Assembly (NCBI GenBank): GCA_007118345.1
Contig: SKRR01000024.1
Location: forward strand, 1-50,536
Reading direction: 5' to 3'
From: Microthrixaceae bacterium
Lineage (GTDB): Bacteria > Actinomycetota > Acidimicrobiia > Acidimicrobiales > Microtrichaceae
Length of the DNA: 50,536 bases
Below are positions 1 through 50,536 of the stretch, piece by piece (the stretch's first letter is position 1; each line of letters starts with the position of its first letter). Made by a program: the position numbers and the translations under genes. The notes beneath the pieces are model-generated. The model was not told the origin of the DNA. It worked only from the letters and a program-made list of their open reading frames with translations, and searched no databases.

Positions 1-832
1 TCAGGTCCTGGCTGCCGCTCGCCGCCATGGCGAGCAGCTGACCACCTCGGGCGAGCTGCTCGTCGAGTGCGGTGCGCATCACGAGGTTGTTCGCCCGAAC
101 CAGCGCGGGGTCGAGCTTGGCCCGACGACGGTTGGCCGTCTGGGGGACGGACAGGAACGTGCGGGTGGCCGCCTGGAGCACCTGGAGGGCGGGCACGTTG
201 AACGCCTGACGGGTCGTGACCATCCGGGAGACCAGCACGTTGCAGCGACGAGCGAGCTCGTCGACCTCGAGGCGCTCGTCGAGCACCCCGTACCTGCGCT
301 GGTCGCGAAGCATCGCCGACATCAGCCCCGCCAACACCAGTGCGATGTCGATCACCTGCCCGTGGTTGGTCACGAGCGCGACGTTCGCCCCCTCGTGCAC
401 GAGCAGGAGCTCGAGTGCGTCGAGGAGGTCCGAACGAGCGGGATCTGAGAACGCTGCAGCCAACACGCGATCGAACTCGGGACACGCCGCACGTGCGTAC
501 AGCTCGATCGTCTCGACGGTCGAGGGGTCGGGTTCGACCACGACGCAGGCGGGGTCGTGGAAGGGCAACGCCGGGGTGTACGGCAGCTCCTGGAGCACCG
601 AGGAGTGCGAGGAGCGAACCAGCCCGGTGAGCATCCGGTAGTAGGCCGCAGGGTCCACCGAACCGAGCAGCTCCTCGGCCTGCTCGAGCGTGGTCGCGTC
701 GCCGCTCGGTGCGCCGGCGGCGGACTCCGACGAAACGTCGTCCGCCTCGACCGTTCCCTCGGCTGCGTCATGGACGAGGTGCAGGATCGGTGCAGCATCC
801 CCGTCGTTGGTCCGGTCACCTGGTGTGCTCAT
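1..832 (-). CDS. Acyltransferase-like protein, C-terminus cut by window edge
   Basis: The frame reads from an ATG at 832, preceded by GGAG 5 nt upstream, through at least 277 codons and off the left edge without a stop. I do not recognise the family with certainty. About residues 135-165 hold the segment LVTNHGQVIDIALVLAGL, and NHGQVID fits the NHX4D box of PlsB/PlsC-type glycerolipid acyltransferases, in which His and Asp form the catalytic dyad. The first 45 residues are acidic, low-complexity and probably disordered. No signal peptide or clear membrane segment is visible. The gene follows rel in the same direction, 92 nt downstream. An acyltransferase role is inference from one motif; a family of unknown function with a chance match is possible. 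Confidence 0.5.
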   Translation of the reverse strand, partial: MSTPGDRTNDGDAAPILHLVHDAAEGTVEADDVSSESAAGAPSGDATTLEQAEELLGSVDPAAYYRMLTGLVRSSHSSVLQELPYTPALPFHDPACVVVEPDPSTVETIELYARAACPEFDRVLAAAFSDPARSDLLDALELLLVHEGANVALVTNHGQVIDIALVLAGLMSAMLRDQRRYGVLDERLEVDELARRCNVLVSRMVTTRQAFNVPALQVLQAATRTFLSVPQTANRRRAKLDPALVRANNLVMRTALDEQLARGGQLLAMAASGSQDL

Positions 833-924
833 GGTGTTGCTCCGACCTGCGAACCGGGCATTCGGTTACGCGAGCGTGGTTCAGCGTATCCCCGTGACGT
901 CCCCGCCCGATGCCGCGAGCCCGT

Positions 925-3150
925 TCAGGCGGAGGATCCGTCGGGCGCCCCACCGGGCACGACACGATAGGCGTCGTAGACGCTGTCGATCGTCCGGAGC
1001 CGGTTCAACAGCGTGTCGAGGTGCGAGGGGTCGCCGAGCTCGAACTCGAACCGCATCTTCGACACGCGGTCATCACCGCAGTGGCTCTGGGAGCTGAGGA
1101 TGTTCACGTGGTGGTCCGACATGGTGGCGGTGACGTCCTGCAGCAGCCGTGGCCGGTCGAGTGCCTTGATCTCGACGAGCGCCACGAAGTGGCCCTCGGA
1201 CTCGCTGTCCCAGTCGACGTCGATGATGCGCTCGGCCTGACCCTCGGCCAGCGAGGAGGCGTTCGCACAGTCGCTCCGATGCACCGAGACACCACGCCCC
1301 CTGGTGATGAACCCGATGATGTCGTCGCCTGGCACCGGGGTGCAGCAGCGGGCCATCCGCACGAGGAGGTCGTCGTAGCCCTCCACGTGGACACCAGCGG
1401 GGCGCCCGCGACGCCGGGCGGTCGTCCGACTCGACGTCGACACGATCTCTTCCCGCTCGCCCTCGGCGGTGCGCACGAGGCCCGCCACCCGGTTCGCCAC
1501 CGACTCGGGGTTGAGGTGATGCTCGCCGATCGCGGTGTACATGGCGTCGACGCCGGCGTACTTGAGTTGCGCCGCGACCTCGTCGATCGCCTTCCCCGAC
1601 AGGATCCGCTGCACGGGCAACGCTTCGCGCCGCATCGCCTTGACCAGTGCGTCACGCCCGCTGTCGAGCGCGTCCTCGCGCCGCTCACGGGAGAACCACT
1701 GCTTGATCCGACTCGCGGCGGAACGGGTCTGGACGAACTTGAGCCAGTCCCGACTGGGACCCGCACCCGCCACCTTCGAGGTGAAGATCTCGACCGTGTC
1801 GCCCGACGCCAGCTTGGTGTCGAGCGGCACGAGGCGCCCGGCGACCCGGGCGCCGATGCAGCGGTGACCGACCTCGGTGTGGATCGAGTAGGCGAAGTCC
1901 ACGGGCGTCGCTCCGGCGGGCAGCGTCACCACGTCGCCCTTCGGGGTGAAGACAAAGACCTCGTCCTGATCGAGGTCGATCTTCAAATTGGCCATGAACT
2001 CGCCCGGGTCGGTCATCTCCTGTTGCCAGTCGACGATCCGGCTCAGCCAGGCGACGTCCTCGGAATGGCCCTTCTTGTAGTTGAAGTGCGCCGCCACCCC
2101 CCACTCGGCGCGGTTGTGCATCTCGGCGGTGCGGATCTGCACCTCGATGGGCTTGCCCTCCGGCCCGATCACCGTGGTGTGCAACGACTGGTACAGGTTG
2201 AACTTGGGCATCGCGATGTAGTCCTTGAACCGTCCGGGGACGGGGGTCCACAACGCATGGATCGAGCCGAGCGCGGCGTAGCAGTCCTTCGAGCTCTCCA
2301 CGATCAGGCGAACGCCGACCAGGTCGAAGATGTCCTCGAAGGCCTTCCCTCGCACGACCATCTTCTCGTAGATGGAGTACAGGTGCTTGGGTCGTCCGGT
2401 GATCTCGGCGCGGATGTTCACCTCGGCGAGACGGTCACCGATCTCCTCGACCACGGTGTCGACGTACGCGTCGCGCTCGGGCGTGCGCAACGAGACCATG
2501 TGGTCGATCTCGGCGTAGCGCTTGGGGTGCAGCGCCGCGAAGCAGAGGTCCTCGAGCTGCTGCTTGATCTCCTGCATGCCGAGGCGGTGGGCCAACGGCG
2601 CGTAGATGTCGAGGGTCTCCTGCGCGGTGCGTTCCTGCTTCCACGCGGGCAACGCGGCGATCGTGCGCATGTTGTGCAGCCGATCCGCCAGCTTGATGAC
2701 CAGCACCCGGAGGTCCTTGGCCATGGCCACGAGCATCTTGCGCATCGTGGCGGCCTGCTGCGCCTCCTTGGACTCGAAGTGGATGCGCTCGAGCTTGGTG
2801 ACACCGTCGACGATCGCGGTCACCTCGCCGCCGAACCGCTCGTCGATCTCCTCGAGGGTGAGCACGGTGTCCTCGACGGCGTCGTGCAGCAGCGCCGCCG
2901 AGATGGTGACGTCGTCCATCCCGTAGCGCGCCACGATGCCGGCGACGGCGAGCGGATGGGTGATGTACGGCTCACCGGACCGTCGGAGCTGGCCCTTGTG
3001 GGCACCAGCAGCCAGCCGGTACGACTCGGTGATCGTGTTGGTGGACCGCTTCGGGTGGAACTTCCCGAACTGGCCGATGATCTCCTGGACCTCCATGGCG
3101 GGCGGCTGGCTGTGCCGCCGCCACGGCAGGACGCGCGTCACGGTCGCCAT
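925..3150 (-). CDS. rel: Bifunctional (p)ppGpp synthetase/hydrolase Rel
   Basis: RSH-family enzyme (741 aa, normal full length) that makes (p)ppGpp from GTP/GDP and ATP and also degrades it, driving the stringent response. The HD hydrolase domain (about 50-200) keeps HDAVEDT and the RLHNMRT helix, so hydrolysis should be active. The synthetase domain (about 240-360) has the G-loop segment YQSLHTTV and the RFKD motif, the form associated with bifunctional enzymes, not the EXDD form of synthetase-only RelA. A TGS domain (about 400-460), a Cys-rich zinc-finger segment (ARCCTPVPGD) and a C-terminal ACT domain follow. The start at 3150 has a GAGGTG ribosome-binding site 5 nt upstream. A candidate -10 hexamer TAGCGT lies at 3205-3210, giving a leader of roughly 50 nt. 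The gene follows secD-secF as in mycobacteria, but no apt lies between them. Confidence 0.97.
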   Translation of the reverse strand: MATVTRVLPWRRHSQPPAMEVQEIIGQFGKFHPKRSTNTITESYRLAAGAHKGQLRRSGEPYITHPLAVAGIVARYGMDDVTISAALLHDAVEDTVLTLEEIDERFGGEVTAIVDGVTKLERIHFESKEAQQAATMRKMLVAMAKDLRVLVIKLADRLHNMRTIAALPAWKQERTAQETLDIYAPLAHRLGMQEIKQQLEDLCFAALHPKRYAEIDHMVSLRTPERDAYVDTVVEEIGDRLAEVNIRAEITGRPKHLYSIYEKMVVRGKAFEDIFDLVGVRLIVESSKDCYAALGSIHALWTPVPGRFKDYIAMPKFNLYQSLHTTVIGPEGKPIEVQIRTAEMHNRAEWGVAAHFNYKKGHSEDVAWLSRIVDWQQEMTDPGEFMANLKIDLDQDEVFVFTPKGDVVTLPAGATPVDFAYSIHTEVGHRCIGARVAGRLVPLDTKLASGDTVEIFTSKVAGAGPSRDWLKFVQTRSAASRIKQWFSRERREDALDSGRDALVKAMRREALPVQRILSGKAIDEVAAQLKYAGVDAMYTAIGEHHLNPESVANRVAGLVRTAEGEREEIVSTSSRTTARRRGRPAGVHVEGYDDLLVRMARCCTPVPGDDIIGFITRGRGVSVHRSDCANASSLAEGQAERIIDVDWDSESEGHFVALVEIKALDRPRLLQDVTATMSDHHVNILSSQSHCGDDRVSKMRFEFELGDPSHLDTLLNRLRTIDSVYDAYRVVPGGAPDGSSA

Positions 3151-3257
3151 GCCGTCACCTCACAGGGGCTGACTCGACGATCGCGACCGGACATCACCGT
3201 GCCAACGCTAGCCACCCGCCGGGGATTCCCATCTGCACCGGGGAGGCCGATCTGGTG

Positions 3258-4406
3258 TCAGCGCTTCGGGCGCCGCTTGCGGGGCCGCGGTGGGTGCCCG
3301 CCCACGGTGGTGCTCAACGGTGGGGCTTCGCCGACCTTGGTGGCGTCGCCCTCGGACGGCCGGACCCTCGACGCCATCGCAGCGGTCGTCGCACCCGGTG
3401 CCGCGGTGTTGGAGCGCTCGACCCAGCTGGTGTCCGACACGTCGACGCCGCGCTGGGTGAGCCGCTCGCGCACCTCGACCCACCGGGGCTCACGCTCCTT
3501 GAGCAGCACCACGATCGGTGCCGCCACGAACATCGACGAGTAGACGCCGAGTAGCAGACCGACGATCAGCGCCACCGAGAAGTCCCGCAGCAGCGGCTGG
3601 TCCAGCAGGAGCCCACCCACGACGAGCATCGAGAGGATGGGCAGGATGGTGGTGATCGACGTGTTCACGCAGCGCATCAGCGTCAGGTTGAGCGTGCGAC
3701 GCATGATCATGCTGTAGGTGTAATGACCGGACTTGCCGTACCGCTGCACGCCGTCCTGCAACCGGTCGAACACGACCACGGTGTCATAGAGCGAGTAGCC
3801 CAGGATCGTGAGGAAGGCGATGACCGTCGCCGGGGTCACCTCGATCTGGAAGATGGCGTAGAAACCGACGGTGAGCACGAGGTCGTGCACCACGGCCACC
3901 AGCGCGGCCAGCGCCATCTTCGGCTCCAGCCGCCAGGCGAGGTAGATCCCGATCAGCACGATGAACCACACCAGCGACTGCAGCGCCTGGCGTGTGATGT
4001 CGGCACCCCACGAGGGACCGATGGTGGTCACGTCGACGTCACCCGGTTCCAGCCCGGCTGCTGCTGCGAGCGCCTCACCGACCTGCGCGCCCAGGTCGAT
4101 GTCGTCGACCTGGCCCGAGATCCGCAGGATGCGGTCACCGTCGGCGGTGGTCGCCTCCTGGAAACGCGCGCCCTCGGCCGACTCGAAGTCGGCGAGCACC
4201 TCCTCGGCGTCGGTCCGTTCGAAGTCCTGTGATGGAACCGTCCACGACGACCCGCCCTCGAAGTCGATGCTCAACTCGAGTCCCTGGGTGAACAGCGCGA
4301 TGCCGGACACGACGACGAGCGCCATCGACACGACCAGGGTCCGCTTCGACCAGGTGGGGAAGTCGACGTCGTTCTTGTTGCGATATGCCCGCGAGAACCC
4401 GCTCAT
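3258..4406 (-). CDS. secF: Protein translocase subunit SecF
   Basis: Membrane subunit of the SecDF complex, which uses the proton-motive force to pull secreted proteins through SecYEG. The 382-aa protein has a first membrane helix at about 23-43 (VVSMALVVVSGIALF), the conserved FEGGSSW-type periplasmic start, and a C-terminal block of five helices with the RND-family signature LTILGYSLYDTVVVFDRL (about 195-212). The last 45 residues are a basic, proline-rich cytoplasmic tail, common in actinobacterial SecF. The ATG overlaps the secD stop by 4 nt (ATGA), so SecD and SecF should be made in step. Confidence 0.97.
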   Translation of the reverse strand: MSGFSRAYRNKNDVDFPTWSKRTLVVSMALVVVSGIALFTQGLELSIDFEGGSSWTVPSQDFERTDAEEVLADFESAEGARFQEATTADGDRILRISGQVDDIDLGAQVGEALAAAAGLEPGDVDVTTIGPSWGADITRQALQSLVWFIVLIGIYLAWRLEPKMALAALVAVVHDLVLTVGFYAIFQIEVTPATVIAFLTILGYSLYDTVVVFDRLQDGVQRYGKSGHYTYSMIMRRTLNLTLMRCVNTSITTILPILSMLVVGGLLLDQPLLRDFSVALIVGLLLGVYSSMFVAAPIVVLLKEREPRWVEVRERLTQRGVDVSDTSWVERSNTAAPGATTAAMASRVRPSEGDATKVGEAPPLSTTVGGHPPRPRKRRPKR

Positions 4407-6235
4407 GACGTCGCTCCCGTCTTCGCCGTGGTCGCGGTGACCGGATCGTTCGCACGGTCGTCGAGTGGGATGCCGAGACGACGCGGGTGCAGGCCGTTGC
4501 GCGAACGACCGATGACCGCCGTCGCCGGGTAGACGAACACGTAGGTGGCCAGGAGGTTCAACAAGGTCATCGCACCCAGGTAGAACGCGAAGCCGCGCAC
4601 CGGGCCGACCGCCAACCAGTAGAGGACACCGGCGCCGATGAGCGACGAGATGTTCGCCTTGATGATCGTGGCGTAGGCGACGTCGAAGGAGCGGTCCACC
4701 CCGGCGCGCACCGTCGATCCGTTCAGGACGCGTTCCTTGAGACTCTCGAAGTAGACGATGGCCGAGTCGGCGGTCACACCGACCGACACCACGATGCCGA
4801 CCACGCCGGCGAGCGTCACGGTCGCCCCGAGCCAGCTCATGATCACCCAGAGGAACGAGGCCGAGACCGCGAGGCTCCCGGCAGCGACTAGTGCCAGCAG
4901 GCGGTAGTAGCCGAACAGGTAGAGCGACGCGAGCCCCAGACCGATCAGCCCCGAGATGATGCCGGCACGCAGCGCGCCCGCGCCGAGGGTCGCCGACACG
5001 GTCTCGGCCTGCTGGGCCTCCAGCGCGATCGGCAGGGCGCCGTAGCGGAGGGCGACGGCCAACGCGTCGGCTGACTCCCGATCGAACGCGCCGCTGATCT
5101 GGACCTGGTCGCGCGTGAAGCTGTCGACGTTGATCGAGGGTGCCGAGATGACCTCGCCGTCGAGCACGATGCCGAGCAGTCCCCGACCGGTGTCACTGAG
5201 CGCCGGACAGGTCTCGGCGCCCGAGAAGCACTGCAAGGAGATCGCGTTGAAGGCGTCGATCCCGTCAGGACCCGGGCGGAAGATCGGGTTGACCGTCCAC
5301 TGACCGAACTCACCAAGCGCAGAGGTGGCACCCTCGAGGGCCTCTCCGGTCAGTGCGCGAGGGCCGAGGCGGTACACCTGGCCGCCTTCGCCCGGAACGA
5401 CGATCTCACTGTCCTCGTCCTGTTCCTCGATGGGAGTCAGCTCGGCGTCGAGCTGCGACTCGAGCTGGAACAGCTCGCCGAAGCGTTCGTCGTCGAGTTC
5501 GATCCCGTACTGGTTGAGCGGGTCGGGCAGCTCGACCGGCTCCTCGCCCGTCACCGGGGCCTCGGTCTCCCCGACGGTGTCGTCAGCCGGGTCGTCCTGG
5601 TTCGGCAGCGCGGCCGACCGGCCACCGCCACCGATGCCGAGTGCTTCCTCGTCCGGATCGCCGTCCGGCGCGGCACCGGCTTCGGGGGCGTCGCCGGCTG
5701 CAGCGGGGTCCTCTCCCTCCGGATCCTCGATTGCCGCTGCCTCCTGGAGCATCTGCTCCTCGTTGAGCACGTCCGCGGCGGTCACGCCTTCGGGCAGCCC
5801 GAGCTCGTCGCGCAGCTCGGCGATGCGCGCCTCGGCCTCCTCGCGGGCCGCACCCGACAGTGTCGGCGGCAGCATCTGCAGCACCGGGCGGAACTCGAGC
5901 TGTGCGGTCCGGCCGACGAGCTCGAGCACCTCCTGCTGGTCACGCGCACCGGGGAGCTGCACGGTGATCGTCGATCCCTGGCGGGAGACTTCGGGCTCGG
6001 CGACACCCACAGCGTCGACGCGCCGACGGATGATCTCGATCGCCTGGTCGAGCTGGTCGTCGGTCACGTCGTCGGTGACCTCGCCAGCGTCGTCCACAGG
6101 CTGCAGGTTGACGCTGATTCCGCCTTGGAGGTCCAGCCCGAGCTGGGGTTCCTCACCGAACACGATCGTGACGACGAGCAGGGTCAGGACGACCACGGTC
6201 GTCCCGATCAGCGTCCGCGCCGGATTCTTTCGCAT
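4403..6235 (-). CDS. secD: Protein translocase subunit SecD with acidic insert
   Basis: SecD works with SecF and YajC on the outer face of the membrane during late protein translocation. The 610-aa protein starts with a membrane helix (about 8-28), followed by LGLDLQGG, the classic SecD motif. The P1 periplasmic domain carries a long acidic, Ala/Gly/Pro-rich insertion at about residues 125-270. The C-terminal half has the P4 head (SINVDSF region) and five helices with GVTADSAIVYFE, the RND-type proton-relay segment. Many SecD proteins without a comparable insert are shorter. It lies 36 nt after yajC and overlaps secF by 4 nt. Confidence 0.96.
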   Translation of the reverse strand: MRKNPARTLIGTTVVVLTLLVVTIVFGEEPQLGLDLQGGISVNLQPVDDAGEVTDDVTDDQLDQAIEIIRRRVDAVGVAEPEVSRQGSTITVQLPGARDQQEVLELVGRTAQLEFRPVLQMLPPTLSGAAREEAEARIAELRDELGLPEGVTAADVLNEEQMLQEAAAIEDPEGEDPAAAGDAPEAGAAPDGDPDEEALGIGGGGRSAALPNQDDPADDTVGETEAPVTGEEPVELPDPLNQYGIELDDERFGELFQLESQLDAELTPIEEQDEDSEIVVPGEGGQVYRLGPRALTGEALEGATSALGEFGQWTVNPIFRPGPDGIDAFNAISLQCFSGAETCPALSDTGRGLLGIVLDGEVISAPSINVDSFTRDQVQISGAFDRESADALAVALRYGALPIALEAQQAETVSATLGAGALRAGIISGLIGLGLASLYLFGYYRLLALVAAGSLAVSASFLWVIMSWLGATVTLAGVVGIVVSVGVTADSAIVYFESLKERVLNGSTVRAGVDRSFDVAYATIIKANISSLIGAGVLYWLAVGPVRGFAFYLGAMTLLNLLATYVFVYPATAVIGRSRNGLHPRRLGIPLDDRANDPVTATTAKTGATS

Positions 6236-6271
6236 CGAACAGGCTCCCCCTGGGTCCCGGGCCGGGTCAGG

Positions 6272-6658
6272 CTACCGGTCGTCGCCGTCGGATCCGTCCT
6301 CGTCGGCGGCCTCGGCGGCGGCCTTGCGAGAACGGCTGGCGGGCTTGGCCGCCGGGTCCGGTTCGGCAGTGTTGCGAGCGATGGCGGATTTGGCGATCCG
6401 GATCACGACGTCGTCGTCCACCTCGAGGTGGTAGAGCTCGTCCTCGGCGTGGGTGATGACACCGACGATGCCACCGTTGGTGACGACCTCGTCGCCCACC
6501 TCGAGCCGCCGCAACATGTCCGCCTGACGCTGACGCGCCTTCCGCTGGGGCACCACGGCCAGATAGAGGATGGCGCCCATGGGAATGAGGATGATCAGCA
6601 GACCGAAGATGCTGCCGCCCTCATCCTGGGCGAGGATCGTTGCGAGTGCGTGGTTCAC
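6272..6658 (-). CDS. yajC: Preprotein translocase subunit YajC
   Basis: Small single-pass membrane protein that associates with SecDF. The 128-aa product has one helix at about 15-38 (IFGLLIILIPMGAILYLAVVPQ), followed by the conserved stretch that ends VGDEVVTNGGIVG, typical of YajC. The C-terminal 35 residues are charged and probably disordered. The start is GTG at 6658. A TAGGAT hexamer ends 9 nt upstream of it and could be the -10 of a yajC-secD-secF promoter. The gene is downstream of queA-tgt, the order seen in many bacteria. Confidence 0.92.
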   Translation of the reverse strand: MNHALATILAQDEGGSIFGLLIILIPMGAILYLAVVPQRKARQRQADMLRRLEVGDEVVTNGGIVGVITHAEDELYHLEVDDDVVIRIAKSAIARNTAEPDPAAKPASRSRKAAAEAADEDGSDGDDR

Positions 6659-6703
6659 AGTCCGACGATCCTACGCCTCGCCGGGCCGGTTCGCGAATCG
6701 GAC

Positions 6704-7822
6704 TCAGCCTGCCCAGGCCGCCGCCGTGGACGCTCTCAGCTCGGACAGGGTCCCTGCGCCGATCGCAGCACGCACCTGCTCGACGAAGCCGAGGATCCAC
6801 GTGAGGTTGTGCACCGTGAACAGGTTCGCCGCGACGGGCTCACGGACCGTGGCGAGGTGCCGGAGGTACCCCCGCGAGCAGCGTCGGCAGGTCGAGCACG
6901 GACACGTCGGGTCGAGCGGCTCGTCGGAGGTCGCGAACTCGGTCCGTTTGATGCTGAGCCGACCCGCATCGGTGAGGATGGTGCCGTGCCGTGCGAGCCG
7001 GGTCGGCAGCACGCAGTCGAACATGTCCACACCGAGTGCGACGGCCTCGATGATCGACACCGGATCGCCCACGCCCATGAGGTAGCGCGGCTGGTCGTCC
7101 GGCAGCTCCTCGATCGCGGCGGCCAACGCGGGCAGCATCACCTCACGGGGCTCACCGACGGACAAGCCGCCCACTGCGTACCCGTCGAAGTCCAGCGCCA
7201 CGGTACGCCGTGCTGATTCCCGGCGGAGATCGCGGTCGTCGCCGCCCTGGACGATCCCGAACAGTGCCTGGTCCGCGCCACGACGATGCGCGACGCGTGC
7301 ACGCTCGGCCCACCGGGCGGTGCGGTCGACCGCAGCGCGTAGCGCCGTCGTCGGCGACGGCAACGGCGAGCACACGTCGAGGACCATCTGGATGTCGGCG
7401 CCGAGCAGTTCCTGGAGCTCGACGGCCGATTCGGGGGTCAGCAGGTGTCGGTCACCGTCGTAGGTCGACCGGAACCGCACGCCCTCCTCGGTCACCTTCG
7501 GCGAGAGGGAGAAGACCTGGTACCCACCCGAGTCGGTCAGGTGGTGTCCGTCCCACCCGGTGAACCGGTGCAGACCTCCCAGCTCGGCCACGGTGCGGGC
7601 ACCCGGGCGCAACATGAGGTGGTACGTGTTGGCCAGCATCACCTCCACACCGGTCCCGGCCGGAGCGGCTAGGCGCGACAGCTCATCGGTGCTGATCGAC
7701 CGCACCGTGCCCCGGGTGCCGACCGGCATGAACAACGGGGTGCGGAGCTCACCACGACCGGTTCGAACCACTCCGGCACGCGCCGAGCCGTCGGTGGCCG
7801 TGACCTCGATGTTCAGCTTCAT
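6704..7822 (-). CDS. tgt: Queuine/preQ1 tRNA-guanine transglycosylase
   Basis: Tgt exchanges guanine-34 of GUN-anticodon tRNAs for a 7-deazaguanine base during queuosine synthesis. The start is ATG at 7822, giving MKLNIEV and 372 aa, the usual size; an open frame continues upstream but belongs to queA's antisense reading. DSGGYQVFSL (about 100-109) carries the catalytic Asp, and DCVLPTRLARHG carries the second, nucleophilic Asp. The zinc site is the C-terminal CPCSTC cluster with a later His. The ATG overlaps the queA stop by 4 nt, so the two modification genes are translationally coupled. Confidence 0.96.
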   Translation of the reverse strand: MKLNIEVTATDGSARAGVVRTGRGELRTPLFMPVGTRGTVRSISTDELSRLAAPAGTGVEVMLANTYHLMLRPGARTVAELGGLHRFTGWDGHHLTDSGGYQVFSLSPKVTEEGVRFRSTYDGDRHLLTPESAVELQELLGADIQMVLDVCSPLPSPTTALRAAVDRTARWAERARVAHRRGADQALFGIVQGGDDRDLRRESARRTVALDFDGYAVGGLSVGEPREVMLPALAAAIEELPDDQPRYLMGVGDPVSIIEAVALGVDMFDCVLPTRLARHGTILTDAGRLSIKRTEFATSDEPLDPTCPCSTCRRCSRGYLRHLATVREPVAANLFTVHNLTWILGFVEQVRAAIGAGTLSELRASTAAAWAG

Positions 7823-8859
7823 CGGTCCGTCCCGGCCCGCTCCAACAGCATCGCGTCCCCGAACGACAGGAAGCGGTACCCGCGCTCGAGCGCTGTCGCG
7901 TACCACGAGCGCCAGACCGGACCGACGAACGCCTCGATCATCGCGAGCAGCGACGAACGGGGAAGGTGGAAGTTCGTCAGCAGGACGTCCACCGCCGAGA
8001 ACTCGAAGCCGGGGGTGATGAACAGCTCGGTTCGACCCACCGGTGCACCCGACGCGGCCGACTCGAGCGCCCTGACCGTCGTGGTACCGACCGCCACGAC
8101 CCGGCCGCCGGCGAGGCGGGTCGAGCGCACCGCCTCGGCAGTCGCTGGCGGCACCTGGTACCACTCCGAATGGATCCGATGGGCCTCGACCAGCTCGGTC
8201 TCGATCGGACGGAACGTGTCGAGGCCGACGACCAGCTCCACGTCGGCCAGCCCCACGCCGCGCTCGGCGAGCCGGTCGATCAGTTCGGTGGTCAGGTGCA
8301 GACCGGCGGTGGGCGCAGCAGCCGATGCCGGGCGGCGGGCGTACACCGTCTGGTACCGCCCGGCGTCGTCGATGCCGCCGGTCACGTACGGCGGCAACGG
8401 CACCTCGCCGACCCGGTCCAGCGCCGCGATCAGCCGCGACCCCTCGACGGTCGAGTGGTCCGACGATCTGGGTCGCACCGCCCTGCGGCCGCCACCCAGC
8501 TCCTCGCCGAACTCCATGGCGAGTTCACCCCCCGCCGCTTCGACCACGTCACCGTGGCGCAGCTTGCGCGACGGCCGGCACAACGCCGACCACCAGCCAT
8601 CGCCGACAGGCTCCAGCAGCAGCACCTCGGCCGCTCCCCCACCCGACCTGCGGAGGCGCACACGTGCCGGCAGCACCCGGGTGTCGTTCACGACCAGCAG
8701 ATCACCGGGTGCGAGCAGCTCCGGGAGGTCACGGACCGTCCGGTCGAGCGGCGCGCCGAGAGGACGAGGCACGAGCAGCCGCGCAGCGTCGCGCGGTGTC
8801 GCCGGCGCCTGTGCGATGGCGGCCTCCGGGAGGTCGTAGTCGAGCTCGTCGGTGCGCAC
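7819..8859 (-). CDS. queA: S-adenosylmethionine:tRNA ribosyltransferase-isomerase
   Basis: QueA transfers and isomerises the ribosyl part of SAM onto preQ1-34 tRNA to form epoxyqueuosine, the step after Tgt. The 346-aa length is normal. Family features are the N-terminal DYDLPEAAIAQ.P, the NDTRVLPARV segment (about 55-65), TAGLHLT and the C-terminal NFHLPRSSLLAMIEAF. The start is GTG at 8859, only 6 nt after the acyl-CoA dehydrogenase stop, so it is probably co-transcribed with that gene although the functions differ. It ends in a 4-nt overlap with tgt. Confidence 0.96.
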   Translation of the reverse strand: MRTDELDYDLPEAAIAQAPATPRDAARLLVPRPLGAPLDRTVRDLPELLAPGDLLVVNDTRVLPARVRLRRSGGGAAEVLLLEPVGDGWWSALCRPSRKLRHGDVVEAAGGELAMEFGEELGGGRRAVRPRSSDHSTVEGSRLIAALDRVGEVPLPPYVTGGIDDAGRYQTVYARRPASAAAPTAGLHLTTELIDRLAERGVGLADVELVVGLDTFRPIETELVEAHRIHSEWYQVPPATAEAVRSTRLAGGRVVAVGTTTVRALESAASGAPVGRTELFITPGFEFSAVDVLLTNFHLPRSSLLAMIEAFVGPVWRSWYATALERGYRFLSFGDAMLLERAGTDR

Positions 8860-8865
8860 CGGGTC

Positions 8866-10014
8866 TCAGAAGCCCATCGACCGCCCGATGATCTCCTTCA
8901 TGATCTCGGTGGTGCCTCCGTAGATCGACGTGATCCGGGCATCCGCGTAGGCGCGGCCGACGGGATACTCGTTCATGTAGCCGTAGCCACCGTGCAGTTG
9001 CACGCACTGGTCGACGACCTTCTTCTGGAGCTCCGTGCACCACCACTTGGCCATCGCTGCCTCGTCGGCGGTGAGCTCGTCCTTGTTCAGTGCGGTGACG
9101 CAGCGATCGATGAAGGTCTCCGCGATCGTGATCTCGGTCTCCATCTCGGCCAGCTTGAAGCGGCTGTTCTGGAAGCTGCCGATCTTCTGGCCGAACGCGG
9201 TGCGTTCGTTGCAGTACTCGATGGTCCAGCTCAGCGCTGCTCGGGCGTGCGCGACACCGGCTACGGCGATCGAGAGACGTTCCTGAGGGAGGTTCTTGAC
9301 CAGGAGCACGAATCCCTGGCCCTCGTCACCGATGCGGTTCTCGACCGGGACGCGCACGTCGTTGAAGAACAGCTCAGCGGTGTCCTGGGAGTGCATTCCG
9401 ACCTTGTCGAGGTTTCGTCCCCGTTCGAATCCCTCCATGCCGGCCTCGACCACGACCAGTGACATCCCCTTGTGGCGCTCCGACGGGTCGGTCTTGCACG
9501 CCACGATCACCAGGTCGGCGAGGATCCCGTTGGTGATGAACGTCTTCGACCCGTTGATCACGTAGGTGTCGCCGTCACGGACCGCCGTGGTGGTCATCGA
9601 CGCCAGGTCCGAGCCGATCCCGGGCTCGGTCATCCCCAGGGCGGTGATCAGTTCACCCGATGCGATGCCAGGGAGCCAGCGCTGCTGCTGTTCCTCCGTG
9701 CAGTAGTCGAGGAAGTACGGCAGGCAGACGTCGGTGTGGAGCGTCATGCCGAGACCTGCGGGATACACGTCACCCCGGGTGATCTCCTCGGCGACGATCT
9801 GGTTGTAGCGGAAGTCCTTCACCCCGGCACCACCCATCGTCTCGGGAACCGCCATCGCCAGGAAACCCGCCGAGCCCGCTGCCGCGAAGAGCTCACGGTC
9901 GACGATGCCCGCGGCCTCCCACTTGTCGCGGTTGGGCACCATCTCGCGTTCGACGAAGGTCCGGAAGGCCTCGCGGAACATGTGGTGCTCGTCGATGAAT
10001 CCGAGTCGCTCCAT
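8866..10014 (-). CDS. Acyl-CoA dehydrogenase, long-chain type
   Basis: FAD-dependent flavoenzyme that introduces the alpha-beta double bond in acyl-CoA during fatty-acid or branched-chain breakdown. The 382 aa cover the N-terminal helical, middle beta and C-terminal helical domains. MTEPGIGSD (about 128-136) and the WITNG-like segment FITNG are flavin/substrate-contact motifs. The C-terminus reads IYGGTTEIMKE, with Gly where medium- and short-chain enzymes have the catalytic Glu; the likely base is instead the Glu of LPQERL (about residue 245), as in LCAD and isovaleryl-CoA dehydrogenase. The ATG has GGAG 8 nt upstream. The exact substrate cannot be told. Confidence 0.93.
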   Translation of the reverse strand: MERLGFIDEHHMFREAFRTFVEREMVPNRDKWEAAGIVDRELFAAAGSAGFLAMAVPETMGGAGVKDFRYNQIVAEEITRGDVYPAGLGMTLHTDVCLPYFLDYCTEEQQQRWLPGIASGELITALGMTEPGIGSDLASMTTTAVRDGDTYVINGSKTFITNGILADLVIVACKTDPSERHKGMSLVVVEAGMEGFERGRNLDKVGMHSQDTAELFFNDVRVPVENRIGDEGQGFVLLVKNLPQERLSIAVAGVAHARAALSWTIEYCNERTAFGQKIGSFQNSRFKLAEMETEITIAETFIDRCVTALNKDELTADEAAMAKWWCTELQKKVVDQCVQLHGGYGYMNEYPVGRAYADARITSIYGGTTEIMKEIIGRSMGF

Positions 10015-10116
10015 GGTCGTTTCTCCGTGTCGGGGGCGGGGGCGTGATGGGGGTGGGACCTGGCCCAGGCCTCCAGCAAACCACGCGGAGCCAACGATGC
10101 CGAAGTTGACGCCGAG

Positions 10117-11502
10117 TCAGTCGTTCCCGACCAGCGGTGGCCCGATCGTACCCGGGGTGTCCTCGTCCGCTGCATCCGAGTCGTCGTCGTCGAGGTGCTC
10201 GAACGGGTCGCGGTCGAGCAGCTTGGCCATCAGGTACCGACCTGCTTCCTTCAAGGTCGCGAGCACCGGCACCACGAGCAGCGAGCCCACCAGACCGCCG
10301 ACCTGGAACCCGACGATGAGTCCGATGAGAATCGTCGCCGGCGACATCTTCACGGCCTTGCCGGTGATGAAGGGCGCCATGAAGTTCGCCTGCACCTGCA
10401 CCACCAGCACGTAGATGCCGATGATGAGCAGCGCGAAGGTGAGGTTGGACCAGTCGAGCCGCTGCGAACCCAGTGTCAACGCAGCGAGCACGCCGGGGAT
10501 CGCGGCGATGATCGGACCGAAGGTCGGGATCATGTTCAGCACCGCCATCAGCAACCCGAAGACGAACGCCCCGGGCAGCCCCACCGCCCACAGCACGAGC
10601 CAGACGAGCAGGCCGGTCACCAGGCTGTTGATCAGCTGCCCGTACAGATAGCCGCGCCAGATCTGTCCGAGTCGGTCGATGAGTCGCTGTGCGTCGGCCT
10701 CGTACCCGGCCGGAACCTGCTTGCGGATCCCGGCAGCGAACTTGTGGCTGTCGGCGTTGAGGTACAGCGCCACCAGGAAGGTGACGAGCGCGGATGCCAG
10801 TGCCGCTGCGATGAAGCCACCGACGGTCTGCACGGACGCCGCCAGCCCACCGGCGAGGGTCTCGATCTGTCCGCGTCCGAGCACGATCCGGCTGCTCTCG
10901 TCCTCGTCGGCGGCGGCGTCGAGCGGTTCGTTCCTCTCGAGCTGGTCCCGCAGGGGGTCGACGGCTTCGGACAGGTCCACCTCGTAGCCGCCGATGCTGA
11001 ACGTGCGCACGTTCCCCAGCAGGTCGACAGCGGTCCCGCGGAGCTCCTCCGCAGCAGCCGGCGGGTCGATCTCGGAGACCGAGTTCACCACCCCGCCGAC
11101 GACCAACGCGCCGAAGAGCAGCACGATGAGCAGCACCAGCACGTAGCTGACCAGCAGCGCCGCAGCTTTCGGGAACTTCAGGCGGCGCTGCAGGAGCCGG
11201 ATCAGCGGCGCGACCAGGAAGGCGACCAACCCGGCCAGCGCCACGAGTGACAGCGCGTTGCGAGCCAGGTACAGCCCGGCCATGACCGCCAGGGCCAGAC
11301 CGACACCGACGACGATCTTCGTGGACCCCGCCCAGGGCGCGGAAGCGACCCGGATACGGGTGCTGAGCACGTCGACCGGGGGCGCCGCGCTGCCCCCCGG
11401 CCGACCGGCGGACGGCTCGGGACGCGTCGCTTCACCGTCGCTGCGGGTGGTCGCGTCGTCCGACTCGTCTTCCCCGGGGGTGCCCTCGTCGGACGGCATC
11501 AT
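10117..11502 (-). CDS. AI-2E family transporter (PerM-type membrane protein)
   Basis: Polytopic membrane protein of the AI-2E/UPF0118 family (461 aa). Two N-terminal helices (about 75-110), a third helix near 130-150, a periplasmic-type segment (about 155-235), and a C-terminal helical block with the family signature VLNMIPTFGPIIAAIPGVLAAL (about 320-340) are visible. Both ends are acidic and hydrophilic. Members include Na+/H+ antiporters and possible AI-2 exporters; the substrate here is unknown. I chose ATG at 11502 because GGAGAGG sits 9 nt upstream; an in-frame GTG at 11520 would overlap that site. Confidence 0.88.
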   Translation of the reverse strand: MMPSDEGTPGEDESDDATTRSDGEATRPEPSAGRPGGSAAPPVDVLSTRIRVASAPWAGSTKIVVGVGLALAVMAGLYLARNALSLVALAGLVAFLVAPLIRLLQRRLKFPKAAALLVSYVLVLLIVLLFGALVVGGVVNSVSEIDPPAAAEELRGTAVDLLGNVRTFSIGGYEVDLSEAVDPLRDQLERNEPLDAAADEDESSRIVLGRGQIETLAGGLAASVQTVGGFIAAALASALVTFLVALYLNADSHKFAAGIRKQVPAGYEADAQRLIDRLGQIWRGYLYGQLINSLVTGLLVWLVLWAVGLPGAFVFGLLMAVLNMIPTFGPIIAAIPGVLAALTLGSQRLDWSNLTFALLIIGIYVLVVQVQANFMAPFITGKAVKMSPATILIGLIVGFQVGGLVGSLLVVPVLATLKEAGRYLMAKLLDRDPFEHLDDDDSDAADEDTPGTIGPPLVGND

Positions 11503-11579
11503 CGGTGTCCACCTCTCCACATGCGATCTGGGGCAGATTCTGGCTGTATGCCGCCCCGGTGGGGTGGATCCGGCAAGCG

Positions 11580-12680
11580 TCAGCTCGTCGGTTCGTCGAA
11601 CAGCGAGGGGTCTGCCGTGCCGAACGCGGATGGCGGGGCGACGAGGCCCAGATGGTGCCAGGCCGCCGTGGTCGCGACGCGGCCGCGTGGGGTCCGCATC
11701 AACAGACCCTGCTGGATCAGATAGGGCTCGTACACGTCCTCGACCGTCTCGGTGGGTTCCGACACGGCGATCGCCAGTGTCGACAGACCGACGGGCCCGC
11801 CACCGAAGCGCTCGCAGAGCGCCGAGAGGATGGAGCGGTCGACCTTGTCGAGACCTTGGCGGTCGATGCCGAACAGCTCGAGCCCCCGTGCGGCGACCTC
11901 GACGCCGATGTCCCCGTCGCCCTCCACCTCTGCGACGTCACGGACCCGACGCAGCAGGCGGTTCGCGATCCGAGGAGTGCCGCGGGCGCGCCGGGAGATC
12001 TCGCGCGCGCCCTCGGTGTCGATCGTCGCGCCCAGGATGAGCGCGGCACGCTCGACGATGGAGCAGAGCTCGTCGGGCTCGTAGTAGTCGAGGCGAGCGA
12101 CCAGGCCGAAGCGGTCGCGTAGCGGCCCGGTGATGAGCCCTGTTCTCGTCGTGGCCCCGACCAGGCAGAAACGGGGCAGATCGAGTCGGATCGACCGCGC
12201 GGCCGGGCCCTTGCCGAGCACGATGTCGAGCTGGAAGTCCTCCATCGCCGGGTACAGCACCTCTTCGACCGAGCGCGACAGGCGGTGGATCTCGTCGATG
12301 AACAGCACGTCGCCGTCGCCGAGCTTGGTGAGGATCGCCGCGAGGTCACCCGGTCGCTCGAGCGCCGGACCCGATGTCACATGGAGGGCGACGTCCATCT
12401 CGGCGGCGACGATGACCGACAGCGAGGTCTTGCCGAGCCCCGGTGGCCCGGCGAAGAGGAAGTGGTCGGGAGGTTGGCCACGGCGGCGGGCCGCCTCGAG
12501 GATCACCGAGAGGCGGCGCTTGAGCTCGCGTTGCCCGACGAACTCGTCCAGCGTGCGGGGCCGCAGCGACGCAACGACCTCGGCCGCAGCGTCGTTCCTC
12601 GCGTCGGCGAGGACGTCCGCAGCCTCCCACGGAGCGTCGTCGTCGCCGGGTTCTGGCCGCAGCAACTCGTCGCGCGCCAC
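11580..12680 (-). CDS. ruvB: Holliday junction branch-migration ATPase RuvB
   Basis: Hexameric AAA+ motor that drives branch migration at Holliday junctions with RuvA. The 366-aa protein has [11 protein letters not shown], Walker [11 protein letters not shown] (about 75-84), Walker [12 protein letters not shown], sensor GATTRTG and the arginine-finger GPLRDRFG, then the winged-helix domain with [15 protein letters not shown]. The start is GTG at 12680, 1 nt after the ruvA stop. A 25-residue acidic extension precedes the conserved part. This is the last gene of ruvC-ruvA-ruvB. Confidence 0.97.
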
Positions 12681-12681
12681 C

Positions 12682-13281
12682 TCAGGCCACCGCCAGCCGC
12701 TGTAGTGCCACCCGTAGCAGTTCCCCGGTGTCGTCCCCGTCGGGGAGGTCCGACACCACCCGGCTCACCTCGTCGCCCGCGTAGCCCAACGCTGCGAGCG
12801 CTTCGCGCACATCGGCCCGCACGGTGTCACCGACGAGTGGCCCACCCGTCGTGCCCGACGGGGCGTCGACCCCATCGGGGCCTGCGAGGCGGCTCTTCAG
12901 CTCGATGAGCAACCGCGCTGCGGTCTTCTTGCCGACGCCGGGCACGAGGCACAGTCCGGCGACGTCGTCGGTCGCGAGCAGGTGCCGGAGCCCCAACGGG
13001 GAGTGCACCGAGAGGATCGCGAGTCCGAGCGACGGTCCCACGCCGTGGGTGCCGATGAGGACCTCGAACACCCGCCGGTCCTCGATGCCGTTGAAGCCGT
13101 AGAGCGTCTCGGCGTCCTCGCGTCGATGGTGGTGGACGTGGAGGAACACCTCGCTGCCCACCTCCCCCGCCTCGGCCGAGGTCGCCGGTGTGACCGAGAC
13201 CCGGTAGCCGATGCCGCCGACCTCGACGAGCAGCTCGCCCTCGTCGCGGGCGAGCAGCTGCCCCCGGAGTGATCCGATCAT
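12682..13281 (-). CDS. ruvA: Holliday junction DNA helicase subunit RuvA
   Basis: DNA-binding tetramer that recognises four-way junctions and recruits RuvB. The 199-aa product begins [10 protein letters not shown], the standard RuvA opening, and has the OB-fold N-terminus, helix-hairpin-helix motifs ([16 protein letters not shown], about 105-120) and a C-terminal RuvB-contact domain ending in [10 protein letters not shown] longer frame is open upstream but it lies inside ruvC. The ATG at 13281 overlaps the ruvC stop by 4 nt (ATGA). Confidence 0.96.
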
Positions 13282-13784
13282 GTGACGGCTCCATTGCTGG
13301 TGCGCGGCGTGACGCCGGCGGTGTGGGCGATGTGGGTGAGCGCGACCGCTGCTGCGTCGGCCACGTCCGCGGGGCGGGGTGGCGCCGGCAGTTCGAGCAG
13401 GCGCTGCACCATGTGCTGCACCTGGTCCTTGTCGGCATCGCCCATTCCGGTCACGGCCTGCTTCACCTGGTTGGGTGAGTACTCGCTGACCGGGAGACCC
13501 CGGCCGGCGGCCTCGGCCATGAACAGGCCCGACGCTTGGGCGACGCCGATGGCCGTGCGGGCATTGACCTGGAACAACACGCGTTCGACCGCCAACGCGG
13601 ACGGGCGGTACTCGTCGAACAGCGAGCGTGCGTCGGCGAGCAGCTCGCCCAGTCGAGCGGGCACGTCGGCAGCAGGGTCGGTGCGCAGCACGCCCATCGC
13701 CACGACACGCCCGGCACCCCGCCCGGCGGCGATCACGCAGTAGCCGCAACGGGAGAGACCGGGGTCGACGCCGAGCACGAACAC
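13278..13784 (-). CDS. ruvC: Crossover junction endodeoxyribonuclease RuvC
   Basis: Dimeric nuclease that resolves Holliday junctions. Catalytic acids are visible in GVDPGLSRCG (first Asp), AVERVLF (Glu) and the DVADAAAVALTH stretch near the C-terminus (last Asp pair). I give GTG at 13784 as the start (168 aa, beginning MFVLGVDPG) because a TATGAT hexamer at 13792-13797 lies exactly 7 nt upstream, the leaderless arrangement repeated in this window. An in-frame ATG at 13796 would add MIEP and give 172 aa; it lies inside the -10 hexamer. The gene opens a tight ruvC-ruvA-ruvB operon and looks SOS-controlled. Confidence 0.92.
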   Translation of the reverse strand: MFVLGVDPGLSRCGYCVIAAGRGAGRVVAMGVLRTDPAADVPARLGELLADARSLFDEYRPSALAVERVLFQVNARTAIGVAQASGLFMAEAAGRGLPVSEYSPNQVKQAVTGMGDADKDQVQHMVQRLLELPAPPRPADVADAAAVALTHIAHTAGVTPRTSNGAVT

Positions 13785-13797
13785 AGGTTCGATCATA
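13777..13797 (-). promoter_or_regulatory. ruvC promoter with LexA-type SOS box
   Basis: On the minus strand the site reads TATGAT (13797-13792) then a 16-mer TCGAACCTGTGTTCGT (13792-13777). The actinobacterial LexA consensus is TCGAAC-N4-GTTCGA; this matches 11 of 12 fixed positions. It covers the expected transcription start, so bound LexA would block the promoter. It also uses GAA and CCT codons, which are uncommon in these GC-rich genes, hinting that DNA sequence is selected here. Confidence 0.75.
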
Positions 13798-13865
13798 TCG
13801 GCAGCGGCTCGGAGGCTCGCGGACCCGAACGTCAAGACCGGGGGACGGGCGACCGATGGTGCTGC

Positions 13866-14945
13866 ATGCACCCCTCCGCCGGCCCTCCCGCCGGACCTAC
13901 GACCACCTCGCTCGTCACCCTCGACGACGTGGGCCACCGCTTCGGCGGTGCAGTGGCCCTTTCGGGCCTGTCCTTCGAGGTCCCCCGCGGCCGCATCACC
14001 GTCCTGCTGGGCCCGAACGGCGCGGGCAAGACCACCGCGTTCAGGGCGATCACCGGTGCGCTGGTCCCCGACGCCGGGCAGGTCCGCACCTTCGGCCTCG
14101 ACCCCGACCGACAGGGGCACCTGGTTCGGCCACGCTGTGGTGTGGTCTCGGCCAAGCCGGCGCTGTACGACCGCCTCAGCGGCCTCGACAACCTCGTCTA
14201 CTCAGCAGAGCTGTACGGCGTGGAGGGCGAGCTGGCGCCGAAGGTCCGGGACGCCGCGGGACGGTTCGGCATCGCCGAGGCGCTGGATCAGGCAGTGGGC
14301 GGCTACTCGACGGGAATGAAGACCCGTCTCGCCCTCGCGAGGTCGATCCTGCACGAGCCGGAGTTGCTGCTCTTCGACGAGCCGACCTCGGGCCTCGACC
14401 CCGAGTCGTCCCACGCCGTGCTGGAGCTGATCCGGGAGCTCACCGAGGAAGGGCGCACGGTGGTGATGTGCACGCACCTCCTCGCCGAGGCCGAGGGGCT
14501 CGCCGACCACGTGGTGATGATGGAGGGTGGCAACGCGCTGCTGAGCGGGTCCCCCGACGAGCTCACCCTGCGCTTCTGGCCGCGGCCCGTGGTGCACCTG
14601 GACGCAGAGGACCCGAGGGTGCTCGACCGTGTCGCCGCCTGGCCGGGAGTCGAGGCCTACCGACGTGACCCCGGCGGTGCACGGGTGGAGCTGACCGACG
14701 TCGCGAGCTTGCCCGAGCTGATCACCTCGTTGTGCGCCGACGGCGCGCGGCTCACCAGGGTCGAGCCCCACACCCCCAGCCTCGAGGACCTCTATTTCAT
14801 GATCCGCCGCGGCCGCGACGGTGCGAGCGCGCCTGATGGCCCGCTCGCACCGATCCGGGGTCGCTGGGGCAGGAGCGAACTCCCTGCACCACAGCTGCCA
14901 TCGGTGCTCGACCCGCCCGCCCATCACGACGGAGTCGCACGATGA
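13866..14945 (+). CDS. ABC transporter ATP-binding protein (ABC-2 exporter type)
   Basis: ATPase subunit of a two-gene exporter (359 aa). Walker A GPNGAGKTTAF (about 49-59), Q-loop region, a variant signature YSTGMKTRLALARS in place of LSGGQ, Walker B LLLFDEPTSGLDPE and the H-loop CTHLLAEAE are present. A C-terminal extension of about 130 residues resembles the accessory domain of drug and antibiotic exporters such as CcmA/NatA-like ATPases. The next in-frame start upstream is absent, so ATG at 13866 is preferred; no strong ribosome-binding site is seen. The stop overlaps the permease ATG by 4 nt. Substrate unknown. Confidence 0.92.
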   Translation: MHPSAGPPAGPTTTSLVTLDDVGHRFGGAVALSGLSFEVPRGRITVLLGPNGAGKTTAFRAITGALVPDAGQVRTFGLDPDRQGHLVRPRCGVVSAKPALYDRLSGLDNLVYSAELYGVEGELAPKVRDAAGRFGIAEALDQAVGGYSTGMKTRLALARSILHEPELLLFDEPTSGLDPESSHAVLELIRELTEEGRTVVMCTHLLAEAEGLADHVVMMEGGNALLSGSPDELTLRFWPRPVVHLDAEDPRVLDRVAAWPGVEAYRRDPGGARVELTDVASLPELITSLCADGARLTRVEPHTPSLEDLYFMIRRGRDGASAPDGPLAPIRGRWGRSELPAPQLPSVLDPPAHHDGVAR

Positions 14946-15799
14946 CTGCCGCGATCGAGCCTCCTGCTGCGCGCCGGTTCGACCGACACCGCATGTGGGT
15001 CGTCGCCCGCACCGAGCTGCGCCAACTGCTGGCGTCGAAGGACTACTGGATCCCGATGGCGGCACTCGGCGCGCTCTTCTTCGTCGTGATCCCCTCGGCG
15101 CTGCTGTTGATGATCACGGCGATCGGCGACGTCTCGGTCGTGCGTCAGGCATCCCAGGCGCTCAGCGTGCTGCCCGAGGCGGCCCAGTCCCGGATCCGTG
15201 GTGACTCACCCGAGGCGCGCACTGCGTTCGCACTCGCCGTGTACCTGCTCGCACCCGTCGCAGTGGTGGTCCCGCTGACCATCTCGACCGCCGTCGGCGC
15301 CGCATCGTTGGTCGGCGAGCGGGAACGTGGCACCGGCGAGTTCCTCGCCCACTCGCCCGCCTCGGTACGGGAGATCTACCTCGGCAAGATCATCGCCAGC
15401 ATCGTCCCGGGCTACCTGACCACGGTCGTGGGTTTCGGGGCCTACTCCCTCGCGGTCAACCTGATCGCCGGGCCTGCGGCAGGCGGGTGGTTCTTCCCCA
15501 CCACCGAGTGGATGGTGATGGTGTTCTGGATCATCCCGCCGTTCCTGCTCCTGACGCTGTCACTCGTGCTGCGCCTCTCGGCACGGGTGCGCTCGACCGC
15601 GGCAGCGCAGCAGGCGTCCGGTCTCATCACGCTGCCACTCATCGGCATCGCCTACGTCCAGGCGACCGGCACGCTGGTCGGCTCGACCGTCGCCACCGGA
15701 TGGGCGCTCGGAGCGGTGGCGTGGGTCGTGGCGCTGCTCAGCGCTCACCTGGGGGTGCGCTCGGTGACCCGCAACCGCCTGCTCGGCGTGACCCAATGA
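14942..15799 (+). CDS. ABC-2 type transporter permease
   Basis: Membrane partner of the preceding ATPase (285 aa). Hydrophobic helices appear at about 38-62, 98-125, 155-178, 195-215, 228-245 and 250-268, the six-helix pattern of ABC-2 permeases. The cytoplasmic loop GERERGTGEFLAHSP followed by IYLGKI is typical of ABC-2 proteins in the NatB/YhaP group. Translation is coupled to the ATPase (ATGA at 14942). The cargo cannot be deduced. Confidence 0.88.
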   Translation: MTAAIEPPAARRFDRHRMWVVARTELRQLLASKDYWIPMAALGALFFVVIPSALLLMITAIGDVSVVRQASQALSVLPEAAQSRIRGDSPEARTAFALAVYLLAPVAVVVPLTISTAVGAASLVGERERGTGEFLAHSPASVREIYLGKIIASIVPGYLTTVVGFGAYSLAVNLIAGPAAGGWFFPTTEWMVMVFWIIPPFLLLTLSLVLRLSARVRSTAAAQQASGLITLPLIGIAYVQATGTLVGSTVATGWALGAVAWVVALLSAHLGVRSVTRNRLLGVTQ

Positions 15800-15808
15800 G
15801 GGTCCGGT

Positions 15809-15828
15809 GAGCCCGACGACGCGGGCTC
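15809..15828. terminator. Convergent hairpin between ABC permease and yebC
   Basis: Perfect 7-bp inverted repeat GAGCCCG / CGGGCTC (15809-15815 and 15822-15828) with a 6-nt loop, in the 27-nt gap between two convergent genes and touching the yebC stop codon. No T-run follows on either strand, as is usual for high-GC terminators. It could end transcription in both directions. Confidence 0.5.
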
Positions 15829-16576
15829 AGGCGTCGAGCTCGGCGAGGACCCCGTCGGGGATGTCGAAGTTGGCGTAGACGTCCTGGACGTCGTCGTGCT
15901 CGTCGAGCGCGTCGATCAGCCGCAGGATCGGCTTGACGACATCGGCCGAGTCCAACTCGACGAGCGACGTCGGCAACATCGTCAGGTCGGAGGACAGGAC
16001 CTCGAAACCAGCCGCTTCGACAGCCGTGCGCACATCGGTGAGCACCGCGGGTTCGCACACCACCGCCCAGCGATCGCCCTCCTTTCGGACGTCCTCGGCG
16101 CCGGCATCCAACGCCGCCATCATCAGGTCGTCCTCGGGCGCCGAGCCGGGCACCTGCACCACCCCGCGCCGCTCGAACTGCCAGGCCACCGCGCCGGGCT
16201 CGGCGATCGAGCCGCCGAGCTTCGAGAAGAGCGCCTTGATCTCCGGGCCGGTGCGGTTGCGGTTGTCGGTCAGCGCCTCGATGTACACCGCCACACCGTG
16301 CGGTGCGTACCCCTCGTAGCTGACCTCCTCGTAGTTGACGCCCTCGAGCTCACCCGTACCGCGCTTGATCGCCCGTTCGATCGTGTCGAGCGGCACCGAC
16401 GAGTCGCGTGCCTTCTGGTACATCGTGCGCAGGGTCGGGTTCATGTCAGGGTCGCCACCACCGTTGCGGGCGGCGACCTCGACCTGGCGGATCAGCTTCG
16501 CGAAGAGCTTGCCGCGCTTCGCGTCAGCCGCGCCCTTCTTGTGCTTGATGGTGGCCCATTTGGAGTGCCCTGACAT
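15827..16576 (-). CDS. yebC: YebC/PmpR family protein (translation factor/regulator)
   Basis: Conserved 249-aa cytosolic protein. The N-terminus MSGHSKWATIKHKKGAADAK and the NLPP-free middle segment GNGGDPDMNPTLR-like block (NGGGDPDMNPTLR, about 39-51) are diagnostic of the family. Members have been described as DNA-binding regulators and as factors that help ribosomes through difficult sequences. The ATG at 16576 has AAGGAG 5-6 nt upstream, and the longer frame is rejected. It follows pdxT by 25 nt, as in mycobacteria. Confidence 0.95.
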   Translation of the reverse strand: MSGHSKWATIKHKKGAADAKRGKLFAKLIRQVEVAARNGGGDPDMNPTLRTMYQKARDSSVPLDTIERAIKRGTGELEGVNYEEVSYEGYAPHGVAVYIEALTDNRNRTGPEIKALFSKLGGSIAEPGAVAWQFERRGVVQVPGSAPEDDLMMAALDAGAEDVRKEGDRWAVVCEPAVLTDVRTAVEAAGFEVLSSDLTMLPTSLVELDSADVVKPILRLIDALDEHDDVQDVYANFDIPDGVLAELDA

Positions 16577-16601
16577 CTCGCTCCTTCGATCGGGGCCGGG
16601 G

Positions 16602-17180
16602 CTAGCTGTCGAGGAACCACTCGTGCACACGAGCGTCCCCGGCCAGCTCCGGATGGAAGATCGTGACCATGATCGCATCCTGGCGCGCCATGGCGGGGCG
16701 CCCGTCGATCCGGGCGAGCACCTCGACACCGTCACCGACCGACTCGATCACCGGTGCGCGGATGCACACTGCAGGGAACATGGCGCCACCGAGTCCGTCG
16801 ATGGTCAGATCGATCGTGAAGGAATCGACCTGCCGACCGAACGCGTTGCGGCGGGTGACCAGGTCGATCGCCCCGAGGCAACGTTGATCCGCTCGCCCGT
16901 CGAGGACCTGGGCGGACAGCAGGATCGCACCCGCGCAGGTCCCCAGCACCGGGCGCCCTGAGCGCACGAAGTCGGCGAGCGGTTCGATCAGGCCGCCGCG
17001 TTCGGCGAGCATCGACATGGTCGTCGACTCCCCGCCCGGCAGCACGAGTCGGTCGATGTCGTCGAGCTGATCACCGCGCCGCACCAGCTGGACCCGTGCG
17101 CCGAGGCCCTCGAGCACCTGTCGATGGAGCTCGAACGCTCCCTGCAGGGCGAGCACCCCGACGACCGGGGATGCGCTCAC
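16602..17180 (-). CDS. pdxT: Pyridoxal 5'-phosphate synthase glutaminase subunit PdxT
   Basis: Class-I glutamine amidotransferase that supplies ammonia to PdxS for PLP synthesis. The 192-aa protein opens [12 protein letters not shown], has [11 protein letters not shown], the nucleophile elbow [10 protein letters not shown] (Cys at about residue 80) and the catalytic His-Glu pair in FHPEL near the C-terminus. The start is GTG at 17180, overlapping the pdxS stop by 4 nt (GTGA), so the 12+12 complex partners are coupled. Confidence 0.97.
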
Positions 17181-18115
17181 CAGCCGCGGTCGGCGAGCTT
17201 GAGGTCGAGGTCGTCCATCCCGATGCCCGTCATCGGCGTGCCCAACCCACGGCTGACCTTGGCCAGGATGTGGGGGTCCTCGAAGTTGGTGGTGGCCTCG
17301 ACGATCGCCTTCGCGCGCGGCGCCGGCTCATCGGACTTGAAGATCCCCGACCCGACGAAGACCGCCTGAGCCCCCAGCTGCATCGCCAACGCCGCATCGG
17401 CCGGCGTCGCGATCCCACCGGCACAGAACAACGGCACCGGGAGCTCTCCGGTGCGCGCCACCTCCTGCACCAACGGAAGCGGGGCACCGAGGCGCTTGGC
17501 CCACTCGAACTGCTCGGCCGGGTCGGCCTGGGTCAACCGACGGATGTCCCCGGTGATCGAACGCAGGTGCCGAACCGCCTCGACGATGTTGCCGGTGCCG
17601 GCCTCGCCCTTGGAGCGGATCATGCACGCCCCCTCGGCGACACGCCGCAGCGCCTCACCCAGGTTCGTCGCACCGCAGACGAAGGGAACCGTGAACGCCC
17701 ACTTGTCGATGTGATGCGCCTCATCGGCGGGTGACAGCACCTCGGACTCGTCGACGTAGTCCACACCGAGCGCCTCGAGGATCTGCGCCTCGACGAAGTG
17801 CCCGATACGCGCCTTGGCCATCACCGGGATGGTCACCGTCTCCTGGATGCCTTGGATCATCTCCGGATCGCTCATCCTGGCCACACCGCCATCGACACGG
17901 ATGTCAGCAGGCACCCGCTCGAGCGCCATCACCGCGCACGCACCGGCGTCCTCGGCCACACGGGCCTGCTCGGGCGTCACGACGTCCATGATGACGCCAC
18001 CCTTCAACATCTCCGCGAGACCCCGCTTGACGAGCTGCCCGCCCGTCTCGTGGCCCCGAGGGGCGGGTGCGCTCGGAGTTGCCGGATCGTTTCCTGCTGG
18101 GGTGGGCGTCGCCAT
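17177..18115 (-). CDS. pdxS: Pyridoxal 5'-phosphate synthase subunit PdxS
   Basis: Lyase/synthase that assembles PLP from ribose-5-phosphate, glyceraldehyde-3-phosphate and ammonia. The TIM-barrel landmarks are all present: [13 protein letters not shown] with its Asp, [22 protein letters not shown] with the first catalytic Lys, and [12 protein letters not shown] with the second. I chose ATG at 18115 (312 aa) because TAGAGT lies exactly 7 nt upstream; two GTG codons at 18124 and 18121 are in frame. The 25-residue Pro/Ala-rich N-terminus is extra compared with Bacillus PdxS. Confidence 0.96.
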
Positions 18116-18128
18116 GTCCACCACTCTA
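18116..18128 (-). promoter_or_regulatory. Candidate leaderless promoter of pdxS
   Basis: TAGAGT at 18123-18128 (minus strand) is separated from the pdxS ATG by 7 nt (GGTGGAC), which would place the first transcribed base at the A of the start codon. The spacer also holds a weak GGTGG that could act as a ribosome-binding site if transcription starts further upstream. Confidence 0.5.
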
Positions 18129-18184
18129 CCGACCAGGGTCCCGCTGACCCGAAGCGCGTTCCGTCGCGTCCGTCACTGCCGGGG

Positions 18185-19306
18185 TCAGCTCCGGGCGAGC
18201 AGCGCTGCGGCCTCGTCGTCGCCGAGCACGCCCGGCCCCGCACCCGGCTCGGGCAGCGCCACCCAGGTGGCGCCGGGGCGCAGCTCGACGGGCTCCCCCT
18301 CGCCGTCGAGGAGGATCCAGGGGTCGGTGCGGTCCGGGCGGATCCAGCTGCCCTCGACAAGGTGCCCGGCACTCAGGATCCAGGCCCGTCCGCCCCCGGT
18401 GGATCGAGCTTCGGGCGAACGGGCGTCCGCCGGCGACGGCCGGTACTCCGTCTCGAGCACGACCACGTTCCTGGGAGTGAGCTGCTGGTCGCCGAGGTCC
18501 ACGTGGGGGCGTCCGTCGACGAACCGCCGCCACCCGGACCGGTCGGCGTCCCAGACGTAGCTGCTCGAGGACTTCCCGACGACCAGGTTGATGCCGCCGA
18601 TGGGTCTGCCGCGGGGGGCGTCCTCGGGCTCGGCGTACCCGAACACGGGTGCGGGCGGCTGGACCGGTTCCTCGGCGGCGGCGAACGCGGCACGTGCGTC
18701 GAGCAGGAGGTTGTGGGGGGCGCGTCGCTCGCCCACTCGACGGTAGGCCGACGTGATCCGATCGATGTCGACGTTCTGGACCCAGGGGGTGTCACGCATG
18801 ATCCCGGCAGTCGCCGCGTTCGCCCCGGACCAAGCCGTGAGCGGGCGCCCCAGCATCGCCAGCAGGTCCGGATCGCCGGTGCGCGCAGAACGCACCGGCC
18901 CGACGTCGCCCACGTCACGGGAGTGGAAGACCGACACGAACCGGCTGATGCCCTCGACCTTCACCTCGACGACGAGGTCGGCCGCCTCGAGTCCCCAATG
19001 TGGTGCCGCGGCGGGATCGTTGTCGATCTTCACCGCGAGCGCGGGACGGGCGATCAACGGCAGTTCGGCCTCCCCCACTGGTTCGCCGGTCAGTGGCGCC
19101 ACGGGTCCCGCCTCGGTCGCCGGCACCTCGGTGGTGGGGGCGACGGTGGTCGTTCCCTGGACGTCGATCACCGGATCATCGCCCGAGAGCAACCACGCCG
19201 CACCGCCGCCGACAACCAACAGCACCGTGGCCACGGCGGCGACCACGCCATTGCGGCGCGTCCGACGCGTCACCTCGGATCCGAGTTGCTCGCCACGCTC
19301 CACCAT
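18185..19306 (-). CDS. DUF3048 (YerB-like) membrane-anchored protein
   Basis: The 373-aa product has one N-terminal membrane helix (about 20-42, VVAAVATVLLVVGGGAAWLL), a Thr/Pro/Ala-rich linker, then the two halves of DUF3048: PLTGEPV, RPALAVKIDND, GLEAADLVVEVKVEGISRFVSVFHS and VGPVRSARTGD, followed by the C-terminal half with the INLVVGKSSSSYVWD segment. B. subtilis YerB is the founding member; function is not established, and an extracytoplasmic envelope role is likely. No lipobox Cys is seen. Start: ATG at 19306 or GTG at 19303; TACGGT at 19311-19316 lies exactly 7 nt before the GTG, so the true start may be one codon later. Confidence 0.85.
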   Translation of the reverse strand: MVERGEQLGSEVTRRTRRNGVVAAVATVLLVVGGGAAWLLSGDDPVIDVQGTTTVAPTTEVPATEAGPVAPLTGEPVGEAELPLIARPALAVKIDNDPAAAPHWGLEAADLVVEVKVEGISRFVSVFHSRDVGDVGPVRSARTGDPDLLAMLGRPLTAWSGANAATAGIMRDTPWVQNVDIDRITSAYRRVGERRAPHNLLLDARAAFAAAEEPVQPPAPVFGYAEPEDAPRGRPIGGINLVVGKSSSSYVWDADRSGWRRFVDGRPHVDLGDQQLTPRNVVVLETEYRPSPADARSPEARSTGGGRAWILSAGHLVEGSWIRPDRTDPWILLDGEGEPVELRPGATWVALPEPGAGPGVLGDDEAAALLARS

Positions 19307-19319
19307 CCCAACCGTAGGG

Positions 19320-20135
19320 TCAGAGTTCCGCCAACACGGCGATCCGCAGGTCCAGCGCGTCGCTGTTCGAGCCAGCCGTGTCGTCGCCTGCGGCAGCCCT
19401 GTCCCGCTGCCCGATCGGTGCGATCCAACAGAGCCGGCTCCTCGGCGGAGCACCCTCGACGGCAGTGCCCCGAGCCGCCATGGACTCGAGTGCGGCTCGC
19501 AGTCCGGGCGGGTACCGGGTCAGGTCCACGGCGACCAGGTCCGAACGAACCCCACGTTGGTCACCGATCGCCGCATCGAGGCGTCGCTCCGCGCGTTCTC
19601 CCGGTCCGAGCAGCGCCGACACCAGGCTCGTGTAGGCCGCGGAGCCGTCGCGGACGCGGCCGAGCAGGTTCGCCAGCAGGCCCTCCAGCTGCATCCGATC
19701 GAGGTCGACGAGGACCGCCGGGGTGACCACCAGTCGCACCGTGGCACCAGCGACGGCGACCGCGGCGTTCAGCGAATCCGTCGGTCGGTCCGCCGTGTCG
19801 ACCACTTCGACAGCTGGTTCGTCCACCCCGCAGGTCAGGCAGAGCCCTTCCAGCACGTTCATGAGTCGTGGAGCCTCGTCGGGCTGCACGGGCCGGGTCG
19901 CCAGGCCTGCGAACATCACGTCCGCGGCGTTGCTGATCCGCTGCCGGACCAGCAGCACCCAGGCGGCGGCCAGCACGACGCCGACGACGACCCCCAGGAC
20001 CGGGTGCACCAGGACGAGCAGCACTCCGATGGCGGCTGCCGGTAGCACGCCGACGAAGGTGGCGTTGTGGGCCAGCCGCTCCGTCGCTGCGGTCAGGCGT
20101 GTGGTGCGCTCCTCGAGCCGCTCCGATGCGTCCAT
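19320..20135 (-). CDS. M48-peptidase-like membrane protein lacking the zinc motif
   Basis: The 271-aa protein has two membrane helices (about 28-70) and then a region that tracks HtpX-like M48 peptidases: ATRPVQPDEAPRLMNVLEGL, a valine-rich strand, and LEGLLANLLGRVRDGS where active relatives have LEGVLAHELSHIRNRD. Both zinc His residues and the catalytic Glu of HExxH are therefore replaced (Asn, Leu, Arg). The later YPPGLRAALESMA segment, also typical of M48, is kept. This is most likely a catalytically dead homologue with a structural or binding role. Start ATG at 20135; TACCGT ends 8 nt upstream. It sits 13 nt before the DUF3048 gene. Confidence 0.72.
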   Translation of the reverse strand: MDASERLEERTTRLTAATERLAHNATFVGVLPAAAIGVLLVLVHPVLGVVVGVVLAAAWVLLVRQRISNAADVMFAGLATRPVQPDEAPRLMNVLEGLCLTCGVDEPAVEVVDTADRPTDSLNAAVAVAGATVRLVVTPAVLVDLDRMQLEGLLANLLGRVRDGSAAYTSLVSALLGPGERAERRLDAAIGDQRGVRSDLVAVDLTRYPPGLRAALESMAARGTAVEGAPPRSRLCWIAPIGQRDRAAAGDDTAGSNSDALDLRIAVLAEL

Positions 20136-20208
20136 CACCAAGAACGGTACCGCCGCACGTGCTACCGCCGGGAATCCGGGCAGGTGTGGGCCCCGTGGCG
20201 GCCCCACC

Positions 20209-21297
20209 TCACGCTGGCACGGCCCCGGCGACCAGCCGGTGGTACCGGTCGAGGTACCGCTCCGCGAGGAGCTCGAGGTCGAACCCCGCCGCCCGCACGC
20301 GCCCCAGCTCGCGCAGGTGGGCGGCGTGGTCCGGGTCCCCGATCACACGTCCGATGGCGGCGGCGAGCGCCGCCGGCTCACCTGGCTCGGCGAGTTCGGC
20401 CGAGCGCCCCTCGTCACCGGCCGCGACCTTCGCGTACCCCGGGATCGAGCTGGCCACGACCGGGGTGCCGGCGGCCATCGCCTCGAGCAGGATGACGCCG
20501 AACGACTCGCCCCCCAGCGACGGCGCACAGAACACATCGGCGCCGGCGAGACGCCGGTCCCGTTCCTCGTCGTCGATGCGCCCGAGCCACTCGATCCGCG
20601 CGTCGTCGTGACGCCGCCGGAGTGCATCGGTGTCGGGACCGACTCCGGCGACCCACAGCCTGGTGTCGGCCGGCAGCATCGGAAGTGCCTCGAGGAGCAC
20701 GCCGAGCCCCTTTCGCGGTTCGTGGCGCCCGATGAACAACACCGTGGGCCCATCGGTCGGCCACGGTTCGGCGGCGGCGAACCGCTCGTACTCGATCCCG
20801 TTGAACCACACCTCGAACTCGCCCCCGACCGGGCCCTCGACCAGTGCCAACGCGTCGTCGGACACCGCCACACGCAGGTCGAGTCGCTGACCGAACCACG
20901 CTGCGAGTGGCGCGAGCGCCTGGTAGGCGGGTTGCGACCCAGCGGCGTGGAAGGTGCCCACGAGCGGGGCGGGCTTCAGCAACGTGGCGGTCACCGTCGG
21001 GCCGGGGACGAGCGGCTCGTGCAGGTGCACCACGTCGAACTGTTCGTCCCACAGCGCTCGGATCGTCCGCAGCTGGGCGGGCACGTCGGGCGCAATGGGT
21101 GCAACCGAACCGTTGGTCGCGGTCGGCACGCTGTTGCCCAGCGGCGTCACGAATAGCTCAGGTGGCGGACCGTCGCACGGGGCGAGCACACGCGTCTCGT
21201 GCCCACGACGGCGCATCGACCGGGCAAGCGCCAACACCTGACCCTGCACCCCACCGGGGACGCTCAGGCTGTAGGGACAGATCAGGCCGATTCGCAC
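20209..21297 (-). CDS. pimA: Phosphatidylinositol alpha-mannosyltransferase, GT4 family
   Basis: GT-B glycosyltransferase that adds the first mannose from GDP-mannose to phosphatidylinositol on the inner face of the membrane. The 362-aa protein starts MRIGLICPYSLSVPGGVQ, the PimA opening, has the donor-side GRHEPRKGL (about 185-193) and the EX7E motif ESFGVILLE (about 266-274). The start is GTG at 21297; TAACCT 6 nt upstream overlaps the patA stop codon and may be a promoter. The position after pgsA and patA supports PimA over other GT4 enzymes. Confidence 0.92.
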   Translation of the reverse strand: MRIGLICPYSLSVPGGVQGQVLALARSMRRRGHETRVLAPCDGPPPELFVTPLGNSVPTATNGSVAPIAPDVPAQLRTIRALWDEQFDVVHLHEPLVPGPTVTATLLKPAPLVGTFHAAGSQPAYQALAPLAAWFGQRLDLRVAVSDDALALVEGPVGGEFEVWFNGIEYERFAAAEPWPTDGPTVLFIGRHEPRKGLGVLLEALPMLPADTRLWVAGVGPDTDALRRRHDDARIEWLGRIDDEERDRRLAGADVFCAPSLGGESFGVILLEAMAAGTPVVASSIPGYAKVAAGDEGRSAELAEPGEPAALAAAIGRVIGDPDHAAHLRELGRVRAAGFDLELLAERYLDRYHRLVAGAVPA

Positions 21298-21306
21298 GGG
21301 CGCAGG

Positions 21307-22215
21307 TTAGGAGGTCGACGGAACCTGCTCGCGATCCAGCGCCTCGTAGTCACTGGGCCAGCTCGGCTGGAGCAGGTGCCACTGCTCCGGCGCGCGGCGG
21401 ATGAGCGCCTCCATCTCGTGGGCGAGATCCTGGGTCACCCTGGCCACGTCCTCGCGGAGCCGCCCGCGTCGTTCGGTGTCGAGCGGGGCGCCGACCACGC
21501 CGTGACAGCGGCCGTCGTCCTTGAAGTAGACGGCGCTCGGCAGCAGCGGCGATCCCGAGCGCAGTGCCAACAACGCCGGTCCGCCCGGCAGACGGACCGG
21601 CTCGCCGAAGAACTCCACCTCGATGCCATCGCCGCTCAGATCGCGGTCGCACAGCAATGCCAGCGCGTGCCCCCCGGCCAGGGCGGCCGAGAGCTCCGCC
21701 GCCGCTCGCGGACCGAGCGCCACCACGTCGAGGCCCATCGACCGGCGGAGCTCGAGGAACCAGTCGAACACCTCGGGCGGTTCCAGACGTTCGGCCACCG
21801 CCGTCACGGGGACCCCCATCACCTGGGTGATCCACGCAGCCGCCCACTCCCACCCACCGAGGTGCGGCAGCGCCACGATCGGAGGCCGGCCCTGCTCCAT
21901 CGCCCGGGTGATCGCCTCGATCCCCTCGTGGGTGAAGCCACGATCGATCTCCGCGACGTCGAGGTGCGGCAGGCGGAACGAGTCGAGCCAGTAGCGCCCG
22001 TACCACTCGAAGACGCGGTCGACAGCTCGGGCGATCTCACGAGCGGAGGCGTCCGGGCCGAGCGCGCGACGCATGTTGCGTTCCACGATCAGGCGCTGCT
22101 GAGCACCCAGACGTGCGTACAGTCGGCCGCCGACGCGGGTGAGTGGCCGTGCAGCAGCGACGGGCATCATCCGCACGGCCGCCTCCGCGGTCCGCAGGAC
22201 CGGTCGGGAGAGCAC
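21307..22215 (-). CDS. patA: Phosphatidylinositol mannoside acyltransferase (LpxL/HtrB family)
   Basis: Membrane-associated acyltransferase, 302 aa, that in mycobacteria esterifies the mannose added by PimA. The LpxL-type catalytic box HLGGWE (HX4E, about residues 120-125) is present, with the later CDRDLSGDGIEVEFFG and GGPALLALRSGSPLLP blocks conserved in the family. An open frame continues upstream into pgsA, but the conserved region only begins near the GTG at 22215, 5 nt after the pgsA stop, so I use that GTG. Context gives the PatA assignment; sequence alone gives the lysophospholipid acyltransferase superfamily. Confidence 0.88.
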   Translation of the reverse strand: MLSRPVLRTAEAAVRMMPVAAARPLTRVGGRLYARLGAQQRLIVERNMRRALGPDASAREIARAVDRVFEWYGRYWLDSFRLPHLDVAEIDRGFTHEGIEAITRAMEQGRPPIVALPHLGGWEWAAAWITQVMGVPVTAVAERLEPPEVFDWFLELRRSMGLDVVALGPRAAAELSAALAGGHALALLCDRDLSGDGIEVEFFGEPVRLPGGPALLALRSGSPLLPSAVYFKDDGRCHGVVGAPLDTERRGRLREDVARVTQDLAHEMEALIRRAPEQWHLLQPSWPSDYEALDREQVPSTS

Positions 22216-22220
22216 CCGGA

Positions 22221-22928
22221 TCAGCCGTTGGGCTTGCGGCCTGCCTGACGGTCCCGAGCACGCGCCCGGGTCTGCCAGCGCTGCGACACCGTGCTCGCCG
22301 GCCGACGCGCCCGACGACGGCGCCGGTCCTTCAACGTCGGCGCCTGGCGCGTCGCCTGGTTCCAGACCTTCACGAAGCGCTGCGAGGCGGTGATCGCGTT
22401 CAACATGATGATGACGGCGAGCACGACCAGCAGGAGGGGCTCGAACAGCAGACCGATGGCCAGGAGGATGAAGCGCTCGGCCCGTTCGACCAGGCCACCG
22501 CTCGCGTCGAACCCGAGCGCATCGCCCTTCGCCCGGACGTAGGACACCACCGACGCGGTCATGTAGCCCGCCACGGGCAACATGACGACCCACGGACGGC
22601 CGTCGGTGGCGGTCAGGTACCACGCGATGCCGCCGAAGAGCAGCGCGTCGGTCACCCGGTCCGAGACCGAGTCGAAGAAGGCCCCGCGTTGGGTCGACTT
22701 GCCCCAGGCCTTCGCGACCGCACCGTCGAGCAGGTCGGGCAGCCCGGTCAGGATCAACAGCACGAAACCCAGACGCAGCGCGCCGGAACCGATCGCAACC
22801 GCGGCGCCGACGGCCATCACGATCCCGAGGACGGTGAGCGCATCGGCGGTCACGCCCGCCCGCTTCAGGCTGTTGCCGATGGGCTTGACCGCCGCATCGA
22901 CCTGGCTGCGGAACTGACCGTCGAACAT
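22221..22928 (-). CDS. pgsA: CDP-alcohol phosphatidyltransferase (PI/PI-phosphate synthase)
   Basis: Integral membrane enzyme (235 aa) that joins CDP-diacylglycerol and an inositol compound, making the lipid used by PimA. The CDP-alcohol signature is clear: DLLDGAVAK followed by GAFFDSVSDR (about 65-95), with the four metal-binding Asp residues intact; a Lys replaces the usual Arg after the DGxxA step. Six membrane helices are visible between about 28 and 185, and the last 45 residues are a very basic cytoplasmic tail. The start ATG at 22928 has GGGGAG 5 nt upstream. Confidence 0.92.
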   Translation of the reverse strand: MFDGQFRSQVDAAVKPIGNSLKRAGVTADALTVLGIVMAVGAAVAIGSGALRLGFVLLILTGLPDLLDGAVAKAWGKSTQRGAFFDSVSDRVTDALLFGGIAWYLTATDGRPWVVMLPVAGYMTASVVSYVRAKGDALGFDASGGLVERAERFILLAIGLLFEPLLLVVLAVIIMLNAITASQRFVKVWNQATRQAPTLKDRRRRRARRPASTVSQRWQTRARARDRQAGRKPNG

Positions 22929-22959
22929 CTGGCTCCCCGGGGGACGTTGCAGTGCCTGC

Positions 22960-23005
22960 TGCTAACTGCAGTTAGCACCCTATCGCTGATCGGGTGCCGA
23001 TGGAA
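22960..23005 (-). promoter_or_regulatory. pgsA promoter with perfect 18-bp palindromic operator
   Basis: Minus-strand order: TTCCAT (23005-23000), 17-nt spacer, TAGGGT (22982-22977), then TGCTAACTGCAGTTAGCA (22977-22960), a perfect 18-bp palindrome that would cover the transcription start. Its arms end 31 nt before the pgsA ATG. The arrangement is what a repressor operator looks like. It lies in the longest non-coding gap of the window (22929-23106, 178 nt); the rest of that gap shows nothing I recognise. Confidence 0.6.
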
Positions 23006-23106
23006 GTACCTACCCGCTGCCCTCGGTGCGATCTGGGTGGCGGGTCCGTTCTGGATGCACCGGGATGTGTGGGATCGCCCACCGCCCGAGCCCCGAGCGG
23101 GTCGGC

Positions 23107-23628
23107 TCAGGCGAGGGGTCGTGGTGAGGAGCTGTCGAGCTGTGACCAGTCCTCGGGGTTCTCCTCGGTGAACCACTCGAGGACCGAACCGTCGATCCCG
23201 TCGACCAGGACGATGCCGCGTCGCGTCGGCGGGTTCTCGTCCGAGTAGAGCAGGATGCGCCAGGTCGGTCGCGACCACCACCCGCGCCACACCATCTGCG
23301 CCGCCGCATGGCCCACGGGGAACCCGACCTTCGACGACGCAGTGACCAGCGCGTCCGACTCCTCGACCGAGAGCGTCCTGCCGGCCACGAGGCCGTACAG
23401 GCCGAACCCCACGAGTCCGAGCCCTGCCCAGAAGGTGCCGGCGTTCACCAAGGGCGATTCGTCCACGAGGCCGAACCAGAGCATCAGGCAGCCGGCACCG
23501 AAGAGCAGGTACAGCACCGCCGGGATCCGTCGACGGTTGTTGTTCGGGAACGTGTGCGGGCCGACGAACTCGGACAGGTCCAGGTCCTCGGGGAGCTCGT
23601 CGACGTACTCGTCGTCCGCGTCACTCAT
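23107..23628 (-). CDS. Conserved two-helix membrane protein, function unknown
   Basis: I do not recognise this 173-aa protein. It has an acidic N-terminus (SDADDEYVDELPEDLDLSEF), two membrane helices at about 48-66 and 75-95 (LYLLFGAGCLMLWFGLV and the following Gly-rich helix), and a soluble C-terminal domain with RPTWRILLYSDENPPTRRGIVLVDGIDG. The start ATG at 23628 overlaps the HIT gene stop by 4 nt (ATGA), so it is made together with the HIT hydrolase. The position just before pgsA suggests an envelope role, which is inference. Confidence 0.75.
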   Translation of the reverse strand: MSDADDEYVDELPEDLDLSEFVGPHTFPNNNRRRIPAVLYLLFGAGCLMLWFGLVDESPLVNAGTFWAGLGLVGFGLYGLVAGRTLSVEESDALVTASSKVGFPVGHAAAQMVWRGWWSRPTWRILLYSDENPPTRRGIVLVDGIDGSVLEWFTEENPEDWSQLDSSSPRPLA

Positions 23629-24179
23629 GAGCCAAGGGTACCGCTCGGGTCCCAGTGGTCCCGAAGACGGCGCCACTGCTCCCCCAGTGACACCGGCATG
23701 ACCTGTGCACCGCCGACGACGCCCATGAAGTTCGCGTCGCCCACCCACCGTGGGACGCAGTGCACGTGCAGGTGGTCCGCCTGGGACCCGCCGGCCGCCC
23801 GCCCGAGGTTGATGCCCACGTTCACGCCGTCGCAGCGCAGCGTCGACTTCAGCACGACCACGGCGTGGCGGACCAGCGACCAGAGCTCGGTGAACTCGGC
23901 GTCGTCGAGGTCCTCGAGGTCGGGAGCAGCGCGGTTCGGCAGCACCATCAGGTGACCGGAGGTGTAGGGGAACCGGTTGAGGATGACGAAACAGGTCGCC
24001 CCCCGGGCCAGGATGAACGTCTCCTCATCGGGTGCACCCGAGTCGAGGATCCGCTCGAACAGGCTGCGCCCGTCGTCGGGAGCGTCCTCGGGCAGGTCCC
24101 CCGGCATGGCGGCACGACGTTCGGCAGCACCGGTGACGTACATCGATCGCCAGCTGGCCCACAGCTGATCCAATCCCAT
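23625..24179 (-). CDS. HIT-family nucleotide hydrolase/phosphorylase
   Basis: Histidine-triad protein, 184 aa. The active site is HLHVHCVPRW (about residues 137-146, HxHxH), followed by GDANFM, as in the mycobacterial HIT protein encoded between thrS and pgsA, which acts on diadenosine polyphosphates. The N-terminal 25 residues include WASWRSMYVT, also shared with that group. It starts 2 nt after the thrS stop. A link to Ap4A made by aminoacyl-tRNA synthetases such as ThrS is a reasonable inference. Confidence 0.92.
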   Translation of the reverse strand: MGLDQLWASWRSMYVTGAAERRAAMPGDLPEDAPDDGRSLFERILDSGAPDEETFILARGATCFVILNRFPYTSGHLMVLPNRAAPDLEDLDDAEFTELWSLVRHAVVVLKSTLRCDGVNVGINLGRAAGGSQADHLHVHCVPRWVGDANFMGVVGGAQVMPVSLGEQWRRLRDHWDPSGTLGS

Positions 24180-24181
24180 GC

Positions 24182-26155
24182 TCAGCGTTTCGCCGCGACG
24201 TCGGCGCCCAGCCGCTCGATGAACCCGCCGAGCGGAACGTCGCGTTCCACCTCGTTGCCGCGAGGATTCACCCCGACGGTGCGGTGGGCCACGTCGTCGT
24301 CGCCCACGACCAGCACGTACGGCAGCTTCTCGCCCTTCGCTCGCCGGATCCTGTTGCCGAGCGTCTCGTCCGCCGCCGCCACCTCGATCCGGAAACCGTG
24401 TCCACGCAACTCCGCAGCCACCTCGTGGGCATAGTCGGCGTGAGCCTCCGACACGGGCAGGATCCGGACCTGCTCGGGGGCGAGCCAGGCCGGATAGGCA
24501 CCCGCGTAGTGTTCGAGCAGCACGGCGAAGAAGCGTTCGACGGAACCGAACAGCGCCCGGTGGATCATGATCGGGCGGTGCCGCTCACCATCGGGTCCGA
24601 TGTAGGTCATCTCGAAGCGTTGCGGCAGCTGGAAATCGACCTGGATCGTCGACATCTGCCACGTGCGTCCGATCGCGTCACGTGCCTGCACCGAGATCTT
24701 CGGCCCGTAGAACGCACCACCACCGGGGTCCATGACCAGTTCGATGTCCATCTTCTCGGCGACCGAGCGGAGCGCCGCGGTGGCCTCGTCCCACTCGTCG
24801 TCGGTGCCGACGGCCTTGCCATCTGGTTTGGTCGACAGCTCGAGGTAGAAGTCGTCGAGGCCGTAGTCCCGCAGCAGGTCCAGCACGAACAGGAGGATCG
24901 ACTCGAGCTCGTCGACCATCTGGTCCTTCGTGGTGAAGATGTGGGCGTCGTCCTGGGTCATGCCCCGGACCCTCGTCAGTCCGTGGACCACACCGGACTT
25001 CTCGTAGCGGTAGACCGAACCGAACTCGAACATCCGCAACGGCAGCTCCCGGTAGGAGCGCTGCCGGTTCTTGAAGATCAGGATGTGGAACGGGCAGTTC
25101 ATCGGCTTGAGGTAGTAGTCGGTGCTGCCGCCGTCGTGGTCGTGGTCGAGCTGCATCGGCGGGAACATCCCGTCGGCGAACCACTGCAGGTGGCCGCTGG
25201 TCTCGAACAGGTTCGACTTGGAGATGTGCGGCGAGTACACGAACTCGTACCCCGCCTCTTCATGACGTTGGCGGGAGTAGTCCTCCATCAACCGCCGGAT
25301 GATCCCCCCCTTGGGGTGGAACACGGCGAGACCCGACCCCACCTCCTCGGGGAAGGAGAACAGGTCGAGCTCGACGCCGAGCTTGCGGTGGTCCCGCTTG
25401 GCGGCCTCCTCGAGACGGTGCAGGTGCGCCCTGAGCTCCTTCTTGTCGGCGAATGCCGCGGCGTAGATCCGCTGCAGCATCGGGTTCTCCTCGCTCCCGC
25501 GGAAGTAGGCGCCACCGGTGCGCGTCAGCTGGAAGTGCCCGAGCCTGCCCGTCGAGGGCACGTGCGGGCCCCGGCACATGTCCACGAATCCGTCGCCGTT
25601 GCGGTAGAAGCTGATCACCTCGCCGCTCGACACCTCGCCGTCGGCGTCGTCGCCGGCGGCGGCCAGGTCCATGAACGTCTGCTTGTAGGGGTGGTCGGCC
25701 ATCAGCTCCTTGGCCTGATCCAGGGGCAGCTCGAAGCGCTCGAAGCTCTGGTCGGCGGCGATGATCTCGCGCATCCTGGCGTCGATGCGCTCGAAGTCCT
25801 CCTCGGTGAAGGTGGCCCCGCCGGGCAACTCGAAGTCGTAGTAGAAGCCGTCCTCGATCGGCGGGCCACCGGCGAACGTCGCGCCCGGCCACAGCTCGAG
25901 GACCGCCTGGGCGAGCACGTGCGCGGTCGAATGCCGGATGTGCTCGAGCACCTCGGGGTCCCGCGAGGTGAGGAACCGGACCTTCGCCCCGTCGGGCAAC
26001 GGCGTGGCCAGGTCGTGGGGTTCACCGTCCACCTCCACCACCAGCGCAGCCTTCGCGAGCCCGGGTCCGATGTCGGCCGCGAGGTCCGCGCCGGTCGCGC
26101 CGTCGGCGAGCGTGCGCGCGGAGCCGTCGGGGAGCGTGATGGTGATCTCGGGCAT
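24182..26155 (-). CDS. thrS: Threonine-tRNA ligase
   Basis: Class-II synthetase charging tRNA-Thr (657 aa, full length). The TGS domain (1-60), the editing domain with HSTAHVLAQAV (about 75-85) and its other zinc-site-like residues, the catalytic core with MNCPFH (zinc Cys), the class-II motif 2 region RYEKSGVVHGLTRVRGMTQDDAH and the C-terminal anticodon domain with LPYVLVVGDDD are all visible. The ATG at 26155 is preceded by TAGCGT (26162-26167) at 6 nt and by GGTGAG, so either a leaderless or short-leader mRNA is possible. Confidence 0.98.
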   Translation of the reverse strand: MPEITITLPDGSARTLADGATGADLAADIGPGLAKAALVVEVDGEPHDLATPLPDGAKVRFLTSRDPEVLEHIRHSTAHVLAQAVLELWPGATFAGGPPIEDGFYYDFELPGGATFTEEDFERIDARMREIIAADQSFERFELPLDQAKELMADHPYKQTFMDLAAAGDDADGEVSSGEVISFYRNGDGFVDMCRGPHVPSTGRLGHFQLTRTGGAYFRGSEENPMLQRIYAAAFADKKELRAHLHRLEEAAKRDHRKLGVELDLFSFPEEVGSGLAVFHPKGGIIRRLMEDYSRQRHEEAGYEFVYSPHISKSNLFETSGHLQWFADGMFPPMQLDHDHDGGSTDYYLKPMNCPFHILIFKNRQRSYRELPLRMFEFGSVYRYEKSGVVHGLTRVRGMTQDDAHIFTTKDQMVDELESILLFVLDLLRDYGLDDFYLELSTKPDGKAVGTDDEWDEATAALRSVAEKMDIELVMDPGGGAFYGPKISVQARDAIGRTWQMSTIQVDFQLPQRFEMTYIGPDGERHRPIMIHRALFGSVERFFAVLLEHYAGAYPAWLAPEQVRILPVSEAHADYAHEVAAELRGHGFRIEVAAADETLGNRIRRAKGEKLPYVLVVGDDDVAHRTVGVNPRGNEVERDVPLGGFIERLGADVAAKR

Positions 26156-26241
26156 CTCACCACGCTAGCGGTGCGTCACCGGGCGTCCGTACCCGGTTCG
26201 GGCCGCCGGGACTGTCGCAGCCAGCCCGTAGGCTCCTGCCG
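26156..26241. promoter_or_regulatory. Divergent promoter region of thrS and SNF2 gene
   Basis: This 86-nt gap carries a candidate -10 for each side: TAGCGT (26162-26167, minus) 6 nt before the thrS start and TAGGCT (26229-26234, plus) exactly 7 nt before the SNF2 ATG. No T-box leader or terminator-antiterminator is present, so thrS is probably not controlled by a tRNA-sensing leader. Confidence 0.5.
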
Positions 26242-29019
26242 ATGTTGGACCGCGCCCGCCATGCGACGCTCGTGCCGGGCGACCCCGCCCGAACCGTGTC
26301 GTTGGCGCTCTGGGCGCTCGACGATTCCTCCAGGAGTGACCCTCCGCCCGGGCTCGACGACGCTCACGCACTCGTGCCCCTGGCGTTGCCCTCCGGCAGC
26401 GACGGCGTCGAGGTCCAGCATCGCCGGGCCGAGCTGGTGGCGCTGCGCGACGTGCTCGACGAGCTCGTACAGGTCCCACCTGACGATCCCAGCGCCTCGA
26501 CCACGGTGCGCGCCTGGGCACTGGTCGCCCGCCACGCGCTGGGTCTGGTCGCCCGCGGCCACCTCCTCCCGGCCGTGTCGTCCTCCGGCTTCGACGAGTG
26601 GCACGCCGCCCCCCTCGACAATGACGATCGCGACGCCGTCGAAGCGCTGGCCCGGTGGCTGCCACCGCTCGCGCACTGTCTGGCACGGGGCGAGGGGTCG
26701 CGCCCCACCGTGCTCACGCCCCACGACGCGGTCCGGTCCCTGACCACCGCGGTCGCCGACCTGCTGCCCAGGACCGCCGCCGCCGGAACGGTCTCGCGCC
26801 AGCCGGCCTGGTGCGGAGCGGACCCGGTCGACCTCACCGCACTGCGGCGTCACCTGGGCGAGGACCGCGACGACCGGGCCGTGCTGGGGCTACGGGTCCA
26901 CCCCCCCGCCGTCGACGACGGGAACGTCAGCCTCAGCCTCCAGCTGCGGAGCCGACAGGACCCCGAGCTCGTGGTCGCACTCGACCGCCTCTGGACCAGT
27001 GCCGTTTCCGGGTTCGACGCCGACGACGAGGCCGATGCGCTCATCGGGCTCCGGCGAGCTGCATCGGTGTTCCCCCCGCTCGCTCCCCTGCTCGACCAGG
27101 CTCGCCCCGCCGGGCTCGACCTCACCGATGCCGACGCGGCCCGCCTGCTCGGCGGAGCGACCCAGGAACTCACCGAGGTCGGCGTCGAGGTCCTCGTGCC
27201 CGATGAGCTCGTCCGCTCCGTGCGGGCGGTGGCGCACGCACGCCCCGTGGCCGACGAGTCCGTCGCCGATGTTCGCGCGCCGGCCGTGTTCGACCTGGCA
27301 TCGCTGTGCGAGCTGACCTGGCGACCGCAGCTCGACGGTGTGGAGCTCACCGACGAAGAGCTCGCGGTGCTCGAATCGGCCACGCGGCCGCTCGTGCGCC
27401 TCCGCGACCGCTGGGTGCTCGTCGACCCGGGCCTCGCTGAGAAGCTCGCTCGTCGGGAACGACTCAGCGGGGCCGACGCCGTGGCGGCCGCGCTCGGTGC
27501 CGACGTCCTGGTCGACGGTGAGCGCGTCGACCTGCGTGTCGAGGGTGCCCCCGCCGCCCTCGCGGAACGCCTCCGGGTCGCGGCGGAACCCCACGAACTG
27601 CCCGAGCCCCCGGGGCTCGTCGCCGAGCTCCGGCCCTATCAGCGGCGCGGTCTGGCGTGGCTCAACGAGATGGTCGAGCTCGGGCTGGGCGGTGTGCTGG
27701 CCGACGACATGGGCCTCGGCAAGACGATCCAGCTCATCGCACTGCACCTGCACCGGCGGCCCTGGTGGGTCGGGCCGACCCTCGTCGTCTGCCCGGCGAG
27801 TGTGGTCGGCAACTGGGAGCGGGAGCTCGCCCGTTTCGCTCCGGACGTCGCGGTACGGCGCTACCACGGTGCCGAGCGCACCCTGGACGGCGTCGCCGCC
27901 GGCGAGATCGTCGTGACCACCTACGGCATCGTGCGGCGCGACGTCGACCGACTCGCCGCCCACCGATGGTCCCTGGTGGTCGCCGACGAGGCCCAGAACG
28001 TCAAGAACCCGTCCTCGGCCACCGCACGGGCACTCCGGCGCGTGCCGTCGGTGGCGCGGCTCGCGATGACGGGGACGCCGGTCGAGAACCGCCTGAGCGA
28101 GCTCTGGGCCCTGCTCGACTGGACCACCCCCGGGCTGTTGGGCGATCTCGCCACGTTCAACCGGTCGGTCGCCGTTCCCGTGGAACGGGACCGCGACCCC
28201 GCCGCGGGCGAGCGACTCGCGCGCCTGTTGTCACCGTTCCTCCTGCGGCGCCGCAAGGACGACCCAACCGTCGTTCCCGACCTCCCGCCCAAGACCGAGA
28301 CCGAACATCCCGTCCAACTCACCGCCGAGCAGGCCGCCCTGTACCGCAGGGTGGTCGACGAGGTCCTGGCGGCCATCGCGTCGGCCGAGGGCATCGAGCG
28401 TCGGGGGCTGGTGCTGAAGTTGCTCACCGCGCTGAAGCAGATCTGCAACCATCCGCGCCAGTACCTGCGTGACGACGGCCCGCTCGCTGGACGCTCCGGC
28501 AAGCTGGCCGCCGCCGAGGACCTCATCGACGCGATCCGGGCCGCTGACGACTCGGTGTTGGTCTTCACGCAGTACGTCCAGATGGGGGAGCTGCTCGTGG
28601 CACGGCTCGCAGAGGCCGGGCACGCCGCGGCCTTCCTGCACGGCGGACTGCCGCTGCCCCGTCGTGACGAGCTCGTCACCTCCTTCCAGGAGGGCAAGCC
28701 GGGCGTCTTCGTGATCTCCCTCAAGGCGGGCGGAACCGGCCTCAACCTGACTCGTGCCACCCACGTCATCCATTTCGACCGCTGGTGGAACCCGGCGGTC
28801 GAACAGCAAGCCTCCGATCGGGCCTGGCGCATCGGCCAGGACCGTCCCGTGCAGGTGCACCAGCTGCTCTCCGAGGGCACCGTCGAGGACCGCATCGCCT
28901 CGCTCCTCGCCGACAAACGGCAGCTCGCCGAACGTGTCGTGGGGGGCGGCGAGGCATGGCTCACCGAGCTCGACGACGACGAGCTCGCCGACCTCGTGCG
29001 ACTGGGTGGCGGTTCGTGA
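26242..29019 (+). CDS. SNF2/HepA-family DNA translocase
   Basis: Superfamily-2 ATPase (925 aa). Residues 1-450 form a poorly conserved N-terminal region matching the SNF2 helicase-associated layout; the motor occupies about 455-915. Walker A DDMGLGKTIQ (about 486-495), DEAQ box VVADEAQNVKNP (about 580), motif III LAMTGTPVENRLSELW, LKAGGTGLNLT and the motif VI QASDRAWRIGQ (about 855) are all intact, so it should hydrolyse ATP. The GTGA at 29016 couples it to the SWIM protein. The same pair (HelZ plus SWIM protein) exists in mycobacteria; the role is unclear, with DNA repair or transcription recycling proposed for relatives. Confidence 0.95.
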   Translation: MLDRARHATLVPGDPARTVSLALWALDDSSRSDPPPGLDDAHALVPLALPSGSDGVEVQHRRAELVALRDVLDELVQVPPDDPSASTTVRAWALVARHALGLVARGHLLPAVSSSGFDEWHAAPLDNDDRDAVEALARWLPPLAHCLARGEGSRPTVLTPHDAVRSLTTAVADLLPRTAAAGTVSRQPAWCGADPVDLTALRRHLGEDRDDRAVLGLRVHPPAVDDGNVSLSLQLRSRQDPELVVALDRLWTSAVSGFDADDEADALIGLRRAASVFPPLAPLLDQARPAGLDLTDADAARLLGGATQELTEVGVEVLVPDELVRSVRAVAHARPVADESVADVRAPAVFDLASLCELTWRPQLDGVELTDEELAVLESATRPLVRLRDRWVLVDPGLAEKLARRERLSGADAVAAALGADVLVDGERVDLRVEGAPAALAERLRVAAEPHELPEPPGLVAELRPYQRRGLAWLNEMVELGLGGVLADDMGLGKTIQLIALHLHRRPWWVGPTLVVCPASVVGNWERELARFAPDVAVRRYHGAERTLDGVAAGEIVVTTYGIVRRDVDRLAAHRWSLVVADEAQNVKNPSSATARALRRVPSVARLAMTGTPVENRLSELWALLDWTTPGLLGDLATFNRSVAVPVERDRDPAAGERLARLLSPFLLRRRKDDPTVVPDLPPKTETEHPVQLTAEQAALYRRVVDEVLAAIASAEGIERRGLVLKLLTALKQICNHPRQYLRDDGPLAGRSGKLAAAEDLIDAIRAADDSVLVFTQYVQMGELLVARLAEAGHAAAFLHGGLPLPRRDELVTSFQEGKPGVFVISLKAGGTGLNLTRATHVIHFDRWWNPAVEQQASDRAWRIGQDRPVQVHQLLSEGTVEDRIASLLADKRQLAERVVGGGEAWLTELDDDELADLVRLGGGS

Positions 29020-30272
29020 GCCGCTTCGGCAGCACCTGGTGGGGTCGGGCGTGGGTCGATGCGCTCGAGCGCTCGGACCCGACGGGGGGCGCGGGGCTCC
29101 GACGCGGACGGGCCGCGGCGAAGCGGGGCGCGGTGCAGCGTGTCGAGCTGCACGTGGGCTATCTCTCCGCCCGGGTCGTCGGGTCACATGGCGAACTGCA
29201 CCAGCTCACCATCGAGGTGCGTCAGCTCGCCGAGTCCGAGTGGGACGAGGTCGCCAGCGCGATCGCGGGACGCGCGTCGCATCTCGCAGCGCTGCTGGAC
29301 GGCGAGCTCGACCCCGGAGTGATCGACGATGCGCGCAGCGTCGACGTCGAGCTGCTCCCCGGCACCTCGGACCTGCGCCCGGACTGCGACTGCGAGGAGT
29401 ACGCGAGTCCGTGCAGCCATGCCGCGGCCGCCAGCTATGTCGTCGCCGACGAACTCGATCGCGACCCGTTCGCGCTGCTCCTGCTCCGCGGCCGCGACCG
29501 CGCCGCGGTGCTCGAACGGGTCAGGGCCGCCCGAGCCGGCAGCGAGCTGGCGTCGGCCACGCTCCCGCTCGACGGCTCGGTTCCCGACGACGAGCTCGAC
29601 CCAGCGGACCTCTGGAACGGGCGCTCGCCGGCCGATCCGTTGGCAGAACCGCCACCGCTTCCGGGACTCCGCGCCGCGAGTGCGCTCCTGCGACCGGGGC
29701 GGCACCCCCAGTGGGACGCCGACCTCCCGCCACGCCACGGCATCGACCCTCGCCGCGTCGACGCGCTGGCCGAGGACGCCGTGCTGCGGGCCTGGGGCAT
29801 GCTCGTGGACGGTCGTCCGTCGGGGCTGAACTCGTCGGCCCGAGCCGATCTCGCGCGCCGCGCAGCGATCGCTCCCACCCAGCTGGTCGATCTCGCCTCG
29901 CTGGCGGGGCTGACCCCGACCCGCCTACGAGCGTGGGCCGCGGCGTGGTCGCTCGCGGGTGACGCCGGGGTGACCGTGGTGGCCGACCCCTCGAAGTGGC
30001 GGACGGATCCAGCGCTGCTCGAAGCTGCGCGCGAACAGCTCGTCGAGCTCGGAGTGCCGCGTCGTTCGGTGTCGCTCAACTACGACAGCCTCCGGCGTGC
30101 ACCCGACACCTGGCTCGTCGCTGCGGGCGACGGCTCCTGGTACCGCCTGGCTGGTACCGACAAGCACCAGGACCTGCGCCTGGTCGCAGGCCCGGCGGCC
30201 GAACCGGGAGATCTCATCGAGCTGCCGGGAGCGTGGCAGCCAGCGACCGGCCAACTCCCCCTCGAGTGGTGA
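29016..30272 (+). CDS. SWIM zinc-finger protein, partner of the SNF2 ATPase
   Basis: The 418-aa product starts at GTG 29016 inside the SNF2 stop (GTGA), opening SRFGSTWWGRAWVDALE, the usual start of SNF2-linked SWIM proteins. The SWIM motif is CDCEEYASPCSH (CxCx7CxH, about residues 125-136), predicted to bind zinc and DNA or protein. The C-terminal half is helical and Arg/Ala-rich with no motif I can name. A longer open frame upstream lies entirely inside the SNF2 gene and is rejected. Confidence 0.88.
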   Translation: MSRFGSTWWGRAWVDALERSDPTGGAGLRRGRAAAKRGAVQRVELHVGYLSARVVGSHGELHQLTIEVRQLAESEWDEVASAIAGRASHLAALLDGELDPGVIDDARSVDVELLPGTSDLRPDCDCEEYASPCSHAAAASYVVADELDRDPFALLLLRGRDRAAVLERVRAARAGSELASATLPLDGSVPDDELDPADLWNGRSPADPLAEPPPLPGLRAASALLRPGRHPQWDADLPPRHGIDPRRVDALAEDAVLRAWGMLVDGRPSGLNSSARADLARRAAIAPTQLVDLASLAGLTPTRLRAWAAAWSLAGDAGVTVVADPSKWRTDPALLEAAREQLVELGVPRRSVSLNYDSLRRAPDTWLVAAGDGSWYRLAGTDKHQDLRLVAGPAAEPGDLIELPGAWQPATGQLPLEW

Positions 30273-30321
30273 GCACCAGCGGGGCTCCGACAGCCACCGG
30301 CGCCCGTACGACACGCTGCAC

Positions 30322-31224
30322 TCAGGCCGAGGTGAGCTCCAGATCGAGGCCGAGGTCCAGCGGCCGCGACTTCAGCACCGCCGAGGACGACTTCCTCTCG
30401 ACACCATCGGCCTCGATGGAACCGTTCGCAACGGCGACCGCGGCCGGCGACGACGCTGCCGAGGCGACCAGCACCGACGGCTGCGCCGTGGCAACTGCCG
30501 GCTCGGGCGCGGCCGGGCGTTCCGGCAGCGGCACCACCGGAGCGATCTTCCCCGGACGATCAGCGGCGCCGGCGTAGGTGTCGACGTACTCCTGGCCCGA
30601 GAGGTTGCGGATCTCGAACATCACTTCGTCGGTGATCTGACGCAGGATCATCCGGTCGGCTGCACGGTCGGAGTACTTCTCGACCGAGATGGGCCGTCCG
30701 AAGCGGATGTGGACACGACGGAAGGGCTTGGGCGTCTTCGAGTCGGGCGGCTGCACCTCGTCGCTGCCGATGATGCCCACCGGCACGATCGGGCAGCCGG
30801 TGCGCATCGCGAGCCGTGCGACACCGGTATGACCCTTGTGCAACCGGCCGTCGCGCGCCCGGGTTCCCTCCGGGTAGATGCCGAACAGCTCCCCGGCGGC
30901 GAGCACCTGCGCAGCCGCGTTGAGCGCGGCAGCAGAGGCGTCGCCGCCGGAGCGGTCGATCGGGATCATGCCGATCGCCGGAAAGACGTACTTGGTCTTC
31001 CAGGAGTCCATGTACTCGGCCTTGCCGACGTAGGTCATGCGTCGGCCGAGCACGAGAGGCACGAAGAACGAGTCGAGCACCGAGACGTGGTTGGGGGCGA
31101 TGATCGCCCCGCCCGATGACGGGACGTGTTCGAGGCCCTCGGTGGTGATGCGCCAGAAGAAGCGGAACGGCGGAGTCAGGACGGCTCGAGCGGCAGTCTG
31201 CAGCTTGCCGGCCTGATGGTCCAT
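30322..31224 (-). CDS. 1-acyl-glycerol-3-phosphate acyltransferase (PlsC family)
   Basis: PlsC-type acyltransferase, 300 aa. Motif I NHVSVLD (NHX4D, about 44-50), motif II IPIDRSGG, motif III YPEGTRARDG and motif IV CPIVPVG are present in order. The last 90 residues, after the catalytic domain, are a Pro/Ala/Ser-rich tail of unknown role. I chose ATG at 31224 because AGGAAGG lies 9 nt upstream; the longer frame would need TTG at 31251. It probably makes phosphatidic acid or acylates another lipid in phospholipid metabolism. Confidence 0.92.
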   Translation of the reverse strand: MDHQAGKLQTAARAVLTPPFRFFWRITTEGLEHVPSSGGAIIAPNHVSVLDSFFVPLVLGRRMTYVGKAEYMDSWKTKYVFPAIGMIPIDRSGGDASAAALNAAAQVLAAGELFGIYPEGTRARDGRLHKGHTGVARLAMRTGCPIVPVGIIGSDEVQPPDSKTPKPFRRVHIRFGRPISVEKYSDRAADRMILRQITDEVMFEIRNLSGQEYVDTYAGAADRPGKIAPVVPLPERPAAPEPAVATAQPSVLVASAASSPAAVAVANGSIEADGVERKSSSAVLKSRPLDLGLDLELTSA

Positions 31225-31289
31225 GCCCGACTTCCTTCCTACCTCGTCCAACGACGACGAGCTTAGCTCTGGGCAGTTCCACTCTCGAC

Positions 31290-31307
31290 GCGGATTTCGC
31301 GGATTTC
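31290..31307. repeat. Tandem 9-bp repeat upstream of the PlsC-type gene
   Basis: GCGGATTTC occurs twice head to tail in the 103-nt gap between mshC and the acyltransferase gene. It is more AT-rich than its surroundings and lies upstream of TAAGCT (31259-31264, minus), a possible -10. It could be a regulator site, or nothing. Confidence 0.35.
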
Positions 31308-31327
31308 ACATTTCCCGTACCTCGGGT

Positions 31328-32467
31328 TCACGATCGGACGTCGATCGGCGGGACGAGATCGACGCCGAGGAGCCCCGCCGCCTCGGACACGCCCAGGCCC
31401 ACTGACGCTGCGGCGTCGATCGCGGCGACCGCGCCCGGGGTGTCGAGGTCCTCGTCGAGTGCCCGGCGGGCAGCGTCGAGACCGCCGCTGCCCGAACCGG
31501 CGGCACGCCAACGGTGGAGTCGTTCGAGCGCAGCGGGCATCAGCGCGAGGTGCCACTCCCAGCTGTCGCGGTAGTGGTGGGTGAGGCACGTGAGGCGGAT
31601 CGCTCTCGGGTCCCACTCCTTGGCCAGGTCACCGACGAACACGAGGTTGCCGAGCGACTTGGACATCTTCTCCCCGTCCATGCGGACCATTGCCTGGTGC
31701 ATCCAATGCCGCACCAACGGCTCCCCGGTCGCCGCGCGGGACTGTGCCGCCTCGCACTCGTGGTGCGGGTAGATCAGGTCGGCGCCCCCGCCATGCAGGT
31801 CGATCGTGGTGCCGAGCTCACGAAGGCACAGTGCCGAGCACTCGATGTGCCAACCGGGTCGACCTGGGCCCCACAGCGAGTCCCACGCCGGTTCGTCGGC
31901 GAGGCTCGGCTGCCACAGCACGAAGTCGAGGGGGTCGCGCTTGTTGTCGTCCTCGGGGTTGCCGCCACGCTCGGCGGCGAGCCGGAGCATCTCGTCGCGG
32001 TCGTAGTGGCTGATCTCGCCGAACCGGTCGTAGCGACCCACCTCGAAGTACACCGCGCCACCGGACTCGTAGGCGTACCCGCGATCCAGGACCATTCCGA
32101 TGAATCCACGGATGTCGGGGATCGCCGAGGTCGCCCGCGGCTCCGACCAGGGCCGCAGCAGTCCGAGGGTGGCCATGTCGGCATCGAAACGGGCGAGCTC
32201 GGTCGCCGCGAGGTCCAGATAGTGCACACCCAGTTCGCGCGCCTTGGGCAGGATGCTGTCGTCGACGTCGGTCACGTTGCGCACGCAGCGCGTGTCGTGG
32301 CCGAGGTCCCGCAGTCGACGCTGCAGCACGTCGTAGGTCAGGTAGGTCGCCGCGTGACCCAGATGGCTGGCGTCGTAGGGCGTGATCCCGCAGGTGTACA
32401 TGGACACCGTCCGGTCGGCCGGCTCGAACGGGACGATCCTGGCGGTGGCGGTGTCGTAGAGGCGCAC
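31328..32467 (-). CDS. mshC: Mycothiol ligase MshC (Cys:GlcN-Ins ligase)
   Basis: ATP-dependent ligase joining cysteine to 1D-myo-inositol 2-amino-2-deoxyglucopyranoside in mycothiol synthesis. The 379-aa protein has YTCGITPYDASHLGHAATY (about 24-42): the CGITPYDxxHLGHA form is MshC; cysteinyl-tRNA synthetase has CGPTVYD..HIGNAR. Zinc ligands are that Cys, the Cys of WHIECSA and the His of HHECE. KMSKSLGN closes the ATP site, and the tRNA-binding C-terminal domain of CysS is missing, as expected. It starts 11 nt after npdG, suggesting co-transcription. Confidence 0.92.
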   Translation of the reverse strand: MRLYDTATARIVPFEPADRTVSMYTCGITPYDASHLGHAATYLTYDVLQRRLRDLGHDTRCVRNVTDVDDSILPKARELGVHYLDLAATELARFDADMATLGLLRPWSEPRATSAIPDIRGFIGMVLDRGYAYESGGAVYFEVGRYDRFGEISHYDRDEMLRLAAERGGNPEDDNKRDPLDFVLWQPSLADEPAWDSLWGPGRPGWHIECSALCLRELGTTIDLHGGGADLIYPHHECEAAQSRAATGEPLVRHWMHQAMVRMDGEKMSKSLGNLVFVGDLAKEWDPRAIRLTCLTHHYRDSWEWHLALMPAALERLHRWRAAGSGSGGLDAARRALDEDLDTPGAVAAIDAAASVGLGVSEAAGLLGVDLVPPIDVRS

Positions 32468-32478
32468 GGCGCCGGAAC

Positions 32479-33135
32479 TCAGGCCGGCAGTCCGGTGAAG
32501 CGGATGGCCACCCTGGTCTTGTACTTGACGTTCACCTGGAGCAGCACCGCGGCGAACGCCTCGATGGGTGCGGCGTTGGAGAGCTCACCGGCGTCCACCG
32601 CTCGAAGGTCGGGGATCTTCGACACGATGTCGATCGTGGTGGCCGTGGCGGAGGGGTGATCCGAACAGACGAGCACGTCGGACTCGACCGGGTGAGCGAT
32701 GTCGCCGAGCTCCTTGGCCGGGACGTGGTGCATCGTCGCCGCGACGAGCGAACGGGGCACCGTCGCCTGCACCGACGCTGCCACCGAACCACGCGGCGGG
32801 ACGAGCGGCTGGAACTCGTGGCCGACCTTCTGCAGTGCGTTCGCCATCGAGATGACGACCTTGCCCTTGAGCTCGCGCTCGCACTCCTTGGCAGTGATCG
32901 CGGCGGCGTCCCACGGGGTCGCGATGAACACCACCTCGGCCGAGGCGGCGGCGTGGTTGTCGCCCGCCTCGAGTGAGAGCTCGCGGTCGGACCACTTCTC
33001 GCTGATGCGGTCCACCACCTCGAGCGCGCGGTACTTCGAACGCGAGCCGACGACCACATCGAAACCCGACGCCGCCAGCCGTGCCGCGAGGCCGCTGCCC
33101 GCCGGTCCTGTGCCTCCGAGAACCCCGATCTGCAT
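32479..33135 (-). CDS. npdG: NADPH-dependent F420 reductase
   Basis: Rossmann-fold oxidoreductase (218 aa) that passes hydride between NADP(H) and coenzyme F420. The opening MQIGVLGGTGPAGSGLA has the GxGxxG-type nucleotide loop, then VVVGSRSKYRA (NADPH phosphate-binding Ser/Arg), VFIATPWDAA and the conserved SNAAPIEAFAAVLL near the C-terminus. The ATG at 33135 is preceded by repeats at 33171-33197. This implies that the organism makes or uses F420. Confidence 0.9.
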   Translation of the reverse strand: MQIGVLGGTGPAGSGLAARLAASGFDVVVGSRSKYRALEVVDRISEKWSDRELSLEAGDNHAAASAEVVFIATPWDAAAITAKECERELKGKVVISMANALQKVGHEFQPLVPPRGSVAASVQATVPRSLVAATMHHVPAKELGDIAHPVESDVLVCSDHPSATATTIDIVSKIPDLRAVDAGELSNAAPIEAFAAVLLQVNVKYKTRVAIRFTGLPA

Positions 33136-33170
33136 CCGGACACTCTGTCGCCCAGCTCGCCGCACCGCAA

Positions 33171-33197
33171 CCGGAGCACTCCCGGAGCACGCTCCGG
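33171..33197. repeat. Nested direct and inverted repeat between PIG-L gene and npdG
   Basis: CCGGAGCAC occurs at 33171-33179 and 33182-33190, and the second copy is followed by GCTCCGG (33191-33197), making a 6-bp stem with a tetraloop. It lies 5 nt after the PIG-L stop and 36 nt before the npdG start, so it may terminate the upstream operon or be an operator for npdG-mshC. Confidence 0.45.
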
Positions 33198-33201
33198 CGG
33201 G

Positions 33202-33969
33202 TCACGTCACCCAGCTCGGCACGTCCGCCGATTCGAACCAGACACGCTCCGTCGCACCGGTTCGGCGGTCGGCCAGCATCGCCGACCGGAAGAAGTCGTC
33301 CATCTGACTGCGATAGCAGCGCTGCACGATGCGGTGCGTGGTACCGGACACGGGCCCCGACACCTCGACCGCCGTCGGGCGGCGCAGCACCTCGGCGAGC
33401 GCGGCGCGCCGACGCTCCGGCGTCAGGTGGGACGCGTACGGTCGGTCCTCGTAGTGGCCGATCGGAAGCGCACAGTGAGGGCGGGCAGCAGCGGCGGCCA
33501 GCGCCAGCAGACGGTGGTCGACGTGCCCACCCAGGCCGGCAGGAACCAGGAGCAGGTCGGGGGGACCGACCGAGGTCGCTCCTTCGCCCTGACGTCGGAC
33601 CCAGTCGGTCAACTCGACCAGCAGCGGGTCAGCGGACAGGTCCGTGCGATGGTCCAACAACCGGTCGGGATCGAGGTCGCCCCAACGCAGGAGTGCCTCT
33701 TCCCAGTCCGCCGCCCGCCAGCGGTACCCGAACCGCCGCGACGCACGCCACTCCTCGTAGCGGCGCAGCAGGCCGATCCATCGGGCCCGTGATCGCGTCG
33801 GATGCACCCACTGGGTCCAGTTGGTACGCCCGAAGGCCACCTGGACGTGCACGTCGCAGGTGCTCAGGGTGCCGTCGCGCAAGCTCTGTCCCAGCGAGAG
33901 CGGCACGTCGTCGAAGTGCGGGGACAGCACCGTGACGCGCGGTCGGCCAGCTGGTGGAGGGGCGGTCAT
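33202..33969 (-). CDS. PIG-L family N-acetylglucosaminyl-type deacetylase
   Basis: Zinc-dependent deacetylase fold, 255 aa. The zinc/catalytic box reads SPHFDDVPLSLG (about 16-27): His and the Asp pair are kept, but the next residue is Val where MshB and Mca have Glu (AHPDDE). The third ligand box GLGGHVDHRLL is intact (about 147-157). The SPHxDD..LS form belongs to a PIG-L branch separate from MshB. The ATG overlaps the CNNM stop by 4 nt. Proximity to mshC invites a mycothiol link, but I cannot support MshB identity. Confidence 0.8.
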   Translation of the reverse strand: MTAPPPAGRPRVTVLSPHFDDVPLSLGQSLRDGTLSTCDVHVQVAFGRTNWTQWVHPTRSRARWIGLLRRYEEWRASRRFGYRWRAADWEEALLRWGDLDPDRLLDHRTDLSADPLLVELTDWVRRQGEGATSVGPPDLLLVPAGLGGHVDHRLLALAAAAARPHCALPIGHYEDRPYASHLTPERRRAALAEVLRRPTAVEVSGPVSGTTHRIVQRCYRSQMDDFFRSAMLADRRTGATERVWFESADVPSWVT

Positions 33970-35027
33970 CGCTGCCCAGTCTGGCCGCCGTCGGTCTCGT
34001 CGCGGATCTCTCCCACGATCGCCTCGAGCAGATCCTCGAGGGTCACCAGACCGACGACCCGGCCGTCGTCGACCACCACGGCCACGTGACGACGCGCCCG
34101 CCGCATCCGCGGCAGGACATCCTCGAGCGGATCTTCGGGAGCGACACGCAGCGCGACACGGACCGTGCCGGGCGGGAGCAGCTCCTGCTGCGCCGACACG
34201 TCGAGGGCGATGAGATCCTTGACGTGGAGGAACCCGACGACCTCGTCGGGCCGGCTGCCCACCACGAGCACCCGGGAGTGCCCCGATCGGTGCACCAGCT
34301 GCTCGGCCTCGGCGACGGTCACGGTGTGGGGCACGGTGACCAGCTGCTCGCTGCTGGTCATCACGTCGCGGACGACGAGTCCACGGAACGACAGCGCGGC
34401 GAGCAGCCGCTCGTGCTGGGACGCGTCGAGTTGGCCGCTGGCACGGGAGGCGCCGAGCACCGCCGCGAGATGGTCACTCGATCGTGCGCCACCGAGTCGC
34501 GCCCGGACCGCACCGGTGACCCTCGTGATGCCCGCGGCGGCGAGCCGGGCCGATCCGGCGAGGGGTGCCAGCAGCACCGCTGCCACCTGCTGGACCGGAG
34601 CGAGCACCACCAGGGCGCGCTCGGGCGAGGACATCGCGAGCGATCGTGGAACGAGCTCACCGAGGACGAGGTGGATCGCCGACACGGCGGTCAGGACGAG
34701 CGCGACGGCGAGCACCGTGGCACCCGAGCCCGTGAGGCCGAATTGGTCGAACACGCGACGCAACGGCTGCGCACCCGCCGCGAGGACCACGGCGCCCAGC
34801 AACACCGAACATGTCGTCACCCCCGCCTGGGCGACCGCCAGCGATGCCTCCCGGTCGAGCAGCAGGGACCGGGCGGCGCGCTGGCGCCCCGCACCGCCAC
34901 CGTGGGGCGCCAGGCGGGTCACACGGGCCGACAACAGCGAGAACTCCGTCGCCACGAAGACGGCGTTCAGCGCGACCAGTGTGAACGTCGCCAGCGCGAG
35001 CGCCAGGACCAGCACCACCCCGTTCAC
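33966..35027 (-). CDS. CNNM/CorC family membrane protein, short form
   Basis: The 353-aa protein has a DUF21 membrane domain with helices at about 3-25, 60-85, 95-115 and 120-140, including the HLVLGELVPRSLA signature, then two CBS domains (about 215-340) ending in TLEDLLEAIVGEIRDE. It stops there and lacks the C-terminal CorC_HlyC domain found in the neighbour. Relatives are linked to Mg2+/Co2+ export or resistance. Start GTG at 35027, overlapping the upstream CNNM gene by 4 nt; the longer open frame upstream is not the gene. Confidence 0.88.
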   Translation of the reverse strand: MNGVVLVLALALATFTLVALNAVFVATEFSLLSARVTRLAPHGGGAGRQRAARSLLLDREASLAVAQAGVTTCSVLLGAVVLAAGAQPLRRVFDQFGLTGSGATVLAVALVLTAVSAIHLVLGELVPRSLAMSSPERALVVLAPVQQVAAVLLAPLAGSARLAAAGITRVTGAVRARLGGARSSDHLAAVLGASRASGQLDASQHERLLAALSFRGLVVRDVMTSSEQLVTVPHTVTVAEAEQLVHRSGHSRVLVVGSRPDEVVGFLHVKDLIALDVSAQQELLPPGTVRVALRVAPEDPLEDVLPRMRRARRHVAVVVDDGRVVGLVTLEDLLEAIVGEIRDETDGGQTGQR

Positions 35028-36301
35028 CGGTGGCCGCCGAAGGTGCCCGGCGCCGGCGCGACGACCCGCAGCGTCGCCACGCGGTGCCCGTCCATCGAGA
35101 CGACCTCGACGGACCACCCCTCGACGTCGACCACGTCGCCGACCTCGGGGATCGCCCCGCGTCGCGACATCACGAACCCACCCAGTGTCTCGAAATCGCC
35201 GTCCGGCATCTCGAAGCCGCACGCCTCGCGCACCTCGTCGGGGTGCAGACGACCCGACAACAGATGGGCTCCGGCCCAGCGGCGCACGCTCGGACCCCGA
35301 CGCGCCGGGTCGTGCTCGTCGTCGATCTCTCCGACGATCTCCTCGAGCAGGTCCTCGAGCGTGATGATGCCGGCGGTCCCCCCGTACTCGTCGACCACGA
35401 GTGCGAACTGACCCGTCTCCGCCTGCAGCTGCACCATCAGCGCCTCGAGCGGCTTCGACTCCGGCACCGCGAGAACGGGTCGGACGAGGTCGATCAGCGG
35501 CGCGTCGACGCGCCGGTCCAATGGGACGCTCAGCACGTCCTTCACGTGGACCACGCCGACGATGTCGTCCAGGTCGTCGCCTTCGACCGGGAACCGCGAG
35601 AGCCCGGTTGCTCCCGACCGTTCGATCAGGTTGCCGACGGTGGTGTCGACGGGCAACGCCTCGATTGCGACGCGTGGCGTCAGTGCGTCCGCCGCGATCT
35701 TGTCGCCCAGGCGAAGGGTGCGCTGGAGCAGTTCGGCGTCCTGGTGGGAGATGGTGCCGTCCTCCTCCGAGTCGCTGACCAGCCGGCGCAACGCCTCGCG
35801 GTTGCGGACCTCGGGCCCGAGGGGTGCGTCGCTGGCACCTGCTCGCAGCGCGATCCGCTGTGCTGCCCGGGCGAGTCCACTCGTGAGCGGACCGAGCACC
35901 GTCACCATCGCCGACGCGGGGCGGGCCAGCCACCTGCTCACGGTGTCGGGCCGTGCGGTTCCGACCGTCGTCGGCACCAACTCCCCCAGCACCAGGTGGA
36001 CGAGCACGGTGAGCGACAGCGCCACGGCCACCACCCACCACGCGGTCGGTCGGTCGACCCACGATCCGAGCACCGGCACCGCGAGCACACCCAGCCCGAG
36101 GCTGCAGGCGGTGATGCCGAGTTGCGCCGAGGACACGACCGCTCCCCGACGGTCGAGCAGCGATGCCACCGCACGCGCACGCGAGCGTGCCCGGCCGGTG
36201 CCGTGATCCCGGTCACGCGCCACTGCGACCGGATCGAGGGCGGCGAGCGCCACCTCGAGTGACACGAGGGCGGCGTTGAGCCCGATCAGTGCGAGCATCA
36301 T
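35024..36301 (-). CDS. CNNM/CorC family membrane protein with CorC_HlyC domain
   Basis: The 425-aa protein has the full bacterial CNNM layout: DUF21 membrane domain (about 1-150) with HLVLGELVPTTVG, paired CBS domains (about 190-320) with FALVVDEYGGTAGIITLEDLLEEIVGEI, and a C-terminal CorC_HlyC domain (about 330-420). ATG at 36301 has AGGA 7 nt upstream and puts the first helix at the N-terminus; an in-frame GTG at 36346 would add 15 residues. It heads a coupled operon with the shorter CNNM protein and the PIG-L deacetylase. Divalent-cation handling is likely. Confidence 0.9.
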   Translation of the reverse strand: MMLALIGLNAALVSLEVALAALDPVAVARDRDHGTGRARSRARAVASLLDRRGAVVSSAQLGITACSLGLGVLAVPVLGSWVDRPTAWWVVAVALSLTVLVHLVLGELVPTTVGTARPDTVSRWLARPASAMVTVLGPLTSGLARAAQRIALRAGASDAPLGPEVRNREALRRLVSDSEEDGTISHQDAELLQRTLRLGDKIAADALTPRVAIEALPVDTTVGNLIERSGATGLSRFPVEGDDLDDIVGVVHVKDVLSVPLDRRVDAPLIDLVRPVLAVPESKPLEALMVQLQAETGQFALVVDEYGGTAGIITLEDLLEEIVGEIDDEHDPARRGPSVRRWAGAHLLSGRLHPDEVREACGFEMPDGDFETLGGFVMSRRGAIPEVGDVVDVEGWSVEVVSMDGHRVATLRVVAPAPGTFGGHR

Positions 36302-36346
36302 GATCGGTCCTGCCGTGCGCACGCTGGGCTCAGGTCCCCGGGTCAC

Positions 36347-36415
36347 TCACGAGCGGCACACTATCCGTCCCCGGACCGCACCTCGGCCCGACCGGCCGCC
36401 ACTACGCTGCGGCCT
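36347..36415. promoter_or_regulatory. Divergent promoters of CNNM operon and marR-ABC
   Basis: TACGCT (36403-36408, plus) lies exactly 7 nt before the MarR GTG start, a leaderless arrangement. On the minus strand TAGTGT lies about 7 nt before a GTG that is not in the CNNM frame, implying a leader of about 55 nt to the ATG at 36301. No clear palindromic MarR operator is visible, though this is where one would be expected. Confidence 0.45.
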
Positions 36416-36892
36416 GTGGAGCGCCGCGACGAGGATCCGATCGCACGGACCCGCAGCGCCGACGCGGTTCGGGCCGCTGCACGCCTCGCGAAGGTCGCGG
36501 GTTCGGCCCTCGCCGAGGTCGACCTGACCCTCCCCCAGTACCGCGTGCTGGTCTTCCTCAGCCTCCGCGAGCGCCCCGCCAGCGACGTGGCGTCGCTGCT
36601 CGACGTCACGCCATCGACGGTCACCTCGGTCGTCGACGGACTCGTCGGACGCGGCCTCGTGGAGCGACGACCCGACACGACCGACCGTCGCAGGGTCGCG
36701 CTGTCGCTGACCCCGGCGGGCGAGCACCTGGTGGCCACCGGTGACCGGGTGGTCGGTGAGCGCATCGACCGCCTTCTCGCCCGCCTCGAACCCGTCGAGG
36801 CGGAGGCCGCCCTGGTGGGGCTCGAGCTGTTGAACGTCGCGATGGAAGCGGTGCTCGACGAGCGCTTCGGCCCGCCCGGCCCGACCCCGTGA
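36416..36892 (+). CDS. MarR family transcriptional regulator
   Basis: Winged-helix regulator (158 aa). The DNA-binding region (about 40-105) shows VDLTLPQYRVLVFLSL, the recognition helix VTPSTVTSVVDGLVGRGLVER and the wing DTTDRRRVALSLTPAG, all standard for MarR. The N- and C-terminal helices would form the dimer interface. Start GTG at 36416. It overlaps the ABC ATPase by 4 nt (GTGA), so it probably controls that gene and itself. The ligand is unknown. Confidence 0.9.
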   Translation: MERRDEDPIARTRSADAVRAAARLAKVAGSALAEVDLTLPQYRVLVFLSLRERPASDVASLLDVTPSTVTSVVDGLVGRGLVERRPDTTDRRRVALSLTPAGEHLVATGDRVVGERIDRLLARLEPVEAEAALVGLELLNVAMEAVLDERFGPPGPTP

Positions 36893-37674
36893 GAGCGGCG
36901 ATCGAGCTGCACGGCGTCGGGCTCCGCAGAGATGGCCGGGACCTGCTCCGCGACATCGACTGGACCGTGGGGTCCGGCGAGCACTGGGTCGTCCTCGGCG
37001 CCAACGGCAGTGGGAAGACCTCGCTGGTCCGCATCGCGGCGCTCTACGAGCACCCCTCCTCGGGGACCGTCGAGGTGCTCGGCGAGCGTCTCGGACGCAC
37101 CGACGTCCGCGAGACACGCCGTCGGGTGTCGATGGTCAGCGCGGCGATGGCCGACCTGGTCCGGGCGGACCTCGCCGCCGAACTGGTGGTGATGTGCGCC
37201 AAGCACGCCGCCCTGGAGCCGTGGTGGCACCAGTACGGGCCCGACGACGAACAGCGCGCACGGGACCTGCTCGACGATGCAGGCCTGTCGCACACGATCG
37301 GCCGGTCGTTCCGCACCCTTTCCTCGGGGGAACGCCAGCGGGTCCTGCTGGCACGGGCACTGATGCCCCGACCCGAGCTGCTGCTGCTCGACGAGCCCTG
37401 CGCGGGGCTGGACCTCGGCGGACGTGAGACGCTCGTCGATCGGCTCTCGAACATGACCGTACGGGAGCCGCCGCTGCCGATGGTCCTGGTGACTCATCAC
37501 GTCGAGGAGATCCCGCCCGAGTTCACCCACGTGCTGATCCTCCGGGAGGGCGTGACGGTGGCCCAGGGGCCGATCCGCGAGGTCCTCGACGACGAGGCCC
37601 TCTCGACCGCGTTCGATGTCGCGGTAGTCGTCGACCACCATTCCGACGGCCGGCTCAGCGCTCGTCGCCGCTGA
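36889..37674 (+). CDS. Stand-alone ABC ATPase (YlmA/ModF-like)
   Basis: Single-domain ABC ATPase (261 aa): Walker A GANGSGKTSL (about 37-46), signature LSSGERQRVLLARAL, Walker B LLLLDEPCAGLD and H-loop VTHHVEEIPPEFTHVLIL. The VEEIP.E.TH ending resembles the YlmA/ModF group. No permease or binding protein is adjacent, so its partner is elsewhere or it acts in another process. The start GTG overlaps the MarR gene by 4 nt, and its end overlaps glgX by 20 nt in the convergent direction. Confidence 0.87.
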   Translation: MRAAIELHGVGLRRDGRDLLRDIDWTVGSGEHWVVLGANGSGKTSLVRIAALYEHPSSGTVEVLGERLGRTDVRETRRRVSMVSAAMADLVRADLAAELVVMCAKHAALEPWWHQYGPDDEQRARDLLDDAGLSHTIGRSFRTLSSGERQRVLLARALMPRPELLLLDEPCAGLDLGGRETLVDRLSNMTVREPPLPMVLVTHHVEEIPPEFTHVLILREGVTVAQGPIREVLDDEALSTAFDVAVVVDHHSDGRLSARRR

Positions 37675-37676
37675 GC
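37653..37676. terminator. Bidirectional hairpin holding both stop codons
   Basis: GCTCAGCG (37653-37660) and CGCTGAGC (37669-37676) form a perfect 8-bp stem with an 8-nt loop. The plus-strand TGA of the ABC ATPase (37672-37674) and the minus-strand TGA of glgX (37655-37657) sit at mirror positions in the two arms. The symmetry makes it work equally on both strands. No T-run follows. Confidence 0.6.
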
Positions 37677-39769
37677 GGATCGAGCTCCAGCACGACCAGG
37701 CAGCGCCCCGACAGCTCCAACCGTTCGCCGCCGCGCACACGGCTCGCAGTGTCGGCGACGGCGCCATCGGCCGGCATACCGCTCGCCGTGTCGACGACGA
37801 CCCGCCACTGACCGCCCCAGTGCGGTCCCGGCAGCATCCACTCGATGGCCTCCGCTCCCAGGTTGGCGCCCAGCAGCAGGGTCGTGCCCCTGGCCACTTC
37901 TCCGCGCGGGCCGACCTCGGCGAGCTCACCGTTGAACCACACCGCGACCGCCGTGGTGCCGTTGTCCCAGTCGTGGGAGACCATCTGCTCACCGTCGCTG
38001 CGGAACCGGGCGACGTCGGGACGTCCGTCGCCCCCCACGGGGTCACCGGTGAGGAAGTGCCGGCGCTGCAGCACCGGGTTGCCCGACCGCAACGCCACCA
38101 GGTTCCGGGTGAAGGACAGCATCGACGAGTCGGGGTCCGACCAGTCGACCCAGGAGATCTCGTTGTCCTGTGCGTAGGCGTTGTTGTTGCCGTGCTGGGT
38201 CCGGCCCAGCTCGTCGCCGGCGACGAGCATGGGCACGCCCTGTGACAACAAGAGGGTGGCCATCAGGTTCCGGCGCTGCCGCGCACGCAGTTGGACCACC
38301 TCGGGGACCTCCGTCGGGCCCTCGATCCCGCAGTTCCAGGCGCGGTTGTCGTCGGTCCCGTCGTGGTTGTCCTCGCCGTTGGCCTCGTTGCGCTTCTGCT
38401 CGTAGGTCACCAGGTCGGTCAGGGTGAAGCCGTCGTGTGCGGTGACGAAGTTGATGCTGGCGTGGGGGTGGCGGCCATCGTCCTCGTAGAGGTCCGACGA
38501 ACCGGTCAGTCGGGCCGCGAACTCGCCGAGGTGACCGCTCCCGCCGCGCCACACCTCCCGGATGCAGTCCCGGTAGCGACCGTTCCACTCCGACCACAAC
38601 GGCGGGAAGTTGCCGACCTGGTAGCCGCCCTCACCGACGTCCCACGGCTCGGCGATGAGCTTGACCCGACTCACCACCGGATCCTGCTGGATGAGGTCGA
38701 AGAACGCGCTGAGCCGATCGACGTCGTGCAGCTCGCGCGCCAGCGTGGCGGCCAGATCGAAACGGAAGCCGTCGACGTGGAGCTCCTCGACCCAGTAGCG
38801 CAGGCTGTCCATGATCAGCTGCAGCACGTGCGGGTGGCGCATGTTCAGACTGTTGCCGGTGCCGGTGTAGTCGACGTAGACCGCAGGGTCCTGCGGATCG
38901 AGGCGGTAGTAGGCGCGGTTGTCGAGCCCGCGGAAGCTCAGGATCGGCCCTCCGGCACCCGCCTCGGCGGTGTGGTTGTACACGACGTCGAGGATCACCT
39001 CGATCCCGGCCTCGTGCAGGGTCTTCACCATGACCTTGAACTCCTGCACCTGCTCGCCGTCGTGACCCCCCACGGCGTAGTCGTTGTGCGGCGCGAAGAA
39101 CCCGATCGAGTTGTAGCCCCAGTAGTTGCGCAGTCCCGCCTCGACAAGACGTCGGTCGTGGACGAACTGGTGGATCGGCATCAGTTCCACCGCCGTGACG
39201 CCGAGCGACCGGAGGTGGTCGATCACCGCAGGGGCACACAGGCCGAGGTAGGTGCCGCGGTGCGGTTCGGGGACGTCGGGGTGGAGCTGGGTGAGCCCCT
39301 TCACATGTGCCTCGTAGAGCACCGTCTCGTGCCACGGCGTGTCGGGCCGGCGGTCGGTGCCCCAGTCGAACCACGGGTTCACCACGACCGAGCGTGGCAC
39401 GTAGGGGGCCGAGTCGGTGTCGTCGTCGGCCTCGACCGCGTCGTTCCAGTGGATCGTGCCCGACACCGCGCGGGCGTACGGGTCCAGGAGCAGCTTCGAG
39501 CGCCGGTGCAGGTCACCCGGCGCCCTGGGTCCGCTGGCCCGGAACCCGTACCGGGTGCCGGGACCCACGTCGGGCAGGTAGGCGTGCCAGACGCCGCCGA
39601 TGCACTCCGGCAGGCGCACCGGCGTCTCGACGCCCTCGACGTCGAACAGGCAGAGCTCCACGAGCTCGGCGGACTCGCTGAACACCGAGAAGTTGGTACC
39701 CGCACCATCCCAGCTCGCTCCCAGCGGTGCGGGTCGTCCGGGCCAGACGCGTAGCTCCCTGCCGGTCAC
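37655..39769 (-). CDS. glgX: Glycogen debranching enzyme GlgX
   Basis: GH13 isoamylase-type enzyme, 704 aa, that cleaves alpha-1,6 branches in glycogen and related maltodextrin. An N-terminal CBM48-like domain (about 1-130), then the barrel: DVVYNHTAEA, GFRFDLAATLARE (nucleophile Asp), LIAEPWDVGEGGYQVG (acid/base Glu) and FVTAHDGFTLTDLV (stabiliser Asp). The C-terminal beta domain begins near 590. The start GTG at 39769 overlaps the SRPBCC gene by 4 nt. No glycogen synthase or TreY/TreZ gene is present in this window. Confidence 0.95.
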   Translation of the reverse strand: MTGRELRVWPGRPAPLGASWDGAGTNFSVFSESAELVELCLFDVEGVETPVRLPECIGGVWHAYLPDVGPGTRYGFRASGPRAPGDLHRRSKLLLDPYARAVSGTIHWNDAVEADDDTDSAPYVPRSVVVNPWFDWGTDRRPDTPWHETVLYEAHVKGLTQLHPDVPEPHRGTYLGLCAPAVIDHLRSLGVTAVELMPIHQFVHDRRLVEAGLRNYWGYNSIGFFAPHNDYAVGGHDGEQVQEFKVMVKTLHEAGIEVILDVVYNHTAEAGAGGPILSFRGLDNRAYYRLDPQDPAVYVDYTGTGNSLNMRHPHVLQLIMDSLRYWVEELHVDGFRFDLAATLARELHDVDRLSAFFDLIQQDPVVSRVKLIAEPWDVGEGGYQVGNFPPLWSEWNGRYRDCIREVWRGGSGHLGEFAARLTGSSDLYEDDGRHPHASINFVTAHDGFTLTDLVTYEQKRNEANGEDNHDGTDDNRAWNCGIEGPTEVPEVVQLRARQRRNLMATLLLSQGVPMLVAGDELGRTQHGNNNAYAQDNEISWVDWSDPDSSMLSFTRNLVALRSGNPVLQRRHFLTGDPVGGDGRPDVARFRSDGEQMVSHDWDNGTTAVAVWFNGELAEVGPRGEVARGTTLLLGANLGAEAIEWMLPGPHWGGQWRVVVDTASGMPADGAVADTASRVRGGERLELSGRCLVVLELDPLSGDER

Positions 39770-40233
39770 CCGTCGCCGCCCACGACGGCCAGGAGACGTG
39801 GGCGTGAACGCTCGACCTCATCGGCGAGCAGCCGGTCGAGCAGCGGGACCCACAGCGACCCGCCGTAGTGCAGTTCCATCGTCAGGCGGACCGGGACCGG
39901 CGCGTCCCCGCCGTGGCCGCCGACCGGAGCGAGCGTCGCACGGAGCGTCCAGTCGCTGTGCGTCCGCCCGTCGAGCTCGCGCCGGGTGAAGACGACCTCC
40001 TCGAGCGGCTGGACCACCGACCGCACCATCCGGAGCCGCTTCGAGCGGCGGAAGGGACCGAGCTGGCCACGGAGGTCGACCGACCACGCGGGCCCGGGAT
40101 CGCCGGGGTCCTCGCCGGCGGGTGCCGCACCGCCCACGATGTCGAGCCAGCCGGGGTAGGTGCCGAGGTCCGCGACCACGGAGAAGAGCCGCTCGGGCTC
40201 CACCTCGGCCTCCAGCTCGGCGATCACGTCCAT
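39766..40233 (-). CDS. SRPBCC (START-like) family protein
   Basis: The 155-aa protein follows the polyketide-cyclase/START pattern: VEPERLFSVVADLGTYPGWL at the start, a beta-rich middle, and a long C-terminal helix (WVPLLDRLLADEVERSRPRLLAVV). Such proteins bind lipids or other hydrophobic ligands; none can be named. It is coupled to glgX by a 4-nt overlap, but no functional link is known. Confidence 0.78.
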   Translation of the reverse strand: MDVIAELEAEVEPERLFSVVADLGTYPGWLDIVGGAAPAGEDPGDPGPAWSVDLRGQLGPFRRSKRLRMVRSVVQPLEEVVFTRRELDGRTHSDWTLRATLAPVGGHGGDAPVPVRLTMELHYGGSLWVPLLDRLLADEVERSRPRLLAVVGGDG

Positions 40234-40263
40234 GCCACAGTCTGCCCCGTGCTCGCGCGGCGG

Positions 40264-41664
40264 TCAGTCGCCGGCGGGGACGGAGGAGGTTCCCCGGCCC
40301 CCGACGTCGGCGGGGTCGGTGGCGACGGGCACCGTTGCCGGCAGCACCGGACGGTTGCCGTAGGCGGCCTTCAACAGGGGGTACGGGTTCACCGGGCCAC
40401 GGCCGTCGGGATGGATCTCGAAGTGCAGATGCGGCGAGGTGCCACGGGCGTTGCCGGTGTCCCCGACGTACCCGATCACCTCACCTGCGCGGACGCGTCG
40501 GCCATCCTCGATCCCGGGCGCGAACGCCGACAGGTGGGCGTAGTAGTACTCGTTGCCCGAATCCCCCCTGACCCAGAGCTTGTTCCCGCCGAGTGAGGCG
40601 GTCCCGATCCTGGCCAGCTCACCGTTCTCCGCGGCGATGAGCGGTGTGCCGTGGATCGCGAAGATGTCGGTGCCCTGGTGCCAGTGCGCCGACGGGGTGC
40701 CCATCATCCGGGGGTAGCCCCAGCTGTCGATGAACTCGACGTCGCCCGCCACGGGAAACACGAAACCATCGATGTAGGCTTGGGCGCCCGCTTCGTAGGC
40801 CTGCAGCTCGCGGCTGCGTTCCAGGACCTCGGCGAACGCCTCGGGCACCGCGACGGCCAGCTCGTTCAGTCGCACACGCTCACGGCCGAGATCGATCGCG
40901 AGCTCGGCCACGTCGCCGTCGAGCGCACTCTTGGCCCGCTCGTACTCCCCGAGCAGCCGGTACTGACCGGAGGACAAGGTGTGGACGTACGCGCGGGCGA
41001 CGCCCATGTCGACCACGGTCTCGGCCTGCACGAGCGCCAGTCGTTCATCGACGTCCCCGACGATGTAGGCGCTCACGGCGTGCTCACCCAGCGCGCGTCG
41101 GGCCTCCTCCACCCGCTCGACCGCCTGCTGGACCGCGGCGTCCAGTTCACCGACCCGCGCCTCGAGCTCCGCGACCACCGAGGCCTGCGCCGCGACGTCG
41201 AGCTGCAGCTCGGTGAGCGTCGCCTGTGCCGTGAACAGGGCGAGGGTCGCCGCCTCGACGAGTTCAGGCAGGACGTTGACCGACCGCGGGTCGAACGAGG
41301 ACTGCGCGAGCGGGACGTCGATTCCGCCGTCGCCGGGGTCGACGAGATACGGCAGGCGAGGATCGCCCTCCAGGCCCGCAGGCACCGGTGGCACGTACGG
41401 CGGCTCCTCCGGTGGCACGTCCCCCGGTGGTGCCGCGGGCGCCGGGGGTGCCGGCGTCGACCCTCCGGGAGCCGGCTGCGAAGTCGCCGGAGGGGACGTC
41501 GCCACCGGCGGCATGGTCGTCGTCGTGGTCGTCCGGTCGCCCGGAACGGTGCTGGTGGTGCTCGACCCACCCTCCGGCTCGGCCCCGGCGCCGGGCGCGA
41601 ACAGGCCCGCCAGCAGCACGGCGACAGCAGCGATGATGATCATGACTCGGCGACGACGGTGCAT
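40264..41664 (-). CDS. Secreted M23 (LytM) peptidase with coiled coil
   Basis: Cell-wall peptidase exported by Sec (466 aa). A signal peptide occupies 1-29 (basic MHRRRRV, hydrophobic IIIAAVAVLLAGL, AGAEP cleavage), then a Thr/Pro/Ala-rich linker (about 30-100), a coiled coil (about 125-280) and a LytM domain (about 310-440). The zinc site is HQGTD plus HLHFE, so it should be active, cutting peptidoglycan cross-bridges. The layout resembles EnvC/RipC-type hydrolases controlled by FtsEX, which is inference. Only the last 466 codons of a much longer open frame belong to it; the start ATG at 41664 lacks a good ribosome-binding site. Confidence 0.9.
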   Translation of the reverse strand: MHRRRRVMIIIAAVAVLLAGLFAPGAGAEPEGGSSTTSTVPGDRTTTTTTMPPVATSPPATSQPAPGGSTPAPPAPAAPPGDVPPEEPPYVPPVPAGLEGDPRLPYLVDPGDGGIDVPLAQSSFDPRSVNVLPELVEAATLALFTAQATLTELQLDVAAQASVVAELEARVGELDAAVQQAVERVEEARRALGEHAVSAYIVGDVDERLALVQAETVVDMGVARAYVHTLSSGQYRLLGEYERAKSALDGDVAELAIDLGRERVRLNELAVAVPEAFAEVLERSRELQAYEAGAQAYIDGFVFPVAGDVEFIDSWGYPRMMGTPSAHWHQGTDIFAIHGTPLIAAENGELARIGTASLGGNKLWVRGDSGNEYYYAHLSAFAPGIEDGRRVRAGEVIGYVGDTGNARGTSPHLHFEIHPDGRGPVNPYPLLKAAYGNRPVLPATVPVATDPADVGGRGTSSVPAGD

Positions 41665-41680
41665 GGTGTGGAGATGGGAC

Positions 41681-41706
41681 GCCGACAGGTCCCCGTGCCT
41701 GTCGGC
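41681..41706 (-). promoter_or_regulatory. Strong 5' hairpin in the M23 peptidase leader
   Basis: GCCGACAGG (41681-41689) and CCTGTCGGC (41698-41706) form a perfect 9-bp stem with an 8-nt loop, 16 nt upstream of the M23 start. TACCGT on the minus strand (41716-41721) could be the -10, putting the stem at the very 5' end of the mRNA. It could instead terminate the thiN-thiB-thiP operon, whose last stop is 57 nt upstream. Confidence 0.5.
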
Positions 41707-41762
41707 GAAGTGGTCACGGTAGCTGCAGTCCCGCAGAAACACGAGGCTGCGACGGCAACCCG

Positions 41763-43385
41763 TCAGAACCCCGGTGCCGCTCCCTCGGCCCCTGCGGCAC
41801 GGTCGACGACCACGATCACCGCCGCACAGAGCAGGGCGAGCAGGCAGGCCATCGCCATCGCCTGCCCGTAGCCGGCGGCACCCGGTCTGGAGAGGAGCTG
41901 CTCGATCGCCACCGGGGCGGTCGGCCGATTCGACCGAGCGAGGAACACGGTCGCTCCGAACTCTCCGAGACACGCCACGAACGCCAGGCCCGACCCTGCC
42001 ACGATGGCCCGTCGGTGCACCGGCAGGCCGATCCGCCACCAACGTGCCACCGGGCCCGCCCCGAGCAGCGCGGCACTCTCCTCGAGCCGCAGGGGTGCGG
42101 ACCGGATGGCGGGCACCAGCACCCGCACCACCAGGGGAAGCGCCACCAGCGCCTGCGCGGCCGGAACCAGCCACCAGGCGCGCCGCAGGTCGACCGGCGG
42201 CCGCCCGACGGCCAGCAGCAGACCCAGCCCGATCGTGGTCGCGGACACCCCGAGCGGCAGCAGCAAGGCGCGGTCGGCCAGACCTCCGGGTCGTCGGGCG
42301 GCGAGCACGGCGGCAGGCAGCCCGAGTCCGACCGCGACGGCCATCGCCACCGCTGCGTTGACCAGCGATACGAACAGCGCGTCGAGCGGCGCGACCGCGA
42401 GTGAGGTCCCCGCGGTGACGGTACCGAGGTTGCGCCAGTGGGCGAGACCGAGGCCGTCGCCGACCCGCAGCGACTGCACCACGAGCGCTGCCAGCGGAGC
42501 GAGGGTGACCAGTCCGACCGTCGCCACCACGGCGAACGCGGCCGCGCGGTCGCCGACGCCGCGGAGTCGTCGTGGTGCGGCCCGCCGGCTCGCACCCCCG
42601 TCGCGGGCGGCGTGGCGGGTGAGACGGGCATGGACGGTGAGCGTGGCGATCACGGCGCCCACCTGGACCAGTGCGAGGACACCGGCGCCGGGCAGGTCGA
42701 ACTGCCGGGTCGCCCGAATCCAGATCTCGACCTCGACGGTGCTCACCGAACCGCCGCCCAGCAGCACGATCACGCCGAAGCTGGTGAGGCAGAAGAGGAA
42801 CACGATCACCCCCGCCGCCAGCACGGCGGGGGTGATCAACGGCAGCGCGACCCGCCGGAGGTAGCCCACCGGACCCGCTCCGAGCGTGCGTGCGGCACCC
42901 TCGAGGTGGGCATCGAGCACCGCCACACGTGCGCCGACGGTGCGCATCACCACGGCGAGGTTGAAGCACAGGTGGGCAGCGAGGATCGGCCACCAGGTCC
43001 CGCGCAGGTCGATGACGCCCTGAGCACCCAGCAGCGACGCGAAGGCCGCACCCACCACCACCGTCGGCAGCACGAACGGCACGATCACCACCGTGCGCAG
43101 CAGACCTGCGCCCGGGAACGTCCGGCGCGCCAGGAACCACGCGAGCGGGGTGCCGACCGCGACGGTCACCACACACGAAGCGGCCGCCTGGGCGACGGTC
43201 ACGCCGATGAGCCGCCAGGTGCGCGCCGACCCCAGCATCCTCGCGAAGGCGTCGCCCTCGGGGGTACCTCCTGGTGCGACGGTCCGCCACAACAGCGCGG
43301 CGACCGGCACGGCGACCGCGAGGAACACCAGCGTGACGGCGAGCGTGCCGATCAACGAGCGCCGCGCGAGCGGCCCGGTGGTCAC
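41763..43385 (-). CDS. thiP: Thiamine ABC transporter permease ThiP
   Basis: Fused two-domain permease (540 aa, close to the 536 aa of E. coli ThiP). Each half has about six membrane helices, and each carries the EAA cytoplasmic loop: the first is EGAARTLGAGPVGYLRRVALPLI (about 160-185), the second ESAALLGAGPVARWWRIGLP (about 445-465). Start GTG at 43385 overlaps the ThiB stop (GTGA); the GTG at 43403 would add six residues. It imports thiamine or TPP with ThiB. No ThiQ ATPase follows; the next gene is the M23 peptidase. Confidence 0.87.
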   Translation of the reverse strand: MTTGPLARRSLIGTLAVTLVFLAVAVPVAALLWRTVAPGGTPEGDAFARMLGSARTWRLIGVTVAQAAASCVVTVAVGTPLAWFLARRTFPGAGLLRTVVIVPFVLPTVVVGAAFASLLGAQGVIDLRGTWWPILAAHLCFNLAVVMRTVGARVAVLDAHLEGAARTLGAGPVGYLRRVALPLITPAVLAAGVIVFLFCLTSFGVIVLLGGGSVSTVEVEIWIRATRQFDLPGAGVLALVQVGAVIATLTVHARLTRHAARDGGASRRAAPRRLRGVGDRAAAFAVVATVGLVTLAPLAALVVQSLRVGDGLGLAHWRNLGTVTAGTSLAVAPLDALFVSLVNAAVAMAVAVGLGLPAAVLAARRPGGLADRALLLPLGVSATTIGLGLLLAVGRPPVDLRRAWWLVPAAQALVALPLVVRVLVPAIRSAPLRLEESAALLGAGPVARWWRIGLPVHRRAIVAGSGLAFVACLGEFGATVFLARSNRPTAPVAIEQLLSRPGAAGYGQAMAMACLLALLCAAVIVVVDRAAGAEGAAPGF

Positions 43386-44464
43386 TCCATCAGTTCGCGC
43401 CACGACTCGACCCAGTCGTCACGGCGTTCGTCGACCAGCTCGGAGTCCAACCCCATCGGCGAGTCGGGTCGCTCCGCCCAGAGTTCGAACTCCTCCGGCA
43501 GCGGCACGTCGACCACCGGGAACACGAAGTTCGTCAGCGGCAGCTCCGACTGCCAGGCGTCGTCGAGCATGAACTCGACCAGCTCTGCAGCGAGCTCGGG
43601 GCGATCGGTGCCGCGCAGCACGCCGGCGTACTCGATCTGCCGGGTGCAGCTGTCGGTCATCACCACCGAGGCGGGCTCGGTGCGGGTGCCCTCGCTGAAG
43701 ACCACCTCTGCAGGGGGGCTCGAGGCGTAGGAGAGCACGATCGGACGGTCACCGCCCGACACCGTGTAGTCGCCGTAGTAGGCGTCGTCCCAGCTGGGAC
43801 GGACCAGGACGCCGTTGTCGTCGAGCGAGGACCAGTAGTCCTGCCAGCCGTCGTCGCCGTAACGGTCGATGGTGCCGATCAGGAACGCCAGACCGGGCGA
43901 CGAGGTCACCGGGCTCTGCACCACGGTCAGGTCGCGGTAGTCAGGTTCGGTGAGGTCGTCGAGCGTGACGGGGACCTCGAGGCCACTGTCCGCGAACCAC
44001 TCGGCGTCGACGTTCATGCACACGTCGCCGGTGTCGATCGGCACGAGGAGGTCGGCACCCTCGCCCTCGATGCGGAGGTCGGCGGGCACCCGATCCAGGC
44101 CCGCCGGGCTGACGGGTTCGAGGAGGTCCTCAGCGAGGGCACGGCCGGCCAGGGTGTCGTCGATGCCGAAGATCACATCGCCCTCCGGTGCCCCCGCCGC
44201 CAGCAACGCCCGCGTGAGGGTCGTGCCGGCATCGCCCGACGCGATGACCTCGATCGTCGCGCCGGTGCGTGCCTCGAACTCGGCAGCAGCGTCGTCGGAG
44301 AGCGCGAACGAGTCGTAGGTCACGAGTCGCACGACGTCCGCGGTCGTGTCCTGCTCGGGGGATTCGGCGTCGCCGTTGCCGTTGTCGTCGCCACATGCGG
44401 TGGCGAGGACGACGAACGCGACGAACGCAGCGGCACGTCGCGCGAGAGCTGGTGCGGTGATCAT
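43382..44464 (-). CDS. thiB: Thiamine ABC transporter substrate-binding protein ThiB
   Basis: Extracytoplasmic thiamine-binding protein (360 aa). The N-terminus is a lipoprotein-like signal ending ATAC (Cys at about residue 23). VRLVTYDSFAL after the signal, GDVIFGIDDTL, PSWDDAYYGDYTVSGGDRPIVLSYASSP and the C-terminal TNFVFPVVDVPLPEEF match E. coli ThiB point by point. Start ATG at 44464 overlaps the thiN stop by 4 nt. The 13-residue extension in the longer frame is rejected. Confidence 0.88.
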   Translation of the reverse strand: MITAPALARRAAAFVAFVVLATACGDDNGNGDAESPEQDTTADVVRLVTYDSFALSDDAAAEFEARTGATIEVIASGDAGTTLTRALLAAGAPEGDVIFGIDDTLAGRALAEDLLEPVSPAGLDRVPADLRIEGEGADLLVPIDTGDVCMNVDAEWFADSGLEVPVTLDDLTEPDYRDLTVVQSPVTSSPGLAFLIGTIDRYGDDGWQDYWSSLDDNGVLVRPSWDDAYYGDYTVSGGDRPIVLSYASSPPAEVVFSEGTRTEPASVVMTDSCTRQIEYAGVLRGTDRPELAAELVEFMLDDAWQSELPLTNFVFPVVDVPLPEEFELWAERPDSPMGLDSELVDERRDDWVESWRELME

Positions 44465-45111
44465 GTGGGGGGCTCCTCCTCGGGGATGATGACGACGACG
44501 CAACCTGCGTCGACGTGGACGTGGGCAACCGGGCCGAGGAACTCGTTCGACAGGCCCAACGAGGTGCCGGGCGTCAACACGTCGTCGCGCAACGGCCAGC
44601 GCAGGCCGTCGGTCGTGACGCCGCTCGCCGCACCACCGGTTGGCACGAGTGAGACCAGGCGCCCCGGCGAACCGGGCACGTCGCGGTCGTCGTGAACGGG
44701 CAGGAGGCGAGCGCGCCCGAACCAGGCGTCGATCCGCATTCGAGCGAACCGTGGTGCCGCGATCGTCAGGGCGCCGCCGAGCAGATGGTCCATCCGCCCA
44801 CCGTCGGCGCCGAGGACGGTCACGTCATCGCAGCCACGCCCGAGCAGCAGCTCGAGCGCCAGCTCCAGGTCGGTCTCGTCCTTGTCGACGGGGTGCCGCA
44901 GCACCTCGGCGCCGTCGAGCGCCACCCGGTCGAGCCGCAACGGTTCGACCGAGTCCATGTCGCCGATGACGACGTCGACGCGGTGGCCCGACTCGATCGC
45001 CAGGTGCAGTCCCGAGTCGACCGCGACCACCAGGTCGGGGTCGGGTCCGAGCCCGGCGACCTCACCGACGCCCGGATGGGGACCTCCCAGGAAAACGGCC
45101 GCTGTGGCCAC
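44461..45111 (-). CDS. thiN: Thiamine pyrophosphokinase
   Basis: Transfers pyrophosphate from ATP to thiamine to form TPP (216 aa). Family motifs are DLVVAVDSGLH, VIGDMDSVE (about 54-62), DKDETDLELALEL and VLGADGGRMDHLLG, which line the active site. The start is GTG at 45111, with GGAGG (45119-45123) at 7 nt; this ribosome-binding site is part of the 3' end of the TPP riboswitch. Being first in an operon with the thiamine importer, it phosphorylates incoming thiamine. Confidence 0.93.
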   Translation of the reverse strand: MATAAVFLGGPHPGVGEVAGLGPDPDLVVAVDSGLHLAIESGHRVDVVIGDMDSVEPLRLDRVALDGAEVLRHPVDKDETDLELALELLLGRGCDDVTVLGADGGRMDHLLGGALTIAAPRFARMRIDAWFGRARLLPVHDDRDVPGSPGRLVSLVPTGGAASGVTTDGLRWPLRDDVLTPGTSLGLSNEFLGPVAHVHVDAGCVVVIIPEEEPPT

Positions 45112-45114
45112 GCT

Positions 45115-45225
45115 GCTCCCTCCGCTGGAATTACCCAGATCAGGTTCGTTCGGGTCGGTGGCCCCAGCCACCCTCTCAGCCCGCTCGGCGCGAGCTCCCC
45201 GGTCTCGGTTGCAGTGAGGACCCTA
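45115..45225 (-). ncRNA. TPP riboswitch (THI element) with its promoter
   Basis: Minus-strand conserved blocks are GGGGAGC (near 45200), GGCTGAGAGGGTGG (about 45165-45181, pyrimidine-sensor stem) and ACCTGATCTGGGTAAT with CCAGCGGAGGGAG (45117-45144, pyrophosphate-sensor and P1 return strand). The riboswitch body is about 45115-45205. TAGGGT at 45220-45225 is a candidate -10. The 3' strand contains the thiN ribosome-binding site and ends 4 nt from its GTG, so TPP binding should block translation of thiN-thiB-thiP directly. Confidence 0.95.
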
Positions 45226-45250
45226 GCGCGGCCCACCCCGCCCGTTCGTG

Positions 45251-46402
45251 TCAGTCGGTGCCGATGCCGTTCATCTTCGCGATCGTGCGCAGCATCACCT
45301 CGTCGGCGCCTCCACCGATCGACCACAACCGGCTGTCGCGGTAGAAGCGGGCGGTCCACGTCTCCTCCACGTAGCCCATGCCGCCGTGGAACTGCACCGC
45401 GGTGTCGGCCATGCGCCGTGCCAGTCGTGCGGCGCGCAGCTTCGCCACCGTGGCGTGACGGGTGATGTCATCACCTTGCTGGTAGGCGGCCACGGCGGCC
45501 CAGTTGTGGTGTCGCAGCACGTCGAGCTCGGCGGCGATGTCCGCGAGCTCGTACTGGATCGACTGGTTCGCGACCAGCGGCGCCCCGAACGCACGGCGTT
45601 CGTTCACGTATCCGATCGTCCGCTCCAGTGCGAACTCGACCGCACCGACCATCTGGTAGGCCGCGATCATCCGCTCGTTCTGGAACTGGGCCATCTGTTG
45701 TTGGAACCCACGGCCGACCTCGCCGATGGTGTTCGTCACCGGCACCCGCACGCCGTCGAAGGCGAGCTCGGCGGTGTCCGACGCGCGCATACCGAGCTTG
45801 TCGAGCTTGCGACTCACCGAGAACCCGACCGTGTCGGTCGGCACGATGATCTGCGACATCCCCTGATAGCCGCCCTCGTCCGATGTCCGGCACAGCAGGC
45901 AGAGCCAGTCTGCCTGGGTCCCGTTGGTGATCCACATCTTGGCGCCGTTGATCACCCATTCGTCGCCGTCGCGAACCGCACGGGTCCGCAGACCCGCCAC
46001 GTCGGAACCCGCGTCCGGTTCGCTGACCGCGATCGCCGTCACGTGCTGGCCCGCGATCGCCGGTCGGAGGTAGCGCTCACGCAGCTCGTCACTGCCGAAA
46101 TCGTGCAGCGCCGGTGTCGCCATGTCGGTCTGCACCGCGATGGCCATCGCGATTCCGAGGGAGGCGGATCGACCGATCTCCTCGCCGAGGATCATCGTGT
46201 AGATGTGGTCGGCGCCCGCGCCGCCCCAACGGGGGTCGTACTCCAGGCCCAGTAGCCCCAGCTGGCCCAACGTGGCGAAGAGCTCGTGGGCCGGGAACAC
46301 GCCAGCTGCCTCCCAGGCGTCGGCATGCGGGTCGATCTCCTTCTGGACCACCTCGCGCACGGTGGTTCGGAACATCTCGTGCTCGTCGGTGAAGCTGATC
46401 AC
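45251..46402 (-). CDS. Acyl-CoA dehydrogenase, isovaleryl/long-chain type
   Basis: Second FAD-dependent acyl-CoA dehydrogenase of the window (383 aa). SEPDAGSDVAGL (about 135-146) and KMWITNG (about 165-171) are flavin/substrate motifs, QNERM (about 249) is the likely catalytic Glu region, and the C-terminus reads SIGGGADEVML, with no Glu at the medium-chain position. It shares only family-level similarity with the copy at 8866. I chose GTG at 46402 because TAGCGT lies exactly 7 nt upstream (46410-46415); an in-frame ATG exists at 46447. Substrate unknown. Confidence 0.9.
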   Translation of the reverse strand: MISFTDEHEMFRTTVREVVQKEIDPHADAWEAAGVFPAHELFATLGQLGLLGLEYDPRWGGAGADHIYTMILGEEIGRSASLGIAMAIAVQTDMATPALHDFGSDELRERYLRPAIAGQHVTAIAVSEPDAGSDVAGLRTRAVRDGDEWVINGAKMWITNGTQADWLCLLCRTSDEGGYQGMSQIIVPTDTVGFSVSRKLDKLGMRASDTAELAFDGVRVPVTNTIGEVGRGFQQQMAQFQNERMIAAYQMVGAVEFALERTIGYVNERRAFGAPLVANQSIQYELADIAAELDVLRHHNWAAVAAYQQGDDITRHATVAKLRAARLARRMADTAVQFHGGMGYVEETWTARFYRDSRLWSIGGGADEVMLRTIAKMNGIGTD

Positions 46403-46415
46403 GTCGACGACGCTA
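46403..46415 (-). promoter_or_regulatory. Candidate leaderless promoter of acyl-CoA dehydrogenase
   Basis: TAGCGT (46410-46415, minus) and a 7-nt spacer CGTCGAC place the transcription start at the GTG of the gene. The match repeats the spacing seen at pdxS, msrB, ruvC and other genes. Confidence 0.5.
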
Positions 46416-46492
46416 CTCCGCAGCCCGGCGTCGGACGCATGTGGCATGCCCGGCTGCGGACGAGGTGATGTGTCAGGCTGGACGCATCCGAG

Positions 46493-47659
46493 ATGCGCCC
46501 GGCAGCAGAAGAACGGGTGAGGTCGAACAGAAGGTCCCAGGTGTCGGTCACGTTGGTGTTGTGTCTCCTCGGTTGGGTGCTCGGCTGGTGGGCGTTCGGG
46601 CGCCCTCGGCGGGTCGACGACCTCCCTCCGGCGAGCCAGCTGCTGCCGCCGCTGACCATCGTCATTCCCGCCCGGAACGAGGCGGCGTCGCTCGGCTCCC
46701 TGCTGGCTGACCTGCGCGACGACCTGGCGCTCTCGGGCTCCCGGATCGTCGTGGTCGACGACCACTCGGCCGACGACACCGCTGCGATCGCGTCGCGCTT
46801 CGAGGGCGTCGAGGTGCTCCGGGCGCCGGCGCTGCCCACCGGATGGGCCGGAAAGCCGTGGGCGTGCCACAGCGGCGTCGTCGCCACGGCGCCGGAGGCC
46901 GGGACCGGCGACGTCGTCGTCTTCCTCGACGCGGATGTACGGGTCCGACCCGGCGCGCTGCCGCGACTGGTCCAGGACCATGCCGCGGGCGGCGGGCTGC
47001 TCTCCGTCCAGCCCCGCCACGAGACCAGGCGCTGGTACGAACAGCTCTCCGCGGTGTTCAACGTGGTCGCCATGATGGGGGTCGGCAGCGGAGACCCGAG
47101 GGACGCCACCGGCGCCTTCGGACCGTTGCTGGTCACTGCGCGGGCCGACTACCTCGCCGTCGGCGGACACGGGGCGGTGCGGGACCAGGTCGTCGAGGAC
47201 CTCGCACTCGCCACGCGGTACCGAGAGGCCGGCCACCCACTCTCGGCGCTCGACGGCGGATCCCAGGTGCGATTCCGCATGTACCCGGAGGGCCTCGGGC
47301 AGCTCGTCGAGGGGTGGACGAAGAACTTCGCCGTGGGTGCCGGGGCGACGCCGCCGCTGCGGCTGCTCTCGATCGTCGTCTGGGTCACCGCGGCAACCGC
47401 GGCGGCGGCGTCATCGGTCGACGTCATCCGGGGGACCCTCCCGGCGATTTCGGCATGGACCCTCTACCTGTTGTTCGTGGGGCAGCTGCTGGTGATGTTC
47501 CGTCAGGTCGGCCGGTTCCGGTTGCTGACCTCGTTGTTGTTCCCGATCCCGCTCGCGTTCTTCTTCGCCGTCTTCGCACGGTCGCTCTGGATGACCCACG
47601 TGCGCCGCAGCGTGACCTGGCGGGGTCGCAGCATCTCGACCGCACGCTCACGGAGCTGA
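46493..47659 (+). CDS. GT2 glycosyltransferase, CrtQ-like (carotenoid glycosylation)
   Basis: Membrane-bound family-2 glycosyltransferase, 388 aa. An N-terminal helix (about 17-35) anchors a GT-A domain with IVIPARNEAASLGSL, VVDDHSADDT, VFLDADVRV (DxD) and VVEDLAL; three helices follow at about 290-365. The segment LPTGWAGKPWACHSG is characteristic of CrtQ, which glucosylates 4,4'-diaponeurosporenoate in staphyloxanthin synthesis. The next gene resembles CrtO, which supports the assignment. The true acceptor may be another carotenoid or lipid. No ribosome-binding site is obvious; GTG or ATG codons downstream are alternatives. Confidence 0.75.
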   Translation: MRPAAEERVRSNRRSQVSVTLVLCLLGWVLGWWAFGRPRRVDDLPPASQLLPPLTIVIPARNEAASLGSLLADLRDDLALSGSRIVVVDDHSADDTAAIASRFEGVEVLRAPALPTGWAGKPWACHSGVVATAPEAGTGDVVVFLDADVRVRPGALPRLVQDHAAGGGLLSVQPRHETRRWYEQLSAVFNVVAMMGVGSGDPRDATGAFGPLLVTARADYLAVGGHGAVRDQVVEDLALATRYREAGHPLSALDGGSQVRFRMYPEGLGQLVEGWTKNFAVGAGATPPLRLLSIVVWVTAATAAAASSVDVIRGTLPAISAWTLYLLFVGQLLVMFRQVGRFRLLTSLLFPIPLAFFFAVFARSLWMTHVRRSVTWRGRSISTARSRS

Positions 47660-47674
47660 CCGGGTGTTGGCGAC

Positions 47675-48172
47675 GTGTTGATCCACCTGTCCGACGGCTG
47701 GTCGGTGGTCGTCTCGGTCGTCGCCTGGCTGCTCATCGGCCTCGTGTCGGGGTACGTGCTGCACCGAGCAGACGTGTCGCGGTTCGAACACGACGGTCGG
47801 CTCACCCGCCTCCGTCGCTGGGAGGACGGTGGACGCTGGTACCAGCGTCGTCTCCGGGTGCGGGCGTGGAAGGACCTCCTCCCTGAGAAGGGCGACCTCT
47901 TCAGGGGCGGATTCTCGAAGCGGCACCTGCGCAACCGCAGTGAGGCCCACCTGCGGCGGTTCGTCGCCGAGACCAGGCGGGCGGAGCTCGTCCACTGGAC
48001 GAACATGGCAGCGGGACCGTTCTTCCTGATCTGGTGCCGCCCGGCGATCGGTGCGTGGATGATCGGGTTCGGCGTCGTCGCCCACCTGCCGTTCGTGCTG
48101 GTCCAGCGCTACAACCGCGGCCGACTCCTCGGGATCATCGAACGCCGCGAGCGTCGTCGGGCGATCCGCTGA
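47675..48172 (+). CDS. CrtO-like acyltransferase (glycosyl-carotenoid acylation)
   Basis: The 165-aa membrane protein has helices at about 8-30, 108-128 and 128-145. The middle segment WYQRRLRVRAWKDLLPE followed by LFRGGFSKRHL and TRRAELVHW matches the CrtO group annotated as glycosyl-4,4'-diaponeurosporenoate acyltransferase, the last step of staphyloxanthin synthesis. Start GTG at 47675, 15 nt after the CrtQ-like stop. Members are also found in organisms without staphyloxanthin, so the substrate is open. Confidence 0.7.
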   Translation: MLIHLSDGWSVVVSVVAWLLIGLVSGYVLHRADVSRFEHDGRLTRLRRWEDGGRWYQRRLRVRAWKDLLPEKGDLFRGGFSKRHLRNRSEAHLRRFVAETRRAELVHWTNMAAGPFFLIWCRPAIGAWMIGFGVVAHLPFVLVQRYNRGRLLGIIERRERRRAIR

Positions 48173-48190
48173 TCCACCGGGACCGATCGT

Positions 48191-48820
48191 TCAGCCCCTG
48201 CTGCGCTCGTGGAGTCGGCCCAGCAGCGCGACGAGCCGATCGACGTCCTGTGCGCCCGGGATCAGGAAATGGTCGTCGACGACGAACGCCGGCACGCCGG
48301 TGACGCCCATGGCTGCGCCGGCCTCCCGGTCGTCGAGCACCGTCTGCAGGTACTGCTGGGACTCGAGCACCGCCACCGCGTCGGTGCGCGGCAACCCGAC
48401 CGCCGCAGCCCTGTCGGCCAGCACATCGGATGCCGACAGGTCCGCGCCCTCGGTGAAGTAGGCCGCGAAGAGCTGCTCGAGCAACTGGTCGCCATGGCCC
48501 TGCTCGGTCGCCCAGGCGAGCAGTCGGTGGGCGTCAGCGGTGTTCACTCGCCGGGCGAGGTCGAAGCGGTACTCGATGCCGGCCTCCCGCCCCAGCTCAC
48601 CGAGTCGGCGTGCCATCGACGCGAAGGAACCCGGCCCGTACTTCGCATCGATCACCGGTTCGAGCGGCATGGCACCGGCGGGGGCATCAGGGTCGAGCTG
48701 GAACGCCCGCCAGCGGATCTCGACGTCGTCGAGCTGGAGCTGTTCGAGCGCGGTGACGAATCGTCGGCGGCCGAGGTAGCACCACGGGCAGATCACGTCG
48801 GACCAGATGTCGATGCGCAT
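48191..48820 (-). CDS. DsbA-family oxidoreductase (FrnE-like)
   Basis: Thioredoxin-fold protein with a helical insert, 209 aa. It starts MRIDIWSDVICPWCYLGRRRF, where CPWC (about residues 11-14) is the redox motif, and has the cis-Pro loop GVTGVPAFVVDD near 175. No signal peptide, so it is cytoplasmic, like FrnE and 2-hydroxychromene isomerase relatives. ATG at 48820 is the conserved family start; the longer frame upstream is rejected. It is divergent from msrB, another thiol-redox gene. Confidence 0.92.
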   Translation of the reverse strand: MRIDIWSDVICPWCYLGRRRFVTALEQLQLDDVEIRWRAFQLDPDAPAGAMPLEPVIDAKYGPGSFASMARRLGELGREAGIEYRFDLARRVNTADAHRLLAWATEQGHGDQLLEQLFAAYFTEGADLSASDVLADRAAAVGLPRTDAVAVLESQQYLQTVLDDREAGAAMGVTGVPAFVVDDHFLIPGAQDVDRLVALLGRLHERSRG

Positions 48821-48862
48821 GTCGAGGCGAACCCGCGCCGGTGCGCGGCGCTTCCCCTTCGG

Positions 48863-48875
48863 TAGCCTCAGGGCC
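48863..48875 (+). promoter_or_regulatory. Candidate leaderless promoter of msrB
   Basis: TAGCCT (48863-48868) and a 7-nt spacer put the transcription start at the msrB ATG. No separate ribosome-binding site is present, so leaderless translation fits. Confidence 0.5.
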
Positions 48876-49304
48876 ATGAGCACCACCCGACCGCACGACG
48901 ACGGCGAGGCCACACGCCCGTCGCTCGACCCGGACGCGCTGCAGCAACGGCTCACGCCCCTGCAGCTCGAGGTGACCCAGCGATCCGGCACCGAACCGGC
49001 GTTCAGCGGCGCGTACTGGGACTCCAAGGATCCCGGCATCTACCGGTGCGTGGTGTGCCACGAGCCGTTGTTCTCCTCGGAGACGAAGTACGACTCCGGT
49101 TCCGGATGGCCCTCGTTCTGGGAGGCGCTCGATCCCGACAAGGTGACCCTCCACGAGGACCGGAGCCACCTGATGGTCCGGGTCGAGGTGCGGTGCGCGA
49201 CGTGCGACGCCCACCTGGGGCACGTCTTCCCCGACGGCCCCGAGCCCACGGGCCAGCGGTTCTGCATGAACTCCGCCTCGCTGGACTTCGTCGCGAACGG
49301 CTGA
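48876..49304 (+). CDS. msrB: Peptide-methionine (R)-S-oxide reductase
   Basis: Repairs the R-form of methionine sulfoxide in proteins (142 aa). Two zinc-binding CxxC pairs are present, CVVC (about 60) and CATC (about 107); SGSGWPSFW lines the active site and RFCMNSASLDF holds the catalytic Cys (about residue 130). A 30-residue hydrophilic N-terminus precedes the domain. Start ATG at 48876; the frame is open 23 codons further but nothing there is conserved. Confidence 0.96.
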   Translation: MSTTRPHDDGEATRPSLDPDALQQRLTPLQLEVTQRSGTEPAFSGAYWDSKDPGIYRCVVCHEPLFSSETKYDSGSGWPSFWEALDPDKVTLHEDRSHLMVRVEVRCATCDAHLGHVFPDGPEPTGQRFCMNSASLDFVANG

Positions 49305-49400
49305 CGGCGTCCCGCGCCGGTCGAACGGGGAGGAAGCGCAGGCGTTCCTCGGCCCACGCAGTACGTGAACCCCGGGCCGGATCTGGACGATGATGGTCCG

Positions 49401-50536
49401 ATGTCCGCCGAATCCACTCGACCCACGCCGCCGCGGAGAGCGTTGTTCGACAGCACTCGACTCGGGCCGGTCACGCTGAGGAACCGGATCATCAAGGCGG
49501 CGACCTTCGAGGGCGCCACACCGGGTGGTCATGTCTCGGATCGACTCGTCGAGTTCCACCGCCGCGTGGCAGCAGGTGGCGCGGCGATGAGCACCGTCGC
49601 CTACCTCGCGGTGTCACCCGAGGGCCGTACTGATTCGGGTGCGATCCACCTGGGCGAGGGGGTCGTCGACCAACTCGCTCGTGTCACCGCTGCGATCCAC
49701 TCCGAAGGCGCCGCTGCAGCGGCGCAGATCGGCCATGCAGGTCCGGTCGCGAACGCCGCGTCCAACGGCGTGCCGTCGATCGCGCCGACACGGGCGTTCA
49801 ACCCGCTCGGCCTCAGGTGGACCCGTGCGGCGACCGAGGGCGACCTCGCTCGCGTCGTCGAGGACTTCGGTCGGGCGACGGTCCACTGCATCGAGGCGGG
49901 CTTCGACAGCGTCGAGGTCCACCTGGGACACAACTACCTGTTGAGCGCGTTCCTCAGCCCGCTGCTCAACCGCCGCTCCGACCGGTGGGGTGGCCCGATC
50001 GACCACCGGGCCCGCCTGGCTCGCAGGGTGCTCCAGCGGGTCCGATCAGCAGCCGATGGGAAGGTGGCGGTCACCGCCAAGCTGAACCTCGTCGACGGTG
50101 TCCGGGGCGGCCTGGGACTCGAGGACAGCATCCAGGTGGCCCGATGGCTCGCCGAGGACGGGACCGTGGACGCCCTCGAGCTGACGGCGGGCTCGTCGCT
50201 GCTCAACCCGATGTTCCTCTTCCGCGGCAGCGCGCCGGTGCCGGAGTTCCGCGCCACCCTTCCCTGGTACCTGCGGGGCGGGTTCCGGCTGGTCGGCGAC
50301 AAGTTCCTCCGTCGCTATCCCTACGAGGAGGCCTTCCTGCGACCGATGGCCGAGCAGGTGCGGGACGCGGTCGACCTGCCCGTCATCCTGCTCGGGGGGA
50401 TCAGTCGGGGCGACACGGCCGCCGAGGCGATCGAGGCGGGGTTCGACTACGTGGCGATGGGACGGGCACTGCTGCACGATCCGCAACTGGTCAATCGACT
50501 GGCCGACGACCCCGCCGCCGCGTCGGGGTGCATCCA
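49401..50536 (+). CDS. NADH:flavin oxidoreductase, old yellow enzyme family (3' end cut off)
   Basis: FMN-dependent TIM-barrel enzyme; 378 codons are visible before the window edge. LGPVTLRNRIIKAATFEG (about 22-39) is the family opening, AQIGHAG and the substrate-site VHLGHNYLLSAFLSPLLNRRSD (about 173-194, His/Asn pair) follow, and VILLGGISR and YVAMGRALLHDP near the visible end bind FMN phosphate. Members reduce alpha,beta-unsaturated carbonyls or act as 2,4-dienoyl-CoA reductase when a C-terminal Fe-S domain is present; that part is outside the window, so I cannot decide. Confidence 0.88.
   Translation, partial: MSAESTRPTPPRRALFDSTRLGPVTLRNRIIKAATFEGATPGGHVSDRLVEFHRRVAAGGAAMSTVAYLAVSPEGRTDSGAIHLGEGVVDQLARVTAAIHSEGAAAAAQIGHAGPVANAASNGVPSIAPTRAFNPLGLRWTRAATEGDLARVVEDFGRATVHCIEAGFDSVEVHLGHNYLLSAFLSPLLNRRSDRWGGPIDHRARLARRVLQRVRSAADGKVAVTAKLNLVDGVRGGLGLEDSIQVARWLAEDGTVDALELTAGSSLLNPMFLFRGSAPVPEFRATLPWYLRGGFRLVGDKFLRRYPYEEAFLRPMAEQVRDAVDLPVILLGGISRGDTAAEAIEAGFDYVAMGRALLHDPQLVNRLADDPAAASGCI

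Follow-up and report, generated by a model that had tools for sequence, protein, structure and literature searches.

The ruvC gene of this Microthrixaceae bacterium very probably opens with a fused module, TATGAT-CGAACCTGTGTTCG, which would serve at once as promoter end, LexA operator and translation start, and from which a leaderless, LexA-repressed ruvC-ruvA-ruvB mRNA would be released upon DNA damage. The module lies on the minus strand of the window, that is, the whole 50,536-nucleotide stretch of DNA that was analysed. This reading rests on the observed sequence, on its conservation and register among relatives, and on a host lexA gene with the same boxes. The box itself, its class-wide register, the loci with extended starts, and the co-loss of box and LexA system are together the reason why GTG 13784 is read as a leaderless, LexA-repressed start; judging from these comparisons, it is almost certainly the start of the ruvC-ruvA-ruvB mRNA.

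The minus strand of the region reads ccgaTATGATCGAACCTGTGTTCGTGctcgg (longer extract, ccgaTATGATCGAACCTGTGTTCGTGCTCGGCGTC), and its features are collected in the table. The 16-mer TCGAACCTGTGTTCGT shares 11 of the 12 fixed bases of TCGAAC-N4-GTTCGA, with all 10 bases of the core matched, and a recount thus bears out the 11/12 agreement with the actinobacterial LexA consensus given by the sequence-only reading. The 7-nt spacing from TATGAT to the GTG is likewise correct by coordinates, and the arrangement by which leaderless genes are recognized, TANNNT ending 7 nt before RTG, is present at ruvC in the window. The same reading had placed the box between the -10 hexamer and the start codon, which is wrong: the box contains GTG 13784 and overlaps TATGAT by one base, its first T being the last base of the hexamer. 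The strand of the feature is also corrected here. The right arm of the box consists of the start codon and codons 2-3 of ruvC (GTG TTC GT), and the ruvC start is the only site in the 50.5-kb window with a perfect CGAAC-N4-GTTCG. Because ruvC and ruvA overlap in an ATGA, ruvB follows directly and about 80 bp are left for a ruvC promoter before the divergent ABC gene, one promoter should serve ruvC, ruvA, and ruvB. The divergent plus-strand segment (13866-15799) encodes the ABC exporter ATPase and then a membrane-protein ORF, and lies between ruvC and a minus-strand yebC-like gene.

Table. Features of the ruvC start region and its neighbours in the window
Feature	Position	Strand	Basis
Conserved promoter element GTCCGC (RTCCNC), 27 nt before T of TATGAT	13819..13824	minus	Alignment of boxed ruvC promoters
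-10 hexamer TATGAT	13792..13797	minus	Coordinates; TANNNT 0-3 nt before box in 118/118 boxed ruvC relatives
Predicted LexA operator (SOS box) TCGAAC-CTGT-GTTCGT, 16-mer TCGAACCTGTGTTCGT	13777..13792	minus	Motif and conservation
Operator core, 14-mer CGAACCTGTGTTCG	13778..13791	minus	Sequence
GTG, ruvC start codon inside operator; predicted 5′ end of leaderless mRNA	13782..13784	minus	RTG register in relatives
ATG within TATGAT, rejected alternative ruvC start	13794..13796	minus	ATG at that codon in 4/118 relatives
ruvC, 168 aa, protein begins MFVLGVDPGLSRCG	13278..13784	minus	ORF; Pfam RuvC PF02075, E 2.6e-47
ruvA; ATG overlaps ruvC stop codon (ATGA, 13281-13278)	12682..13281	minus	ORF; identity from sequence (LIELKSRL), no profile search
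ruvB, next gene after ruvA on the same predicted transcript	11580..12680	minus	ORF; identity from sequence (LDEFVGQ, DEIHRL), no profile search
Divergent ABC exporter ATPase	13866..14945	plus	Pfam ABC_tran, E 6.8e-27

Start regions of ruvC were collected for 110 loci within the order of the host and for 20 in other orders of the class, 129 of them scorable, and a locus was counted as boxed when at least 8 of the 10 bases of CGAAC-N4-GTTCG were matched at -7 to an ATG or GTG. A box in that register over an RTG start was found at 118 of the 129 ruvC starts (59 ATG and 59 GTG), and in each of the 118 a TANNNT precedes the box by 0-3 nt, which supports the proposed position of the operator over the predicted transcription start. 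CGWAC ends 2 nt before the start codon at 104 of the 129 loci and at any other offset in 0-2. Shine-Dalgarno-like 4-mers occur at 11 of the 118 boxed loci. Every boxed relative has RTG at the position of GTG 13784, and an ATG corresponding to 13796 is found in just 4 of the 118; because of this rarity the longer start is ruled out, and the shorter one favored by the sequence-only reading is strongly supported. The ruvC start-codon annotation is thereby corrected class-wide.

The host genome, a draft of 3.35 Mb in 368 contigs, contains 19 CGAAC-N4-GTTCG sites versus 2 for a reversed-pattern control. A chance match at ruvC is ruled out by this count, by the uniqueness of the site in the window and by the register in relatives. 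The lexA gene, whose product has LexA_DNA_bind (PF01726) and Peptidase_S24 domains by profile search, is preceded by two of the 19 sites and, next to these, by a near-match. Further sites stand before uvrA (identified from sequence alone), a gene for an AlkB-type 2OG-Fe(II) oxygenase, and DUF222/HNH genes. Roughly half of all 19 fall within coding sequence and may be due to chance. Since sites precede lexA, uvrA, the alkB-type gene and the DUF222/HNH genes, the motif of the host LexA is taken to be the one that the sequence-only reading had assumed. The scan of the genome for SOS genes that the same reading proposed was borne out for lexA, which has boxes, and failed for recA, a would-be positive control that was not found in the draft, metagenome-derived assembly (best match 19 bits, under the family cut-off); this absence is probably an assembly gap. 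The identity of the ruvC palindrome as a LexA box is thus supported, at the level of sequence comparison, by the motif, the three boxes (two exact, one near) in front of lexA, the conservation, and the co-loss described below.

From these observations we infer transcription start, LexA binding, repression and induction as follows. A SigA-type RNA polymerase would use TATGAT and start at or beside GTG 13784, yielding a leaderless mRNA of ruvC, ruvA and ruvB. Bound to the palindrome, a LexA dimer would lie over the last base of the -10 hexamer, the transcription start and the initial codons, and would thereby block initiation. Upon DNA damage, RecA-stimulated self-cleavage of LexA would free the promoter, and damage induction of ruvCAB is likely by analogy. 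Leaderless genes, marked by a TANNNT some 12 bp ahead of the start, are common in actinobacteria (PMC3160421, PMC3898074). The leaderless lexA mRNA of Mycobacterium tuberculosis (PMC2897130) has this TANNNT spacing to an ATG/GTG at which transcription also starts, as is predicted here for ruvC.

LexA control of ruvC is already known in other actinobacteria. An SOS box of M. tuberculosis ruvC was reportedly described by Davis in 2002, and by the title of a 2010 paper by Dawson et al. (cited in PMC8151990) this gene was reported to be induced RecA-independently despite its SOS box, a caveat for reading the ruvC box as a damage switch. On this precedent, the operator may be real and LexA-bound while a second, RecA-independent activator mainly drives damage induction of ruvCAB and LexA trims basal expression. 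Such an arrangement is unlikely, though it is the best of the alternatives, and a second conserved element is compatible with it: RTCCNC stands at a fixed 26-27 nt before the T of TANNNT in the ruvC promoters of the class, its T falling at -26 in 101 of 118, and is sharper when promoters are aligned on the -10 hexamer than on the start codon. RTCCNC, however, matches no known regulator, having neither the PafBC spacing nor that of a normal -35 element (spacer about 21). Genome-wide, the pattern is modestly above control. The established RecA-independent promoter, that of PafBC, has the form tTGTCRgtg-N8-TAnnnT (PMC5656591), and TGTCR at 11 nt before TANNNT is absent from the ruvC promoter of the window; among the ruvC promoters of boxed relatives TGTC is found at this spacing in 3 of 118. 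A PafBC element at ruvC was accordingly rejected.

In M. tuberculosis, as here, the ruvC promoter has a LexA box, and RuvA, RuvB, and RuvC all increase after mitomycin C (PMC8151990). In Streptomyces venezuelae, ruvC is bound by LexA in ChIP-seq and induced by mitomycin C, and its LexA site, like the present one, is near the gene start; the listed site begins 23 bp upstream of the predicted start codon, whereas the operator here contains the start codon (PMC9380542). The same arm variants occur in both lineages: among the Acidimicrobiia ruvC loci, the left arm is CGTAC in 43 and the right arm GTACG in 2, and in S. venezuelae, LexA binds the dnaE2-1/-2 sites, whose left arm is CGTAC or whose right arm is GTAC, in surface plasmon resonance (PMC9380542).

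It is very improbable that the palindrome belongs to leaderless starts in general, with a role in promoter function or translation initiation and not as a LexA site. At ruvC it is always accompanied by TANNNT and RTG, as this explanation would have it, but before lexA several copies of the motif stand clear of start codons, and at uvrA, alkB and two DUF222 genes it lies upstream of the -10 hexamer. Moreover, sequences of the form TANNNT-N7..9-RTG in the inspected loci score either 6/10 or less or 9-10/10 for the motif, without intermediates, and ruvC boxes are gone in genomes where the motif is not enriched. Indeed, the three loci of one family (f35) that lack the box (L118, L141, and L153) belong to genomes with no detectable LexA domain, and their motif counts versus control are inconsistent (3 vs 9, 1 vs 13, and 9 vs 3). 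Two genomes of a second family (f50) show no motif enrichment (1 vs 16 and 1 vs 7), and their ruvC box is absent or at 7/10, whereas 11 boxed genomes together have 159 motif sites versus 19 controls. In a two-by-two comparison, LexA presence and the ruvC box are associated with a Fisher p of 0.005, which is counted as support only, because independent losses are few and there are four apparent exceptions. Those four are boxed genomes without a detectable LexA domain (G004, G012, G069, and G089), possibly through assembly gaps; two others (G032 and G081) have LexA and an absent or weak ruvC box. In Acidimicrobiia of genus g125 (f64), with genomes of about 1 Mb, RuvC was found in none of those sampled.

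The LexA operator reading would also account for the first residues of RuvC. Codon 2 of the boxed genes is TTC in 110, TTT in 6, and TAC in 2, and codon 3 encodes Val in 99, Ala in 9, Asp in 9, and Gly in 1; Phe2 changes to Tyr (TAC) wherever the right arm is GTACG, and one locus only is imperfect in both arms. Because the right half-site doubles as codons 1-3, the Met-Phe-Val N-terminus is probably dictated by the operator and not by the chemistry of RuvC. In 15 boxed loci, 2-14 extra residues precede the RuvC core (for example VFDPRGPVLGVDPG and VFANGRQLAPIRVLGIDPG), and the box keeps to the start codon and TANNNT, not to the core. In three more genomes (L112, L158, and L128/L324), the RTG of the operator opens a separate ORF of 9, 9, or 28 codons. 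Two of these ORFs end in a stop that overlaps the ruvC ATG (ATGA), and the stop of the third lies two bases before the ruvC GTG; these leader ORFs are apparently translationally coupled to ruvC. Both the leader ORFs and the boxes on extended starts are expected if the RTG of the operator is a true leaderless start. In the module, a predicted transcription-factor site clearly constrains a protein sequence, the half-site staying at the start when the N-terminus lengthens. A further alternative, in which common codons (GTG TTC GTG) happen to spell the right arm, the left arm arose by chance and ruvC starts at ATG 13796, has in its favor that Val-Phe-Val codons spell GTTCG and that the ATG is in frame, but the comparative data in practice refute it and leave it almost no likelihood, since the non-coding left arm is conserved as well as the right one (A at -4 in 118/118 and C at -3 in 117/118), CGWAC keeps to a single offset, the ATG is rare in relatives, and N-terminally extended loci keep RTGTTCG away from the RuvC core.

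In other classes of the phylum, 12 of 20 ruvC genes have a 9-10/10 box upstream, 30-159 nt before the start of the RuvC core, and in none of the 20 does the box lie on the start codon; several have TANNNT within a few bases of the box. An operator beside the -10 hexamer would therefore appear to be old, and in Acidimicrobiia the start codon may have moved into the operator as the leader disappeared or came to be translated. In the literature searched, we found no LexA operator described as containing a leaderless start codon and encoding the first residues, and what appears to be new is the class-wide fusion of operator and start codon, common to ruvC and the DUF222/HNH family.

The module pattern TANNNTCGWACNNRTGTTCG occurs in 102 of 159 genomes of the class, and its reversed control once in all of them; as a sequence signature, the module serves to locate SOS genes in the genomes of bacteria that are largely uncultured. 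One complete genome has 31 matches to the pattern, and the 10 that were inspected all start with Met-Phe-Asp. Among 21 inspected module cases other than ruvC, 17 have TGTCR upstream of TANNNT at a distance of exactly 11 nt, as in the PafBC promoter, which suggests that DUF222/HNH genes with the module and this PafBC-like element may receive two damage inputs. The 13E12/HNH genes of M. tuberculosis are under SOS control (PMC5005354, PMC8151990), and the HNH-type genes of Acidimicrobiia carry the same kind of predicted control as these LexA-controlled genes. In contrast to M. tuberculosis 13E12, many HNH genes of Acidimicrobiia have the -10/operator/start module (Met-Phe-Asp), and a PafBC-like TGTCR is often present as well. 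The case is evenly balanced for a broader proposal, in which the 20-bp Acidimicrobiia module would be a reusable SOS unit that fixes RuvC residues 2-3 (Phe/Tyr-Val/Ala/Asp) from the DNA side and opens a large DUF222/HNH family (Met-Phe-Asp), most inspected members of which have the PafBC-like element and would read two damage signals. Four DUF222/HNH loci of the host (L279, L305, L306, and L014) open with the module, which is also found at L307-L316 (G149), L318, and L320-L322, where the proteins start with Met-Phe-Asp or similar residues.
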